64,000 nt of DNA from contig NZ_JAODOR010000004.1 of NCBI RefSeq assembly GCF_025398275.1, positions 1-64,000 of the forward strand, in the 5' to 3' direction. A program made the position numbers and the translations under genes. This document shows positions 1 through 64,000 of the stretch, piece after piece (position 1 is the stretch's first letter; each line of letters starts with the position of its first letter). The stretch comes from Microbacterium memoriense. GTDB lineage: Bacteria > Actinomycetota > Actinomycetes > Actinomycetales > Microbacteriaceae. The notes beneath the pieces were generated by a model that had not been told where the DNA came from, searched no databases, and worked only from the letters and a program-made list of their open reading frames with translations.

Positions 1-46
1 GATGTCCTGCGAGATGACATGATGATGGTGGGGCCTGGGGCAGACC

Positions 47-2032
47 TCAGTTCTCACGCAGATCCACGGCAGCCAGCCAGGCCAGCACGCCGGAGAGTGA
101 GCTCCCGTCGTCGAGATCGTCCGCGGGCACGGATGCCGCCCAGGTCTCGGCCGCCGCGCGACCCTCGGGGCCGCTCAGCGCGGCGTACTGCGCAACCGAA
201 TCGCCGAGCGGGCCGTCGAACGCGGTGGCGCCACCGGCATCCGCCACGTTCACGGCGATCCGCTCCGGATCGCCCGCGAGATACGCGAGCGACACCGGCC
301 CGAGAGGCAGCAGTTGGATGCCGAGGATCGCCGACGGCTCCGCGCTGAACCAGGTCGCATAATCGCGCTTGTCGCTCCACGACAGCGACACGATCGACTG
401 CGCGTATCCGGCGGGCAGGTTGTCGGGTTCGAGCCACAGGCGCGTCGCCGCGTCCGCCTCCGCGGAGAGCAGCCATGTCGCGTCGTCCGCGAGCGTCGCG
501 TCGCCGGTGACCTCAGCCCACTGGGCCATACCATTCCAGGCCGCGACCGCTTCGGAGGAGGACTCCTGGTTGTTGCCGTCCGAGAACGGCGCAAGCCCGG
601 CGGCCCAGGAGTGACCGCGATACGGGTCGAACACGCGGAGGGGCGGTACCTCGCCGTCGGCGGTACCGGCCGCGATGTCGGCGACCAGCGCACCCATCAC
701 CGGGCTCAACTGTTCCGTCATATCGGGTCGATGTGACGCGAGCGCGGCCGCCGCAGTGAGGAAATAGCCGTAATGGAAATGGTGGTCGTTGCCGTCCTCG
801 GCGCCGAACGCGGCCGGCTTTCCCACCACGAGGTGGAGGCGGTCGTCATAGACGAAACAGCGCTCGGCCTGCGCCCTGCACGCCTGCGGATCGAGCCAAG
901 GCTCCAGTTGGTCCGTGAGCGTGTCGGCGGCGAGATCGGCGAGTTCGTCCTCGCCGAGCGATGCCGCCAGCGACAGCATCGCAGCCGTCCGGGCCAGGGA
1001 TTTCCCGCCGAAGTAGGTGTCAGCGGGAGCGGGAGAGACGGCGCGGATGTCGACGTCGAGCTGGTCGACGAGCGCCGCCCGTCGGGCGTCGTCGATCCCG
1101 TCGAGATCGTACCCGGATGCCGCCTCGATCGCCGGCACGGTCCATTCGAGAGCCTCGGCCACGCACGGTGTCGTGTCGCCATACGGCGTGGTGAAGGTGC
1201 CGAGCTCGTTGTCCGGTGCGCAGGCGTCGTGGCCCGCAAACGGAACGAGCACGGTGGCGCCCGCGCCGTCATACGCGAGACGGGTGCGAGCCGAATCGCC
1301 CTCGATGGAGTGTGCGACGGTGACCCCCGTGACGGGATCGCCGAGAGCCGTCGCCCACGCTGTCACCGATCCGCCGTCGGGCACGGCGTAGAGCTGGGCC
1401 CAGCCGCCGGCGGGCACCGTGATGGTGCTGCCTTCCGCCGACGAGTCGGGGGAGCGGATGCCGTACTCCTGACCGGCGACGGTCGCCGACCAGACACTTT
1501 CCGTCACGCTATCGAACGGTGCTCCCACCTCGAGAGTCGTCTCACGGGCCGCCCGCACCGCGACGGCCGCCGCCCCCTCGGCGATCGTGACATCGGCGAG
1601 GGGGCCGCCGGCATCCGCATACTGCAGCGTCACCGACACGGGGTCGTACGCGGTGACCGAGAACTGCGTCGCGCCGAGGCCGACGGGCAATCCACCGGTC
1701 AGGGGCGCCGCGATCGTCGTCGCCGTCGTCGCGACCGGCGGCAGCTGCAAGGTGAATCCGTCGGCGCGCGGCCCGAACGCGAGCGGATACGGGTACACCG
1801 GCTGCGGATCGGCCGAGAAGACGAGGCTCGAGAACCAGCGGCTCGTCGGTGGCGCGAGCCCGTCTGCGAGTCGCCCCACCGGCGCCGTGGAGATCTGCTC
1901 GATCGGCAGCTCACGCACGCCCGCACTCTCCGGGCGACTCGTCGCCACGGGAGCCGGCGTGGCGGGCGCGCACGCCGTCGCGACCAGAAGCGTCAACACG
2001 AGGCCGACCGCGACCGCTCCGGCGCGCCTCAT
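47..2032 (-). CDS. GH81 family endo-beta-1,3-glucanase, exported
   Basis: 661 aa. The N-terminus is a signal sequence with a lipoprotein-like Cys (LLVATAC, residues ~15-21), followed by a Pro/Ala linker. The GH81 hallmarks are RWFSSLVF near residue 55, EDGNDHHFHYGYF in the middle, and DGNNQESSSEA, which carries the proposed catalytic Glu of the family. GH81 enzymes cut internal beta-1,3-glucosidic bonds (laminarin, curdlan, callose). The ATG at 2032 overlaps the stop of the upstream HlyD-like gene by 4 bp (ATGA), so it is the last gene of a three-gene operon that begins with a polysaccharide synthase. In that setting it may trim or release nascent glucan, as BcsZ does for cellulose. A purely catabolic role is the alternative. 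Family call is confident; the biosynthetic role is inferred. Confidence 0.9.
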   Translation of the reverse strand: MRRAGAVAVGLVLTLLVATACAPATPAPVATSRPESAGVRELPIEQISTAPVGRLADGLAPPTSRWFSSLVFSADPQPVYPYPLAFGPRADGFTLQLPPVATTATTIAAPLTGGLPVGLGATQFSVTAYDPVSVTLQYADAGGPLADVTIAEGAAAVAVRAARETTLEVGAPFDSVTESVWSATVAGQEYGIRSPDSSAEGSTITVPAGGWAQLYAVPDGGSVTAWATALGDPVTGVTVAHSIEGDSARTRLAYDGAGATVLVPFAGHDACAPDNELGTFTTPYGDTTPCVAEALEWTVPAIEAASGYDLDGIDDARRAALVDQLDVDIRAVSPAPADTYFGGKSLARTAAMLSLAASLGEDELADLAADTLTDQLEPWLDPQACRAQAERCFVYDDRLHLVVGKPAAFGAEDGNDHHFHYGYFLTAAAALASHRPDMTEQLSPVMGALVADIAAGTADGEVPPLRVFDPYRGHSWAAGLAPFSDGNNQESSSEAVAAWNGMAQWAEVTGDATLADDATWLLSAEADAATRLWLEPDNLPAGYAQSIVSLSWSDKRDYATWFSAEPSAILGIQLLPLGPVSLAYLAGDPERIAVNVADAGGATAFDGPLGDSVAQYAALSGPEGRAAAETWAASVPADDLDDGSSLSGVLAWLAAVDLREN

Positions 2033-2760
2033 AGGCCGATCTTCCGGAGGAAGTCGCCCACCGCGTCGGTGACGCCGGCCAATGGGCCGTCGTCGCGGAG
2101 GTGCACCGTGGCCACGACCGGAGTGCCGGCCTGATACAGCCCTCCGAAGTCTTCGCCGGCCAGGCTCGAGCTGGTCACGGTGATCCTCGACGTCGCGCGA
2201 CCGGCGACTGTGTCGACGTCGATCCCGTCGACCACTCCGGCGACCGTGCTGTCGTTCGGCAGCCGCAGTTCTACGGCCGAGCCGTCGGCGATCCGCCCGT
2301 AATCCCGGGCGGTCAGGGTGAACTCGGCTGAGACAGCGAGGGTGCCGGCCTGATCGATGCGCGCGATGACCTGGCCACCCTGCACGAAGTCGCCGACCGG
2401 GGCGCTGACCTCCGAGATCGTTCCGTCCACCGTCGACACGATGGTGTACGTACCGTCCGCGGCGACGGGGAAAGCGAAGTCCTCCGCCGTGACGGCTTCC
2501 GTCGCGAGGTCGCGCGCGAGCGTCGGGCTGCGGACGGAGAAGAGCTCTGCGCCCACGGTCACGTCGTCTCCGACCCCGACGAGGCTCTCCGTCACCGTGC
2601 CGGCATACGTCGTGCCGACGTCGAACTCCTGTGTGGTCATGGCCGCGCTCGTGCTCTCGGCGCGGGTCTGGCGCTGCGCGAAGACCACGGTGCACGCGGC
2701 GACGATCGCGACGACGAGGAGCAACCCTCCGGTGAGGCGCAACCGTGCCCCCCAGGTCAT
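2029..2760 (-). CDS. HlyD/membrane-fusion-like protein with biotinyl-lipoyl-like domain
   Basis: 243 aa. One hydrophobic segment (residues ~9-28) anchors the protein; it contains VAAC, so a lipoprotein cannot be excluded. The rest looks extracytoplasmic, with two lipoyl-hammerhead half-motifs: GTVTESLVGVGDDVTVG around residue 53 and GTISEVSAPVGDFVQGGQ around residue 113. These are typical of periplasmic adaptor (HlyD/RND-MFP) proteins. Its start overlaps the stop of the glycosyltransferase by 4 bp and its stop overlaps the start of the GH81 gene, so all three should be translationally coupled. Likely role: an accessory subunit of polysaccharide synthesis or export next to the synthase. It is short for a full adaptor and lacks a long coiled-coil hairpin. 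Confidence 0.7.
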   Translation of the reverse strand: MTWGARLRLTGGLLLVVAIVAACTVVFAQRQTRAESTSAAMTTQEFDVGTTYAGTVTESLVGVGDDVTVGAELFSVRSPTLARDLATEAVTAEDFAFPVAADGTYTIVSTVDGTISEVSAPVGDFVQGGQVIARIDQAGTLAVSAEFTLTARDYGRIADGSAVELRLPNDSTVAGVVDGIDVDTVAGRATSRITVTSSSLAGEDFGGLYQAGTPVVATVHLRDDGPLAGVTDAVGDFLRKIGL

Positions 2761-4448
2761 TTCGTCACCCCCTGCGCGAGGAGCACCGGTTCAGGATGCC
2801 GAGGGAGTGGGCGGGCGACGATCGTCACGGGGTTCGTCATGGGTTCTGTCTCCTGCGCGGGAAGGGTGCGTCGGTCGGGATAGCGGGTGAGGTGCTGTTC
2901 GCGGAACGCCGTGACGACGAAGGCGCCCATGATGACGGTGTTGGTCAGGTTCCAGGCGGTCGCCAACGTCAGGGTGCCGTTGTGGACATCCCGGTAGATC
3001 GCGACGACGGAGGTCAGGGCGAGGAAGACGAAGAAGAGCACCTGCGGCACGATGAATTCGAACGGCGAGCGCCGGCTGGCTGCGCCGGTCACGTGCCATC
3101 CGGTGTCTTTGCCGGTCAGGACATTCCAGAGCGCCTTCGCGTAGATCGGGAACGACACGGTCGCCAGCGTCAGGGTCTCCCAGCGGAAGGAGCCGACGAC
3201 GAACCACGCGAGCACGATCTGCATCAGGTAGAAGCCGCAGTAGAACAGCGCCCACGTCCACACCGTCACGCCGAGGTTCATCGGTCGCAGGTCGAAGTAG
3301 ATCTCCAACGGCGGCACGAGCAGCAGCAACAGCGGGCAGATCCCGGTGAGGTAGAACGTCGCCGTCACGAAGTACTGGATGCGCTGATCGCCGGTGAGCT
3401 TTCGGCGTGGGCTGAACGGATTGTGCGTTAGCAGAATCTCGAAGCCACCGGTAGCCCACCGCAACTGCTGCTTGCTGTACGCCTCGATCGTCTCGGGCGC
3501 GTCGCCGACCGCGAGGATGTCGGCGATGTACACCGACGTCCACCCGCGCTCGTGCAGGGTGAGGGCGGTCCAGACGTCTTCGGATTTCGAATCGGTGTGG
3601 ATGCCGCCGATCTCATCGATCGCGGACCGTCGGAAGACGACGTTCGTTCCGACGCAGAAGGCGGCGTTGAACCGATTGCGGCCGCGCTGGACGAATCGGT
3701 AGAAGACCGACTGCATGTAGGCGGCGCCCCGGGAGATGACGGTGTGGAGGTTGCCGTAGGCCTGGGGTGTCTGGACGAAGGCGACGTTCTCCTCCACGAA
3801 GAACGGGATCGTCTCGATGAGGAAGTCCGGATCCGGGACGAAGTCCGCATCGAACACCGCGAAGAACTCACCCTTCGCGATCGACAGTGCGTGATTGATG
3901 TTGCCGGCCTTGGCACCGTTGCCGCTCAGCCTGCGGACGTACCAGGCGCCGAGCCGCGCCGCGATCTCCTTCACGTCGTCCGAGCGACCGTCATCGAGCA
4001 CCCAGGTGCGGTGCGCGCCGCGCAGGGCGACGGCGGCCGTCACGGTGCGCTCGACGGTGGCGATATCTTCGCCGTACACGGTCACGAACACGTCGACGAG
4101 CAGCGTGCGCCCGGCGAGCATCATCTCGTCGCCCCGCGACGGCGTCGACGGGAGCAGCGTGCGTTTGGCCTCGTGGTACGCGAAGCCGCGCGGCTCATAA
4201 CCGGAGGCCAGGATCGTCCACATCGACAGCAGCGCCTGCCCCACGAGGATCGTCTCGGCGACGAGGACCATGCTGTACGGCAGGAGATCACCGCGCGCGT
4301 CGGGGTTGAGGAGGAACAGCATGTAGGCGACGACACCGATCGTCGCGATCACCGACACCAGGATGAAGAGCGCCGAGGTTTCGCTGGCGCGGATGGTGTT
4401 GCCGCGTCCGTCCACCCGCGTGAGATTGCTGTGCAGCGTACTGGTCAT
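2757..4448 (-). CDS. Processive family-2 glycosyltransferase (beta-glucan/cellulose-synthase-like)
   Basis: 563 aa integral membrane glycosyltransferase. Two N-terminal TM segments are followed by a cytosolic GT-A domain with the processive signature: DDGRSDD, FDADFVPD, SEDVW as catalytic-base region, and QQLRW (the QxxRW acceptor/product-binding motif). Several C-terminal TM helices follow. No PilZ domain is visible, unlike BcsA. Members make cellulose, curdlan, hyaluronan or similar polymers from UDP-sugars while secreting them. The operon partner is a beta-1,3-glucanase (GH81), which favours a curdlan-type beta-1,3-glucan product; Cellulomonas, another actinobacterium, is known to make curdlan. 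First gene of the operon. The ATG at 4448 is chosen because the N-terminal hydrophobic segment follows it directly. Confidence 0.85.
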   Translation of the reverse strand: MTSTLHSNLTRVDGRGNTIRASETSALFILVSVIATIGVVAYMLFLLNPDARGDLLPYSMVLVAETILVGQALLSMWTILASGYEPRGFAYHEAKRTLLPSTPSRGDEMMLAGRTLLVDVFVTVYGEDIATVERTVTAAVALRGAHRTWVLDDGRSDDVKEIAARLGAWYVRRLSGNGAKAGNINHALSIAKGEFFAVFDADFVPDPDFLIETIPFFVEENVAFVQTPQAYGNLHTVISRGAAYMQSVFYRFVQRGRNRFNAAFCVGTNVVFRRSAIDEIGGIHTDSKSEDVWTALTLHERGWTSVYIADILAVGDAPETIEAYSKQQLRWATGGFEILLTHNPFSPRRKLTGDQRIQYFVTATFYLTGICPLLLLLVPPLEIYFDLRPMNLGVTVWTWALFYCGFYLMQIVLAWFVVGSFRWETLTLATVSFPIYAKALWNVLTGKDTGWHVTGAASRRSPFEFIVPQVLFFVFLALTSVVAIYRDVHNGTLTLATAWNLTNTVIMGAFVVTAFREQHLTRYPDRRTLPAQETEPMTNPVTIVARPLPRHPEPVLLAQGVTK

Positions 4449-4582
4449 GTTGCGTCCCCCCGGAAGCATCGATGAACTGTCGGCGGCTGCGCTGGCGCTA
4501 TCTCCATGGTGCGGCCGCGCCGATTCGACAACGTTCCGCGGGTGTGAACGTCGCGTGACGATTGGCTGGACGGGTGTCCCGG

Positions 4583-4588
4583 TAGGGT
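4583..4588 (+). promoter_or_regulatory. -10 element of rsmA in a divergent intergenic region
   Basis: TAGGGT lies 7 nt before the rsmA ATG, fitting a leaderless transcript. The 147-bp gap (4449-4595) between the divergent glucan operon and rsmA shows no other feature I can support; I see no clear promoter for the minus-strand operon. Confidence 0.5.
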
Positions 4589-4595
4589 GAAGCCC

Positions 4596-5441
4596 ATGCC
4601 CGTGACCCTCCTCGGTGCGTCGGAGATCCGCGCGCTGGCCGCCGAACTCGATGTCACACCGACGAAGAAGCTCGGTCAGAACTTCGTCGTCGACGCCAAC
4701 ACCGTCCGCAAGATCGTGCACGTCGCGCAGGTGGTGGCATCCGATCGCGTCGTCGAAGTGGGGCCGGGTCTCGGGTCGCTCACGCTCGCGATCCTCGAGA
4801 CCGACGCCCGCGTCACGGCCGTCGAGATCGACCATCGACTCGCCGAACGCTTGCCGGCGACCGCGCTCGCGCACGGCGTCCCGGCCGAAGCCCTGACGGT
4901 CGTCGATGCCGACGCACTGCGGATCACCGAGCTCCCGGGCGACCCGAATGTCCTCGTCGCCAACCTGCCGTACAACGTCAGCGTCCCGGTCCTCCTGCAC
5001 TTCCTGGAACACTTCCCGCGCATCGAACGCGGCGTCGTCATGGTGCAGGCGGAAGTCGGCGAACGCCTCGCTGCCCCGCCCGGATCGAAGGTCTACGGTG
5101 CGCCGAGTGTCAAGGCTGCCTGGTACGGCCCGTGGCGCCTGGCCGGCACCGTTTCCCGCCAGGTGTTCTGGCCGGTCCCGGGCGTCGACAGCGTGCTGGT
5201 CGGATTCCGGCGTGATCCCGAGCCGCGCGGCACGGAAGAGGAGCGCGTCCGCACTTTCCAGATCGTGGATGCCGCCTTCCAACAGCGTCGCAAGATGCTC
5301 CGCCAGGCACTTTCGTCCGTTCTCGGCGGCTCGGCTGCCACCGCATCGGAGATCATGATCGCCGCCGGAGTGGACCCCACGGCGCGGGGCGAGCAGCTCA
5401 CGATCGAGCAGTTCGTCGCGATCGCCCGCGCCGCCGGCTGA
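4596..5441 (+). CDS. rsmA: 16S rRNA (adenine1518-N6/adenine1519-N6)-dimethyltransferase
   Basis: 281 aa, normal length for RsmA/KsgA. It dimethylates two adjacent adenines in the helix 45 loop of 16S rRNA during small-subunit maturation, using SAM. Visible motifs are KKLGQNFVVDANTVRKI at the N-terminus, the SAM-binding VVEVGPGLGSLT, and the catalytic NLPYNVSVPV (NLPY). The ATG at 4596 is preferred over an in-frame GTG at 4587 because it sits 7 nt after a TAGGGT -10 box. In actinobacteria rsmA is usually followed closely by ispE; here a phosphoesterase, a Stealth gene and a reductase lie between them. Confidence 0.95.
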   Translation: MPVTLLGASEIRALAAELDVTPTKKLGQNFVVDANTVRKIVHVAQVVASDRVVEVGPGLGSLTLAILETDARVTAVEIDHRLAERLPATALAHGVPAEALTVVDADALRITELPGDPNVLVANLPYNVSVPVLLHFLEHFPRIERGVVMVQAEVGERLAAPPGSKVYGAPSVKAAWYGPWRLAGTVSRQVFWPVPGVDSVLVGFRRDPEPRGTEEERVRTFQIVDAAFQQRRKMLRQALSSVLGGSAATASEIMIAAGVDPTARGEQLTIEQFVAIARAAG

Positions 5442-5489
5442 CTTCCGACGCGAAACCGACACCGACACGTCGCGTCACGTTCACTCGGC

Positions 5490-5512
5490 GTTACGAAACA
5501 TGTCTGTAACAT
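5490..5512 (+). promoter_or_regulatory. GTTAC/GAAAC/GTAAC boxes overlapping a -10 element
   Basis: GTTAC (5490-5494), GAAAC (5495-5499), six bases, then GTAAC (5506-5510). The last box overlaps TAACAT (5507-5512), a plausible -10. The outer GTTAC/GTAAC pair forms an inverted repeat. GNNAC boxes six bases apart resemble half of an actinobacterial GlnR site, but the full four-box array is absent. A repressor operator for the following gene is the simplest reading. Confidence 0.4.
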
Positions 5513-5518
5513 ATGGCT

Positions 5519-6442
5519 ATGCGTATGGCCGAGCACCCGGCTCCCGAACGGGTCCTGCTCCACCTCAGTGACACCCATCTGCGTGCGGGAGACTCACGCA
5601 TCTGGGATGCCGTCTCCGGCGCCGAGCACCTCGCGCGGGCGCTCCGTGTCATCGAATCATCCGGTGTCGCGCCCGATGCGATCGTCGTGACGGGTGATCT
5701 CGTCGACCTCGGTGAGCACGCCGCCTACGCCGAGCTTCGCGCGATGGTCGAGCCGTTTGCGGCCCGCTTGGATGCGCCTGTCGTCTGGGTCATGGGCAAC
5801 CACGATGATCGTGCCGCGTTCCGCGCGGAACTCTGGGACGATCACTCGGCCGACCTCCGGCCGATCGACCGTGTCGACGAGGTCGACGGCCTCCGCATCG
5901 TCACGTTGGATACGTCCGTTCCGGGCCATCACCACGGCGAACTGTCGGAGGATCAGCTCGCCTGGCTCGCCGGCGTCCTGGCGACACCGGCCCCTCTCGG
6001 CACGATCCTCGCGATGCACCATCCGCCCGTGCCGAGTGTGCTGGCCCTCGCCGCCACGGTCGAGCTGCGCGATCAGCGTGGCCTGGCGGCAGTCCTCCGC
6101 GGCACCGATGTGCGCGCGATCATCGCCGGCCACCTGCACTATTCGACCTTCGCGACGTTCGCCGGCATTCCCGTGTCGGTCGCGTCATCGACGTGCTACG
6201 CGCAGGACCTGACGGTTCCGGTCGGTGGCACGCGGCCGCAGGACGGTGCGCAGTCCTACAACCTCGTGCACATCTTCGATGAGACCGTCGTGCATTCGGT
6301 CGTGCCGGTCGATGCCCCGCGCGTCATGGAATACACCGATCCCGCGGCTGCCCGCCAGCGCCTTGCCGACGCCGGCATCGCCGGTGTCAGCGTTCAGCGG
6401 CCGTCGGCGCCGCCGACGCGTCCTCTGCAGATCGTGCGCTGA
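5519..6442 (+). CDS. Metallophosphoesterase (CpdA-like cyclic-nucleotide phosphodiesterase family)
   Basis: 307 aa from the ATG at 5519. Calcineurin-like metal ligands appear in order: [19 protein letters not shown] and AGHLHY, giving the DxH-GDxxD-GNHD/E-GHxH signature of a two-metal centre. Closest family by layout is the class III cAMP phosphodiesterase CpdA/Rv0805 group; actual substrate unknown. Three ATGs (5513, 5519, 5525) are in frame. I prefer 5519 because it lies 6 nt after TAACAT, matching the leaderless spacing seen at other genes in the window, and no Shine-Dalgarno is present. The last 56 bp overlap the end of the opposite-strand Stealth gene. Confidence 0.85.
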
Positions 6443-7979
6443 TCGCATCCGCTTCCCAGGGAGCCGCCACCGGGAACATCCGCTCGAGCGTGTCGCGGAG
6501 GAGGGTCACTCGAAGCTCTTCGGGAACCTCGGTCTCCCCGCCGTCGTTGAGGCAGAACATGTCGGCATCGCGGCGACGTTCGAGCCGCTGCATCGCCCGA
6601 AGCGACGAGGCCAGCGTCGTCTGCACGTAGCGCACGCGCGGTTCGACAGTGGAGACGGCGCGTCCGGTCATGAGCGCGTAGTAGTGGTACAGGCTGTTGG
6701 TCACCGAGATGTCGGTCGCCGACCGGAACCGTGACGCCGCGGTGCGCGCGAAGTCATCCGCGAACTCGCGCTCGAGCTCGGCGGCGACGCTGCGGCGCAG
6801 GGGAGCCGCGCAGTGTTCCAGATCGCGGAGGATCGTCCGGCCGAACCGTTCGTGCAGCAGTTCCCGGTTCACGCGCAGGGCATTGTCGTGGCCGGAACGC
6901 TCGACCCGGGTCGGCCCGGAACCGATGCGGACGGCACACTCGACGAACTTCGACAGACCGCCGGCCGTGAAGAACATCTCCGGTGAGACGGCGCGTCCGA
7001 AGAACATGTCGTCGTTCGAGTACAGGAAGTGCTCCGCGAGGCCGTCGATCCGGTGCAGCTGCGCCTCGACGGCGTGCGAGTTGTGGGTCGGCAGGACCCC
7101 CGGGTCGGCGAAGAACTCTTCACTGCGGACGATCGTGACCTGCGGATGCTCGGCAAGCCACGCCGGCCGTGGTGAATCGGTCGCGATGAAGATCCGTCGC
7201 ACCCACGGCGCGTGCATGTGCACCGATCGCAACGCGTAGCGCAGCTCATCGACGTGTCGGTAGCGGGCCGGTCCGTCGTCGCCGTCACCGACCACATACT
7301 CTTCGAGTTGCGCGGCGCGCTGGCGTTGGAACGCGCTGGACGATCCGTCGACCCATGAGAAGACCATGTCGATCTCGGCCGTGACTTCGCCCGGCTGCGG
7401 ATCGAACATGCCCGAGATCGTGCGCCAGGTACGTCCGTAGCGCTCCACCGTCGCCGGCACGAGGTCGGCAGCCACGAACACGCGACGTGTCAACGCGGTC
7501 GGACGCGGGGCGTGCACCGTGCCGTCCTCGGTGCGCCAGGCTTCCACCCGGACGGACTGGGCCAGGCCGTACTGGAGTGCACCATTGGATGTCACGCGAG
7601 GCCGGAAGACGCGCAACGACCAGGGGGTCCGTGCATCGAAGGCCGGAAGGTCCGCCGCAAGGCGTGCCTGGCCGCCGCGCGGCTTGGCATACAGCGGTTC
7701 GTCCGACGCGAGGTCCGCCAGGGCGCGGTGCGCGGCTTCGGACTCTCCGGCATCCACCACGATGACCGGCGTCCGCCGGTCATGTCGCACGAGCAGCGGA
7801 TCGATCCCTGCGGACGTCAGCGCGTCCGCGATCAACAGGAGGTCGGCGGTGTGGGCCGCCTCCGGCGTCACGTCGTCGTGGATGATGTGCAGCACACCGT
7901 CCACCCAGCGCAGATCATCGCGCGTCAGCAAAGCCGACCAAGGGTGGGGGTGCGCGGGAAGCGCCTTCAGTGGCGGCAT
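6387..7979 (-). CDS. Stealth-family sugar-phosphate transferase
   Basis: 530 aa. The central and C-terminal parts carry the Stealth conserved regions: [13 protein letters not shown] (CR1), then [23 protein letters not shown] and [12 protein letters not shown] (CR2), with CR3/CR4-like His-rich stretches further on ([12 protein letters not shown]). Stealth proteins are D-hexose-1-phosphoryl transferases making phosphodiester-linked capsule or wall polysaccharides; human GNPTAB is a relative. The N-terminal ~190 residues are less conserved, as in actinobacterial members. The start at 7979 has an AAGAAGGA-type ribosome site upstream. No other capsule genes adjoin it, so it acts alone or with distant loci. 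Its 3' end overlaps the convergent phosphoesterase by 56 bp. Confidence 0.88.
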
Positions 7980-8084
7980 GCGTCCTTCTTTCCGAACCGT
8001 AGTTCTTGCAACGATAAGCGCGATTCGTTTCTCCGACGTTTCGCCGGTACCCCAGGTGCCGCCGGTGCTCGCTAGCCTGAGGGA

Positions 8085-9154
<1,070 letters not shown>

Positions 9155-9158
<4 letters not shown>

Positions 9159-10081
9159 CCTTGAGTCGCGTGCAGACCCGGCGGGTACACGTGCGCGCCC
9201 CCGGGAAGATCAATGTGTTCTTCGCCGTGGGGGACGTGCAGCCCGACGGCTATCACGAGGTCGCGTCGGTGTACCAGGCCGTCGCGCTCTTCGAGGACGT
9301 GTGGGCGCAGGTCGGCGAGGGCTACACCGTCGAGGTGACCGGCACGGTCGACGTCTCGGGCGTGCCGTTGGATGACCGGAACCTCGCCGTGCGTGCCGCT
9401 CGACTGGTCGCGCGTGCCGCCGGATGGGAGGGCGGCATCCATCTCGAGATCCACAAGGGCGTGCCGGTCGCCGGTGGCATGGGTGGGGGGTCGGCGGATG
9501 CCGCCGCGACCCTCGTCGCCGTCAACGAGCTGCTCGGCGGAGAACTCAGCGCCGCCGAGTTGCACGCGTTGGGCGCCGAGCTCGGCGCCGACGTGCCTTT
9601 CGCTCTGCGCGGCGGGACGGCGGTGGGCACCGGTCGCGGCGACGAGCTTGCGCCTGCCCTCGTCCGCGGGCGCTTCGAGTGGGTGCTCGTCACGCGCACC
9701 GACGGATTGTCGACGCCCGGGGTCTACGCCGAGCTGGACCGACTGCGTGCGACGCCCGACATCAGGCCGCACATCGCGGTGCCGACCGTCGATCCGCGTG
9801 TGCTTGCTGCGCTCCGTGCGGGGGATGCGGTCGCCCTCTCGGTCGCCATCGCGAACGACCTGCAACCGGCCGCGTGCAGTCTCCTTCCCGCACTGAACGA
9901 CGTCATCGCGCGCGGCGTCGAAGCGGGCGCCCTCGCGGGCTTCGTGTCGGGCTCGGGCCCGACGATCGCTTTCCTCGCCGCTCCCGGCGGTGCCGATGCC
10001 CTCGCCCGGGCACTCAGCAGCGCCGGCCATCGCGTCGTCGCGACGCACGGCCCGGTCGCGGGCGCGCGCGTCCTCACCTGA
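9155..10081 (+). CDS. ispE: 4-diphosphocytidyl-2-C-methyl-D-erythritol kinase
   Basis: 308 aa GHMP kinase that phosphorylates CDP-methylerythritol in the MEP isoprenoid pathway. Visible features are the N-terminal VRAPGKINVFFAVG substrate motif, the ATP-binding PVAGGMGGGSADAAATL, and the C-terminal GFVSGSGPTIAFL. GTG start at 9155 overlaps the reductase stop by 4 bp. A short AGAL-like loop after the glycine motif is normal for actinobacterial IspE. Length is standard. Confidence 0.95.
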
Positions 10082-10117
10082 CTCTTGATCCCCCCGCCAC
10101 TTTCGATGGGAGAACCC

Positions 10118-11431
10118 ATGTCCGATCTCGCTGACGTGTTTCACGACGCTCCGCTCGATGAGTCCCTCCGCAGCGGTGTCGCCGCGGCCGCGCTCGAGGT
10201 CCGCCGTGTCGACGACGCGGACCGCGCCCAGACCGATGCCTGGCTGGAAGCCGTGTCGCGCGGATTCCTGGACCCCGAGCGCACCGAGGTCCAACGCCAG
10301 GCCTACTTCGATCACACCGCCCACCGCCGGAAGGTGGCCGTCTACGACGCCGGTGCGCCGCAGCCGGAGATCCCGGTCGCCACGTTCGCCTCCTGGGGGA
10401 CGGAGCTCTCCGTTCCCGGCGCCATTGTCCCGGCATGCGCGATCAGCTCGGTCACGGTCGCGCCGACGCATCGGCGCCGCGGGCTGCTCCGGCATCTGAT
10501 GGCGGGCGAGCTGCGGACGGCGGCCTCCCTCGGCTTCCCGCTCGCGGCGCTGACGGTGAGCGAGTCGAGCATCTACGGACGGTTCGGGTTCGGCGCAGCC
10601 GTCACCGCCGCCGGCTGGGAGATCGACGTCCGCCGGGCCGGCTGGGTGGGGCCGGCCGCCTCCGGTCGCATCGATTTCGTTTCTCGGGAACGCGGGCGCG
10701 AGCTCGCCGAATCCCTGCACGACCGCATCCGGCCGGGTATGACGGGCGAAGTCGGCCGGCCGGGGGGTCAGTGGGACCACGCGTTCGGCACCCGACCCGA
10801 TGCCGAGAAGGCTGAGCGGCTGCGCGTGCTGCAGTATCGCGGCGACGGCGGAGAGGTCGACGGCCTGGTGCTGTACGCGGTGACCGAGAACGAGGCCGAC
10901 TTCGCGTCCTCCGCGATCGACGTGACCATGCTCCTGGCCGCCACCGACGCGGCGTATGCGAGCCTCTGGCAGTTCCTGCTGTCGATGGACCTGATCGCCA
11001 CGATCCGCGTCGGCGAACTCGCGATCGACGAGCCGCTGTGGTGGATGCTCGCCGATCAGCGGGCTGCGACGATCACCCTCCGCGACCACCATTACCTGCG
11101 GGTCCTCGATGTCCCGGCTGCGCTCGGCGCGCGCCGCTACAACGCCGCGGACACCGTCGTGCTCGAGGTCGATGACCCGCTCGGGATCGCCGGCGGCACA
11201 TTCGTGCTGAGCGTGGACGAGTCGGGAGCGGCATCGATCGACCCCGTCGATCATGCGCCGCTGGGCGAGCTTGCGGTACGGACCGGGATCACCGAGCTGT
11301 CCGCGATCCTGCTCGGCGGGGTGTCGCCCGTGACGCTCGCGAAGGCCGGTCGCATCCAGACCGACGACCCGGCGCGGGTCGCCCGTGTGTTCGCCACGAC
11401 CGAAGCGCCCCGTCTGAGCTTCTGGTACTGA
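10118..11431 (+). CDS. Eis-family GNAT acetyltransferase
   Basis: 437 aa. The N-terminal GNAT domain has the acetyl-CoA loop VAPTHRRRGLLRHLM (residues ~118-132) and is followed by a second GNAT-like fold and a C-terminal SCP2-like domain. The protein ends in an aromatic residue with a free carboxylate (SFWY), the feature Eis uses as a catalytic base. This three-domain layout matches Mycobacterium Eis, which multi-acetylates aminoglycosides and other amines; the native substrate here is unknown. ATG at 10118 has GGGAGAA upstream; an earlier in-frame start at 10085 would add a non-conserved tail. Confidence 0.88.
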   Translation: MSDLADVFHDAPLDESLRSGVAAAALEVRRVDDADRAQTDAWLEAVSRGFLDPERTEVQRQAYFDHTAHRRKVAVYDAGAPQPEIPVATFASWGTELSVPGAIVPACAISSVTVAPTHRRRGLLRHLMAGELRTAASLGFPLAALTVSESSIYGRFGFGAAVTAAGWEIDVRRAGWVGPAASGRIDFVSRERGRELAESLHDRIRPGMTGEVGRPGGQWDHAFGTRPDAEKAERLRVLQYRGDGGEVDGLVLYAVTENEADFASSAIDVTMLLAATDAAYASLWQFLLSMDLIATIRVGELAIDEPLWWMLADQRAATITLRDHHYLRVLDVPAALGARRYNAADTVVLEVDDPLGIAGGTFVLSVDESGAASIDPVDHAPLGELAVRTGITELSAILLGGVSPVTLAKAGRIQTDDPARVARVFATTEAPRLSFWY

Positions 11432-11432
11432 A

Positions 11433-11449
11433 GCGACGGCATCCGTCGC
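11433..11449 (+). terminator. Hairpin after the Eis-type gene
   Basis: Perfect 7-bp stem GCGACGG / CCGTCGC with a CAT loop starting 2 nt after the stop. There is no U-tract (CCTTCG follows), so it could be an intrinsic terminator of the high-GC kind or an mRNA 3' stabiliser. Confidence 0.5.
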
Positions 11450-11452
11450 CCT

Positions 11453-11508
11453 TCGTCCGGCGCGGATGCCGCTTTCCCCGCGGCGAAGCCACCATCTGCG
11501 CCGGATGA
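11453..11508. repeat. 56-bp palindromic element, copy A
   Basis: Arms TCGTCCGGCGC (11453-11463) and GCGCCGGATGA (11498-11508) pair with one mismatch around a 34-bp centre. A second copy of exactly the same length starts 73 bp downstream. The intergenic stretch 11432-11632 holds this pair and the -10 of the ABC-F gene, and no gene. Confidence 0.65.
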
Positions 11509-11525
11509 CCCTGGCTGCCGCCGGT

Positions 11526-11581
11526 TCATCCGGCGCGAAAGATGCCTCCTTCGCCGCGAAAGCACGATGTGGGGCGGATGA
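11526..11581. repeat. 56-bp palindromic element, copy B
   Basis: Left arm TCATCCGGCGC (11526-11536) and right arm GGGGCGGATGA (11571-11581) are imperfectly complementary. The 34-bp centre matches copy A at about 21 positions without gaps, including a shared CGCxGCGAA core. Same orientation as copy A. Confidence 0.6.
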
Positions 11582-11632
11582 GCGCAGGGCCCTGGCGTCC
11601 GCGCGGCGCGGAGCGCCTACCCTGGAGAGGAC

Positions 11633-13423
11633 ATGGCACATCTTCTCGGGGCCGAAGGCCTCCACCTCGAATTTCCCACCAAGGTCGTCTTCGACGGCGT
11701 CTCGCTCGGCGTCGACGAGGGGGACCGCATCGGCATCGTCGGCCGCAACGGTGACGGCAAGTCGAGCCTCATGGCGATGCTCGCCGGGCGGCTCGAACCC
11801 GATTCCGGACGCGTCACCGTGCGCGGTGGGGTGCGCGTCGGGGTCCTCGACCAGGGCGACACGCTCGACGATTCCCTCACGATCGCGCAGAGCGTCGTCG
11901 GCGACCGCCTCGAGTACGAATGGGCGGGGGATGCCGGCATCCGGGACGTCATTTCGGGTCTTGTCGGCGACCTGGACTGGGACGGCCCGGTCCTCGGGCT
12001 CTCCGGTGGTCAGCGTCGCCGCGTGGCGCTGGCGCGCCTGCTCGTCGGCGACTGGGACGTGCTGGCTCTCGACGAGCCCACGAACCACTTGGACGTCGAA
12101 GCCGTCGCCTGGCTCGCCGCTCACCTGAAGCGCCGCTGGGTGGCAAGCTCGGGCGCACTCCTCGTCGTCACGCACGACCGGTGGTTCCTCGATGAGATCT
12201 GCACGCGCACCTGGGAGGTGCACGACCGCATGGTCGAGCCGTTCGACGGGGGATATGCGGCGTATATCCTGCAGCGCGTCGAGCGCGACCGGCAGTCCGC
12301 TGTGATCGAGCAGCGTCGCAAGAACCTCGCGACGAAGGAACTCGCGTGGCTCCGCCGAGGTGCTCCCGCGCGGACCGCGAAGCCCAAGTTCCGCATCGAC
12401 GCGGCCAACGCGCTCATCGCCGATGTCCCCGAGATCCGCGACCCTGTGCAGCTGCAGTCGCTCGCCGTCACGCGACTCGGCAAGGACGTCGTCGATCTGC
12501 TGGACGTCGGAGTCTCCTACGACGGTCGAGAGGTGCTGCGGGATGTGACCTGGTTGGTCGCGCCCGGCGAGCGCACCGGCATCCTGGGTGTCAACGGTGC
12601 GGGCAAGTCGACCCTGCTCGGCCTCATCGCCGGCACGGTCACGCCCACGAGCGGGCGGGTCAAGCGTGGCTCCACCGTCAAGGTCGCGACCCTCACGCAG
12701 CGCATGGATGAGCTCGACGAGCACCTGAAGTCCCCGGTCCGGACCGTGATCTCGGGCCTCCGCACGAGCTACACGCTCGGGTCCGGATCGAAGGCGACCG
12801 AGCTGACGCCCGGTCAGCTTCTCGAACGCATGGGGTTCTCGTCCGCGCAGCTGTCGACGCCCGTCAAGGATCTCTCCGGAGGGCAACAGCGCCGACTTCA
12901 GCTCCTGCTGATCCTGCTCGATCAGCCCAACGTGCTGATCCTCGACGAGCCGACGAACGACCTGGACACCGACATGCTCGCCGCGATCGAGGATCTCCTC
13001 GACACGTGGGCGGGCACGCTCCTCGTCGTCAGCCACGACCGATACTTCCTCGAGCGCGTCACCGACCAGCAATATGCCGTCCTGAGCGGTCACCTGCGTC
13101 ATCTCCCCGGTGGGATCGACGAGTACCTGCGTCTCCGTGAGATCGAGCGCTCTGGCGGTGCGAAGGCATCGGTCGGGTCCGCGGCGCGGACGCCCGCCCT
13201 CGCCGGCGCCGAACTGCGCTCGGCGCAGAAGGAGTTGGCGGCGGCCGAGCGCCGCATCCAGAAGCTCACGGCGCAGGTGGATGCCGCGCGCACCGCGCTG
13301 GCCGACCACGACCAGTCCGACTTCGCCGGGCTCGCCGAACGGATGCAGGCGATCAGCGCCGTGGACAGCGAGATCGCGGCCCTCGAGGAACGCTGGCTCG
13401 AACTCAGCGCGCTCCTGGACTGA
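11633..13423 (+). CDS. ABC-F family ATPase (Uup-like translation factor)
   Basis: 596 aa with two ABC domains and no membrane segment. Walker A motifs: GRNGDGKSS (first) and GVNGAGKST (second). Signatures: LSGGQRRR and LSGGQQRR. Walker B: LALDEPTNHLD and LILDEPTNDLD. The C-terminal ~75 residues form a coiled coil rich in Arg/Glu/Ala, as in Uup. ABC-F proteins act on the ribosome E-site, restoring translation or, in some members, protecting from antibiotics. A TACCCT -10 (11618-11623) and GGAGAGG precede the ATG. In related genomes an ABC-F gene follows ispE; here the Eis-like gene has moved between them. Confidence 0.93.
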   Translation: MAHLLGAEGLHLEFPTKVVFDGVSLGVDEGDRIGIVGRNGDGKSSLMAMLAGRLEPDSGRVTVRGGVRVGVLDQGDTLDDSLTIAQSVVGDRLEYEWAGDAGIRDVISGLVGDLDWDGPVLGLSGGQRRRVALARLLVGDWDVLALDEPTNHLDVEAVAWLAAHLKRRWVASSGALLVVTHDRWFLDEICTRTWEVHDRMVEPFDGGYAAYILQRVERDRQSAVIEQRRKNLATKELAWLRRGAPARTAKPKFRIDAANALIADVPEIRDPVQLQSLAVTRLGKDVVDLLDVGVSYDGREVLRDVTWLVAPGERTGILGVNGAGKSTLLGLIAGTVTPTSGRVKRGSTVKVATLTQRMDELDEHLKSPVRTVISGLRTSYTLGSGSKATELTPGQLLERMGFSSAQLSTPVKDLSGGQQRRLQLLLILLDQPNVLILDEPTNDLDTDMLAAIEDLLDTWAGTLLVVSHDRYFLERVTDQQYAVLSGHLRHLPGGIDEYLRLREIERSGGAKASVGSAARTPALAGAELRSAQKELAAAERRIQKLTAQVDAARTALADHDQSDFAGLAERMQAISAVDSEIAALEERWLELSALLD

Positions 13424-13452
13424 CCTCAACCAGGACCGACGTTCCTTTCGCT

Positions 13453-13482
13453 TTGCCTTCCACATACCCCCGGGGGTATGCT
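13453..13482 (+). promoter_or_regulatory. Promoter with CsoR/CstR-type palindromic operator in the spacer
   Basis: -35 TTGCCT (13453-13458), 18-bp spacer, -10 TATGCT (13477-13482). The spacer contains the perfect palindrome CATACCCCCGGGGGTATG (13463-13480), whose 3' end overlaps the -10. ATACC-(G/C run)-GGTAT is the operator shape of the CsoR/RcnR/CstR family, and such a repressor is encoded three genes downstream. Binding would block RNA polymerase. Confidence 0.85.
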
Positions 13483-13521
13483 CGCACGGTGCGGACGACG
13501 CATCGAAGGGGAGTAGGGAAG

Positions 13522-15195
13522 ATGAAGATCGTGGTTGTCGGCGGGGTCGCCGGAGGAATGAGCTGCGCCGCGAGAGCACGGCGTCTGGATGAGAGCGCCG
13601 AGATCGTCGTTCTCGAGCGCGGTCCGCACGTCTCGTTCGCGAATTGCGGACTGCCCTACTACCTCAGCGGCGAGATCACCGATCGTGCCGCCCTGCTGGT
13701 GCAGACCCCCGCCTCGCTCCACGCAGCACTCAACCTCGACGTGCGCACCGGACACGACGTCGTCGCGATGGATGCCATCGCGCGCACAGTGACCGTTGCG
13801 ACCCCCGACGGGATCGAACAGATCTCGTACGACGCTCTGGTCCTCGCGCCCGGCGCGCAGGCCGCGCTGCCGCCCATTCCGGGCCTTGATTCTCCGCGGC
13901 TGCGGACGCTGCGGACCGTCGAAGACGCGCTCTCACTGCGCGACAAGGTCGACTCGGGCGCCGAACGCGCCGTCGTCCTCGGGGCGGGATTCATCGGCAT
14001 CGAAGCGGCGGAGGCGCTCGTCCACCAGGGCCTGCACACGACCATCGTCGAGTTCGCCCCGCATGTCCTGCCTCCGCTCGAAGACGAACTCGCCGCGCTC
14101 GTCACGGGTGAACTCCGCCGGATCGGCGTCGACGTGCGGCCAGGTGTCGCGGCGACGGCCATCGAGTCCGGAGCAGACGAAGACGCCGTCGTGCTCGCCG
14201 ACGGCTCCCGCATCGCAGCAGACCTCATCGTTTTGTCGGTCGGTGTCCGCCCCGACACCGCGGTCTTCGAGGCCGCCGGCGTCGCCTGTGAGCGCGGTGC
14301 GATGATCGTCGACGAGCACGGCCGCACGTCCCTCCTCGGCGTCTACGCCGTGGGTGACGCCACCGTGTCGACCGATGCGGTCACCGGAACGCGGCATCCC
14401 GTCGCTCTCGCAGGTCCCGCGAACCGTGCCGGGCGGCTCGTCGCCGATGCCATCCTGCGACCCGAGACCGCGCGCCCGATCCCGCAGCCGATCGGCACTG
14501 CTATCGTGCGCGTCGGTGACCAAACTGTCGCGCTCACCGGCGCGAATCGGGCCTCGCTGCAGGCCGCCGACATCGACTTCCGGACGCTGCACCTGCACCC
14601 CGGGCAGCACGCGGGCTACTTCCCGGGCGCGTCGCAGATCCACTTCGTCGTGCACGTGCGCGCGGCGGATGGGCTGCTGCTGGGCGCGCAAGCGGTCGGG
14701 CTGGACGGCGTCGACAAGCGGATCGACGTTCTGGCCACCGCCATCCGTGCGGGCTGGGCCGTCGACGACCTCATCGACCTGGACCTGGCCTACGCGCCGC
14801 CGTACGGGTCGGCGAAAGATCCCGTGAACATGATCGGGATGCTCGGCGAGAACGTCCTGAACGGCACCCTGCGTCTCTGGTACGCGCACGACCTCGACGT
14901 CGTGCAGGAAGACGCGCTCGTTCTCGACGTCCGCACGCCCGTGGAATATGCGTCGGGGCATGTGCCGGGCGCCCCGAACATTCCGCACACCGAGCTGCGC
15001 GCGCGCCTCGACGAGGTGCGCGCGGCCGCGGCCGGACGCCCCGTGCGCGTCATGTGCCAATCGGGCGTCCGGTCCGCGATCGCGCATCGCGTGCTCGCGC
15101 AGGCCGGCTTGGACTCGGCCTCGATGTCGGGCGGCATGCTCACTCTTCGCGAGGTGCTGGGCGACCGCGCCGACGACGTCCTGATCACCCACTGA
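13522..15195 (+). CDS. CoA-disulfide/persulfide reductase with C-terminal rhodanese domain
   Basis: 557 aa fusion. Residues 1-~450 form a pyridine-nucleotide-disulfide oxidoreductase: FAD motif VVVGGVAGGMSCAARAR, the redox-active Cys of the CoADR family in SFANCGLPYYLSG, and NAD-binding VVLGAGFIGIEAAE. Residues ~465-557 are a rhodanese domain with active-site loop MCQSGVRS. This matches CoADR-rhodanese (Npsr/CdrRhd) enzymes that reduce CoA persulfide and polysulfide with NADH. ATG at 13522 has a GGGAAGA ribosome site; an in-frame GTG further up would place the start inside the promoter. First gene of an operon with a 53-aa Cys-rich protein and a CstR-like repressor. Confidence 0.92.
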   Translation: MKIVVVGGVAGGMSCAARARRLDESAEIVVLERGPHVSFANCGLPYYLSGEITDRAALLVQTPASLHAALNLDVRTGHDVVAMDAIARTVTVATPDGIEQISYDALVLAPGAQAALPPIPGLDSPRLRTLRTVEDALSLRDKVDSGAERAVVLGAGFIGIEAAEALVHQGLHTTIVEFAPHVLPPLEDELAALVTGELRRIGVDVRPGVAATAIESGADEDAVVLADGSRIAADLIVLSVGVRPDTAVFEAAGVACERGAMIVDEHGRTSLLGVYAVGDATVSTDAVTGTRHPVALAGPANRAGRLVADAILRPETARPIPQPIGTAIVRVGDQTVALTGANRASLQAADIDFRTLHLHPGQHAGYFPGASQIHFVVHVRAADGLLLGAQAVGLDGVDKRIDVLATAIRAGWAVDDLIDLDLAYAPPYGSAKDPVNMIGMLGENVLNGTLRLWYAHDLDVVQEDALVLDVRTPVEYASGHVPGAPNIPHTELRARLDEVRAAAAGRPVRVMCQSGVRSAIAHRVLAQAGLDSASMSGGMLTLREVLGDRADDVLITH

Positions 15196-15213
15196 GACAG
15201 AGGAGAATCACTC

Positions 15214-15375
15214 ATGTGCTACGCCGTGACATGCAAGACCTGCGGTAAGACGACCTGGTCCGGATGTGGACAGCATGTCGACCAGGTGATGCGGGGCGTG
15301 CCCCGCTCGCAGCGGTGCGAAGGCCACGTCACAGAGTCCGGCAACGGCTTCTTCGCGCGGTTGTTCGGCCAGTGA
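15214..15375 (+). CDS. 53-aa Cys-rich protein of the sulfide operon
   Basis: Begins MCYAVTCKTCGKTTWSGCG and has five Cys (positions 2, 7, 10, 18, 35) plus His21 and His38, laid out like a small zinc or persulfide-carrying finger. A clean AGGAG ribosome site (15201-15205) precedes the ATG. It sits 18 bp after the CoADR-rhodanese gene and 22 bp before the repressor. I have seen similar short proteins next to rhodanese and CsoR genes in actinobacteria, but no function is known to me. Metal binding or sulfane-sulfur transfer are hypotheses. Confidence 0.85.
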   Translation: MCYAVTCKTCGKTTWSGCGQHVDQVMRGVPRSQRCEGHVTESGNGFFARLFGQ

Positions 15376-15397
15376 CCCGCACACGGGAGGAAAAACC

Positions 15398-15676
15398 ATG
15401 ACCACCACCACCGACCCCGACGCGCAGCGCCGCATCCTGCACCGCTTGCGTCGTGCCCGCGGTCAGCTCGAAGCCGTGATCGCGGCCGTCGAGCAGGAGA
15501 AGCCTTGCCGAGATGTCGTGACCCAGCTCTCCGCGGTCTCGAGTGCCCTCGATCGCGCGGGTTTCGCCATCATCTCCACCGCGATGAAGGATTGCCTCGC
15601 CGACCCGGAAGCCGCCGAAGCCGAAGACGGCGTGACCACCGCGGAGTTGGAGAAACTCTTCATGATGCTCGCGTGA
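15398..15676 (+). CDS. CsoR/CstR-family repressor, persulfide-sensing type
   Basis: 92 aa, all-helical DUF156 family. It has the two conserved Cys of the family (EKPCRDVVTQLSAV near residue 37, and MKDC near residue 66). In copper-sensing CsoR a His ligand lies four residues before the second Cys; here that residue is Ala (AMKDC), as in CstR where it is Asn. This argues against Cu(I) sensing and for per/polysulfide sensing through a di-, tri- or tetrasulfide link between the two Cys. GGGAGG ribosome site upstream of the ATG. It is expected to bind the palindrome at 13463-13480 and autoregulate. Confidence 0.9.
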   Translation: MTTTTDPDAQRRILHRLRRARGQLEAVIAAVEQEKPCRDVVTQLSAVSSALDRAGFAIISTAMKDCLADPEAAEAEDGVTTAELEKLFMMLA

Positions 15677-15691
15677 GAGCGGCGGTCGCAA

Positions 15692-16189
15692 TCAGGAGTC
15701 GAATTCCAGGCTGAGCTTGCGCAGCAGCCCCGCGAGGCGTTCGCGGTCGACGCGAGGAAGCGCGGCCAGGAGCTCCGCTTCGGCATCGACCAGGCGCGTG
15801 ATCGCGGCATCCACGCGTGTGCGACCGTCTTCGGTCAGCGTGACCAGGACGCTGCGTCCGTCGGCCGGATCGGCTTCGCGTCGCACGAGTCGGCGGCCGA
15901 CGAGCCGATCGATGCGGTTGGTCATCGTGCCGCTGGAGACGAGGGTCTGCAGCAACAGCTGCTTGGGGCTCAGCTGGAACGGCTCTCCCGCGCGGCGGAG
16001 GGCCGACAGCACATCCCACTCCCACGGTTCGAGGTCGCTACGGCGAAAAGCTTCACGGCGGGCTCGGTCGAGGTGGCGCGACAGGCGGTCGACCCGGGAG
16101 AGCACCCCGAGCGGCGAGAAGTCGAGATCGGGTCGTTGGGCGCGCCACGCGCCGACGATCCGGTCCACCTCATCGTGCTGAGCGCTCAT
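15692..16189 (-). CDS. MarR-family transcriptional regulator
   Basis: 165 aa winged-helix regulator. The DNA-recognition helix lies around LLLQTLVSSGTMTNRIDRLVGRRLVRRE, followed by the wing ADPADGRSVLVTLTEDG. The first helices (VDRLSRHLDRARREAF) form the dimer interface. Convergent with the sulfide operon and 94 bp from tRNA-Gln, so its target is not evident. GATAAT (minus strand, 16201-16196) lies 6 nt before the ATG, fitting a leaderless transcript. Confidence 0.92.
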   Translation of the reverse strand: MSAQHDEVDRIVGAWRAQRPDLDFSPLGVLSRVDRLSRHLDRARREAFRRSDLEPWEWDVLSALRRAGEPFQLSPKQLLLQTLVSSGTMTNRIDRLVGRRLVRREADPADGRSVLVTLTEDGRTRVDAAITRLVDAEAELLAALPRVDRERLAGLLRKLSLEFDS

Positions 16190-16283
16190 CGCACCATTAT
16201 CGCTTTTCCCGTCTGCGCACCGAGCGAGCGACGCGATCGTGGCAGACTGGTCGAGCGGTTCGCGCTCCCGGGCGTCACCGTGA

Positions 16284-16355
16284 TCCGCCGTAGTGTAATG
16301 GCAGCACGACAGCCTTTGGAGCTGTTCGGTCTAGGTTCGAATCCTGGCGGCGGAG
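16284..16355 (+). tRNA. tRNA-Gln (TTG anticodon)
   Basis: Cloverleaf folds by eye. Acceptor TCCGCCG / CGGCGGA, anticodon stem ACAGC / GCTGT with loop CTTTGGA (anticodon TTG), T arm CTAGG-TTCGAAT-CCTGG, discriminator G. CCA is not encoded. The gene ends one base before the glmU start codon. Confidence 0.95.
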
Positions 16356-16356
16356 C

Positions 16357-17829
16357 ATGACGCAGAACCCCTTGGACTCCTCGCTCGCCGTGGTCATCCT
16401 CGCCGCCGGGCAAGGTACGCGCATGCGGTCCACGTTGCCGAAGGTCCTGCACCGCATCGGCGGTCGTCCGCTCGTCGGGCATGTGCTGGACACCGCACGT
16501 GATCTCGCGCCCGGACACGTCGTCGTCGTGGTCCGCCACGAGCGCGATCAGGTCGCCGAGGCAGTGCAGGGCATCTCCGACGAGGTGGTCGTCGTCGATC
16601 AGGACGAGATCCCGGGAACGGGCCGGGCCGTCGAAGTCGCCCTCGCCGCACTTCCCGAGTTCACCGGCGACGTTCTGGTGCTCTCCGGTGACGTCCCGTT
16701 GCTGGATGCCGACACCCTCACCGGCCTCATCCGCGACCACCGGTCTTCGGGTGCCGCCGTGACGCTCTTGTCCGCCGTCCTTCCCGATGCCACGGGCTAC
16801 GGCCGCGTCATCCGCACGACCGACGGTGCCGTCGAGCGCATCGTGGAGCAGAAAGATGCCTCGGCCGCCGAGATCGCCGTCACCGAGATCAACGCCGGGG
16901 TGTATGTCTTCCAGGGCCCCACGCTGCGCGCGGAACTCGCTCGGGTCGGCGTCGAGAACGCGCAGGGGGAGAAGTACCTGACCGACGTCATCGGTCTTGT
17001 GCGCGGCGCGGGTCTCGCGGTCACGGCATCCGTCACGACGGACGTCTCGCTGACGCTCGGCGTCAACGACCGCGCGCAACTCGCCGAAGCCGGGCGACTG
17101 CTCAACGCCCGCACGGTGCGTCGCTGGCAGCTCGCGGGAGCGTCGATCCAGGACCCGGCGACGACGTGGATCGATGTCACCGCGACCCTCGCACCCGATG
17201 TGACGGTGCTGCCGAACACGCACATCCTGCGCTCGACCGCCGTCGCCGCGGGCGCCGTCATCGGCCCCGACACGACGCTCGAAGACTGCGAGGTCGGCGA
17301 GAATGCGACCGTGCGGCGCACCGATGCCACGCTCGCCGTGATCGGCGCCGGCGCGACCGTCGGCCCGTTCGCCTATCTGCGGCCGGGGACGGTGCTCAGC
17401 GCGAACGGCAAGATCGGCACGTTCGTCGAGACGAAGAACTCCACGATCGGTGAGGGCAGCAAGGTCCCGCACCTGTCGTACATCGGCGACACGACCATCG
17501 GACGCGGCGTGAACCTCGGTGCCGGCGCGATCACGGCGAACTACGACGACATCGCCAAGCACCGCACCGAGATCGGCGACGAAGTGCACTCCGGCTCGCA
17601 CAACGTGTTCGTCGCGCCCGTTAGGATCGGAGACGGCGCGAAAACCGGGGCCGGTGCCGTTATCCGCAAGGATGTGCCTCCCGGTGCACTCGCTTTGACC
17701 GTCGCCCCTCAGCGCAACATCGAGGGATGGGTCGAGAATCATCGATCGGGCACGGCCGCGGCGGACGCCGCCGCTCGCACCCGGTCTGCACAGGGAGCTG
17801 ACGATGGCGCGCAAGAAGCGAACGGTTGA
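16357..17829 (+). CDS. glmU: Bifunctional GlcNAc-1-P uridyltransferase / GlcN-1-P acetyltransferase
   Basis: 490 aa. It makes UDP-GlcNAc for peptidoglycan and wall polymers. The N-terminal pyrophosphorylase has AVVILAAGQGTRMRS and LSGDVPLLDA; the C-terminal left-handed beta-helix (from ~residue 260) has hexapeptide repeats and the acetyltransferase stretch GAGAITANYDDIAKHRTEIGDEVHSGSHNVFVAPV. The C-terminal tail past residue ~460 is Ala-rich and probably disordered. The ATG begins 2 nt after the last base of tRNA-Gln, so there is no room for a ribosome site; translation probably starts on a leaderless mRNA made by tRNA 3' processing. The 3' end overlaps prs by 26 bp. Confidence 0.96.
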   Translation: MTQNPLDSSLAVVILAAGQGTRMRSTLPKVLHRIGGRPLVGHVLDTARDLAPGHVVVVVRHERDQVAEAVQGISDEVVVVDQDEIPGTGRAVEVALAALPEFTGDVLVLSGDVPLLDADTLTGLIRDHRSSGAAVTLLSAVLPDATGYGRVIRTTDGAVERIVEQKDASAAEIAVTEINAGVYVFQGPTLRAELARVGVENAQGEKYLTDVIGLVRGAGLAVTASVTTDVSLTLGVNDRAQLAEAGRLLNARTVRRWQLAGASIQDPATTWIDVTATLAPDVTVLPNTHILRSTAVAAGAVIGPDTTLEDCEVGENATVRRTDATLAVIGAGATVGPFAYLRPGTVLSANGKIGTFVETKNSTIGEGSKVPHLSYIGDTTIGRGVNLGAGAITANYDDIAKHRTEIGDEVHSGSHNVFVAPVRIGDGAKTGAGAVIRKDVPPGALALTVAPQRNIEGWVENHRSGTAAADAAARTRSAQGADDGAQEANG

Positions 17830-18838
17830 CCTGGACGTCGAACGCGGCATTGCGCCCGGCATCGTCGCGAAGACCAAGAAGCGGCTCGTCGTCGCGTCCG
17901 GAAGCTCCCACACGGAGCTCTCGGCGCAGGTCGCGGAGCATCTCGGCACCGAGCTCGTCCCGACCGAGCACCGCACGTTCGCATCGGGTGAGATCCTCAC
18001 GCGTTTCGAGGTGTCGATCCGCGGCTGCGACGCGTTCATCATCCAGTCGTTCGGCCCGCCGGTCAACGAATGGGTCATGGAGACGCTGATCATGTTGGAT
18101 GCCGCGAAGCGGGCGTCCGCCAAGCGCATCACGGTCGTTGCGCCGTACTACCCGTATTCGCGGCAGGACAAGAAGGGCCGCGGCCGCGAGCCGATCAGCG
18201 CCCGTCTGGTTTCCGACCTCTTCAAGACTGCCGGCGCCGACCGGATCATGAGTGTCGATCTGCACGCTGCCCAAATCCAGGGCTTTTTCGACGGACCCGT
18301 CGACCACCTGTTCGCCAAGCCGGTGCTGCTGGAGTACTTCCAGAAGACGCTGTCGCCGGCCGACCGCGACAAGCTCACCGTCGTCTCGCCCGACACCGGG
18401 CGCGTGCGTGTCGCCGACCAGTGGTCTGATTCGCTGGGGGCGCCGCTGGCGATCATCCACAAGCGCCGTGACCCGAATGTCGCCAACCAGGTGACGGTCA
18501 ACGAGATCGTCGGTGATGTCTCCGGGCGGGTCTGCCTGCTCGTGGACGACATGATCGACACCGGTGGCACGATCGTCAAGGCCGCGCAGGCGCTCAAGGC
18601 GAATGGCGCCGAGCGCGTCATCGTGGCGGCGACGCACGCGATCTTCAGCGACCCGGCGACGACGCGGCTGCAGGACCCGGCAATCGATGAGGTCGTCGTG
18701 ACCGACACCGTCCCGATCCCGTCGGAGAAGCGGTTTGACGGTCTCACGATCCTGCCGATCGCGCCGCTGCTCGCCCGCGCGATCAAGGAAGTTTTCGAGG
18801 ACGGCTCGGTCACGAGCATGTTCGGCGGCGACGCCTGA
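17804..18838 (+). CDS. prs: Ribose-phosphate pyrophosphokinase
   Basis: 344 aa, class I PRPP synthetase; it transfers pyrophosphate from ATP to ribose 5-phosphate for nucleotide, His and Trp synthesis. Motifs: ASGEILTRFEVSIRGCDAF near the N-terminus, YYPYSRQDKKGRGREPISAR (ATP flexible loop), SVDLHAAQIQGFF, and the PRPP loop VDDMIDTGGTI. The N-terminus is about 20 residues longer than in E. coli. ATG at 17804 lies inside the end of glmU, so translation is coupled. The glmU-prs pair is standard in actinobacteria. Confidence 0.96.
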   Translation: MARKKRTVDLDVERGIAPGIVAKTKKRLVVASGSSHTELSAQVAEHLGTELVPTEHRTFASGEILTRFEVSIRGCDAFIIQSFGPPVNEWVMETLIMLDAAKRASAKRITVVAPYYPYSRQDKKGRGREPISARLVSDLFKTAGADRIMSVDLHAAQIQGFFDGPVDHLFAKPVLLEYFQKTLSPADRDKLTVVSPDTGRVRVADQWSDSLGAPLAIIHKRRDPNVANQVTVNEIVGDVSGRVCLLVDDMIDTGGTIVKAAQALKANGAERVIVAATHAIFSDPATTRLQDPAIDEVVVTDTVPIPSEKRFDGLTILPIAPLLARAIKEVFEDGSVTSMFGGDA

Positions 18839-18881
18839 TTCTCGCCCTCGGCGGCACCCCTGCCGCGCGTAGGATCGCGGC

Positions 18882-21581
18882 ATGGCCGCATCGCCCGCAC
18901 TCGCCGCTCTGACCGACGCCGACCTGACCCTGGCGCGACCGTTCGCCCGAGATGTCGACGAGGTGCAACGCGAGTTGCGGACCGGCGGCGGAGGCCTCGC
19001 TCGGGGCGATGCGGCGGAGCGACTCGCGGTGGCGGGGCCGAACCTCTTGCGCGAACCGAAGCGGACTCCCGCGTGGTTGCGTTTTCTCAGCCACTTCAAC
19101 GACACGTTGATCTTCATCCTCCTCGCGGCCGCCGCGATCAAAGCGGTCATGGGCGACTGGCTCGATTTCTGGGTCATCGTGACCGTCGCCGTGATCAACG
19201 CGGTCATCGGATACGTGCAGGAAGGTCGAGCCGAAAAGGCGCTGGCCGGCATCCGGGGCATGTTGTCATCCGACGCGACGGTGCGTCGGGAGGGCGCCTG
19301 GACCACGATCGCGGCCGCAGACCTCGTCCCGGGCGACGTTGTGCGCCTCATGCCCGGCGACAAAGTGCCGGCCGATGTGCGCCTCACCGCGGCGACGCAG
19401 TTGCGGATCGATGAGTCTGCACTGACCGGCGAATCCGTACCGTCGTCGAAGTCGACCGACCCCGTGCCGGAGGACGCCGGGGTCGGCGACCGCACGTCGA
19501 TGGCCTTCTCGGGGACGATCGTGTCGGCCGGTCAAGGCCGGGGGATCGTCACCGGCACCGGTGCGGGCACCGAGATCGGCAAGATCCAAGCTCTCGTGGG
19601 GGAGGCGGGAAGCCTCGCGACACCCCTGACGAAGCAACTCGATTCGTTCGGGAAGGTGCTGACCCTCGTCATCCTCGGCATGGCACTGGTGATGATGATC
19701 ATCGGTCGCTATCTGCACGGGATGCCGTTCGCCGAGCTCATCTCGGCGACGATCGGCTTCGCCGTCGCAGCGATTCCCGAGGGTTTGCCGGCGCTCGTGA
19801 CGATCACGCTGGCGATCGGGGTTCAGCAGATGGCGCGTCGCAACGCCATCACCCGCAAGCTCCCCGCCGTCGAGGCGCTCGGCTCGGTCACCACCGTGTG
19901 CTCGGACAAGACCGGCACGCTGACGAAGAACGAGATGACGGTCCGCACGGTCATCTCCCCGCTGGCCCGCTATGAGGTTTCCGGTCTCGGGTACGACCCG
20001 ACGGGCACCATCGTGCCGGCCGGGGGCGGCGACCTCGCCGCCGTGCTCGCGGTCGCGGACCTCTGCAACGATGCCCACATCACACCCGGCGATGAGGGCC
20101 GCTGGTCGCTCGTCGGCGAGCCCACGGAAGGGGCACTCAAGGTCGTTGCGATGAAGGGGGGTACGGGCGGCAGCGGTACGCGGCGCGTGGCCGTGGTCCC
20201 GTTCGATTCGGAGAACAAGTTCATGGCGACTCTCAACGAGGCCGCCGACGGGTCGCGCGCGATCCTCGTCAAGGGCGCTCCCGACCGTCTCCTCGATCGG
20301 TCGTTGACCCAGCGCGGTTCGTACGGTGCGGCGCCGCTCGACCGCTCGTTCTGGGATGCCGCGGTGGACGAGCTGAGCGCGCAGGGCCTGCGCGTGCTCG
20401 CCGCGGCACGCAAGCCCACGCGGGGCGAGGACGTCAGCATCGACGATCTCGAGGATCTGGAGTTCCTGGGTCTGTGGGGAATCGTCGATCCGCCCCGTCC
20501 GGAGGCGATCGAGGCGATCGCCGACTGCCATGCCGCCGGCATCCGCGTGAAGATGATCACCGGTGACCACGCCGGCACGGCGGTCGCGATCGGGCGTGAG
20601 ATGGGGCTGATCCCGAAGGCGCACGGCGATGACGACGTGCGTGTGCTCACCGGTGGCGAGCTGGAGGCGCTCAGTCAGGAGCAGTTGAAGGCGGTCGTGC
20701 GAGACGTCGACGTCTATGCCCGCACGAGCCCCGAACACAAGATCCGGATCGTCCGCGCCCTGCAGTCGCACGGCGAGGTCGTCGCGATGACCGGCGACGG
20801 TGTCAACGACGCCCCCGCGCTCACACGCGCCGATGTGGGCATCGCGATGGGCATCAAGGGCACCGAGGCGACCAAAGAAGCCGCCGAAATCGTGCTGGCC
20901 GACGACAACTTCGCCACGATCCGCAGCGCGATCGCCGAGGGTCGGCGCATTTACGACAATCTGCGCAAGTCGGTCGTCTTCCTCCTCCCGACCAACGGAG
21001 CACAGTCACTCGTGATCCTGGTCGCGGTCGTCTTCGGGCTCACCCTGCCGCTCACGCCCGTCCAGGTGCTGTGGGTCAACATGGTGACGGCCGTCACTCT
21101 TTCGCTCGCCCTCGCCTACGAGCCGGCAGAGCGCGGCATCATGAACCGCAAGCCGCGCGCGCCGGGCGGGTCGATCATCGCGGGGCGGGAACTCGGCTTC
21201 GTCTTGCTCGTGTCGCTGCTCATCGGCGGGGCGACGCTGGCGGTCTTCGGGATCTCGGTGGCGCGGGGGAGCGACCTCGACGTCGCCCGGACCGAGGCGG
21301 TCACGATGCTCGCCCTCGGCCAGCTGGCGTACCTCTTCAACTGCCGTTTCCTCAGCCGGTCGAGCTTCACGACCGCCGTGTTCCGCGGCAACCGGATGGT
21401 CTGGTGGTCGGCGATCGCGCTGCTCGTGTTGCAACTGATCTTCACGTACGTCCCGTTCATGAACGCGCTGTTCGGCTCGGAGCCGTTGGATCTGATCGGC
21501 TGGGCACTGCCCCTCGTCTTCTCCCTCGGCATCTTCGCGATCGTCGAGGTGCTCAAGGCTGCCCGCCGTCGCGGCGAGTGA
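18882..21581 (+). CDS. Cation-translocating P-type ATPase (P2, Ca2+-ATPase-like)
   Basis: 899 aa. Order: N-terminal cation-ATPase domain, TM1-2, actuator domain with LTGESVPS, TM3-4 with AAIPEGLPALVTITLAIG, phosphorylation site SDKTGTLTKNEM, nucleotide-binding domain, hinge TGDGVNDAPALTRADVG, then a six-helix C-terminal bundle. The PEGLP motif in TM4 and the long C-terminal membrane domain place it with P2 (Ca2+ or Na+/K+ type) pumps rather than heavy-metal P1B pumps; no Cys-based metal-binding domain is present. TAGGAT (18870-18875) is 6 nt from the ATG, so the mRNA is likely leaderless. Ion specificity cannot be fixed from sequence alone. Confidence 0.9.
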   Translation: MAASPALAALTDADLTLARPFARDVDEVQRELRTGGGGLARGDAAERLAVAGPNLLREPKRTPAWLRFLSHFNDTLIFILLAAAAIKAVMGDWLDFWVIVTVAVINAVIGYVQEGRAEKALAGIRGMLSSDATVRREGAWTTIAAADLVPGDVVRLMPGDKVPADVRLTAATQLRIDESALTGESVPSSKSTDPVPEDAGVGDRTSMAFSGTIVSAGQGRGIVTGTGAGTEIGKIQALVGEAGSLATPLTKQLDSFGKVLTLVILGMALVMMIIGRYLHGMPFAELISATIGFAVAAIPEGLPALVTITLAIGVQQMARRNAITRKLPAVEALGSVTTVCSDKTGTLTKNEMTVRTVISPLARYEVSGLGYDPTGTIVPAGGGDLAAVLAVADLCNDAHITPGDEGRWSLVGEPTEGALKVVAMKGGTGGSGTRRVAVVPFDSENKFMATLNEAADGSRAILVKGAPDRLLDRSLTQRGSYGAAPLDRSFWDAAVDELSAQGLRVLAAARKPTRGEDVSIDDLEDLEFLGLWGIVDPPRPEAIEAIADCHAAGIRVKMITGDHAGTAVAIGREMGLIPKAHGDDDVRVLTGGELEALSQEQLKAVVRDVDVYARTSPEHKIRIVRALQSHGEVVAMTGDGVNDAPALTRADVGIAMGIKGTEATKEAAEIVLADDNFATIRSAIAEGRRIYDNLRKSVVFLLPTNGAQSLVILVAVVFGLTLPLTPVQVLWVNMVTAVTLSLALAYEPAERGIMNRKPRAPGGSIIAGRELGFVLLVSLLIGGATLAVFGISVARGSDLDVARTEAVTMLALGQLAYLFNCRFLSRSSFTTAVFRGNRMVWWSAIALLVLQLIFTYVPFMNALFGSEPLDLIGWALPLVFSLGIFAIVEVLKAARRRGE

Positions 21582-21701
21582 ACGCGGCTGGATTCAATGC
21601 TGACGCATAGGTTTCGCCGGGTGGATGCCCGTGCCGCGCGCTTAGGGTGAAAACACCTGGTGGAGACAACGCCACACGGGCACCCCAGAAGGAGGACCAT
21701 C

Positions 21702-22181
21702 ATGATCCGCACCACTGTCGTACCCTCGCACCGCACGCTTCGTACCGGCGCCGCAGCGGCATCCGTCCTCGGAGTCGTCGTCTTGGCCGGCTGTGCCACC
21801 ACGGCGACGGCGGAAGATTCGGTGGCCACGCCGACGACCGCTCCCGCCGAAACCGGATCGACCGGCTCGGCCACCACCGGCGGCTACACCAACGGCACCT
21901 ACACGGAAGACGGCACCTACGTCGATGGGGGCGGCGTGGCCGAAACCGTCACGGTGACGATCACGCTCGCCGACGACATCGTGACGGCGGTCGAGGTCGC
22001 CGGCGACGCGGCGAGCCCGCAGTCGCGGCAGTACCAGGAGCAGTTCATCGGAGGTATCAGCGAGGTCGTCGTCGGTCAGGAGATCGACGCGCTCGAGGTG
22101 AGCCGTGTCGCCGGGTCGTCGCTCACGAGCGGCGGGTTCAACGACGCCCTCGAGAAGATCAAGGCCGACGCCGCCGCATGA
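21702..22181 (+). CDS. FMN-binding-domain lipoprotein (flavinylated electron carrier)
   Basis: 159 aa. Signal peptide ends in lipobox LAGC (about residue 27), so it is tethered to the outer face of the membrane. A low-complexity Thr/Gly linker leads to an FMN_bind domain. The covalent flavin site in such domains reads SGATxTS; here the aligned stretch is AGSSLTSGGF, so Ser replaces the usual flavinylated Thr. ApbE can attach FMN to either residue. Strong AAGGAGGA ribosome site (21689-21696). The next gene overlaps by 4 bp and encodes ApbE. A TAGGGT box at 21643-21648 may be the promoter. Confidence 0.88.
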   Translation: MIRTTVVPSHRTLRTGAAAASVLGVVVLAGCATTATAEDSVATPTTAPAETGSTGSATTGGYTNGTYTEDGTYVDGGGVAETVTVTITLADDIVTAVEVAGDAASPQSRQYQEQFIGGISEVVVGQEIDALEVSRVAGSSLTSGGFNDALEKIKADAAA

Positions 22182-23035
22182 CCGCAGCGGGCGCGTGGAC
22201 CCTCGACGCGATCGGTACCCGCTGGCAGATCGTGACGCCCGTCCCCGCGGGCGACGCCGTGCGCGAGCGGGTGAGCGCCGTCATCGAGACGTTCGATCGG
22301 GAGTGGTCGCGTTTTCGCCCCGATTCGCTCGTGGCGACCCTGAGCGGCGGCGGCCGGGTCACGGCACCTGCGGATGCCGCGGAGATGCTCGACATGTATC
22401 TCGCGCTGTCCCGGGCGACCGGCGGGGCGGTCAACCCGCTCGTCGGCGGGAGCCTCGCGCGCCGCGGATACGATGCCGCCTTCTCGCTCATCGACGGGGG
22501 AGCGGCCCCGGCGCCGGCGGCCTGGCAGGACCTCCTGGCGTGGGAGGGCGGCATCCTCAGCCTGGCCGAACCTGCCGTGATCGATGTCGGGGCGCTCGGC
22601 AAGGGGCGCCTCGTCGACCTCGTCGCGGCGGCACTCGGCGACGGACCCGCCGTCGTGGATGCCGGCGGAGACATCCGCGTGCGCGGGCGCATCGAGCGCA
22701 TCGCGCTCGAGCATCCGTACGACGCAGCGACCGCGATCGGCGTGTGGGAGATCGCTGACGGGGCGCTGTGCGCCTCGGCCACCAACCGGCGCGCCTGGGG
22801 GGACGGGCTCCATCATGTGCTCGACGCCCGCACCGGGCAGCCCGTCCGCACGGTCGCCGCCACCTGGGCAGCAGCACCGACCGCGATGATCGCCGACGCC
22901 GTCGCGACCGCGCTGTTCTTCGACGGGGGCACGGCCCTCGCGCACGAGCGGGGCGTCGAATGGGTGCGCATGCTCAGCGACGGCCGTGTCGAGTGGTCAC
23001 CCGGGTGCTCGGCAGATCTCTTCCTCCAGCGATAG
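22178..23035 (+). CDS. apbE: FAD:protein FMN transferase
   Basis: 285 aa, near normal for the catalytic domain but without an obvious signal peptide or lipobox, so it may act in the cytosol or use a cryptic export route. Motifs: TFDREWSRFRPDSLVATL (substrate lid), VIDVGALGKGRLVD, VDAGGDIRVRG and HHVLDARTGQPV, the metal/FAD-binding region. ApbE splits FAD and attaches FMN covalently to a Thr/Ser of its partner. The ATG overlaps the lipoprotein stop (ATGA), making that lipoprotein the obvious substrate. Followed 11 bp later by an RnfD-like/FNR protein. Confidence 0.92.
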   Translation: MTAAGAWTLDAIGTRWQIVTPVPAGDAVRERVSAVIETFDREWSRFRPDSLVATLSGGGRVTAPADAAEMLDMYLALSRATGGAVNPLVGGSLARRGYDAAFSLIDGGAAPAPAAWQDLLAWEGGILSLAEPAVIDVGALGKGRLVDLVAAALGDGPAVVDAGGDIRVRGRIERIALEHPYDAATAIGVWEIADGALCASATNRRAWGDGLHHVLDARTGQPVRTVAATWAAAPTAMIADAVATALFFDGGTALAHERGVEWVRMLSDGRVEWSPGCSADLFLQR

Positions 23036-23046
23036 TTTGGATCGTG

Positions 23047-24609
23047 ATGACTCGACTGACCGCCCTCTGGAATCGACTGCTCGCCGTGGTCGGCCGCGTG
23101 TCGATGTACCGCCTCGTCTTGGTTTCGCTCGGCATCCTCACGGCGGTCTCGCTCGTGCTCGCTCTGTTCGACCAGGTCGCGCCCTCCGCTCCGGCGCTGC
23201 TGGCGACCTTCGTTGTGCTCAACGTTGCGTGCGTCGCCGTCGACGCGCTCGGCCAGCGCCTCACCGGGCGGATCTGGCGCATCGAGTCGTCCCTCATCAC
23301 GGCCGGGATCCTCCTGTTCGTCCTGTACCCGACCGTCGAACCGCTGGGGCTCGTGGGGGTGGCGGTTGCCGGCGTGCTGGCGTCGGCATCCAAATACGTG
23401 ATCGCCTGGCGCGGCCGGCACATCCTCAACCCGGCAGCTTTCGGTGCGATGGCGCTGTCGGTCATCACGGTCTCCAGTGGGGCCTACGGGCTCGGCGCGG
23501 CTGGCTGGTGGGTCGGCGCTCCCGCCCTCGCGCTGCCGGTGATCGTGCTCGGCTTCCTCGTCGTCGCGCGTGCCGACAAGCTGCGGCCGGTGCTGCTGTT
23601 CCTCGCGATCGCGCTGCCGGTGAACCTCGTGCGCGTCGCCCTCGCGTACAGCGGCGCGGGCGTCGCCGTCGATATCGGCACGATCATCTCGACCGTGCTC
23701 TGGTCGTCGCCGTTCTTCTTCCTCGCCGCGTTCATGTTCTCCGAGCCGCTCACGCAGCCGCCGCGCCGCTGGCAGCAGTACATCGTCGCGATCGTCGTGG
23801 GGGTCCTCGCGGGCGCTCCACTGACGATCGGTTCACTCACGCTCGGACCCGAAGCAGCCGTCGTGATCGGCAACCTGGTCGCGTTCGGATTCGCCTACGC
23901 GACCCGCGCGCGACTGCGGTTGACGTTCCTGCAGCGGGAGTCGCTGACCCCGAGCGTCGAGGAGCTCTCCTTCCGCGCGAGCCGGATGCTGCGATTCGAG
24001 GCCGGCCAGTACCTGGAGCTCGAAGTGCCCCACGCGCACGCCGATGCGCGCGGCACGCGCCGGGAGTTCAGCATCGTCTCGGCACCCGAAGAACTGCCCG
24101 TCGTGAAGATCGCGATGCGGCGCGGATCGCAGTCGACCTACAAGCAGGCACTCGCCGAGATCGAGCCGGGCCGCGAGCTGTCCGTCTCCGGCATCTGGGG
24201 TGATTTCGTGTTGCCGCGCCATACCGACACGCCCGTCCTGCTCGTCGCTGCCGGCATCGGGGTGACCCCGTTCGTCTCTCAGCTACGGCATCTGCGGATG
24301 TCGGGCGGCGCGCGCGACGTCGTCTTCGTCTACGTCGCCTCGGGCGCCGAAGAGCTCGCATTCCGCGACGACCTGGAGCGCGCCGGCATCCCGGTCATCA
24401 TTTTCACGCGCGACGAGCCGAGCGACCTGCCCGCGCACTGGCGCTGGGCGGAGGGGGTGCGTTTGGATGCCGAGGGCCTGCACCGCGTGGTCCCCGACCT
24501 CGAATCGCGCCACGCCTTTATCTCGGGTCCTCCGGGTCTCATCGCCGACCTTGCTCCCGCGCTCGAGAAAGCCCACGGGCTGACGACGGACGCGTTCTCC
24601 GGCTACTGA
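23047..24609 (+). CDS. RnfD/NqrB-like membrane domain fused to FNR oxidoreductase
   Basis: 520 aa. Residues 1-~300 hold about nine TM helices with the HILNPAAFGAMA motif of RnfD/NqrB-type subunits. Residues ~300-520 are a ferredoxin-NADP reductase module: RREFSIVSAP (flavin-binding RxxS), AAGIGVTPFVSQL (NAD(P)-binding) and FISGPPGLI. The protein can take electrons from cytosolic NAD(P)H and pass them across the membrane, most plausibly to the flavinylated lipoprotein two genes upstream. No SGAT flavinylation motif is visible in the membrane part. Starts at 23047 (ATG) or 23044 (GTG); TAGTTT overlaps the apbE stop. Confidence 0.85.
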   Translation: MTRLTALWNRLLAVVGRVSMYRLVLVSLGILTAVSLVLALFDQVAPSAPALLATFVVLNVACVAVDALGQRLTGRIWRIESSLITAGILLFVLYPTVEPLGLVGVAVAGVLASASKYVIAWRGRHILNPAAFGAMALSVITVSSGAYGLGAAGWWVGAPALALPVIVLGFLVVARADKLRPVLLFLAIALPVNLVRVALAYSGAGVAVDIGTIISTVLWSSPFFFLAAFMFSEPLTQPPRRWQQYIVAIVVGVLAGAPLTIGSLTLGPEAAVVIGNLVAFGFAYATRARLRLTFLQRESLTPSVEELSFRASRMLRFEAGQYLELEVPHAHADARGTRREFSIVSAPEELPVVKIAMRRGSQSTYKQALAEIEPGRELSVSGIWGDFVLPRHTDTPVLLVAAGIGVTPFVSQLRHLRMSGGARDVVFVYVASGAEELAFRDDLERAGIPVIIFTRDEPSDLPAHWRWAEGVRLDAEGLHRVVPDLESRHAFISGPPGLIADLAPALEKAHGLTTDAFSGY

Positions 24610-24623
24610 GCGCTCCCGATCGA

Positions 24624-24675
24624 GGGGTCGCAATCTGCGGGCCTCGTCGCTCGGGCGGGGCAGATCGCGCCCCCT
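24624..24675. repeat. 52-bp palindromic element, degenerate copy
   Basis: Left arm AGGGGTCGCAATCTGC starting at 24623 and right arm GGGGCAGATCGCGCCCCCT (24657-24675) are near-complementary. Same 14 + 18 + 20 layout as the two better copies at 24697 and 25867. The intergenic region 24610-24772 consists mostly of this and the next copy. Confidence 0.55.
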
Positions 24676-24696
24676 GCGTGCGGCGCGCGCCGTCGA

Positions 24697-24748
24697 GGGG
24701 ACCCGATGTGCCCCGTGTGGGGGTGCAGGTGGGCAGATCGCGCCCCCT
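24697..24748. repeat. 52-bp palindromic element, copy 1
   Basis: GGGGACCCGATGTG (24697-24710), 18 variable bases, GTGGGCAGATCGCGCCCCCT (24729-24748). The two ends are imperfectly complementary over about 18 bp. Identical ends with identical spacing recur 1170 bp downstream. Confidence 0.75.
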
Positions 24749-24772
24749 GGATGCCGCGGCGTGCCGCGAAGG

Positions 24773-25750
24773 CTAGCCGGTCCAGCCGTGCCGGCGCAGT
24801 GCAGACGCGACGGATTCCGCCGCGCGCGGGTGGGCGCCGCGGATGTGAGCAGCCGTCACGCGGATGACCTCCCAGCCGAGCGCTGTGAGCGCGGCGTGTT
24901 TCTCGATGTCGCGCTCCCACTGCATCCGACTGGTGCGATGGTGATCGCCTTCGACCTCGGCGATCGTGTGGAACTCGGGATACGCCGCATCGACGATTCC
25001 GATCAGAGCGCCGGACGGGTGTCGGATCTCCACGTCCAGCACAGGTTCGGGGAGGCCCGCGGCAGCCGCGAGCAGTCGGTAGTCGGTCTCGAGCACGGAC
25101 ATGCTGCCGACGCGCACATCGGCGAGCGCCGCGGCCAGCCGCGCGCGGTTTTTCCGCCCGGGAGCGTTCGTCGCGCCAACAAGCTGCTCGATCGACGCGA
25201 GCTGCTGATCCGGAATCGGGCGACCTCGGTGATCGCGGGGGATGCGCACGATGGCGTCTCCGAGCGCGACGAGGTCGCGGTGCGACAGCTCACCGCCGAG
25301 CATCGCAAACGTCGCTGCGGGGCTCGTCAGCCGGATGCCGCCGCAGACACGCACGCTCGTCAGGTGCGGGGCGAGCTTCCTGCCGCGGATGCCGGGCCTG
25401 CGTGGAGCGCGGTGCGGCGAGCGCACCGCGGCCTCCAGCCGCTCGCCGTGGACGCAGGGCAGCCCCCAGACCACTGCGGCGGACCGCCCCGCGAGGAAGG
25501 TGTGGTCCGGCGCAACCGCGAAATATGCCCGCGCTTGGTCGAGAACGTGCTCGCGCTGAATGCGGTCACGAGCGAGCGGCTCCGTGAGGTCGACGGTGAC
25601 AGGCGGCGTCCGCCGCCGGCGCATGCCATGGAACGGTGCGTCGAGGTCTGCGGCACGCATCCGTCCCGGGGAGTGACCGAGCGCCAACGCTGTGCCGACC
25701 CGGAATACCGGCGCGAGTTCGACGTGCAGGGGAGCGGGGAGTTGAGGCAT
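24773..25750 (-). CDS. DUF559-domain protein (AbiEi-like N-terminus, Vsr/PD-(D/E)xK-like C-terminus)
   Basis: 325 aa from the ATG at 25750; an upstream ATG at 25810 would add 20 residues. The N-terminal half resembles the AbiEi-type winged-helix family (FRVGTALALGHSPGRMRAADL, then HTFLAGRSAAVVWGLP). The C-terminal 90 residues carry a Vsr/DUF559 nuclease-like core: IGIVDAAYPE, AEVEGDHHRTSRMQWERDIEKHAAL, LGWEVIRVTA. Asp and Glu of a PD-(D/E)xK site are present. These proteins are common in multiple copies in Microbacteriaceae with unknown function. It stands alone, flanked by 52-bp palindromic repeats and with no partner toxin or methylase. Confidence 0.75.
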   Translation of the reverse strand: MPQLPAPLHVELAPVFRVGTALALGHSPGRMRAADLDAPFHGMRRRRTPPVTVDLTEPLARDRIQREHVLDQARAYFAVAPDHTFLAGRSAAVVWGLPCVHGERLEAAVRSPHRAPRRPGIRGRKLAPHLTSVRVCGGIRLTSPAATFAMLGGELSHRDLVALGDAIVRIPRDHRGRPIPDQQLASIEQLVGATNAPGRKNRARLAAALADVRVGSMSVLETDYRLLAAAAGLPEPVLDVEIRHPSGALIGIVDAAYPEFHTIAEVEGDHHRTSRMQWERDIEKHAALTALGWEVIRVTAAHIRGAHPRAAESVASALRRHGWTG

Positions 25751-25866
25751 CCCTCGATCGTGCGCGCCGGGCTGCGTCGCCGGCCCTCCTGCCTCGCGAT
25801 CAGTGGACAACCACGCAGATCTCTGTGCGGGGGAGGAGAAGTGACGCTCAGCGCAGCCAGGATGCG

Positions 25867-25918
25867 GGGGACCCGATGTGCGGGTTCAGCTCCGGCGGGT
25901 GGGCAGATCGCGCCCCCT
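25867..25918. repeat. 52-bp palindromic element, copy 2
   Basis: GGGGACCCGATGTG (25867-25880) and GTGGGCAGATCGCGCCCCCT (25899-25918) match copy 1 exactly at both ends, again separated by 18 variable bases. It lies between the DUF559 gene and the 3' end of the histidine kinase gene. Confidence 0.75.
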
Positions 25919-25935
25919 CGGGCCCCGGGCGCCGG

Positions 25936-27423
25936 TCAGCACGCCGGGGTCTCAGGCCGCGCGGGCAGCCGCATCTCGAAGACCGTGGCGCCGGGTTCGC
26001 TTTCCACCGACAGCGTGCCGTCGTGCGCCGTCGCGATCGCCTTCGCGATCGACAGACCGAGCCCGGTGCCGCCGGTCTGGCGGGCGCGGGACGAGTCGGC
26101 GCGCGCGAAGCGCTCGAAGAGTTCGTCCGCAACCGCGGGGTCGATGCCGGGCCCGTCGTCGGCCACACGGACCACGGCGTCGCCGTCCTCGATCCGCACG
26201 GTCGTGGTCACGCGGGTGCCCTCAGGCGTGTGCACGCGGGCGTTGGCGAGGAGGTTCGCCATGACCTGGTGGAGCCGCGCGCCATCTCCCGCCACGATGA
26301 CGGGTTCTTCGCCCACCTCGATGATCCACTCGTGATCCGGTCCCGCCGCCTGTGCGTCGGCGACCGAGTCGACGGCGACGCGCGTGAGATCGACGGCACC
26401 GTAGACGAGCTCCTTGCCCTCGTCGAGGCGCGCCAGCAGCAGGAGGTCCTCGACGAGAGTCGTCATCCGCAGCGATGCGGCCTGAATCCGCTCCAGCCCG
26501 TGCTGGGAGTGTTGCGCGCCGGCTTCGATCTGTGCCGTCGTCGCGCCTTCGCCGCCGCCGAGGCTCAGCGCCTTCAGCGACAGCTCGGAGTAGCCGCGGA
26601 TCGCGGCCAGGGGCGTGCGGAGCTCATGGCTCGCATCGGCGACGAACGCCCGCATCCGCTCCTCGTTGCGCTGACGCGCCGCCAACGAGGTGTCGACGTG
26701 GTCGAGCAGGGTGTTCAGCGCCGCGCCGACTCGGCCGATCTCGTCCGAGGCGTCGGCTTCGGATGCCGGGACGCGCTCGCTGATGGTGACATCTCCCGAA
26801 TCGAGCGGCTGGGCTGCGACCCGCGCCGCCGTGTCGGCGACGGAGCGGAGGGGCTTCAGTGAGCGACGGATCACGATCGCGATCACGGCGGCGAGCACCA
26901 GCAGGCCACCCAGCGTCAGGAGCGTCACCGTCGTGAGGATCTGCGCGACCGTGGAGCTGAGCTCGGACGTCGGCATCCCGACGATGTAGTAGAGGTACCC
27001 GGTCGCGCCCTGCAGCTTGACGCGGTACTCGCCCAGGCCGGCGACGGAGACCGTTCCCCAGCCGCCGGGGTCGACGCTGCCGACGAGGCTGGAGGTTTCC
27101 GTGTCGGTCAGCGCGACGACACCGCCGGACTGGTCGATGTAGGCCCCGCTCCTGCCGTCGTAGGACTGCATGACGAGGAGAGTGCCGACCTCCTGTCGGC
27201 CGTTGTCGAGCACCGAGGCGGCCGTGCGGGAGCTGTTCGGCAGGAAGAGGATGCGACTGGATGCCGACGTCACTTGCGCATCGAGGTTCGTCCGCATGAT
27301 CTGACCGAGGATCGTGCCGGTCGCGAGCCCCACGGCGATGAGGATCAGGGCGACGAGGGAGACGACCGTGACGATCAGGCGGGTCTGCAGGCTCCACCGT
27401 CGACGCGGGCGGGGGTCGATCAC
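25936..27423 (-). CDS. Sensor histidine kinase of a two-component system
   Basis: 495 aa. TM1 (residues ~12-37), an extracytoplasmic sensor domain of ~115 residues, TM2 (~165-188), HAMP, then the kinase core: H-box VADASHELRTPLAAIRGY, N-box HQVMANLLANARVHTP, G1 VADDGPGID and G2 GGTGLGLSIAKAI. All catalytic residues are intact. The start overlaps the stop of the response-regulator gene by 4 bp. The pair lies divergent from a MacB-like exporter, suggesting it senses an envelope stress or antimicrobial and controls export. The ligand is unknown. Confidence 0.93.
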   Translation of the reverse strand: MIDPRPRRRWSLQTRLIVTVVSLVALILIAVGLATGTILGQIMRTNLDAQVTSASSRILFLPNSSRTAASVLDNGRQEVGTLLVMQSYDGRSGAYIDQSGGVVALTDTETSSLVGSVDPGGWGTVSVAGLGEYRVKLQGATGYLYYIVGMPTSELSSTVAQILTTVTLLTLGGLLVLAAVIAIVIRRSLKPLRSVADTAARVAAQPLDSGDVTISERVPASEADASDEIGRVGAALNTLLDHVDTSLAARQRNEERMRAFVADASHELRTPLAAIRGYSELSLKALSLGGGEGATTAQIEAGAQHSQHGLERIQAASLRMTTLVEDLLLLARLDEGKELVYGAVDLTRVAVDSVADAQAAGPDHEWIIEVGEEPVIVAGDGARLHQVMANLLANARVHTPEGTRVTTTVRIEDGDAVVRVADDGPGIDPAVADELFERFARADSSRARQTGGTGLGLSIAKAIATAHDGTLSVESEPGATVFEMRLPARPETPAC

Positions 27424-28154
27424 TGCGGTGCTTTGATCATGTAGCCGACGCCGCGCACCGTGTGGATGAGCGGGTCCCGGCCGGCGTCGATCTTCTTGCG
27501 CAGGTACGAAATGTAGAGCTCGACGACCGACGAGCGTCCACCGAAGTCGTAGTTCCAGACGCGGTCGAGGATCTGCGCCTTCGAGACCACGCGCCGCTGA
27601 TTGCGCATGAGGAAGCGCAGGAGTTCGAACTCCGTCGCGGTCAGTTCGATCTCGACTCCGTCGCGCTCGACTTCGTGGGAATCCTCGTTGAGCGTCAATG
27701 CGCCGACCCGCAGAATCGGGTCGGACCCACCCGCCGTGGCGTTGCCCGCGCGGCGCATGAGGCCGCGGAGGCGTGCGACCACTTCTTCGAGGCTGAACGG
27801 CTTCGTGACATAGTCGTCACCGCCCGCCGTGAGGCCGGCAACGCGGTCGGAGACCGCATCCTTCGCGGTCAGGAACAGCACGGGGACGTCGTTGCCGGAG
27901 TGCCGCAGTCGCTGCAGCACCGCCATACCGTCGAGGTCCGGCATCATGATGTCGAGGACGAGCGCGTCGGGATCGAACTCGCGTGCCACGGTCAAGGCGT
28001 CGAAGCCCGACCCGGCGGTGCGGACCTCCCAGCCTTCCATCCGCAGGGCCATCGACAACAGGTCGGTCAACATCTGCTCATCGTCCACGACCAGCACGCG
28101 CAAGGGTGATCCGTCGGGACGGTGCAGGGCGGGAGCGGCGGGGAGAGCGGTCAT
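27420..28154 (-). CDS. OmpR-family response regulator
   Basis: 244 aa. The receiver domain has VVDDEQML, the phospho-acceptor Asp in VLDIMMPDLDG, Thr in FLTAKD and Lys in VTKPF. The winged-helix domain ends with the usual SVVELYISYLRKKID...IHTVRGVGYMI. ATG at 28154 follows CCATAGG repeats in the upstream region, which look like its own binding sites. The cognate kinase overlaps the 3' end. Confidence 0.94.
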   Translation of the reverse strand: MTALPAAPALHRPDGSPLRVLVVDDEQMLTDLLSMALRMEGWEVRTAGSGFDALTVAREFDPDALVLDIMMPDLDGMAVLQRLRHSGNDVPVLFLTAKDAVSDRVAGLTAGGDDYVTKPFSLEEVVARLRGLMRRAGNATAGGSDPILRVGALTLNEDSHEVERDGVEIELTATEFELLRFLMRNQRRVVSKAQILDRVWNYDFGGRSSVVELYISYLRKKIDAGRDPLIHTVRGVGYMIKAPQ

Positions 28155-28170
28155 GCCCCTATTGTCGCGG

Positions 28171-28213
28171 CCTATCTGTGAAGCGCCTATGGCTGTGCCT
28201 ATGCAGAGCCTAT
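28171..28213 (-). promoter_or_regulatory. Tandem CATAGG repeats upstream of the response-regulator gene
   Basis: Four CCTAT boxes (plus-strand positions 28171, 28186, 28198, 28209) read ATAGG on the coding strand of the regulator; the last three are CATAGGC-like and 11-12 bp apart, one helical turn. OmpR-type regulators bind such phased direct repeats, so this is a likely autoregulatory site, possibly shared with the divergent exporter. The 195-bp region 28155-28349 contains no gene; TAGCTT at 28302-28307 may be the exporter -10. Confidence 0.6.
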
Positions 28214-28349
28214 GAATCAGATCACAGGGGATGCCGTGGTCGGACGGTACACGCATAGCAAACTGCTCAGCACGCCTGGGTTCTCGCATCATCCGGCCTT
28301 CTAGCTTCATCGATGTCGCCGCAAACCGCGCGACGCATGAAGGAGACCC

Positions 28350-29804
28350 ATGTACTGGACATACTTGCGCCGAGAGCTCTCCGGTCGCACCAAACAGACC
28401 GCGATCGTGGCCACCGGCCTCGCGATCGCCGTTGCTCTCGTCATCATCGTCAACGCGCTCTCGGCCGGTGTGGGTGCCGCCCAGACGCAGGCCCTGGCAT
28501 CCGTCTACGGCGTCGGTACGGACCTGACCGTGACCGGCGCGCAGGCGCAACCGGGTGAAGGCGAGCGCGGCGGACCCCAATTCGACTTCGATGCCGAGGC
28601 GGGGACGACCGCGGAGGACGGCACGACGACACTCGACCAGTCCCAGCTCACGACCGAGCGGGGGCGCACCACGCTGGATGCGTCAACGCTCGAGACCGTC
28701 AGCGCTGTCGACGGGGTGTCCTCGGCGACGGGCGCGTTGAGCCTGGAGAACACGACGTTCTCCGGTGAACTCCCGCAGCGGCCGACGACCGAGGGTACGA
28801 CTCCGGATCAGCAGATGCCCCCGGCGGACGGCGCGGAAGGCGGATTCGGCGGCGGATCCTTCGGGGTCGACGCAACGTCGGTGCTGGGTATCGACCCCAC
28901 CGATGTCACGGTCGGACCGCTGTCGTCGGTAACGGTCGCAGACGGGCGTGCACTCGCGTCCGCGGATGCGGGGACCTTCGTCGCGGTCCTCGATTCGACG
29001 TATGCTGCCGGCGCCGATCTCGCGGTCGGCGACACGATCGACCTCGGGGGACAGGACCTCGAGGTGGTCGGGATCGTGTCCTCGTCGTCGGCGTCCGCCG
29101 ATACTGCCGCGAACGTGTACATCCCGCTCGATGTCGCACAGGAGCTCTCCGGAGCGGGCGACGTGATCTCCACCGTGTACGTGCAGGCCTCCTCGAGCGA
29201 CGCGATCGCGTCGGTGCAGATCGCGCTCCAAGACGCGCTCCCGGATGCGACCGTCAGCTCGCAGTCCGAGCTCGCCGCGACCGTGTCGGGCTCGCTGGCC
29301 AGTGCGGGAGCGCTCATCACGAGTCTCGGCACCTGGCTCTCGATCATCGTGCTCGCCGTCGCGGTGGCCCTCGCGGTCCTCTTCACCATCTCGGGTATTT
29401 CGCGCCGCACGCGCGAGCTCGGCACGCTCAAGGCGATCGGCTGGTCCAACTCCCGCGTCGTCGGACAGGTCGCCGGCGAATCCGTCGTCCAGGCTCTCCT
29501 CGGCGGCGTGATCGGCGTGCTCTTAGGGGTCGCCGGCGCGACGGCGATCACGCTGTTGTCGCCCACGATCTCGTCGACGCCCGCCACGACTCTGGGAGGT
29601 CCGGGCGGCGCAGGCATGCCGGCCGGACGCTTCGGCCAGGCCGCAGAGGCAGCCACGGACATCGTGCTGAGCGCGCCACTGTCGCTCTGGATCGTCGTCG
29701 CCGCGTTGTTGCTCGCCGTGGCCGGCGGTCTGATCGCCGGTGCTTTCGGCGGCTGGCGAGCCGCCCGACTCAGCCCCGCCGAAGCGCTCCGCGCCATCGG
29801 CTGA
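28350..29804 (+). CDS. ABC transporter permease, FtsX/MacB type
   Basis: 484 aa. TM1 (~residues 18-40) is followed by a large extracytoplasmic domain (~280 residues, with an acidic Gly/Thr-rich insert around 60-180), then three C-terminal TM helices with the FtsX-like core (ISGISRRTRELGTLKAIGWSNSRV). A Pro/Gly-rich loop separates the last helices. This is the MacB-fold permease without a fused ATPase. AAGGAGA ribosome site upstream. The ATPase gene follows after 24 bp. Probably exports a peptide, lipid or drug, or works as a mechanotransmitter. Lies next to and divergent from a two-component system. Confidence 0.9.
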   Translation: MYWTYLRRELSGRTKQTAIVATGLAIAVALVIIVNALSAGVGAAQTQALASVYGVGTDLTVTGAQAQPGEGERGGPQFDFDAEAGTTAEDGTTTLDQSQLTTERGRTTLDASTLETVSAVDGVSSATGALSLENTTFSGELPQRPTTEGTTPDQQMPPADGAEGGFGGGSFGVDATSVLGIDPTDVTVGPLSSVTVADGRALASADAGTFVAVLDSTYAAGADLAVGDTIDLGGQDLEVVGIVSSSSASADTAANVYIPLDVAQELSGAGDVISTVYVQASSSDAIASVQIALQDALPDATVSSQSELAATVSGSLASAGALITSLGTWLSIIVLAVAVALAVLFTISGISRRTRELGTLKAIGWSNSRVVGQVAGESVVQALLGGVIGVLLGVAGATAITLLSPTISSTPATTLGGPGGAGMPAGRFGQAAEAATDIVLSAPLSLWIVVAALLLAVAGGLIAGAFGGWRAARLSPAEALRAIG

Positions 29805-29828
29805 CCCGACTCTCAAAGGAGAAGCACC

Positions 29829-30554
29829 ATGACCATCATCGAACCGATCGTGGCGGATGCCGCGGCTATCCCCACTCCCGCGGCCTATCGCCTTGCGGGG
29901 GTCACGAAGACCTACACACAAAAGGAGCGGGTGATCCGGGCGCTCGCCGGCGTCGACGTCGAGATCGCCCAGGGCGACTTCGTCACGATCCAGGGCCCGA
30001 CCGGCGGTGGCAAATCGACGCTGCTCCAACTGCTGGGTGCCCTCGATCAGCCGACCGTGGGGCATATCCTGATCGGCGAGACGGATCTGGCCACCGCGAC
30101 CGCTCGCGACCTCGAGCGCGTCCGTGCGATCGAGATCGGTTTCGTCTTCCAGGCGTTCAATCTCATCCCGACGCTGACCGCGGCGGAGAACGTCGACATG
30201 GGCCTCGAGCCGCTCCGGCTCGCCAAAGACGAGCGGGCCGCGCGGGTGACCGAGGCGCTCGAGCGCGTCGATTTGGCCGATCGCGGCGACCACCGTCCGG
30301 GAGAGCTCTCCGGCGGTCAGCAGCAGCGGGTCGCGATCGCGCGGGCGATCGCGAAGCGGCCGCGGGTGCTGTTGGCGGATGAGCCGACCGGCAACCTCGA
30401 CGAATCGATGCGTGATGAGATCCTCGCGGTTCTGGAAGCGCTGAACGCGGAGGGGCTGACACTCGTGGTCGTCACCCACGACTCCGCCGTCGCGAACCGT
30501 GCGCGGCGGCGCCTGCGGCTCGACCAGGGCAGCGTACGGGACATCACGCGGTGA
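29829..30554 (+). CDS. ABC transporter ATP-binding protein, LolD/MacB type
   Basis: 241 aa single ABC domain. Walker A GPTGGGKST, Q-loop FVFQAFNLIPTLTA, signature LSGGQQQRVAIARA, Walker B LLADEPTGNLD, H-loop VVTHD. The NLIPTLTAAENV motif and the absence of a membrane domain place it in the MacB/LolD group, working as a dimer with the preceding permease. AAAGGAGAAG ribosome site. The first ~25 residues are a variable extension. Confidence 0.94.
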   Translation: MTIIEPIVADAAAIPTPAAYRLAGVTKTYTQKERVIRALAGVDVEIAQGDFVTIQGPTGGGKSTLLQLLGALDQPTVGHILIGETDLATATARDLERVRAIEIGFVFQAFNLIPTLTAAENVDMGLEPLRLAKDERAARVTEALERVDLADRGDHRPGELSGGQQQRVAIARAIAKRPRVLLADEPTGNLDESMRDEILAVLEALNAEGLTLVVVTHDSAVANRARRRLRLDQGSVRDITR

Positions 30555-30558
30555 CAGT

Positions 30559-30595
30559 GCGACCATGCTGCCGCATAGTGTTGCAGCATGGTCGC
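30559..30595 (+). promoter_or_regulatory. Perfect 13-bp inverted repeat spanning the corA -10 and start codon
   Basis: GCGACCATGCTGC (30559-30571) and GCAGCATGGTCGC (30583-30595) are exact complements with an 11-nt loop. The loop contains the -10 TAGTGT (30576-30581) and the right arm contains the corA ATG (30588). It may be a repressor operator. In readthrough RNA from the ABC operon it could also fold into a hairpin hiding the start codon or ending transcription. Confidence 0.7.
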
Positions 30596-31601
30596 CTTCC
30601 ACACCGTCGTGTACGTCGATGGGAAACCCGCTCTCACCGACGCGTCGCCCACCGAGGCGCTCGCCGAGGCGCGGGCCCGGGACGGGCTCGCCTGGATCGG
30701 GGTGACCGGCGCGACCGATGACGAGGTGCGGGCGCTCGGATCCGAGTTCGGGCTCAACCGGCTCGGCGTCCTGGAGGCGCTCCGCGGGCACCAGCGGTCG
30801 AAATTCGAGCAGTACGGCGATGACTTGTTCCTCGTCCTCCAGCCCGCGCGCTACGACGACGCGTCCGAGACGGTCCAGTGCGACGAAGTGGACGTGTTCG
30901 TGTCCGAGCAACTCGTCGTCGCGATCACACGGACGGCGCAGGTCGATCTGAAGCAGGCCCGTGCGCGATTGGAGAAGCATCCGGAGATCTTCGCCAACGG
31001 CTCACTCGGCGTCGTGTGGGTGATCACGGAATTCGTCACGCGGGGGTACCGCACAGTGCTCGACGGCGTGGAGAACGACATCGATGAGATCGAGGAAGAG
31101 CTGTTCGGCGAGCGGCCGGACGTCTCCCACCGCATCTTCGGCTTGCAGCGCGAAGTGATCGACCTGCAGCATGCCACCGCGCCGCTGCCGGACATCCTCG
31201 ATCGCCTGCGGGAGCTCTCCGTGCAGCGCAACAGCCACCTGGGGGAGTCCGCTTTCCGGGAAGTGACCGACCGCGCCCGGTACGTGGATGGCCGCGTTTC
31301 CGGGTTTCGGCAGACGCTCGACAGTGCGCTCAGCATCCACGCGACCATGGTCGAGCAGCGCCGCAACGAGCAGATGAAGGACATGACCGAGACCAGCCTG
31401 CAGCAGAACGAGCAGGTCAAGAAGATCTCATCGTGGGCAGCCATCGGCTTCGCGCCCACGCTGATCGCCGGGATCTACGGCATGAACTTCCGAGCGATGC
31501 CCGAGCTCGATTGGGCCTTCGGCTATCCGTTCGCGATCGGTCTGATGCTCGCGGTGAGCGTCGGCCTGTACGTCGTCTTCAAGAAGAACGACTGGCTGTG
31601 A
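30588..31601 (+). CDS. corA: Magnesium/cobalt transporter CorA
   Basis: 337 aa CorA-family channel. Soluble N-terminal alpha/beta domain, long stalk helices (MVEQRRNEQMKDMTETSLQQ), TM1, the ion-selectivity motif YGMNF followed by the periplasmic loop RAMPELDWAFGYP, then TM2 ending in a Lys-rich tail (FKKNDWL). Functions as a homopentamer importing Mg2+. The TAGTGT -10 is 6 nt before the ATG, so transcription from it would be leaderless. The start codon lies within a perfect inverted repeat. No Mg2+ riboswitch is seen upstream, as there are only 33 bp to the ABC gene. Confidence 0.95.
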   Translation: MVAFHTVVYVDGKPALTDASPTEALAEARARDGLAWIGVTGATDDEVRALGSEFGLNRLGVLEALRGHQRSKFEQYGDDLFLVLQPARYDDASETVQCDEVDVFVSEQLVVAITRTAQVDLKQARARLEKHPEIFANGSLGVVWVITEFVTRGYRTVLDGVENDIDEIEEELFGERPDVSHRIFGLQREVIDLQHATAPLPDILDRLRELSVQRNSHLGESAFREVTDRARYVDGRVSGFRQTLDSALSIHATMVEQRRNEQMKDMTETSLQQNEQVKKISSWAAIGFAPTLIAGIYGMNFRAMPELDWAFGYPFAIGLMLAVSVGLYVVFKKNDWL

Positions 31602-31604
31602 CCA

Positions 31605-31633
31605 GATGGCCCCCGAGGGTATCGGAGGCCATC
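31605..31633. terminator. Bidirectional hairpin between corA and gnd
   Basis: GATGGCC (31605-31611) pairs with GGCCATC (31627-31633), with CCGA/TCGG extending the stem inside. It lies between two convergent stop codons 36 bp apart, so it can end both transcripts. Confidence 0.7.
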
Positions 31634-31637
31634 GGGG

Positions 31638-33110
31638 TCAGTGCGTGTCTTCGGCTTCGATCTCGGTGCGGTCGCCCGACCACAGCGTGTGGAACGTGCC
31701 CGGCTTGTCGGTGCGGCGATACGTGTGCGCACCGAAGAAGTCGCGCTGTCCCTGGATCAGGGCAGCGGGCAGGCGCTCCGCGCGCAGACCGTCGTAGTAC
31801 GCCAGCGACGAGCTGAAGGCGGGGGCCGGGATGCCGGCGCCCGCGGCGATCTGCACGATGTCGCGCCAGGCGGCCTGGGCCCGCCCCAGCGCCTCGACGA
31901 AGTACGGCGCGCTCAGGAGGACCGGCAGTTCCGGTTCGGCGGCGTAGGCGTCGGCGATGCGGTTCAGGAACTGCGCGCGGATGATGCAGCCGCCACGCCA
32001 GATCCGGCTGATCGCGCCGAGGTCGATGGTCCAGCCGTACTGCGCGGCGCCGGCGCGGATCTCGTCGAATCCCTGCGAGTAGGCCACGATCTTCGACGCA
32101 TAGAGCGCGAGGCGCACCTGCTCGATGAAGGCATCGGCATCCGGAACGGTGAAGGCGTCATCGGACGGGCCCGGGAGGGCACCGGACACATCACGCTGTT
32201 CGCGGTGGCTCGACAGCGACCGCGCAAAAGTGGCCTCGGCGATGCCGGAAACCGGTACCCCCAGGTCGAGCGCGGTCTGTACAGTCCAGGCACCCGTGCC
32301 CTTGGCGCCGGCCTCGTCGACGATGACGTCGACGAGCGGCCGGCCGGTCGCAGCGTCGTTCTGACGCAGGACCTCGGCGGTGATCTCGATCAGGTAGCTC
32401 TCGAGCTCACCACGGTTCCACTCGGCGAACACATCGGCGATTTCGGCGGGCGTCTTGCCCGTGCCGCGACGGATCAGGTCGTACGCCTCGGCGATCAGCT
32501 GCATGTCGGCGTACTCGATGCCGTTGTGCACCATCTTGACGAAGTGTCCGGCGCCGTCGTGACCGACGTGCGTGACACACGGCTCACCCTCGGCGACCGC
32601 CGCGATCGAGCGGAGGATCGGGCCGAGCGTGACCCACGCCTCGTCCGGGCCACCGGGCATGAGCGACGGGCCGAGCAGTGCGCCCTCTTCGCCACCCGAG
32701 ACGCCCATGCCGACGAAATTGAAGCCGGCCTCGCGGACCGCCTTCTCACGACGGATGGTGTCGGTGAACAGCGAGTTACCGCCGTCGATGATGATGTCGC
32801 CCGGTTCGAAGACGCGCATGAGTTCGTCGATCACCGCGTCGGTCGGCCCACCGGCCTTGACCATGATGATCGCGGTGCGCGGCTTCTGCAGTGCGGCGGC
32901 GAATTCCTCGTACGTCGAGGCCGGGACAAACCCGGCTTCAGGGTGCTCGGTGACGAGCGTCTCGGTCTTCTCGTAGGAGCGGTTGAACACGGCGACCGTG
33001 TTGCCTTCGCGGCTGGCGAGATTGCGAGCGAGATTCGATCCCATCACCGCGAGTCCTACGACTCCGATGTTGGCGGTGGGCGAAACGGATGCGGTGGACG
33101 CGTCGGGCAC
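31638..33110 (-). CDS. gnd: 6-phosphogluconate dehydrogenase, decarboxylating
   Basis: 490 aa. Oxidises 6-phosphogluconate to ribulose 5-phosphate and CO2 with NADP+ (oxidative pentose phosphate pathway). N-terminal NADP fold GVVGLAVMGSNLARNLA, then NRSYEKTE, IIDGGNSLFTDT, the signature MGVSGGEEGALLGPSLMPGG, catalytic Lys and Asn in HFVKMVHNGIEYADMQ, and a helical C-terminus ending in FHTLWSGDRTE. GTG start at 33110 with a GAGGAG ribosome site. Divergent from gluconokinase, so both gluconate-pathway genes share one 113-bp intergenic region. Confidence 0.96.
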   Translation of the reverse strand: MPDASTASVSPTANIGVVGLAVMGSNLARNLASREGNTVAVFNRSYEKTETLVTEHPEAGFVPASTYEEFAAALQKPRTAIIMVKAGGPTDAVIDELMRVFEPGDIIIDGGNSLFTDTIRREKAVREAGFNFVGMGVSGGEEGALLGPSLMPGGPDEAWVTLGPILRSIAAVAEGEPCVTHVGHDGAGHFVKMVHNGIEYADMQLIAEAYDLIRRGTGKTPAEIADVFAEWNRGELESYLIEITAEVLRQNDAATGRPLVDVIVDEAGAKGTGAWTVQTALDLGVPVSGIAEATFARSLSSHREQRDVSGALPGPSDDAFTVPDADAFIEQVRLALYASKIVAYSQGFDEIRAGAAQYGWTIDLGAISRIWRGGCIIRAQFLNRIADAYAAEPELPVLLSAPYFVEALGRAQAAWRDIVQIAAGAGIPAPAFSSSLAYYDGLRAERLPAALIQGQRDFFGAHTYRRTDKPGTFHTLWSGDRTEIEAEDTH

Positions 33111-33210
33111 GACGAACTCCTCAGGGGTGAGTCGGGGATTCCCCTTCAGCGTAGTCGGATGCGAAGGACCGAGTGCGGCGGTGCGACGCTGTGCGTCACT
33201 GGAGCGGCGC

Positions 33211-33298
33211 TATCCTCGAGGCGATGTCCTCCTCGAACCGGCTTCCGCTCTGCCCGACACCCTCGACCGCACGCGCGGTGGAGGAGGGTCGGCGATGA
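33211..33298 (+). CDS. 24-aa leaderless upstream ORF overlapping gluconokinase start
   Basis: TATCCT (33211-33216) is a -10 candidate; 7 nt on, ATG at 33224 opens a 24-codon frame (MSSSNRLPLCPTPSTARAVE...) whose TGA (33296-33298) overlaps the gluconokinase ATG (33295). The coding part is 33224-33298. The arrangement suggests translation of the kinase is coupled to this short ORF. It may instead be non-coding leader. Confidence 0.4.
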
Positions 33299-33810
33299 GG
33301 TGGCGGCGGAGTGCACCGGTCGTGCGCATCGTGATCATGGGTCCGAGTGGTTCGGGAAAGTCGCTGGTCGGTGCGGCGCTCGCGGCGCGCGTGCACGCCC
33401 GCTTCCTGGACGGAGACGATCTGCATCCGTCCACCAGCATCGCCAAGATGCGCAGTGGCACGCCTCTCACCGACGGAGATCGTGAACCCTGGCTCGACGC
33501 GGTCGGCCTCGCGCTCGCGCGCGAGACGACGTCGATCGTCGTGGCCTGTTCCGCTCTTCGTCGCGCGTATCGCGATCGCATCCGTCGCGCGTCGGCGGAT
33601 GCCGTCTTCGTCGAACTCGTCGTCGACGCACCCGAATTGAGCCAGCGGATGTCCCGCCGCGATCACTTCATGCCGACGGCGCTCCTGGACTCGCAATTGG
33701 CCACTCTGGAACCCCTCGCACAGGATGAGACCGGGTTTCGTGTCGCGAACGACGCCGACTTGCAATCGGTCGTCGACCGCATCGTCGATCTCCTGAACCG
33801 CGCGCCCTGA
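33295..33810 (+). CDS. Gluconokinase
   Basis: 171 aa, the usual size of the GntK/IdnK family. P-loop MGPSGSGKSLVGAAL, substrate motif FLDGDDLHPSTSIAKMRSGTPLTDGDREPWLD, and VVACSALRRAYRDRIR, all classic for gluconokinase. Phosphorylates D-gluconate to 6-phosphogluconate, the substrate of the divergent gnd. ATG at 33295 has GAGGAGGG upstream. A start at the internal Met before GPSGSGKS (33337) would remove only a non-conserved leader. Confidence 0.92.
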   Translation: MRWRRSAPVVRIVIMGPSGSGKSLVGAALAARVHARFLDGDDLHPSTSIAKMRSGTPLTDGDREPWLDAVGLALARETTSIVVACSALRRAYRDRIRRASADAVFVELVVDAPELSQRMSRRDHFMPTALLDSQLATLEPLAQDETGFRVANDADLQSVVDRIVDLLNRAP

Positions 33811-33821
33811 GGCGATCGCCG

Positions 33822-33944
33822 TCAGTCCTTGCGGTAGCCCGATCGTCCCATCGACCAGAGCGCACCCGCGGCGCCGAGGACCGCGCACACCGACATGGCG
33901 CCGATGATCCACATCAGCGCGTGTGAGAGCCAGCCGTAGTCCAT
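33822..33944 (-). CDS. 40-aa single-pass membrane protein
   Basis: Short ORF with a proper GGAGG ribosome site 5 nt before its ATG. The protein begins MDYGWLSHALMWIIGAMSV and has one hydrophobic segment (~residues 9-31), ending with a basic SGYRKD tail. It lies convergent to gluconokinase (11 bp apart). I do not recognise the family. The ribosome site, membrane-like composition and lack of overlap make it a credible small gene. Confidence 0.6.
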   Translation of the reverse strand: MDYGWLSHALMWIIGAMSVCAVLGAAGALWSMGRSGYRKD

Positions 33945-34009
33945 GGGAGCCTCCGTCGGGGCAGATCAGCGGTGCGTCGGATCGTGACGTGCCCATCGTA
34001 GCGGGCTGG

Positions 34010-34163
34010 TAGAGTGGGATCTGTACTTCGGCGAGGGATGCTTCACGCATCCGTGATCGACGCGGTGATGTGCTCTTGGGAAACCCTGGCCTTCCTCACG
34101 CGTGTGCGTTCGAGTCGAAACCACAGACCCATACCTGGGCTTTACGCCCGCAAGGAGAACATC
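34010..34163 (+). promoter_or_regulatory. rplY promoter and ~145-nt 5' leader
   Basis: TAGAGT (34010-34015) is a likely -10. The leader contains a small hairpin GGATGC-TTCAC-GCATCC (34036-34052) and ends in an AAGGAG ribosome site. Unlike most genes here, rplY has a long leader, which leaves room for autogenous or structural control. No known riboswitch is recognised. Confidence 0.45.
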
Positions 34164-34793
34164 ATGTCCACTGAGACCGACACCAAGGTCGTCGCCGAGG
34201 TTCGCGAGAACTTCGGCAAGGGCTTCGCCCGCCGCCTGCGCGCCGCCGGCAAGATCCCGGCCGTCATCTACGGCCACGGCACCGACCCCGTGCACGTCGC
34301 GCTGCCCGGCCACCAGATCGCCCTGCTGATCCGCCGTGCCAACGTCGTGCTCGAGCTCGATGTCGAGGGCAAGCAGCAGCTCACCCTGGTCAAGGACGTC
34401 CAGAAGGACCCCGTACACCAGATCATCGAGCACATCGACCTCCTCGTCGTGAAGAAGGGCGAGAAGGTCCAGGTCGACATTCACGTCGTCGTCATCGGTG
34501 AGCCGGCCGCCGGTACCGTCCTCAACCTCGACAACACCACGGTGTCCCTCGAGGTCGAGGCCACGCACATCCCGCAGAGCGTCGAGGTCAACGTCGAGGG
34601 CCTCGAGGACGGCGCACGCATCACCGCCGCCGACCTCACGCTCCCCAAGGGCGCCGCGCTCATCACCGACCCTGAGACGCTCATCGTCGCGGTCGGCGTG
34701 CCGTCGAACACTGCCGCTGACGAGATCGAGGCTGCCGACGAGGCCGCCGCCGAGGAGCAGTCGGGCGAAGCAGCCGTCGAGGCCGCCGAGTAA
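34164..34793 (+). CDS. rplY: 50S ribosomal protein L25 / general stress protein Ctc
   Basis: 209 aa, two-domain (TL5/CTC-type) L25. The N-terminal 5S-rRNA-binding domain has [24 protein letters not shown]; the C-terminal beta domain spans residues ~95-185; the acidic Ala/Glu-rich tail (from ~190) is typical of actinobacteria. AAGGAG ribosome site 7 nt upstream. It precedes pth, the normal actinobacterial pairing, with a hairpin in between. Confidence 0.95.
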
Positions 34794-34808
34794 GGACGAT
34801 CCACGCGC

Positions 34809-34846
34809 GAAGCCCGTCCCCACCGACACTGGTGCGGGCGGGCTTC
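34809..34846 (+). terminator. Terminator/attenuator hairpin between rplY and pth
   Basis: 16-bp stem (GAAGCCCG...CACC / GGTG...CGGGCTTC) with a 6-nt loop and about two mismatches, followed by TCGTCG. Strong stem but poor U-tract, so it may attenuate rather than fully separate rplY from pth. Confidence 0.65.
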
Positions 34847-34863
34847 GTCGTCGAGAGGGAGAC

Positions 34864-35448
34864 ATGGCAGACACGTGGCTGGTCGTGGGGCTGGGAAATC
34901 CAGGCCCCCGATACGAGTCGACCCGTCACAACGTCGGACAGATGGTGATTGATGAGCTGGCGGCCCGGCGCAGCGAGACGTTGCGCGCGCACAAGGCCCA
35001 GGCCCACGTCGCCGAGACGTGGTTGCGTCCGGGCGGGGCCAAGCTCGTGCTCGCCAAGCCCAACTCGTTCATGAACGTGTCGGGCGGCCCGGTGTCCGCA
35101 CTCGCGCAGTTCTACAGTGTCCCGGCGGAGCGCGTGATCGTCGTGCACGATGAACTCGACATCCCGTTCGACGCGATCAAACTGAAGGTCGGCGGCGGGC
35201 ACGGCGGGCACAACGGCGTTCGCGACGTCGCGAAGGCGCTGGGTACTCCGGAGTTCGCCCGCGTCCGTGTCGGCGTGGGCCGTCCGCCGGGACGCCAGGA
35301 TCCGGCCGACTGGGTCCTCGATCCGTTCGGCACCGCCGAGCGCAAGGAGCTGCCGCTTCTTCTCGCCGAGGCGGCGGATGCGGTGGAACTCGTCGTCGGC
35401 GAGGGCCTTCTCTCGGCGCAGCAGCGCTTTCACGCGCCGCGGCCGTAA
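34864..35448 (+). CDS. pth: Peptidyl-tRNA hydrolase
   Basis: 194 aa. Releases tRNA from prematurely dropped peptidyl-tRNA. All catalytic residues are visible: Asn in [10 protein letters not shown], His in TRHNVGQM, Asn in SFMNVSGG, Asp in [10 protein letters not shown], Asn in [17 protein letters not shown] ribosome site. Length and order are canonical. Confidence 0.96.
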
Positions 35449-35452
35449 GGGT

Positions 35453-35935
35453 TCAGGCGGCGCCGGTGCCGATGCCGGTGATGACGGCGACGCCGACGAT
35501 GACAGCGAACAGCACCGGGCCGAGGGCGGCGAGGATGACCGCGGCGATGCCCGGACCCCGTCCGCGCCGTGAGGCGATCGCGACGATGCCCTGCACGAGC
35601 GCCCAGATTCCGAGGGCCGTGCCCGCCCAGAATCCGATTTCAGCCCACAGCACGAGCCCGCGCACCGGGCTGAGCACGCCGAGCAACTGCGCGTTGGACA
35701 GATTCTCCAGACCCTCGGGAGAGAGGGCGAGTGCATCGGTCATCGCGCCGACGGCGGCCGGGAAGGCCGTGACGGCGCTCAGGATGCTGGCTCCCGCCAC
35801 GGCGAGGACGGCGATGACCAGCGCGATCGACCCGAGTCGCGACGAGCGCTCCCTCACGTCGGGCGCGGCCATCGGTGCCGGGAAGACCGGGTACGCGCGC
35901 GGTGTGTTCGGCTGCGCAGGGGGGTTCTCGCTCAC
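35453..35935 (-). CDS. Membrane protein of unknown function
   Basis: 160 aa. N-terminal Pro-rich cytosolic stretch (~30 residues, APMAAPDVRERSS) followed by about three TM helices (~34-57, ~92-118, ~125-155). No recognised domain; DUF4190-like small membrane proteins have a similar layout. Convergent to pth (4 bp apart) and 68 bp divergent from mfd. Confidence 0.75.
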   Translation of the reverse strand: MSENPPAQPNTPRAYPVFPAPMAAPDVRERSSRLGSIALVIAVLAVAGASILSAVTAFPAAVGAMTDALALSPEGLENLSNAQLLGVLSPVRGLVLWAEIGFWAGTALGIWALVQGIVAIASRRGRGPGIAAVILAALGPVLFAVIVGVAVITGIGTGAA

Positions 35936-36003
35936 GGCCCCATCCTAGGCACGGCCGAGAGCGGCACCGGAGCGTGTCGGTGGGACGTGCGTAGACTCAT
36001 CCG

Positions 36004-39000
36004 GTGACAGTTTCCGGGATCGTGCGCGCCCTCGTGCAGGCAGAATCGTTCCAGAACGCGCATGCCGCGGCCCTCACCGACGCCGACTTCTCGGTCGTTG
36101 CTGGGCTCGACGCTCCCGTTCTGGCCGCATTGCTCGAGCGCCGCGTTGCGGCCGGACACCCGGCCGTCCTCCTCGCGATCGCCCCGACCGGTCGGCGCGC
36201 GGAGAGCCTCGGTGATGCGCTGTCCGCTCTCGTCCCGACGGCCTCCGTCGTGCACTTCCCCGCGTGGGAAACGCTCCCGCACGAACGGCTGAGTCCCAGT
36301 GCCGAAACGGTCGGGCGGCGACTGGAAGTGCTTCGCCTGCTCGCCGAGTTCTCGGGCGATGCCCCCCTGATCGTGACGGCATCCATCCGCAGCGCCTTGC
36401 AGCCGGTCGCGGCCGGTCTGACCGCCGCCGGCGTGCTCGAGCTGCGGACCGGGAGCCGGGGCACCGAGCTCGACACGGTCGTGCGACGCCTCGTCGAGCT
36501 CGCCTATCTGCGCGTGGACATGGTGTCGCGCCGCGGAGAGTTCGCCGTCCGCGGCGGCATCATGGATGTCTTCCCGCCCGCCGCCGAGCATCCTTATCGT
36601 GTCGAGTTCTTCGGCGACGAAGTCGAGCAGATCCGCGCGTTCTCGGTCGCCGATCAACGCTCCCTCCCGGGAGAAATCGACCATGTGACACTTCTCCCGA
36701 GTCGCGAGCTCCTGCTCACGCCGGAGGTGCGCGCGCGCGCCGCCGACCTGATGCCGCGGTTCCCGGGGCTGCGCACGATGCTCGAGAAGATGAGCGCCGG
36801 CATCCCGGTGGAGGGGATGGAGTCGCTCCTGCCGGCGGTCGCCGATGCGGTCGTCCCGCTCGTGGACTACTTCCCGCGTGGGACCGCGGCCGCGGTCGTC
36901 GACCCCGAGCGGTCGGTCACGCGTGCGATCACCCTCGGTGAGACGAATCGTGAGTTCCTCGAGGCGGCGTGGAGCGCCGCGACGGCCGGTGCCGACATGC
37001 CGGTCGACCTCGGGTCGGGTGACTTCCTCACGTTGCCCGAGCTGCATGCGGCCACGGGCGAGCGCGGCGGCCGGTGGTGGACGCTCAGCACGTTCGATTC
37101 CGGTGCGGCGGATGCCGCGGCCGAAGGCCTCATCGAAAGCTCGGTCGTGCGTATCCCGGCGATACCCGTGCCGTCGTTCCACGGCAATGTCGAGGGCGCG
37201 ACCGCCCACGTCGGCGAACTCATCGCCGACGGATGGCGGGTGATCGTGGCGGCGTCGGGTGTCGGCCTCGTCGACCGTGCGCGGGATGTCCTGGCCGAGC
37301 GCGGGATCACCGCGCGTGCGACCGATCGCCTCGACGCGGCCCCCGAGCCGGGCGTCGCCGTCTGCGTCGTGGCGAATCTGGAGAGCGGCTTCGAGCTCCT
37401 GGATGCGCGTCTGGCGGTGCTGACGGAGAGCGAGTTCTACGGCCGGACGATCGGCGCTGACGGCCGGGTCGTCAAGAAGCTCGCGTCCCGTCGTCGGAAT
37501 GTCGTCGACCCGCTGCAGCTGAAGACCGGGGACGTCGTCGTCCACGCGACGCACGGCATCGGTCGCTTCGTCGAGCTCGTTCAGCGCGAAGTCTCCACCG
37601 GCGGTCGCAACGCGGTCAAGACCACCCGCGAGTACCTCGTGCTCGAGTATGCGCCGTCCAAGCGCGGACATCCCGGCGACAAGCTCTTCGTGCCCACCGA
37701 CCAGCTCGACCTGTTGAGCAAGTACGTCGGGGGCGAGGCGCCCGTGCTCTCCAAGATGGGCGGAAGCGACTGGGCAGCCGCGAAGGGCAAGGCCCGTAAG
37801 GCCGTGCGCGACATCGCAGTCGAGCTCGTCAAGCTCTACTCCGCGCGCATGTCGGCGAAGGGCTACGCTTTCGGGCCCGACACCCCGTGGCAGCGCGAGC
37901 TGGAAGAAGCGTTCCCATTCGCCGAGACGCTCGACCAGTTGCAGACGATCGATGAGATCAAAGCCGACATGGAGAAGCCGATCCCGATGGACCGCTTGCT
38001 GTCCGGCGACGTCGGGTTCGGTAAGACCGAGGTCGCTGTGCGCGCGGCGTTCAAAGCGATCCAGGAGGGAAAGCAGGTCGCGATGCTCGTCCCGACGACC
38101 CTGCTCGTCAAACAGCACCTCGAGACGTTCCAAGAGCGCTTCGCCGGGTTCCCGGTTCAGGTGCGTGCGCTCTCCCGCTTCCAGAGCGACAAAGAGGCGC
38201 GCGACACGCTCGCCGGGCTCCTCGACGGCAAAGTCGACATGGTGATCGGGACGCACCGCATCCTCACCGACACCATCGTCTTCAAGGACCTCGGCCTGAT
38301 GATCATCGACGAGGAGCAGCGCTTCGGTGTCGAACACAAAGATGCGCTGAAGAAAATGAAGACCAATGTCGACATCCTCGCGATGAGTGCGACACCGATT
38401 CCGCGGACGCTCGAGATGGCGGTCACCGGCATCCGCGAGATGTCGACCCTCGCGACCCCGCCCGAGGACCGGCATCCGATCCTCACGTATGTCGGACCTC
38501 GCAGCGACAAGCAGATCGCCGCCGCGATTCGTCGGGAACTCCTGCGTGAAGGTCAGATCTTCTTCGTCCACAACCGCGTGCAATCCATTCAACGCGTGGC
38601 CGCGCAGCTGGCCGAGCTCGTCCCTGAGGCCCGCGTTGCTGTCGCGCACGGCCAGATGGGGGAGCACGCCCTGGAAGAAGTCGTCGACGGCTTCTGGGAG
38701 CGCAAGTTCGATGTCTTGGTCTCGACGACGATCATCGAAACGGGCCTGGACATCTCCAACGCCAACACGATCATCATCGACCGCGCCGACAAGTACGGAC
38801 TGAGTCAGCTGCACCAGCTGCGCGGTCGTGTCGGTCGAGGTCGGGAGCGGGCGTACGCCTACTTCCTCTACGACGAGATGAAGCCGCTGTCGGAAACGGC
38901 TGCCGATCGTCTGGAGACGATCGCGGTCAACAACGACCTGGGGTCGGGCATGCAGGTCGCGCTGAAGGACCTCGAGATCCGCGGCGCCGGCAACCTCCTC

Positions 39001-39594
39001 GGAGCCGAGCAGGCCGGTCACATCGCCGGCGTCGGGTTCGACCTGTACCTGCGGATGATCGGTGAGGCCGTCGCGACGTTCCGTGGCGAAGACGTCGAAG
39101 GCCCGGCCGAACTCCGCCTCGAATTGCCGGTGGATGCCCGCATTCCGGACGCCTACATCGACAGCGAACGCCTGCGGCTCGAGGCCTACCAGAAGCTGTC
39201 GGCCGCGGCATCCGCGACCGCCAAGGACGACGCACTCGACCTCGTCGCGGAAGAGCTCACCGACCGCTACGGCACACCGCCGGTGGAGGTGGAGGGGCTG
39301 TTCGCGATCGCGCGTCTGCGCCGACGCGCGGCACTGTCCGGCCTCTCGGATGTCGTCGCGATGGGGCCGAATCTGCGCGTCGTCCCGGCTCCGACGGCCG
39401 ACTCGCTGCGCGTGCGCCTCCAGCGGCTGTACCCGAAGTCGAAGGTGCTCGCGGGCGGCGAAGCCATGATCGTGCCGCTGCCGTCGGCGGGTGGCGAACG
39501 TCTCGCCGACGCCGACCTCATCGCGTGGGTGCGGCAGTTGCTCGACCAGCTCTTCCCGCTGCCGGTCGCCGCCGACGCCGACAAGCTCGGCTGA
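36004..39594 (+). CDS. mfd: Transcription-repair coupling factor
   Basis: 1196 aa. Displaces stalled RNA polymerase and recruits UvrA. Order: UvrB-like N-terminal domains (residues 1-~340), RNA polymerase-interaction domain (LKTGDVVVHATHGIGRFVEL at ~500), helicase with Walker A SGDVGFGKTEVAV (~667) and DEEQRFG (~768), the RecG-like TRG segment with QLHQLRGRVGRGRE (~935-950), and the C-terminal D7 domain. GTG start 6 nt after TAGACT (35992-35997). The stop codon abuts the stop of the convergent permease. Confidence 0.96.
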   Translation: MTVSGIVRALVQAESFQNAHAAALTDADFSVVAGLDAPVLAALLERRVAAGHPAVLLAIAPTGRRAESLGDALSALVPTASVVHFPAWETLPHERLSPSAETVGRRLEVLRLLAEFSGDAPLIVTASIRSALQPVAAGLTAAGVLELRTGSRGTELDTVVRRLVELAYLRVDMVSRRGEFAVRGGIMDVFPPAAEHPYRVEFFGDEVEQIRAFSVADQRSLPGEIDHVTLLPSRELLLTPEVRARAADLMPRFPGLRTMLEKMSAGIPVEGMESLLPAVADAVVPLVDYFPRGTAAAVVDPERSVTRAITLGETNREFLEAAWSAATAGADMPVDLGSGDFLTLPELHAATGERGGRWWTLSTFDSGAADAAAEGLIESSVVRIPAIPVPSFHGNVEGATAHVGELIADGWRVIVAASGVGLVDRARDVLAERGITARATDRLDAAPEPGVAVCVVANLESGFELLDARLAVLTESEFYGRTIGADGRVVKKLASRRRNVVDPLQLKTGDVVVHATHGIGRFVELVQREVSTGGRNAVKTTREYLVLEYAPSKRGHPGDKLFVPTDQLDLLSKYVGGEAPVLSKMGGSDWAAAKGKARKAVRDIAVELVKLYSARMSAKGYAFGPDTPWQRELEEAFPFAETLDQLQTIDEIKADMEKPIPMDRLLSGDVGFGKTEVAVRAAFKAIQEGKQVAMLVPTTLLVKQHLETFQERFAGFPVQVRALSRFQSDKEARDTLAGLLDGKVDMVIGTHRILTDTIVFKDLGLMIIDEEQRFGVEHKDALKKMKTNVDILAMSATPIPRTLEMAVTGIREMSTLATPPEDRHPILTYVGPRSDKQIAAAIRRELLREGQIFFVHNRVQSIQRVAAQLAELVPEARVAVAHGQMGEHALEEVVDGFWERKFDVLVSTTIIETGLDISNANTIIIDRADKYGLSQLHQLRGRVGRGRERAYAYFLYDEMKPLSETAADRLETIAVNNDLGSGMQVALKDLEIRGAGNLLGAEQAGHIAGVGFDLYLRMIGEAVATFRGEDVEGPAELRLELPVDARIPDAYIDSERLRLEAYQKLSAAASATAKDDALDLVAEELTDRYGTPPVEVEGLFAIARLRRRAALSGLSDVVAMGPNLRVVPAPTADSLRVRLQRLYPKSKVLAGGEAMIVPLPSAGGERLADADLIAWVRQLLDQLFPLPVAADADKLG

Positions 39595-41022
39595 TCAGAC
39601 CGTGATCGTGCCGTTGCTGAGCATCACGACAGCGGCGATCGCCCCCGCCAGCGCGGCGGCGAAGATCACCCATTCGCCGGCCGTGAAGACGCGGGCGGCG
39701 GCCGCGCGACGAGCCAGCGCGAACAGGGCGGTTCCCGGGACGAGGATCAGCATCGCCAGCAGCACATACTCGCCGCCCGCGGCATAGAGCAGGAACGCGG
39801 TGTAGAGGGTCGCGAGCGCGGCCACGATCACCGCGCCGATCGCCCGGCGACCCGAGGCCGCGCGCGCATCGCGGAACGCGACGCGGAGCCCGAAGCCGGC
39901 CGTGAGGAAGTAGGGGATGAGCGCGAGCGCGCTCGTGAGGTTCAGGGCGACGTCGAATGCGTTGTTCGCGAACAGCACGACCACCATGAGGACTTGGACG
40001 AGCACGGTCGACATCGTGAGGGCCCCGACCGGCACGTCCTTCGCGTTCGTGCGGGCGAACACCGCCGGCAGGTCGCCGTCGCGCGCCGCGACGAGCAGCA
40101 CCTCGGCGGCCATGAGCGTCCAGGACAGGTATGCCCCGAGCACGGCGATGATGAGCGAGACCCCGACGAACACGGCGCCCCACGGCCCGACGACCTCGGC
40201 GAGCACGCCCGCGATCGACGGTTGCGGAAGAGCCGCGATCTCCTCGCGCGGCAGGATGCCGAAGGACACGATCGTCACGGATACGAAGATCGCGAGCACA
40301 CTGAGGTAGCCGAGCACCGTCGCGCGGCCGATGTCGCGGCGGCCGCGCGCGTGCCGAGAGTAGGCGCTGGCGCCCTCGATGCCGATGAACGCGAACACCG
40401 TGACGAGGAGCGTTCCGCGTACCTGGTCGAACAGCGGAATCGTCGCGTCACCGGTGAGGTTGTCCGCGAAGACCGCGGGATCCAGGGCGAACACGCATAA
40501 GAAGATGAAGACGACGATCGGCAGCACCTTCGCGACGCTGACGATCCGGTTGACGGCGGCGGCCTCGCGTGTGCCGCGGCGCACCAGGAGGAAGAAGACC
40601 CAGAGACCCATGGAGGACACGGCCACGGCGAGCGGGGTGTCGCCTTCGCCCAGTGTCGGGGCGATCGCCCCGACCGTCGACATGATGAAGACCCAGTAGA
40701 AGACGTTGCCCGCGCACGCGCTCGCCCAGTACCCGAACGCGGAGAGGAAACCCAGATAGCGACCGAAGCCGGCGCGTGCGTACGAGTAGACCCCGGCATC
40801 CAGGTCGGGACGCCGCAGCGCGAGGCGCTGGAAGACGAGCGCCAGCAGGAACATCCCGGTACCGGCGAGGGTCCACGCGATCAGCGAGCCGGCGACGCCG
40901 GTCTCCGCAGCGAATGTACCGGGGAGCGAGAAGACGCCGGCACCGATCATCGAGCCGACGACGAACGTCGACAACGTGAGGGTCGAGACCTTCGTCACCG
41001 GTGCGGTGGTCGGTGCTGCCAT
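39595..41022 (-). CDS. APC-family amino acid antiporter (ArcD/basic amino acid type)
   Basis: 475 aa, about 12-13 TM helices. TM1 carries the APC substrate motif GSMIGAGVFSLPGTFA; the segment RPDLDAGVYSYARAGFGRYLGF in TM3 and FAFIGIEGASAYSRHARGRRDIGRAT in TM6-loop are typical of arginine/ornithine and related basic-amino-acid/polyamine antiporters. Substrate not provable from sequence. Lies 24 bp downstream of the NADP-glutamate dehydrogenase stop-to-start order (gdhA upstream on the same strand), hinting at cotranscription and a link to nitrogen metabolism. Confidence 0.85.
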   Translation of the reverse strand: MAAPTTAPVTKVSTLTLSTFVVGSMIGAGVFSLPGTFAAETGVAGSLIAWTLAGTGMFLLALVFQRLALRRPDLDAGVYSYARAGFGRYLGFLSAFGYWASACAGNVFYWVFIMSTVGAIAPTLGEGDTPLAVAVSSMGLWVFFLLVRRGTREAAAVNRIVSVAKVLPIVVFIFLCVFALDPAVFADNLTGDATIPLFDQVRGTLLVTVFAFIGIEGASAYSRHARGRRDIGRATVLGYLSVLAIFVSVTIVSFGILPREEIAALPQPSIAGVLAEVVGPWGAVFVGVSLIIAVLGAYLSWTLMAAEVLLVAARDGDLPAVFARTNAKDVPVGALTMSTVLVQVLMVVVLFANNAFDVALNLTSALALIPYFLTAGFGLRVAFRDARAASGRRAIGAVIVAALATLYTAFLLYAAGGEYVLLAMLILVPGTALFALARRAAAARVFTAGEWVIFAAALAGAIAAVVMLSNGTITV

Positions 41023-41046
41023 CGGCGGAGCCTTCTGGGATGGTGT

Positions 41047-43130
<2,084 letters not shown>

Positions 43131-43138
43131 CCGTCGCG

Positions 43139-43160
43139 CCGCGAGACTCCCGTCTCACGG
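43139..43160. terminator. Hairpin between the convergent gamma-CA and ppc genes
   Basis: CCG-GAGAC / GTCTC-CGG stem with TCCC loop and one internal mismatch, in the 43-bp gap between two converging stop codons. Confidence 0.5.
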
Positions 43161-43173
43161 GTGGATGCCGGGG

Positions 43174-45846
43174 TCACCCGGTGTTCTGGAGGCCGGCGGC
43201 CACGCCGCTGACGGAGAGCAGCAGCAGGCGCTGCCACTCGGGCGGGGCGTCGGAGGCCGACTCGCCGGTGCGCAGCACGCGGAGGGCACGGAGCTGCAGT
43301 AGCGAGAGTGCATCGACGTAGGGACTGCGCATCTTGACCGCACGCTGGAGCACCGGCTTGTTGGCGAGCAGGCCCTCGCCGCCGGTGATCTTGATGACCC
43401 AGTCCTGCGTGAGGAGCATCTCGTCCATCACGAGTGTCGCCAGGTCATCGCGGTCGCCGAGATCCAGGTAACGCTGGGCGATGCGTGCGTCGGCTTTTGC
43501 CAGGCTCATCCCGACGTTGTCGATGACCGTCCGGAAGAGCGGCCACTCGGCGTAGGCGCTCCGCAGCAGGTCTTCGTCGCCGACCGCGTCGAGCGCCGTA
43601 CCGAGCCCGAACCAGCCGGCCAGGTTGATGCGGGCTTGCGACCAGGCGAACACCCACGGGATCGCGCGGAGGTCTTCGAGCGACTCGACCGAGAGTCCCC
43701 GGCGGGCGGGGCGCGACCCGAGGGCCAGCAGACCGATCTCTTCCATCGGGGTGACGGTGGCGAACCACTGTGCGAAGCCCTCGTTCTTCACGAGCGAGAA
43801 GAACCGCTCGCGCGAGGCCGTATCCATCGTCGCCGCGACGGGGGCGAAGCGTTCGGCGGCGGCACGGTTGCGCTGCTCGATCGAGGGGGCGGATGCCAGG
43901 AGCACGGCGGCCGCGACCTGGTCGATGTGGCGCATCGCGATCGCAGGATCGCCGTAGCGCGCGAAGATGACCTCGCCTTGTTCGGTCAGCTTGAAGCGGC
44001 CGTCCACCGAGTGCGGCGGCTGCGCGAGGATCGCCGAGTTGGCAGGGCCCCCGCCACGACCGAGCGCGCCGCCGCGGCCGTGGAAGAGCGTGAGGTGGAT
44101 GCCGGCATCCTGCGCCCATGCCGCGATCAACGCCTGCGCTTCGTACAGGGCGAGGTTGGCGGCGACCGGGCCGACGTCCTTCGAGGAGTCGGAATAGCCG
44201 AGCATGACCTCGAGGCGACGGTCGGTCGCGTCGAGCCGGGCGGCGAAATCGGGATGGCTGACGATCTCCGCCATGATGCCGGGGGCTGCCTGCAGATCGG
44301 CGAACGTCTCGAACAGCGGGATGACGTCGAGCACCGGCGCGGTGCCGCCCGGTCCGACGGCGAACCCGGCCAACTCGTGCACGGTCGCCAGGTCCGCGGC
44401 GGACTGCGTGAACGACACGATGTAGCGACCGGCGGCGCGCGGGCCGTACCGGCGCTGGATCTGCGCGATCGTGCGGAAGACCTCGAGGACTTCTTCGGCC
44501 TGGGTGCTGAGCGGTCCACCCGCGCGGCACTCCTCGAGGACCTTGGCGTGCACGGCGGAGTGCTGACGCACTTCGAGCTCGGCCAGGTGGAACCCGAACG
44601 TCTCGACCTGCCACATCAGCTGCTGCAGGTGCCCGTATGCCTGGCGCGGCGCGCCGGCGGCCACGAGGGAGTCCTGCACGGTGCGCAGGTCCGCCAGGAG
44701 GTCCACGGGGTCGCGGTAGGCGAGGTCGGCGTCGCGGCGTCGGGTCGCGCCGATGCGGCGTGTCAGCAGGAGCATGACGCGCTTGTGGGGCTCACCCTTC
44801 GCGCGCTTCGCGACATCGGCGGCACCGTCTTCATCCGCAGCGGCGAGACGCTGCGCGAGCGCCGTCAGGGCCTCGCTCGGGGGCGTCGTATCGGCGTCCA
44901 GCGTCAGGGTCTTCGCGATGCGATCGCCCGAGCTTTCCAGGCCCAGCAGAATGTGCTCTGCGGCGATGGATGCCGCCTTCTTCGTCACGGTCGCCGTCAC
45001 GAACGGGTTGCCGTCGCGGTCCCCGCCGACCCACGTTCCGAGGCGCACGAACGGCCGGACGACGGGTGCCCGACCACCCGCAGCTGGGCCCTGCAGCGCG
45101 TCGTCGACGCGCCGGTAGACGTGCGGGACAGCGGTGTAGAGCGTCTCGTCGAAGACGGCCATGATCGCGCGCACTTCGTCGACCGGAGTCGGCTTCTCCG
45201 CCCGCAGTGGCGCCGTGCGCCACAGCGTGTCGATCTCCTCGAGCATGCGCCGCTGCGCACGGCGCTCATCGGCGCCGCCGCGAAGAGACGCGTCGTTCTC
45301 GCCGAGGAGGGTGACGAGCCGTCGGATGCTGGTGGACACCGCGCGCCGGCGCGCTTCGGTGGGGTGGGCCGTGAAGACGGGGTGGAAGCGCATGCTCTGC
45401 AGGCGCTTGAGCGCCGTGTCATCGCCGACCTCGGCGGACAGCTGCACGAAGGCGGCCGCGACCGAGTCGGTGACATCCTCCTTCTCGGGCCGGCCGTCGC
45501 GTTCGCGCAACACGCGCACACGCTGGTGCTCCTCGGCGAGGTTCACGAGGTGGAAGTACACCGTGAAGGCGCGTGCGACTTCGTCGGCACGTTCGACCGA
45601 GAACGACTCGGCGATCGCCGCGGCGCGTTCGAATGCTTCGGGGGAGTCGTCGGTGTAGGCCGCGATGGTCGCTTGGCGGAGACGTTCGACGTCGTCGTAC
45701 AGACCGGGGGAGCCGCTTTCGCGCAGGACGCGGCCGAGCAGCGAGCCGAGCATGCGCACGTCGGCGCGCATCTGCTCGGGCAGCTCCTGCTCGGCGTCGC
45801 CGCGGCCGACGAGGTCGATGGCTTCGGTGCGGGTGAGTTCGCGCAT
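43174..45846 (-). CDS. ppc: Phosphoenolpyruvate carboxylase
   Basis: 890 aa. Anaplerotic enzyme making oxaloacetate from PEP and bicarbonate. Catalytic motifs: VFTAHPTEARRR (~residue 155, His essential), GYSDSSKDVGP (~555) and FHGRGGALGRGGGP (~595); the C-terminus QNTG is the usual closing of bacterial PEPC. TAGCGT (minus strand, 45858-45853) lies 6 nt before the ATG, so the mRNA is leaderless. Divergent from nhaA across a shared palindrome. Confidence 0.97.
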   Translation of the reverse strand: MRELTRTEAIDLVGRGDAEQELPEQMRADVRMLGSLLGRVLRESGSPGLYDDVERLRQATIAAYTDDSPEAFERAAAIAESFSVERADEVARAFTVYFHLVNLAEEHQRVRVLRERDGRPEKEDVTDSVAAAFVQLSAEVGDDTALKRLQSMRFHPVFTAHPTEARRRAVSTSIRRLVTLLGENDASLRGGADERRAQRRMLEEIDTLWRTAPLRAEKPTPVDEVRAIMAVFDETLYTAVPHVYRRVDDALQGPAAGGRAPVVRPFVRLGTWVGGDRDGNPFVTATVTKKAASIAAEHILLGLESSGDRIAKTLTLDADTTPPSEALTALAQRLAAADEDGAADVAKRAKGEPHKRVMLLLTRRIGATRRRDADLAYRDPVDLLADLRTVQDSLVAAGAPRQAYGHLQQLMWQVETFGFHLAELEVRQHSAVHAKVLEECRAGGPLSTQAEEVLEVFRTIAQIQRRYGPRAAGRYIVSFTQSAADLATVHELAGFAVGPGGTAPVLDVIPLFETFADLQAAPGIMAEIVSHPDFAARLDATDRRLEVMLGYSDSSKDVGPVAANLALYEAQALIAAWAQDAGIHLTLFHGRGGALGRGGGPANSAILAQPPHSVDGRFKLTEQGEVIFARYGDPAIAMRHIDQVAAAVLLASAPSIEQRNRAAAERFAPVAATMDTASRERFFSLVKNEGFAQWFATVTPMEEIGLLALGSRPARRGLSVESLEDLRAIPWVFAWSQARINLAGWFGLGTALDAVGDEDLLRSAYAEWPLFRTVIDNVGMSLAKADARIAQRYLDLGDRDDLATLVMDEMLLTQDWVIKITGGEGLLANKPVLQRAVKMRSPYVDALSLLQLRALRVLRTGESASDAPPEWQRLLLLSVSGVAAGLQNTG

Positions 45847-45852
45847 CCCCCC

Positions 45853-45893
45853 ACGCTAATGGGCCGGTGTTACATGCATGTCACGGGTAGAAT
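45853..45893. promoter_or_regulatory. Divergent ppc/nhaA promoters with shared palindromic operator
   Basis: The 16-bp near-palindrome GTTACATGCATGTCAC (45869-45884, one mismatched pair) lies between the ppc -10 (TAGCGT on minus, 45858-45853) and the nhaA -10 (TAGAAT, 45888-45893). Boxes GTNAC six bases apart resemble a GlnR half-array or a GntR-type operator. A bound protein would touch both promoters. Confidence 0.55.
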
Positions 45894-45953
45894 CGCTCGG
45901 GGTGTGCCGGGAAGTCTGGTCGGCGTTCGTGTCTCCGACCCCGAAAGGTGCCC

Positions 45954-47102
45954 ATGGCACTCCTGCGCTCCGCACGATTCCCCGCCGTCCTCCTCCTTCT
46001 CGCTGCGGCGCTGGGGCTCGTGCTGGCGAACTCTCCCGCGGCCCCGGCCGCCTTCGCGATCGCCGATGCGCACGTGGGGGTGCCCGGCATCATCGACCTG
46101 TCGGTCCGCCATTGGATTTCGGACGGCCTGCTGGCGATCTTCTTCTTCGCGGCCGCGATCGAGTTGCAGTACGAACTCACGACGGGTCAGCTGAACTCCG
46201 CCACACGCGCTGTGCTGCCCGCGCTCGCCGCCGCCGGCGGCGTGATCATCCCCGTCGCGGTGTACCTCCTGGTGGCGGGCGGATCGGATGCCGCGTCGGG
46301 CTGGCCGATCCCGACCGCGACCGACATCGCGTTCGCGCTCGGAGTGCTCGCGGTGTTCGGTCGGGGGTTGCCGTCCACGGTCCGGGTGTTCCTCCTGGCT
46401 CTCGCGATCCTCGATGACATCGTCGGGATCGTCTTCATTGCGGTCCTGTTCACGTCGGACGTGAACTTCGGCATGATGCTGCTCGCACTCGTGTTCGTCG
46501 TGATCTTCGCGGTCTGCAGTCGACTCGTCGACACGCGCGGAGGCCGGTGGGCGGTCGCCGGGATGGTCCTCTCCGGAATCGGTACCTGGTACGCGGTACA
46601 CGAATCGGGCGTGCACGCGACGATCGCGGGCGTCGTGCTCGGACTCGTCATGGCACAGCAGCCCGCGCTTCGCGTGCGCCACGAGATCGAACCGTGGGTC
46701 AACGCGATCGTGCTGCCCCTGTTCGCATTGGTGGCCGCGCTCGTCGTGATCCCGCAGGTGTCGGCCAGCGAGTTGTCCCCGGCGTTCTGGGGTGTGCTGC
46801 TCGCGCTTCCGGTCGGGAAGCTCATCGGCATCGCCGGTGCGGGGTGGATCGCGCAACGTCTGCTGCGGGTTCCGTCGGCACAGGCATTGCCGTTCGGCGA
46901 CCTGCTCGCGGCGGGGGCCTTGGGCGGCATCGGCTTCACCGTCTCGCTCCTGCTGTCGGAGCTGGCCTTCGCGGACGCCCCCGGCATCCGGGATCAGGCG
47001 ACACTCGGCGTGCTGGCCGGTTCGGGTATCTCGCTGATTCTGGCCGCCGGGCTCGTATCCTGGCGGGCATGGCATCATCGACGGGTCCTGCAGGCGAGCT
47101 GA
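45954..47102 (+). CDS. nhaA: Na+/H+ antiporter NhaA
   Basis: 382 aa, 12 TM helices. Key parts of NhaA are visible: PTATDIAFALGVLAVFG (TM4 unwound region with Asp133 equivalent) and LALAILDDIVGIVFIA (TM5, Asp163/164 pair), plus GIGFTVSLLLSELAF near the end. Exchanges Na+ (or Li+) for protons for pH and salt homeostasis. ATG at 45954 is preferred over GTG at 45948 because GAAAGGTG forms the ribosome site. A ~50-nt leader follows the -10 at 45888. The 3' end overlaps mazG by 34 bp. Confidence 0.94.
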   Translation: MALLRSARFPAVLLLLAAALGLVLANSPAAPAAFAIADAHVGVPGIIDLSVRHWISDGLLAIFFFAAAIELQYELTTGQLNSATRAVLPALAAAGGVIIPVAVYLLVAGGSDAASGWPIPTATDIAFALGVLAVFGRGLPSTVRVFLLALAILDDIVGIVFIAVLFTSDVNFGMMLLALVFVVIFAVCSRLVDTRGGRWAVAGMVLSGIGTWYAVHESGVHATIAGVVLGLVMAQQPALRVRHEIEPWVNAIVLPLFALVAALVVIPQVSASELSPAFWGVLLALPVGKLIGIAGAGWIAQRLLRVPSAQALPFGDLLAAGALGGIGFTVSLLLSELAFADAPGIRDQATLGVLAGSGISLILAAGLVSWRAWHHRRVLQAS

Positions 47103-47830
47103 GCGAGGCGGATGCCCTCCGCGCCGCAGCCGACACGATGGCCGCGGTGCGCGCGCGGTGTGTGTGGTCGCAACAGATCACGCACGCCGATCTCGTCCCG
47201 TACCTCGTAGAGGAGAGCGCCGAGCTGATCGATGCTGTGGAGGTCGGAACGCGCGCCGACCTCCGCGAGGAGCTCGGTGATCTTCTGTGGCAGGTGCTCT
47301 TCCATGCGGCGATCGCCGCCGAGGATCCCGACGACCCGTTCGACATCGATGACGTCGCCGCGACGCTGTCCGAGAAGATGATCCGACGGCATCCCCACGT
47401 CTTCGCGGATGCCGTCGCCACGACGCCCGAAGAAGTCCTCGTCCACTGGAACGCCGCGAAGGCCGCCGAAAAGCACACCCGGCGCTCCGTACTCGACGGC
47501 ATTTCCCCGCACATGCCGTCCCTCTCCCTCGCCCAGAAGCTCCTCGGCCGTGCCTCCACGCTGGTGACCCCGCCGTCTGCCTCGGCCCCCACCCCGTCGG
47601 CGAGACACCCTCTGCGCACCGAGACACCGGCAGCGGAACGGAGTCTCGGTGCAGCGGTGGTGTCTCGCGGCAGCGGGGGCTGGAGCGGGGCGCAGAGCGA
47701 AGAGGAGCTCGGCGAGGTGCTGCTCGAGGCCGTCGGGGCAGCGCGCGAGCGGGGCTGGGATGCCGAGCGCGCCCTGCGGGGGGCGATCCGCCGCCTCGAG
47801 GGCGAGATCCGCGCGGCCGAAGCCGGCTGA
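47069..47830 (+). CDS. mazG: MazG nucleoside triphosphate pyrophosphohydrolase with a palindrome-encoded linker
   Basis: 253 aa. N-terminal MazG domain: RCVWSQQITHADLVPYLVEESAELIDAVE and REELGDLLWQVLFHAAIA supply the EExx(E)...ExxD Mg-binding residues; the fold continues to LAQKLLGRAS (~residue 160). A shortened second domain is at the C-terminus (EEELGEVLLEAVGAARERGWDAERALR). It hydrolyses NTPs/dNTPs, cleaning the pool. Between the domains, residues ~178-200 come from a 67-bp palindromic element (47601-47667), apparently inserted in frame. TATCCT (47056-47061) sits 7 nt before the ATG inside the nhaA gene. Typical proteins have CPWD where this one has CVWS. Confidence 0.9.
   Translation: MASSTGPAGELSEADALRAAADTMAAVRARCVWSQQITHADLVPYLVEESAELIDAVEVGTRADLREELGDLLWQVLFHAAIAAEDPDDPFDIDDVAATLSEKMIRRHPHVFADAVATTPEEVLVHWNAAKAAEKHTRRSVLDGISPHMPSLSLAQKLLGRASTLVTPPSASAPTPSARHPLRTETPAAERSLGAAVVSRGSGGWSGAQSEEELGEVLLEAVGAARERGWDAERALRGAIRRLEGEIRAAEAG
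47601..47667. repeat. 67-bp palindromic element inside mazG
   Basis: Left arm 47601-47625 and right arm 47643-47667 (25 nt each) pair at both ends (CGAGACACC/GGTGTCTCG outside, CACCGAGAC/GTCTCGGTG inside) with a mismatched middle of 7 nt; 17-nt loop. It preserves the reading frame of mazG. Confidence 0.75.
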
Positions 47831-47854
47831 CGGCGAGGGTACTCGAGCCCTGGC

Positions 47855-47939
47855 GTTCACAACTCCGGAGATCGTGCACCCAGCAGCTCCAATCCGGTGA
47901 CAGGCGCCCGCCGTGGACCGAATCTCCGGAGTTGTGAAC
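47855..47939. repeat. 85-bp element with perfect 18-bp inverted repeats upstream of hisS
   Basis: GTTCACAACTCCGGAGAT (47855-47872) and its exact complement (47922-47939) flank 49 bp. It occupies most of the 166-bp gap between mazG and hisS, which otherwise holds only the hisS start region. Could serve as terminator or RNA hairpin; its size suggests a repeat element. Confidence 0.75.
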
Positions 47940-47996
47940 CGCAGGCCCGGGATACCGCCGCGCAGCGACCGGCGGTCGACCTGGAAGAATAGGCCC

Positions 47997-49292
47997 GTGG
48001 CATCCGTGAACCCGCCGCGCGGCATGCGCGATTTCCTCCCCGCTGACAAGGCCCGGCGCGAGCGTGTGCTCGCCGTGATCCGTGAGCGCTACCGCGCGCA
48101 CGGGTTCGATGAGATCGAGACCCCCGTGGTCGAGGAGTACGCCCGCCTACACGCGGGCATCGGCGGCGACAATGAAAAGCTCGCGTTCAACGTGCTCAAG
48201 CGCGGGCTGGATGCCGACGCCGTCCGCGCCGCGGCCGACGACCCGGCGGCGCTGAGCGACCTGGGGCTGCGCTACGACCTCACCGTCCCGTTGGCGCGCT
48301 TCTACGCCAGCCACCGCGCGGAGTTGCCGAGTGTGTTCCGCTCCATCCAGATGGCCCCGGTGTGGCGCGCCGAGCGCCCGCAGAAGGGGCGCTACCGCCA
48401 GTTCGTGCAGTGCGACATCGACATCATCGGCGATGCCACCGCGCGCGCCGAGGCCGAACTCCTCGTCGCGAGCCTCGACACCCTCGATGCGCTCGGCCTC
48501 GAGGGTGGCTCGATCCGCATCAACGACCGTCGCGCGCTCGACTGGATGCTGGACAGCTTCGGCTTCACGGCAGAGGAGCGTCCGGGAGTGCTGATCACGA
48601 TCGACAAGCTCGACAAGATCGGCGTCGACGGTGTGGTCGCCGAGCTTGCGGAGCGTGGCGCGGCACCGGCCGCTGTCGACACGTTCCGCTCCTTCATGAT
48701 GCGGCCCCAGACCCTGGAATACCGCCCGTACGGCGAGGGCCAGATTCGCAAGGCGCTGCCTGTCGGCGCGCCCGACGACATCGTCGCCCACCTGGTCGCG
48801 ATCGGCGAGGCCGTCGCGGCCGCGCGTCCCGCGGCGGATCTTCCCGGCGAGATTCCGCTCGTCTTCGACCCGTTCCTCGTGCGGGGCATGGGGTACTACA
48901 CCGGCACGATCTTCGAGCTCGCGCATCCGAGTGTGGCGTATTCGCTCGGCGGCGGTGGGCGTTATGACGGCATGATCGGACGCTTCCTCGGCCAAGACGT
49001 GCCGGCGGTCGGGTTCTCGATCGGGTTCGAGCGCATCGTCGACCTCCTGAGTGGGGGAGAGGATGCCGCGGCATCCGCGGTCGTGCTCGTCCACGACCGC
49101 GACGTTCCCGTGGACGAGCTCGTCGCTCTGAAGGCGGCCTTCATCTCCGAGGGGTACCGCGTGCGCCTCGAGCAACGTACCAAGAACGTGAAGGCACTGC
49201 TCGAGCACGCCGCTGCCGACGACTACCGCTCGTTCGTGACCGTGTCCGCCGGTCAGACCCGAGCAGATCTCGATATCAAGCCACTGTCGTAG
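47997..49292 (+). CDS. hisS: Histidyl-tRNA synthetase
   Basis: 431 aa class II synthetase. Motif 1 region PPRGMRDFLPADKARR, motif 2 MAPVWRAERPQKGRYRQFVQCDIDIIG, HisA-type VRGMGYYTGTIFELAHP, motif 3 GFSIGFERIVDLL, then the C-terminal anticodon-binding domain. GTG start at 47997; earlier codons run into the palindromic repeat and are not conserved. Confidence 0.95.
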   Translation: MASVNPPRGMRDFLPADKARRERVLAVIRERYRAHGFDEIETPVVEEYARLHAGIGGDNEKLAFNVLKRGLDADAVRAAADDPAALSDLGLRYDLTVPLARFYASHRAELPSVFRSIQMAPVWRAERPQKGRYRQFVQCDIDIIGDATARAEAELLVASLDTLDALGLEGGSIRINDRRALDWMLDSFGFTAEERPGVLITIDKLDKIGVDGVVAELAERGAAPAAVDTFRSFMMRPQTLEYRPYGEGQIRKALPVGAPDDIVAHLVAIGEAVAAARPAADLPGEIPLVFDPFLVRGMGYYTGTIFELAHPSVAYSLGGGGRYDGMIGRFLGQDVPAVGFSIGFERIVDLLSGGEDAAASAVVLVHDRDVPVDELVALKAAFISEGYRVRLEQRTKNVKALLEHAAADDYRSFVTVSAGQTRADLDIKPLS

Positions 49293-49293
49293 C

Positions 49294-49340
49294 GTCAATC
49301 TTCTCTTGACAGCCAGTAGTGTCAAGAATAGATTGACACT
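49294..49340 (+). promoter_or_regulatory. Consensus promoter with two tandem GTCAA-N7-TTGAC operators
   Basis: -35 TTGACA (49306-49311), 17-bp spacer, -10 TAGATT (49329-49334), ATG 6 nt later. Two copies of GTCAA-N7-TTGAC (49294-49310 and 49321-49337) lie 27 bp apart, the first over the -35 and the second over the -10; the second extends to AGTGTCAA/TTGACACT (49318-49340). This is the best promoter in the window and clearly repressible. Confidence 0.88.
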
Positions 49341-49598
49341 ATGACCACGACATCAGACAGTGCTTCGCGCACCCTCCGTCGCATCACTCTCGTCTCGATC
49401 GTCACCTTCGCCCTCGGCGCGATCATCGTCCTGTGTGGGATCGGCCTGGACTGGGGCGGATTCGGCGGTGGCATGGCGATCGGCGCCGGCGGCGGCCTCT
49501 GCCTCGTCGGCGCGTACTTCGCCGGCTTCGCCAACGGCTTCCGGCGGGGTCCGGGCAGTGGGGCCTCGTGGTTGCCCAGTCGCGGCCCGGCGGAATGA
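49341..49598 (+). CDS. Small two-helix membrane protein under operator control
   Basis: 85 aa. Two TM segments (~residues 14-33 and ~42-64, the second very Gly-rich: GGGMAIGAGGGLCLVGAYF) and a basic C-terminus. No family recognised. Its ATG is 6 nt after the -10, so the mRNA is leaderless. The stop overlaps the start of the following HTH protein (ATGA), making the two a translationally coupled pair. Confidence 0.8.
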   Translation: MTTTSDSASRTLRRITLVSIVTFALGAIIVLCGIGLDWGGFGGGMAIGAGGGLCLVGAYFAGFANGFRRGPGSGASWLPSRGPAE

Positions 49599-50146
49599 GT
49601 GAGCTGGCCGACGCCGTCGGACGCGCCGTCGTCGACGCGGCAGGAGTTTCCGGCGACACCCTCGGCATGGACGACCACCTCGCGCTCGTCTCCGCGAGCG
49701 CCCGGGCCGAAGACGCCGCACGCGCCCTCTTGCAGCGAGCTGTCTCGGCGGCCCGTGCCAGTGGTGCCAGTTGGGCGGTGATCGGCGGCGAACTGCGCAT
49801 GTCCCGCCAGGCGGCGCAGCAGCGCTTCGGCGGGGCGGCGGCGTCTGCCGACAGCGACGTGTCGGACCAGGAGACGTCCTCCGTGCCGGAGGAGCGCTGG
49901 TTGGGCCCCGTGACGGCTTTCGACGAGATGGCTGAGCTCGATCTCGCCGGACGTGTGGGGTGGCGCACCGTCGAGGTGGGCATGTTCACGCATCGAATGA
50001 TCCGCACCCCCACGCAGTGGGCGCATCGCCGCATCCTGTGGCGCGCCTCGCTTGCGACTGAGCGGGCGGAAGGGTGGATCGTCGGTTGCCGCGCATTCCC
50101 GTGGATCTACCTGGTGCGCGACCTCGGAGTACCGGCGGAGTCCTGA
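49595..50146 (+). CDS. Putative HTH regulator paired with a membrane protein
   Basis: 183 aa. Residues ~57-78 (SWAVIGGELRMSRQAAQQRF) have the look of a helix-turn-helix of the type found in small actinobacterial DNA-binding proteins. The C-terminal half (WLGPVTAFDEMAEL, then GWRTVEVGMFTHRMIRTPTQWAHRR) is unfamiliar to me. As the only DNA-binding candidate in the pair, it may bind the tandem operators at 49294-49340 and autoregulate. ATG overlaps the preceding stop by 4 bp. No known system name. Confidence 0.7.
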   Translation: MSELADAVGRAVVDAAGVSGDTLGMDDHLALVSASARAEDAARALLQRAVSAARASGASWAVIGGELRMSRQAAQQRFGGAAASADSDVSDQETSSVPEERWLGPVTAFDEMAELDLAGRVGWRTVEVGMFTHRMIRTPTQWAHRRILWRASLATERAEGWIVGCRAFPWIYLVRDLGVPAES

Positions 50147-50162
50147 CAGAAGGATCACAAAC

Positions 50163-50182
50163 TGTTCTATTTGTTATAGAAT
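50163..50182 (+). promoter_or_regulatory. GntR operator and -10 box
   Basis: TTCTAT (50165-50170), 5 bp, ATAGAA (50176-50181): inverted repeat overlapping the -10 TAGAAT (50177-50182), which lies 6 nt before the GntR start codon. Typical autoregulatory site of a YtrA-type GntR regulator. Confidence 0.7.
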
Positions 50183-50188
50183 ACAGTC

Positions 50189-50546
50189 ATGCTCCTGCGC
50201 ATCGATCCCCACAGTGCCGAGCCGCTGTTCGCCCAAGTGGCGGCGGCCGTGCGCGCCGATGTCGCGGCGGGGCGCCTGCGCGTCGGAGAGCGGCTGCCGG
50301 CGGCACGCGACGTCGCGAAGGCTGCGGACATCAATCTGCACACCGTCCTGCGGGCCTATCAGGTCCTCCGCGATGAGGGGCTCGTCGACATGCGGCGCGG
50401 TCGTGGTGCGGTGATCACGGACGCCGCCGCGGCCATCGCCGCACTCCAGGGTGACATCGCCGCACTCCGAGAGCGTGCCCGCGCTCTCGGTCTCTCGCCC
50501 GACACATTGGCCTCCCTCCTCCGCGAGGGCGACGAAGGGAACTCTC

Positions 50547-50557
<11 letters not shown>
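50189..50557 (+). CDS. GntR-family regulator, YtrA subfamily
   Basis: 122 aa. Winged-helix domain (PLFAQVAAAVRADVAAGRLRVGERLPAARDVAKAADINLHTVLRAYQVLRDEGLV) and a short helical dimerisation tail, the YtrA layout. Leaderless start. Overlaps the downstream DUF1648 gene by 11 bp; such pairs usually control membrane-transport or envelope functions. Confidence 0.92.
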
Positions 50558-53259
<2,702 letters not shown>

Positions 53260-53292
53260 TGCACGACTGAGACACTGACGAGAGGGGGAGCC

Positions 53293-53778
53293 GTGGCGAA
53301 GACGACGGCTCCCCCTTCTCGTTCCCCTGGCGACCGTCGTGCGCCGGTCGACGTGCGCGACTGGGTCGGCGGCATCCGGTTCTCGGCTTTCACCGGCATC
53401 ATGCTGGGGCTCGTCGTCCTCGCCGTGTTCACGCTCGTTCCCACCGTCGGCACCTACATCGACCAGCGTCAACAGATCGCGGCGCTCGAGCGCTCGGTCG
53501 AGGTCAGCACTGACGAGGTCGCGGCGCTCGAGGCTGAGAGCGAGCGCTGGGCCGACACGGCGTACGTGACATCGCAGGCACGCTCGCGCCTGTACTACAA
53601 GAAGCCGGGCGAGGTCGTCTATCTCGTCGACAATGACCTGCCCGACACCGCGATCCCGCAGGAGCAGGCGGCGGTCAGCGACGAGGTCGAAGAGACGAAG
53701 AACGACTGGATGGCTCAGTTCGTCCGCTCTGTCACCGGCGCCGGCCTGGCGGAGACCGTGACCGGGCCCACCGACTGA
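53293..53778 (+). CDS. FtsB/DivIC-like septum formation initiator
   Basis: 161 aa. One TM helix (~residues 32-53) followed by a coiled coil (YIDQRQQIAALERSVEVSTDEVAALEAESERW) and the family segment ARSRLYYKKPGEVVYLVD. Type II membrane protein of the divisome. GTG start with GAGGGGGAG ribosome site. The eno-ftsB-DUF501 order is conserved in actinobacteria. Confidence 0.92.
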   Translation: MAKTTAPPSRSPGDRRAPVDVRDWVGGIRFSAFTGIMLGLVVLAVFTLVPTVGTYIDQRQQIAALERSVEVSTDEVAALEAESERWADTAYVTSQARSRLYYKKPGEVVYLVDNDLPDTAIPQEQAAVSDEVEETKNDWMAQFVRSVTGAGLAETVTGPTD

Positions 53779-53825
53779 CACGCGCGTTCCAGCGCCTCCT
53801 CAGGACCTCCCGGTAGCCTGGACCT

Positions 53826-54353
53826 GTGCCCCATCCGACGCTCAGCCCTGCCACCGATGCCGACCTCGAGGTCATGCGTGAACAGCTGGGGCGCCCGATG
53901 CGCGGCGTCGTCGGAATCGCGGCGCGATGCGTGTGCGGCAACCCGACCGTCGTCGCGACCGAACCCCGCCTTGCGGACGGCACCCCGTTCCCGACGTTCT
54001 ACTACCTGACACATCCGGGCGCGACGGCCGCGATGTCGGCGCTCGAAGCCGATCAGGTCATGAAGGAGTTCTCCGACCTCCTCGCAGACGATGAGGACGT
54101 CGCTGCGGCGTACAGTGCCGCTCACGCGGCGTACCTCGGTGACCGCGCGGTGTACGGCGAGGTGTCCGAGATCGAGGGAATCTCCGCGGGTGGCATGCCC
54201 ACACGCGTCAAATGCCTGCACGCTCTCGCCGGGCATGCCCTGGCGGCGGGACCCGGTGTCAATCCGATCGGCGACCTCGCGCTCGCGCGGGGTGACTGGT
54301 CGCCGACGCGCTGCACGTGCGTGAACCCCGGTGCCCTGCCCGGAGTCGCATGA
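53826..54353 (+). CDS. DUF501-family protein
   Basis: 175 aa. Conserved Cys-containing segments (GIAARCVCGNPTVVATEPRLADGTPFPT, TRVKCLHAL, PTRCTC) characterise the DUF501 family. Function unknown. GTG start lies 6 nt after TAGCCT (53814-53819), so leaderless. The stop overlaps the next start by 4 bp. Confidence 0.92.
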   Translation: MPHPTLSPATDADLEVMREQLGRPMRGVVGIAARCVCGNPTVVATEPRLADGTPFPTFYYLTHPGATAAMSALEADQVMKEFSDLLADDEDVAAAYSAAHAAYLGDRAVYGEVSEIEGISAGGMPTRVKCLHALAGHALAAGPGVNPIGDLALARGDWSPTRCTCVNPGALPGVA

Positions 54354-55678
54354 TCGGCCGGGTCATCCGGGCGTGGGGTGCGTTCGTCCTGATCGTCGTC
54401 TGCGCGACCGGGGCCGCAGCCGTCCCTCCGCAGGTCGACCCGGGGGAGTTGCTGCCCGAACAGGTGGCCCCGACGATGGCCGTCGATCCCGTGCGCAGCG
54501 CTCAGTACTGGCTGGACGAGTACGGCATCCGTGAGGCGTGGAAGACGACGAAGGGCAAGGGCACGCGGATCGCTATCATCGACACCGGCATCGGGCGCGG
54601 TCCGGTCGAGTTCTCCGGAGCCGTCGCGGGGGGCGCCGACTTCTCCGGAGTGGGGGCGAGCGACGGTCGCACCCCGGTGGGCGCCGTCGATTCGAGTCAC
54701 GGAAGCTGGGTCGCGTCCCTCGCCGCCGCCCGCGGAACCGGACCCGACACCGGAATGATCGGTGTCGCCCCGGAAGCCGAGTTGCTGGCGATCTCGGTCG
54801 GGTTCGGGTCCGCGTCGAGCGTGCCGTTCGTCGAGCAGGTCGCGAGCGCCATACGCTGGGCCGTCGACAACGGCGCCGATGTCATCAACCTGTCGTTCAC
54901 GACGAACACCCTGACCTGGGATCGCGCGTGGGATGACGCGTTCCTCTACGCGTTCCAGAACGACGTCGTCATCGTCGTCGCAGCGGGCAACAAGGGCACG
55001 GGAACAGACCAGGTCGGTGCGCCCGCGACGATCCCGGGTGTCTTGACGGTGGGTGGGGTCGACCGGGCGGGCGTTGCCAGCAAGGAAGCGTCGACGCAGG
55101 GGATCACGATCGGCATCTCCGCACCGAGCGAGAAGCTGCTCGGTGTCTCCGCCGACGGCACGATCGTCGAGTGGAACGGCACGAGCGGCGCCGCGCCCCT
55201 CGTCGCGGGCATCGCCGCGCTCGTGCGTGCCGCGCACCCCGAGATGGATGCCGCCAACGTCATCAACCACATCATCCGGACGGCGCGCCCGGCGGCGGGC
55301 GGTGCAGGTTTGTCCACCGCGCTCTACCGCGCCCTGTACGGGTACGGGTTGGTGGATGCCGCGGCTGCGGTCACGGCATCCCTCCCGTCCGTTGCGGTCA
55401 ACCCGATGGGCGATCTGGCCGAGTGGATTCGGCTGTACCGACGCGCGGAAGTGTCGCCCGCGCCGAACGAGACCACCGTCGCCGTCGACATTCCGCAGCT
55501 GCCGGAAGCCGACCCGCCCACGCGTGTCACCCCCCTGCTTCCGAGCGCCGAGACCCTGCGGTACGGCACCGTGCCGCTCGTGGCCGGTACCCTGGCCGCT
55601 ATACTGGTGGCGCTCGGTGTCACCGCTGCTGCCCGGCGCATTCGATCGGCGCGCGCTCCGCGTAGTCCGAGCCGTTGA
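54350..55678 (+). CDS. Membrane-anchored subtilisin-like serine protease (S8)
   Basis: 442 aa. N-terminal signal peptide (~residues 8-27), catalytic triad Asp in AIIDTGIG, His in DSSHGSWVAS, Ser in NGTSGAAPLVAG, and a C-terminal TM helix (~405-428) with a basic cytosolic tail. The layout is mycosin-like, but no ESX genes are nearby. Cotranscribed with DUF501 through an ATGA overlap; a substrate is not indicated. Confidence 0.9.
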   Translation: MIGRVIRAWGAFVLIVVCATGAAAVPPQVDPGELLPEQVAPTMAVDPVRSAQYWLDEYGIREAWKTTKGKGTRIAIIDTGIGRGPVEFSGAVAGGADFSGVGASDGRTPVGAVDSSHGSWVASLAAARGTGPDTGMIGVAPEAELLAISVGFGSASSVPFVEQVASAIRWAVDNGADVINLSFTTNTLTWDRAWDDAFLYAFQNDVVIVVAAGNKGTGTDQVGAPATIPGVLTVGGVDRAGVASKEASTQGITIGISAPSEKLLGVSADGTIVEWNGTSGAAPLVAGIAALVRAAHPEMDAANVINHIIRTARPAAGGAGLSTALYRALYGYGLVDAAAAVTASLPSVAVNPMGDLAEWIRLYRRAEVSPAPNETTVAVDIPQLPEADPPTRVTPLLPSAETLRYGTVPLVAGTLAAILVALGVTAAARRIRSARAPRSPSR

Positions 55679-55698
55679 TTCAAGGAGTCCTTCCACCT

Positions 55699-57246
55699 GT
55701 GAACAGCACCGCCACCCGCACTGTGCCCAAGATCCTCGTCGTCGGAGGCGGTTACGCCGGCTTCTACACGGCGTGGAAGCTCGAGAAGCACCTGCGCAAG
55801 GGCGAGGCCGAGGTCACGATCGTCGACCCGCTTCCCTACATGACCTACCAGCCGTTCCTTCCTGAGGTCGCTGCCGGTGAGATCGAAGCGCGCCACGTCA
55901 TCGTGGGTCTGCGTCGTCACCTGAAGAAGACCAAGGTCATCACGGCGAAGGTCACGGGCATCGACCACGCGACGCGCACCGCAACGATCACGCCCGCCCA
56001 GGGCGAGCCGTGGCAGGAGTCGTACGACCAGATCGTCGTCACGGCGGGCGCCGTCTCGCGCACCTTCCCGATCCCCGGTATCGCCGACAACGCGATCGGT
56101 CTCAAGACGATCGAAGAGGCGGTGGCGATTCGTGACCGCATCCTCACGAACTTCGACCGGGCGGCCAACCTGCCCGCCGGTCCCGAGCGTGATCGCCTGC
56201 TGACCGTCGTCGTCGTCGGCGGTGGCTTTGCGGGCATCGAAGTGTTCGCCGAGACGCGCGCATTCGCTTCGTCGCTGCTGAAGGACTACCCGCAGCTGAC
56301 CTTCGAAGACACTCACTTCCACCTGATTGAGGCGATGGGGCGCATCATGCCCGAGGTGTCGCTGAAGACGAGCGAATGGGTGCTGAAGAGCCTCGCCCAG
56401 CGCGGCGCGAACGTGCACCTTGACACACAGTTGCAGAGCGCGGTCGACGGGAACGTCGAGTTGTCCACCGGTGAGACGATCCCCACGGACCTCATCATCT
56501 GGACCGCCGGTGTCATGGCGAACCCGACCGTCGTCCGTGGCAGCGACCTGCCCGTTGAAGAACGTGGCCGCATCCGCACCCGCGCAGATCTGCGCGTCGG
56601 CAGCGAGGACGAGATCATCGAGGGCGCCTGGGCGGCCGGCGATGTCTCGGCCGTGCCCGACCTCACCGGCAAGGGCGTCGGCGGCTACTGCGTGCCGAAC
56701 GCACAGCACGCCGTGCGCCAGGCGAAGCTGCTCGCGAAGAACCTGGTCGCGGTTCTCCGCGATGAGGTTCCGCGCGAGTACATCCACCACAACCTGGGTG
56801 CCGTTGCCGGTCTCGGTCTCTACAACGGTGTCTTCCAGTCCAACAAGATCGCGCTGAAGGGCTTCGTCGCCTGGGTCGCGCACCGCGGCTACCACGGCCT
56901 GGCGATGCCGTCGTGGGAGCGCAAGTGGCGCGTCATCGGCGACTGGTGGCACAACTTCTGGTTGACGCGCGACAACGTGTCGCTGCAGACCGTGCAGAAC
57001 CCGCGCTACGTCTTCGAGGAGTTCGCCGCACGCCCGCGTCCGGCTGCTCCCGCCGCCGAGCCCGCGGCCCCCGCAATCGACCCGAAGTCGGTCGCTGCGG
57101 AGAAGTCGGGCACGACGCCGTCCACCGAGAAGCCGGCCGAGGCCGCGCCTGTCGCGGAGACGCCCGTCGCGGAGAAGGCTCCGGCGGCCGGCAAGGCTCC
57201 CGCCAAGAAGCCGGCCGCGAAGGCGAAGGCCCCCACCGCCGGCTGA
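55699..57246 (+). CDS. ndh: Type II NADH dehydrogenase
   Basis: 515 aa. Two Rossmann folds: FAD motif ILVVGGGYAGFYTAWKLE at the N-terminus, NADH motif VVVVGGGFAGIEVFAE at ~185, and the quinone-side WAAGDVSAVPDL. C-terminal amphipathic membrane-binding region with W/F residues (GFVAWVAHRGYHGLAM). A low-complexity Ala/Pro/Lys tail of ~60 residues follows (PAAGKAPAKKPAAKAKAP). GTG start with AAGGAG ribosome site. Feeds electrons to menaquinone without proton pumping. Confidence 0.94.
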   Translation: MNSTATRTVPKILVVGGGYAGFYTAWKLEKHLRKGEAEVTIVDPLPYMTYQPFLPEVAAGEIEARHVIVGLRRHLKKTKVITAKVTGIDHATRTATITPAQGEPWQESYDQIVVTAGAVSRTFPIPGIADNAIGLKTIEEAVAIRDRILTNFDRAANLPAGPERDRLLTVVVVGGGFAGIEVFAETRAFASSLLKDYPQLTFEDTHFHLIEAMGRIMPEVSLKTSEWVLKSLAQRGANVHLDTQLQSAVDGNVELSTGETIPTDLIIWTAGVMANPTVVRGSDLPVEERGRIRTRADLRVGSEDEIIEGAWAAGDVSAVPDLTGKGVGGYCVPNAQHAVRQAKLLAKNLVAVLRDEVPREYIHHNLGAVAGLGLYNGVFQSNKIALKGFVAWVAHRGYHGLAMPSWERKWRVIGDWWHNFWLTRDNVSLQTVQNPRYVFEEFAARPRPAAPAAEPAAPAIDPKSVAAEKSGTTPSTEKPAEAAPVAETPVAEKAPAAGKAPAKKPAAKAKAPTAG

Positions 57247-57267
57247 CGCCGCTCAGCTCTGACGCCC

Positions 57268-57302
57268 AACCCTCATCCCCGTATACGCGTGGGGTGAGGG
57301 TT
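57268..57302 (+). terminator. ndh transcription terminator
   Basis: AACCCTCA(T)CCCC pairs with GGGGTGAGGGTT (12 bp, one bulge) around a 10-nt loop; the tail TCGTCTTTG is moderately T-rich. Strongest terminator in the window. Confidence 0.8.
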
Positions 57303-57345
57303 CGTCTTTGGGCCGGCTTCGGCTGCCCGGCTACCCTGAGAGTGG

Positions 57346-57418
57346 GCCCCCGTAGCCCAATGGCAGAGGCAGGCGACTTAAAATCGCTCAAGTGTGGGTT
57401 CGAGTCCCACCGGGGGTA
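57346..57418 (+). tRNA. tRNA with TAA anticodon (Leu), short variable loop
   Basis: 73-nt cloverleaf. Acceptor GCCCCCG / CGGGGGT (first pair G-U), D stem GCC/GGC, anticodon stem GGCGA / TCGCT with loop CTTAAAA (anticodon TAA, 57379-57381), variable loop of only 5 nt (CAAGT), T arm GTGGG-TTCGAGT-CCCAC, discriminator A. TACCCT (57332-57337) is 8 nt before the gene and TTGGGC (57308-57313) 18 bp above that, so it has its own promoter. A 5-nt variable loop is class I, whereas leucine tRNAs are class II. Confidence 0.8.
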
Positions 57419-57437
57419 CTGGTTCCGCGCGCCTGAG

Positions 57438-58274
57438 TCACGCACTCAGCGTGTATCGGCGTTTTCCGCCGGGGCGTGGGGTTTGGGTTCGGTCTATCCA
57501 GGGTGGGGGGATGAACCAGATTTTCGCGTCCAGACCGGTTCCGTCGATGTGGATGTCCCAGCCGTCGTCGTGGATGCGGTGGTGGCAGGCGGTGCAGAGC
57601 AGGATGCCGTTGGAAAGGTCGGTAGGGCCGTTCTTGCTCCACCATTGGATGTGGTGGACTTCGGTCCAGGCGACGGGTGCGCCGCAGCAGGCGCAGCCGC
57701 CGTCGCGGAGGGCGAGGGCGAGCTTCTGTGCGCGGGTGAATCCGCGCTTGTCACGTCCCCAGTCGAGAATCTCACTGTCGCTGCCCATCACCCACGGGAG
57801 GACTTGCAGGTCGCACGCGAGGCGACGGAGGGCGGCGGCGGGGAGGGGCTGGTCGATGCCGTCGATGGTGGCCGCACCGACACCGGTCTGCAACTCGTCG
57901 AGGGTGATCCGGACGATGACGGTCGTCGACGGCCCGGTGGGGAGCTGGTCGCAGCCGATCGCGTGTCGGCAGAGGGTGGCGAGCGCGTCGGCGCGCATCT
58001 GTCGGAGGGTGCGTTGATCTCGCGTGGCGTCGTCGGTGTCGTGATTCGCGCGGAGGGTGGCGGTGACCATCGCGTCGATCACGGTCTTGATCGGCGCGCC
58101 GGTCTCGATGTCGAGTTCACCGGTGATGCGGAACCGCCCATCGTGTTCGCGGATCTCCAGGGACCGTTCCGCGCGAGCCTGCTCGTGTCGGGGTTCAAGC
58201 CCGTCGGGGTCGAGCGTCGCTTCCGCGCGGGCCAGGAGCCGGGCGAGCTCGTCTGCGCGCAACCCCGGCGCCAT
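57438..58274 (-). pseudogene. N-terminally truncated 13E12/DUF222 HNH endonuclease
   Basis: The C-terminal HNH part is intact: CACCGAPVAWTEVHHIQWWSKNGPTDLSNG with Cys pairs and His-His, then CTACHHRIHDDGW. The preceding DUF222 part is present from about LRADELARLLARAEATLDPDGLEPRHEQ, but the first ~150-200 residues normally found in this family are not seen; the in-frame sequence above 58274 does not look like DUF222 and soon runs antisense to the next gene. First ATG in frame is at 58274. 13E12 proteins are multicopy actinobacterial elements. Confidence 0.7.
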
Positions 58275-58556
58275 CCCTACGCGGGCGACCCCGAGCACAA
58301 GAAACAGCTCACCCGTGAGTGCTTCCAGTATGGCGATGCTCTGGACCGCAGCGGCGACCGGCCCGACGTTGCCGTGTCCGGTGGTGGTGCGTGAACGAGA
58401 AGAGAAGCTGGCCCGACAGCGAGTCGACGGCCTCCGCCCCGATCGATGACCCGACGGGTCATCTGCTGGCGGAGGGGGAAAACCAGTCCGAGTCTCATCG
58501 CGAGCGAGACCGCGTGTCGCTCTAGGCTGGTGCCACCCGCCCGAAGGAGCCCACCC

Positions 58557-59792
58557 ATGAGCCTTGATCTTCTCGCCGCGGCTGCCGTCAGCCCGGCGGA
58601 ACCGTGGGCCCGTCCGTCCGACTACTGGCACGCGCGCACCGAGGCGATCGCCGGGCTGTCCGGGCCGATCGCCACGATCGACATCGACGCCCTGCGCTTC
58701 AACGCGCTCGATCTGGTCGTCCGCTCCTCCGGCGTGCCGATTCGGGTGGCGAGCAAGTCGATCCGGGTGCCCGACGTGCTCGATGCCACGCTCGCCCTCG
58801 CCGGGTACCAGGGGATCCTCGCGTTCACCCTGCCCGAAGCGCTGTGGCTCGCCGAGACCCACGACGACGTCGTCCTCGGCTACCCGAGCGTCGACCGGGC
58901 GGCGATCGCGGCGCTCGCCGCCAATGAGGACGCGGCTGCACGCATCACACTCATGGTCGACGACATCGCCCAGCTCGATGTGGTGGATGCCGTCATCCCG
59001 CCGGCCGGCCGCCCCGTGATCCGGCTCGCAATCGACGCCGATGCCTCCTGGCGCGCACCGGTCCTCGGACACATCGGCGTGCGACGTTCACCCGTGCACG
59101 ATGCCACCGAGGTTGCTCGACTCGCGCGAGCCATCACTGCGCGCGCGGGATTCCGCCTCGTCGGACTCATGATGTACGAGGCACAGGTCGCCGGCCAGCC
59201 CGACGACACGGGCGCGGGCGACACCGTGATCCGCTGGATGCAGCGGCACTCGGTGCACGAACTCAGCGAGCGCCGTGGGGCGATCGTCGCGGCGCTCCGC
59301 GAGATCGCCCCCCTCGAGTTCGTCAACGGCGGCGGAACCGGGTCGCTCGAGACCACGGCATCCGACCTCGCCGTCACCGAGACGACGGCCGGTTCGGGGC
59401 TGCTGGCCGGACATCTCTTCGACGGCTACCGCGCGTTCTCGCCGGCACCCGCGGCAGCCTTCGCTCTCGAGGTCGTCCGCAAACCCACGCCCGACATCGT
59501 CACGGTCCTCGGCGGTGGATGGATCGCCTCCGGTCCGCCGGTCGCTTCGCGCCAGCCGCTGCCGGTGTGGCCCCCGGGCCTGAAAACGCTCGGTCGAGAG
59601 GGCGCCGGCGAAGTCCAGACCCCGCTGCACGGCGACGCCGCGCGACGGCTGAAGGTGGGTGATCGCGTGTGGTTCCGCCACGCCAAGAGCGGGGAACTGG
59701 CCGAACGCGTCGATCGATACCACGTGACGTCCGGCGCGAGCCTCGTGGGCGACGCGGTGACCTACCGTGGCGAAGGGAAGAGCTTCCTGTGA
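58557..59792 (+). CDS. D-threonine/D-serine aldolase-like PLP enzyme
   Basis: 411 aa, fold-type III (alanine-racemase fold) PLP enzyme. The N-terminal barrel has ATIDIDALRFNALDLV and PLP Lys in IRVASKSIRVPDV; the C-terminal beta domain ends with metal-site-like WFRHAKSGELAER. Related proteins are annotated amino acid deaminase/aldolase or D-threonine aldolase; exact reaction unknown. GAAGGAG ribosome site 7 nt before the ATG; TAGGCT at 58523-58528 may be the -10. GTGA overlap with the next gene, a sugar-lactone oxidase. Confidence 0.85.
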   Translation: MSLDLLAAAAVSPAEPWARPSDYWHARTEAIAGLSGPIATIDIDALRFNALDLVVRSSGVPIRVASKSIRVPDVLDATLALAGYQGILAFTLPEALWLAETHDDVVLGYPSVDRAAIAALAANEDAAARITLMVDDIAQLDVVDAVIPPAGRPVIRLAIDADASWRAPVLGHIGVRRSPVHDATEVARLARAITARAGFRLVGLMMYEAQVAGQPDDTGAGDTVIRWMQRHSVHELSERRGAIVAALREIAPLEFVNGGGTGSLETTASDLAVTETTAGSGLLAGHLFDGYRAFSPAPAAAFALEVVRKPTPDIVTVLGGGWIASGPPVASRQPLPVWPPGLKTLGREGAGEVQTPLHGDAARRLKVGDRVWFRHAKSGELAERVDRYHVTSGASLVGDAVTYRGEGKSFL

Positions 59793-61102
59793 CCCGGCCC
59801 GGTGGCACGTGGCAGAACTGGGGGCGCACGGAGAAGATCCGGCCCCAGACGGTCGAATACCCTTCCACGGTCGAAGCCGTTCGCCGATCGGTGCGCTCAG
59901 CGGCCGCACGCGGCCGCCAGATCAAGGCGGTCGGGGCGGGCCACAGCTTCACCGGAATCGCGGTCGCGCCCGGCACCCTGCTCGAGCTCACCGAACTGCA
60001 GGGCATCATCACGGTCGATCGCGAACGCTCGCGCGTGCGGATGCTGGCGGGCACGCGGCTGCATCGCCTCCCGGCGTTGCTGGCGCCGTACGGCCTGGCG
60101 ATGGCGAACCTCGGCGACATCGACCGTCAATCGATCTCCGGGGCGATCTCCACCGGCACCCACGGCACCGGAACGCAGTACGGAGGCATCGCCACACAGG
60201 TCGTGGGCGCCACCCTCGTCACCGCCGACGGTGAGCTGCTGACGGTCGACGGGGAGCACTCACCGGAACTGCTGCCGGCCGTCGCGCTCGGCCTCGGGGC
60301 GCTCGGCATCCTCGTGGACGTCACCCTGCAGTGCGTGCCGGCGTTCACGCTGCACGCCGTCGAACGGCCCGAGCCGCTCGACGCGGTCGTCGACCATCTG
60401 CACGGGCGCGCCGAGGCCGAGGACCATTTCGAGTTCTATTGGTTTCCGCACACCGACGTCGCCCTCACCAAGACCAACACCCGCGGAGCCGCCGACGCCC
60501 CGGTGGCGCCGCTGCCGACGCTCGGCAAATGGATCGATGACATCCTCGTCGGCAACGGGGTGCATCAGGCGGCGTGCTCGACGGGCCGTGCTGCTCCCGC
60601 GCTCGTCCCGGCGATCAACCGGCTTTCGGCGAAAGTGTGGGGTGACCGGACGTTCTCCGACGCGTCGCACCGCGTGTTCGCGACGGCGCGTGGCGTCCGT
60701 TTCCGCGAGATGGAGTACGCCGTTCCCCTGGAACGGTTGCCGGATGCCTTCCGCGCCCTGCAGCGGGTGATCGCCGAACGGGGCTGGCGGATCGAGTTCC
60801 CGATCGAGGTGCGGGTCGCTGCGGCCGATGATCTCTGGATGTCGACGGCGCACGGCCGTGCGAGTGGGTATATCGCCGCTCATCGCTACTGGCGGGTCGA
60901 CCCGACGGAGTACTTCACCGCGATCGAAGAGATCATGCTGGCCCATGACGGCAGGCCGCACTGGGGCAAGATGCACACGCTCGATGCCGCGACCCTGCGG
61001 CCGCGCTATCCCCGGTTCGATGACTTCGTCGCGCTCCGCGATCGGCTGGATCCGAACCGGGTCTTCCGCAACCCGTACCTGGACCGCGTCCTGGGTGAGT
61101 AA
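59789..61102 (+). CDS. FAD-linked D-arabinono-1,4-lactone oxidase-type oxidoreductase
   Basis: 437 aa VAO-family flavoenzyme. PCMH-type FAD domain with VGAGHSFTGIAVAPG and SGAISTGTHGTG, then the ALO C-terminal domain with HWGKMHTL and FRNPYLDRVLG. The family includes L-gulono-1,4-lactone and D-arabinono-lactone oxidases and actinobacterial alditol oxidases. It is coupled to the preceding aldolase-like gene by a GTGA overlap, as in several Microbacterium-like genomes I recall; shared pathway unknown. Confidence 0.9.
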   Translation: MTRPGGTWQNWGRTEKIRPQTVEYPSTVEAVRRSVRSAAARGRQIKAVGAGHSFTGIAVAPGTLLELTELQGIITVDRERSRVRMLAGTRLHRLPALLAPYGLAMANLGDIDRQSISGAISTGTHGTGTQYGGIATQVVGATLVTADGELLTVDGEHSPELLPAVALGLGALGILVDVTLQCVPAFTLHAVERPEPLDAVVDHLHGRAEAEDHFEFYWFPHTDVALTKTNTRGAADAPVAPLPTLGKWIDDILVGNGVHQAACSTGRAAPALVPAINRLSAKVWGDRTFSDASHRVFATARGVRFREMEYAVPLERLPDAFRALQRVIAERGWRIEFPIEVRVAAADDLWMSTAHGRASGYIAAHRYWRVDPTEYFTAIEEIMLAHDGRPHWGKMHTLDAATLRPRYPRFDDFVALRDRLDPNRVFRNPYLDRVLGE

Positions 61103-61179
61103 GGCCTGGGAGTGCTCCCACGGGCACGCGGGGCGCGGGATCGCGCGGATAGGATGAGCACACAATCGATGGGAGCGCT

Positions 61180-61746
61180 ATGGAATGGCTGATTCCGGTC
61201 CTGATCGTCGTCGGACTGATCGTCCTCGTCGGCATCTACCTCTGGGCCACCTACAACTCGCTCGTCGGGTTGAATGTGCGCGTCGACGAGGCGTGGAGTG
61301 ACATCACCGTCCAGCTCAAGCGTCGAGCCGATCTCTTGCCGAACCTCATCGAGGCGGTCAAGGGCTACGCCGCGCACGAGAAAGCCGTGTTCGAGAACGT
61401 CACCCGGGCACGCGCCGAGACGCTGTCGGTGTCCTCACCGGCCGATGCCGGTGTCGCCGAAGGTCACATGCAGCACGCGCTGAAATCGCTCTTCGCGGTC
61501 GCCGAGGCGTATCCGCAGCTGCAGGCGAGCCAGAACTTCCTGCAACTCCAGCAGTCGGTCGTCGACACCGAAGACAAGATCCAGGCATCCCGCCGGTTCT
61601 ACAACGGGGGAGTGCGGGAGCTGAACACCAAGGTCAAGGTGTTCCCGAACAACCTCTTCGCCCGCAACCTCGGTTTCGCCGAGCGGGAGTTCTTCGAGGT
61701 CACGGACGGCGCCGCGATCGCCGAACCGCCCCGCATCCAGTTCTGA
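61180..61746 (+). CDS. LemA family membrane protein
   Basis: 188 aa. N-terminal TM helix (~residues 4-24) then an all-helical cytosolic/extracytosolic domain with the LemA motif KRRADLLPNLIEAVKGYAAHEKAVFENVTRAR and YPQLQASQNFLQLQ. Function undefined. TAGGAT (61150-61155) gives a ~18-nt leader with GGGAG ribosome site. A 14-bp palindrome TGGGAGTGCTCCCA lies at 61106-61119. Confidence 0.93.
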   Translation: MEWLIPVLIVVGLIVLVGIYLWATYNSLVGLNVRVDEAWSDITVQLKRRADLLPNLIEAVKGYAAHEKAVFENVTRARAETLSVSSPADAGVAEGHMQHALKSLFAVAEAYPQLQASQNFLQLQQSVVDTEDKIQASRRFYNGGVRELNTKVKVFPNNLFARNLGFAEREFFEVTDGAAIAEPPRIQF

Positions 61747-61786
61747 CCGGCGCTTGTCGACCGCGCACCGCGCCTAGACTCGGGGG

Positions 61787-62974
61787 ATGAGCGGCTCCGA
61801 CGACAAACCCCGCGGCTCCCTGCTCGACGCGATCCGCAACAAGTCGGTCTCCACCGAGATCGGGTCCGCCTTACCGCGCGGTTTGCGAGTGACCACCGCG
61901 TACGCATGGCGGTTCGTCGTCATCGCGGTGGCCATCGGGATCATGGTCTGGCTGGTCATCCAGCTCAAGCTCCTGGTGATCCCACTCCTGATCGCGATCC
62001 TCGTCACGGCGCTCCTCTGGCCGGCCTTCACGTGGATGCTGGCGCACCGCGTGCCGAAGTGGTTGGCGATCGTGATCGCCGTCCTCGGTGCCGTCGGCGT
62101 CATCGGGGGCCTCCTGTGGCTGGTGATATGGCAGATCACGCGACAGTGGGCCAGCGTCCAAGCACGCACAGGCGAAGCGATCGAACAGTTCCGCCAATAC
62201 CTGATCGACGGACCGCTCCACCTCACCGCGACGCAGATCGACGACCTCCTCACGCAGATCTGGGACTTCGCGCAGCAGCAGGCCAGCCTGCTCTGGTCGG
62301 GCGCCCTGGTGGTCGGATCCACGGTCGGCCACGTGCTGACCGGCCTCCTCCTGACGGTCTTCATCCTGTTGTGCATCCTCGCTGACGGCGCCGGCATTTG
62401 GCGGTGGGTCGTGCGCCTCTTCCCTCGGGCCGCTCGCGATGACGTCGACGGTGCGGGAAATGCCGGGTGGAAGACCGTCGTCACCTACGCGCGGACCCAG
62501 CTTCTCGTCGCCACGATCGATGCGACCGGCATCGCGCTCGGCGCTTTCCTTCTGGGAGTGCCACTGGCCATTCCGATCGGCGTGCTGGTGTTCCTCGGCG
62601 CGTTCGTGCCATTCGTGGGCGCCGTCGTGACGGGCGCTCTGGCGGTCTTCCTCGCCCTCGTCTACAACGGACCGTGGATCGCCCTGTGGATGCTGGTCGT
62701 CGTCCTCGCGGTACAGCAGATCGAAGGCCACATCCTGCAGCCGCTCCTCATGGGGTCGGCCGTGAAAGTTCACCCCCTCGCCGTCGTTCTGGTGGTCGCG
62801 GGAGGCGCGATGATCGCCGGGATCCCCGGCGCGCTCTTCGCTGTCCCACTCGCCGCTTTCGTCAACGTCGTCGCCGTCTACCTGTCCGGTCGCCACGGCG
62901 GCGGTGAGGGCAGATTCGATCCCGACAATCTCATCTGGAGCACCGTTCCGCGCTCGAGGAGGAACCCCGCGTGA
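61787..62974 (+). CDS. AI-2E family transporter (TqsA/PerM type)
   Basis: 395 aa, about eight TM helices with the family motifs LLVIPLLIAILVTALLWPAF near the start, then GVPLAIPIGVLVFLGAFVPFVGAVVTG and QQIEGHILQPLLMGSAVKVHPLAVVLVV. Substrate not predictable (AI-2, Na+/Li+-H+ or other). TAGACT (61775-61780) is 6 nt before the ATG, so leaderless. The stop overlaps the next start (GTGA). Confidence 0.92.
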   Translation: MSGSDDKPRGSLLDAIRNKSVSTEIGSALPRGLRVTTAYAWRFVVIAVAIGIMVWLVIQLKLLVIPLLIAILVTALLWPAFTWMLAHRVPKWLAIVIAVLGAVGVIGGLLWLVIWQITRQWASVQARTGEAIEQFRQYLIDGPLHLTATQIDDLLTQIWDFAQQQASLLWSGALVVGSTVGHVLTGLLLTVFILLCILADGAGIWRWVVRLFPRAARDDVDGAGNAGWKTVVTYARTQLLVATIDATGIALGAFLLGVPLAIPIGVLVFLGAFVPFVGAVVTGALAVFLALVYNGPWIALWMLVVVLAVQQIEGHILQPLLMGSAVKVHPLAVVLVVAGGAMIAGIPGALFAVPLAAFVNVVAVYLSGRHGGGEGRFDPDNLIWSTVPRSRRNPA

Positions 62975-64000
62975 CCATCCCCACTTTGGCGGAGTTCGAA
63001 GACGCCGCCGCGGTACTTGACGGCGTCATCGTCCGCACGCCCTTCGATGTCTCCGAGCATCTCTCGGACCTCCTCGGGCAGCCGGTGTACCTCAAGCTCG
63101 AGAACCTGCAGCGCACCGGGTCGTTCAAGATCCGTGGGGCGACGTATCGCCTCTCGCGCCTGACAGCGGAAGAACGCGCCCGCGGCGTGGTCGCGGCATC
63201 CGCCGGCAACCATGCGCAGGGCGTGGCACTCGCGGCGCAGAAGCTCGGTATCGCCGCGACGATCTTCATGCCACTCGGCGTACCTGTCCCCAAGCTCCTC
63301 GCGACACGGGGGTACGGCGCCGAGGTCGTCCTCGAGGGTGCGACGGTCGAAACACCCCTCCGTCTGGCCGCCGAGTTCGCCGAGCGCACCGGTGCCGTCC
63401 TCATCCACCCGTTCGATCACCGTGACGTGATCGTCGGGCAGGGCACGCTCGGCCTCGAGGTCTACGACGGTCTCCCCGAGGTCGACACCGTCATCGTCGG
63501 GATCGGCGGGGGCGGACTCATCGCCGGCGTCGCGGCAGCCGTGCGTGCGCGAGCCGCGCTCGACGGCCGCACCGTGCGGATCATCGGGGTGCAGGCGGAG
63601 AACTCCGCCGCCTACCCGTCCTCACTCGCCGCCGGTGAGCCACTCGAAATCGCGACGACACCGACGATCGCCGATGGGATCGCCGTGGCACGCCCCGGCG
63701 ACATCCCGTTCGCCGTCATCCGGGAACTCGTCGATGAGGTCGTCACCGTCAGCGACGATGACATCGCCCGAGCTCTCCTCGTACTTCTCGAGCGCGCCAA
63801 ACAGGTCGTCGAACCGGCCGGTGCCGTCGGCGTGGCGGCGATCCTGGCCGGCAAGGTGACGGCTACGGGACCGACGGCCGTGATCCTCTCCGGTGGCAAC
63901 ATCGATCCACTTCTGCTGCAGCGCGTCGTCTCGCACGGACTCGCGGCATCCGGTCGCTACATGACGCTGCAGATCCCGTTGCCTGACCGGCCCGGCCAGC
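62971..64000 (+). CDS. ilvA: Threonine ammonia-lyase (dehydratase), 3' end cut by window
   Basis: 343 aa visible of a protein expected to be ~400-420 aa. GTG start with GAGGAGGA ribosome site, overlapping the AI-2E stop by 4 bp. PLP Lys in RTGSFKIRGATYR, AASAGNHAQGVALAAQ, the glycine loop GIGGGGLIAGVA, and SGGNIDPLLLQRVV. The sequence stops in RYMTLQIPLPDRPGQ, which is the start of an ACT domain, so this is the catabolic/ACT-regulated form rather than the two-domain biosynthetic one. Converts L-Thr to 2-oxobutyrate. Confidence 0.92.
   Translation, partial: MTIPTLAEFEDAAAVLDGVIVRTPFDVSEHLSDLLGQPVYLKLENLQRTGSFKIRGATYRLSRLTAEERARGVVAASAGNHAQGVALAAQKLGIAATIFMPLGVPVPKLLATRGYGAEVVLEGATVETPLRLAAEFAERTGAVLIHPFDHRDVIVGQGTLGLEVYDGLPEVDTVIVGIGGGGLIAGVAAAVRARAALDGRTVRIIGVQAENSAAYPSSLAAGEPLEIATTPTIADGIAVARPGDIPFAVIRELVDEVVTVSDDDIARALLVLLERAKQVVEPAGAVGVAAILAGKVTATGPTAVILSGGNIDPLLLQRVVSHGLAASGRYMTLQIPLPDRPGQ

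Follow-up and report, generated by a model that had tools for sequence, protein, structure and literature searches.

A probable ClpC2-type autorepressor operon with a doubled operator and a two-helix membrane protein in Microbacterium memoriense

The locus at positions 49294-50146 of the window, the 64,000-nucleotide stretch of Microbacterium memoriense DNA that was analysed, is a real and well-conserved module that represents a variant of the ClpC2-type system and not an unknown system. We regard it with good confidence as an autoregulated two-gene operon, in which a dimer of the encoded 183-aa HTH protein would occupy both palindromes of the promoter, its C-terminal domain would serve as sensor, and a membrane protein would be co-induced as partner. 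The first-pass annotation could not match the locus to a described system, but clpC2 has the same operator architecture (Taylor et al. 2023, PMC10030653), and proteins of the HTH family, among them a DUF2812 fusion, are described in PMC13284704.

Table 1. Features of the locus, with positions in the window
Feature	Positions	Strand	Basis or remark
Operator O1, GTCAATCTTCTCTTGAC	49294-49310	+	Exact GTCAA-N7-TTGAC match; -35 element within right half
-35 element, TTGACA	49306-49311	+	Direct reading; spacer 17 bp
Operator O2, GTCAAGAATAGATTGAC	49321-49337	+	Exact GTCAA-N7-TTGAC match; contains -10 element
-10 element, TAGATT	49329-49334	+	Direct reading
85-aa protein, two predicted membrane helices	49341-49598	+	ORF reading; no family matches
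WLPSR tail motif, residues 77-81 of membrane protein	49569-49583	+	Tail conserved in relatives
183-aa HTH protein, probable autorepressor	49595-50146	+	ATGA overlap with membrane protein gene
N-terminal HTH domain, residues 25-85, ClpC2/RelI family	49667-49849	+	PDB matches; AF2 model
C-terminal alpha/beta domain, residues 100-180	49892-50134	+	AF2; hhalign to DUF2812

The two operators lie 27 bp apart, start to start, and both are exact and located over the core promoter elements where the first-pass annotation had placed them. O1 overlaps the -35 element by its right half only, and the outer bases of O2 widen its palindrome to TAGTGTCAA-N7-TTGACACTA. The ATG start codon at 49341 is only 7 nt past the -10 element, so that the transcript from the promoter at 49306-49334 is probably leaderless. 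From the base composition approximately 0.6 single sites and 2e-6 doubled sites are expected by chance in the genome; five single and two doubled sites are observed, versus two and none, respectively, for a reversed-pattern control. A lone third site (C22:204910) is located within an ORF and is consistent with chance. The ORFs of the two-helix membrane protein and the HTH protein overlap by ATGA, which agrees with the coupling of the two genes in the earlier reading. Further downstream, at 50160-50557, lies an apparently leaderless GntR-family gene, whose ATG is immediately preceded by an imperfect palindrome, CTGTTCTAT...ATAGAATACAG; the next gene encodes a DUF1648 membrane protein. No functional link to these genes is claimed, since the flanks vary in relatives, as judged from crude ORF lists.

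On sequence comparison, the HTH of the 183-aa protein belongs to the ClpC2/RelI family. Residues 27-82 match RelI (PDB entry 9SDC) with E=1.2e-7 as a single sequence and 3.6e-15 as a profile, and a weak match is found to the N-domain of ClpC2 (PDB entry 8ADA; E=0.019). The AF2 model of the domain has a pLDDT of 91.6, with the recognition helix at approximately residues 71-78. Homology of the HTH thus coincides with a doubled operator over a leaderless promoter, the combination by which membership of the ClpC2/RelI type was judged.

The C-terminal half, for which the first-pass annotation had proposed structure prediction, is confidently predicted by AF2 to adopt an alpha/beta fold (pLDDT 96). 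Its conservation equals that of the HTH, with E111, W123, H133, W142, H144, R146, W161, W170, Y172 and R175 as invariant residues. A Pfam search of the 183-aa protein gave no match, the gathering score of DUF2812 (PF11193) not being reached; among 20 family members DUF2812 was matched by one (E=0.07) and Clp_N by none. Alignment to DUF2812 with hhalign, covering 68 columns, yields a probability of 83.6 and a score of 34.7, versus 22.7 for the best of 200 column shuffles and 9.1 for the reversed control, which suggests that the domain is a distant relative of DUF2812. Searches for DUF2812 at order and phylum level yielded too few members. Since Clp_N is not matched and the alpha/beta fold is different, the C-terminal Clp_N repeats of ClpC2 are lacking. 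Comparison of the C-terminal half with the PDB (Foldseek, VIA-align) revealed nothing convincing, from which a new fold does not follow. By analogy, the domain is the probable sensor or partner-binding half of the protein.

The association between operator and protein was followed in both directions. The forward comparison covers 54 loci encoding full-length proteins of the 183-aa type (L006-L010 and L036-L084). Two exact sites, 27-30 bp apart, are present in 50 of these. Of the remaining four, one combines an exact site with a near one, two retain a single exact site, and L073, on a MAG contig, has none. The last operator ends 2-6 nt upstream of the first start codon, which is that of a small membrane protein gene in 35 loci and of the HTH gene itself in the other 19; when the membrane gene is absent, the operator remains on the HTH gene. 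The combination of operator and gene pair that the first-pass annotation had suggested looking for in other actinobacteria recurs among these relatives. Outside the actinobacteria, a Deinococcus plasmid (NZ_CP097152.1; L159, 2080-2830) carries three exact operators with 28-bp spacing and the same protein, the HTH gene being preceded by a leaderless ORF of 29 codons; a similar ORF of 30 codons is present in L067. Two Streptomyces plasmids contain, respectively, two exact sites followed by a membrane gene and an HTH gene (L161), and one exact site plus one close to exact (L160). Whether or not the membrane gene is present, operator and HTH gene are kept together in differing neighbourhoods, even in Deinococcus, as expected of the self-contained module proposed earlier.

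In the reverse direction genomes were scanned for the doubled operator only, without protein information. It occurs in 10 of 150 family genomes and 80 of 297 class genomes, and the reversed pattern has no match in any genome listed in either scan. An HTH is encoded directly downstream at E<1e-3 in 37 of the 40 doubled-operator places examined, or 38 if L099, with the HTH at the C-terminus, is included; behind the doubled operators of L113 and L128 no HTH was detected. Putative C45-peptidase-like genes start 3 nt past the doubled operators of L099 and L128. All ten family genomes with a doubled operator have an HTH match, versus 31 of 150 overall (P=4e-8). The genome of the window has only two such HTH genes, and these stand behind the only two doubled operators that it contains. 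One of them encodes the 183-aa protein and the other, a paralogue, a 186-aa HTH-DUF3887-type protein (G000:C22:393382-394000, equal to L004 1501-2109; ORF C22:393430-393990), with the same half-sites. In L108 a ClpX C4 zinc finger (Pfam E=2.5e-14) is fused to the HTH behind a doubled operator; its sequence suggests the ClpX equivalent of the decoy or sensor ClpC2.

The forward and reverse tests, together with the pairing of two HTH genes with two doubled operators in one genome, argue that the 183-aa protein is its own repressor, which very probably shuts off its operon via the two operators. The conserved operator-HTH pairing across loci likewise supports tight operator control by a cognate DNA-binding protein, as put forward in the first-pass annotation. 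Chance and a global regulator are ruled out as explanations, since doubled sites are missing in the reversed controls and stand almost only before ClpC2/RelI-type HTH genes. The paralogue, with its identical half-sites, brings up another reading, in which a different regulator of the ClpC2 or DUF3887 type reads the operators and the 183-aa protein has some other function. We consider this very improbable, because each of the two HTH genes has a doubled operator of its own and, in relatives, the operator tracks the 183-aa protein.

In the autorepression model, a dimer of the 183-aa protein would use its N-terminal HTH to bind each GTCAA-N7-TTGAC palindrome, as the comparison of loci strongly suggests. 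Occupation of both palindromes would cover the -35 and -10 elements and keep the leaderless operon off. The DUF2812-like C-terminal domain, in place of the cyclomarin-binding domain, would by analogy sense a ligand or partner, upon which the DNA would be released and both genes induced. Against the model weigh the HTH of RelI, which in the crystal contacts RelS, the assignment of DNA contact to the C-terminal domain by the ClpC2 authors, and the dispensability of the membrane protein. More speculatively, the co-induced membrane protein would act together with the C-terminal half at the membrane; it could be an output with a protective effect on the envelope, or a tether whose cytosolic tail sequesters the repressor.

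Arginines flank both hydrophobic segments of the membrane protein, which according to the positive-inside rule places its N- and C-termini probably in the cytosol. A W[LRI]P[SA] tail is present in 22 of the 35 loci where the membrane gene comes first, and the WLPSR-type tail is duplicated in Nocardioides and Arthrobacter (L047 and L052). The tail codons differ synonymously among loci, with the residues kept, which indicates that the protein itself is what is conserved. In 21 of the 22 loci the tail accompanies a C-terminal domain of the HTH protein that starts with RWLGP or RWISP, a start that is missing from all other loci; this co-occurrence may reflect the shared ancestry of one clade. A second type of membrane protein, with a conserved tail of roughly LD-x-L-x-PL instead of WLPSR, occurs in L094, L129, L160 and L161, and the membrane protein of Cryobacterium appears unrelated. 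The membrane protein shows no similarity to any family searched. Taken over all loci, its gene appears to be a common but dispensable passenger.

Two readings assign the membrane protein a more specific role. It could be a sensor that binds the C-terminal domain with its WLPSR tail and, on a signal, pulls the repressor to the membrane, which would refine the autorepression model. The pairing of WxP[SA] tails with the RWLGP/RWISP start, the duplication of the tail in two genera, and the DUF2812 proteins that combine the domain with two membrane helices in a single chain are consistent with such a role. However, the pairing is open to the clade explanation and loci without the membrane gene retain the same repressor layout, and we rate the refinement as doubtful. 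A toxin-antitoxin pair, with the membrane protein as toxin and the HTH protein as both antitoxin and repressor, as in RelS-RelI, is considerably less probable. RelI is the closest among solved structures to the HTH, the first gene would be the toxin gene as in RelS-RelI, and the membrane protein is small and tightly repressed. Nevertheless, the HTH gene comes first, with no membrane gene, in 19 of 54 loci, merely 29-30-codon upstream ORFs are retained in the Deinococcus plasmid and L067, and the extra C-terminal domain is conserved as well as the HTH. Moreover, the PDB search gave no match between the membrane protein and RelS, and the PADLOC models matched neither the 85-aa nor the 183-aa protein. 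The toxin-like role suggested in the first-pass annotation thus finds no direct support. A RelS-type toxin, a defence system and a phage origin were rejected, as the searches gave no matches; PHROG 686 matches the HTH only.

The proteins behind the doubled operator share the HTH, and the remainder is wholly different: a Clp_N-type half (ClpC2-like, by resemblance), DUF3887, a DUF2812-like domain, the ClpX zinc finger, or almost nothing. Operators common to proteins that share only the N-terminal HTH argue that this domain is the likely reader of the operator, and not the C-terminal domain proposed for ClpC2. R185A/R189A led the ClpC2 authors to assign DNA contact to the C-terminal domain (PMC10030653). 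The crystal structure of the ClpC2 N-domain (8ADA) ends at residue 72, and the alignment reaches IGKSMG, just short of the recognition helix; the other crystallised construct begins at residue 94 (PMC10030653), so that the recognition helix is contained in neither structure. The R185A/R189A data are not contradicted, since indirect effects or an additional contact could account for them. A broader generalisation, possible but short of an even chance, would make the ClpC2-type HTH an autorepressor cassette of general use, in which the N-terminal domain reads a fixed doubled operator and the halves that act as sensor or decoy (Clp_N, ClpX zinc finger, DUF3887, DUF2812-like) are exchangeable; here a split DUF2812 sensor and the two-helix membrane protein would report on the membrane via the WLPSR tail. 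The result is a testable rule, by which one operator and one HTH domain go with many exchangeable sensor halves and which can be recognised from sequence throughout the actinobacteria. It also suggests a revised site of DNA contact in ClpC2, which senses an antibiotic in M. tuberculosis. DUF2812 is scarcely mentioned in the literature searched, and the defined promoter offers a reporter for finding the signal of the DUF2812-type domain.

Among known systems ClpC2 (Rv2667), an autorepressor as well as a cyclomarin sensor and sponge, shares with the locus the operator sequence, its doubling over the -35 and -10 elements, the leaderless start and an N-terminal HTH-type domain (PMC10030653). The clpC2 operator, CGTCAAC-n5-GTTGACG, is often repeated over both elements of a leaderless promoter; ClpC2 binds it and represses itself, as shown by EMSA and reporter assays, and cyclomarin A lifts the repression (PMC10030653). 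Unlike ClpC2, the protein described here has a C-terminal half that is not Clp_N, and its gene is preceded by that of a membrane protein. RelI shares the HTH (profile E=3.6e-15 to 9SDC), which in the crystal contacts RelS. The RelI paper traces this HTH to ClpC2 and names homologues in which it is joined to DUF3887 or DUF2812, but gives neither an operator at relS-relI nor evidence that the HTH binds DNA (PMC13284704). These DUF2812 fusions are probably the family of the 183-aa protein. In contrast to RelS-RelI, operators are present at the locus, the neighbour is a two-helix membrane protein instead of an RNase T1/RelE-like RelS toxin, and the 183-aa type is often part of an operon instead of standing alone. 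In the readable DUF2812 proteins the domain is followed by two membrane helices, and a PadR-like sequence lies upstream of most of them. Such PadR and DUF2812-TM-TM pairs (L132-L157) share with the locus a DNA-binding protein, a DUF2812-type domain and two membrane helices; there DUF2812 is fused to the membrane helices, whereas here the DUF2812-like domain is fused to the DNA-binding domain. The DUF2812 loci thus appear to hold the same three parts in another arrangement, which we count in favour of the autorepression model.
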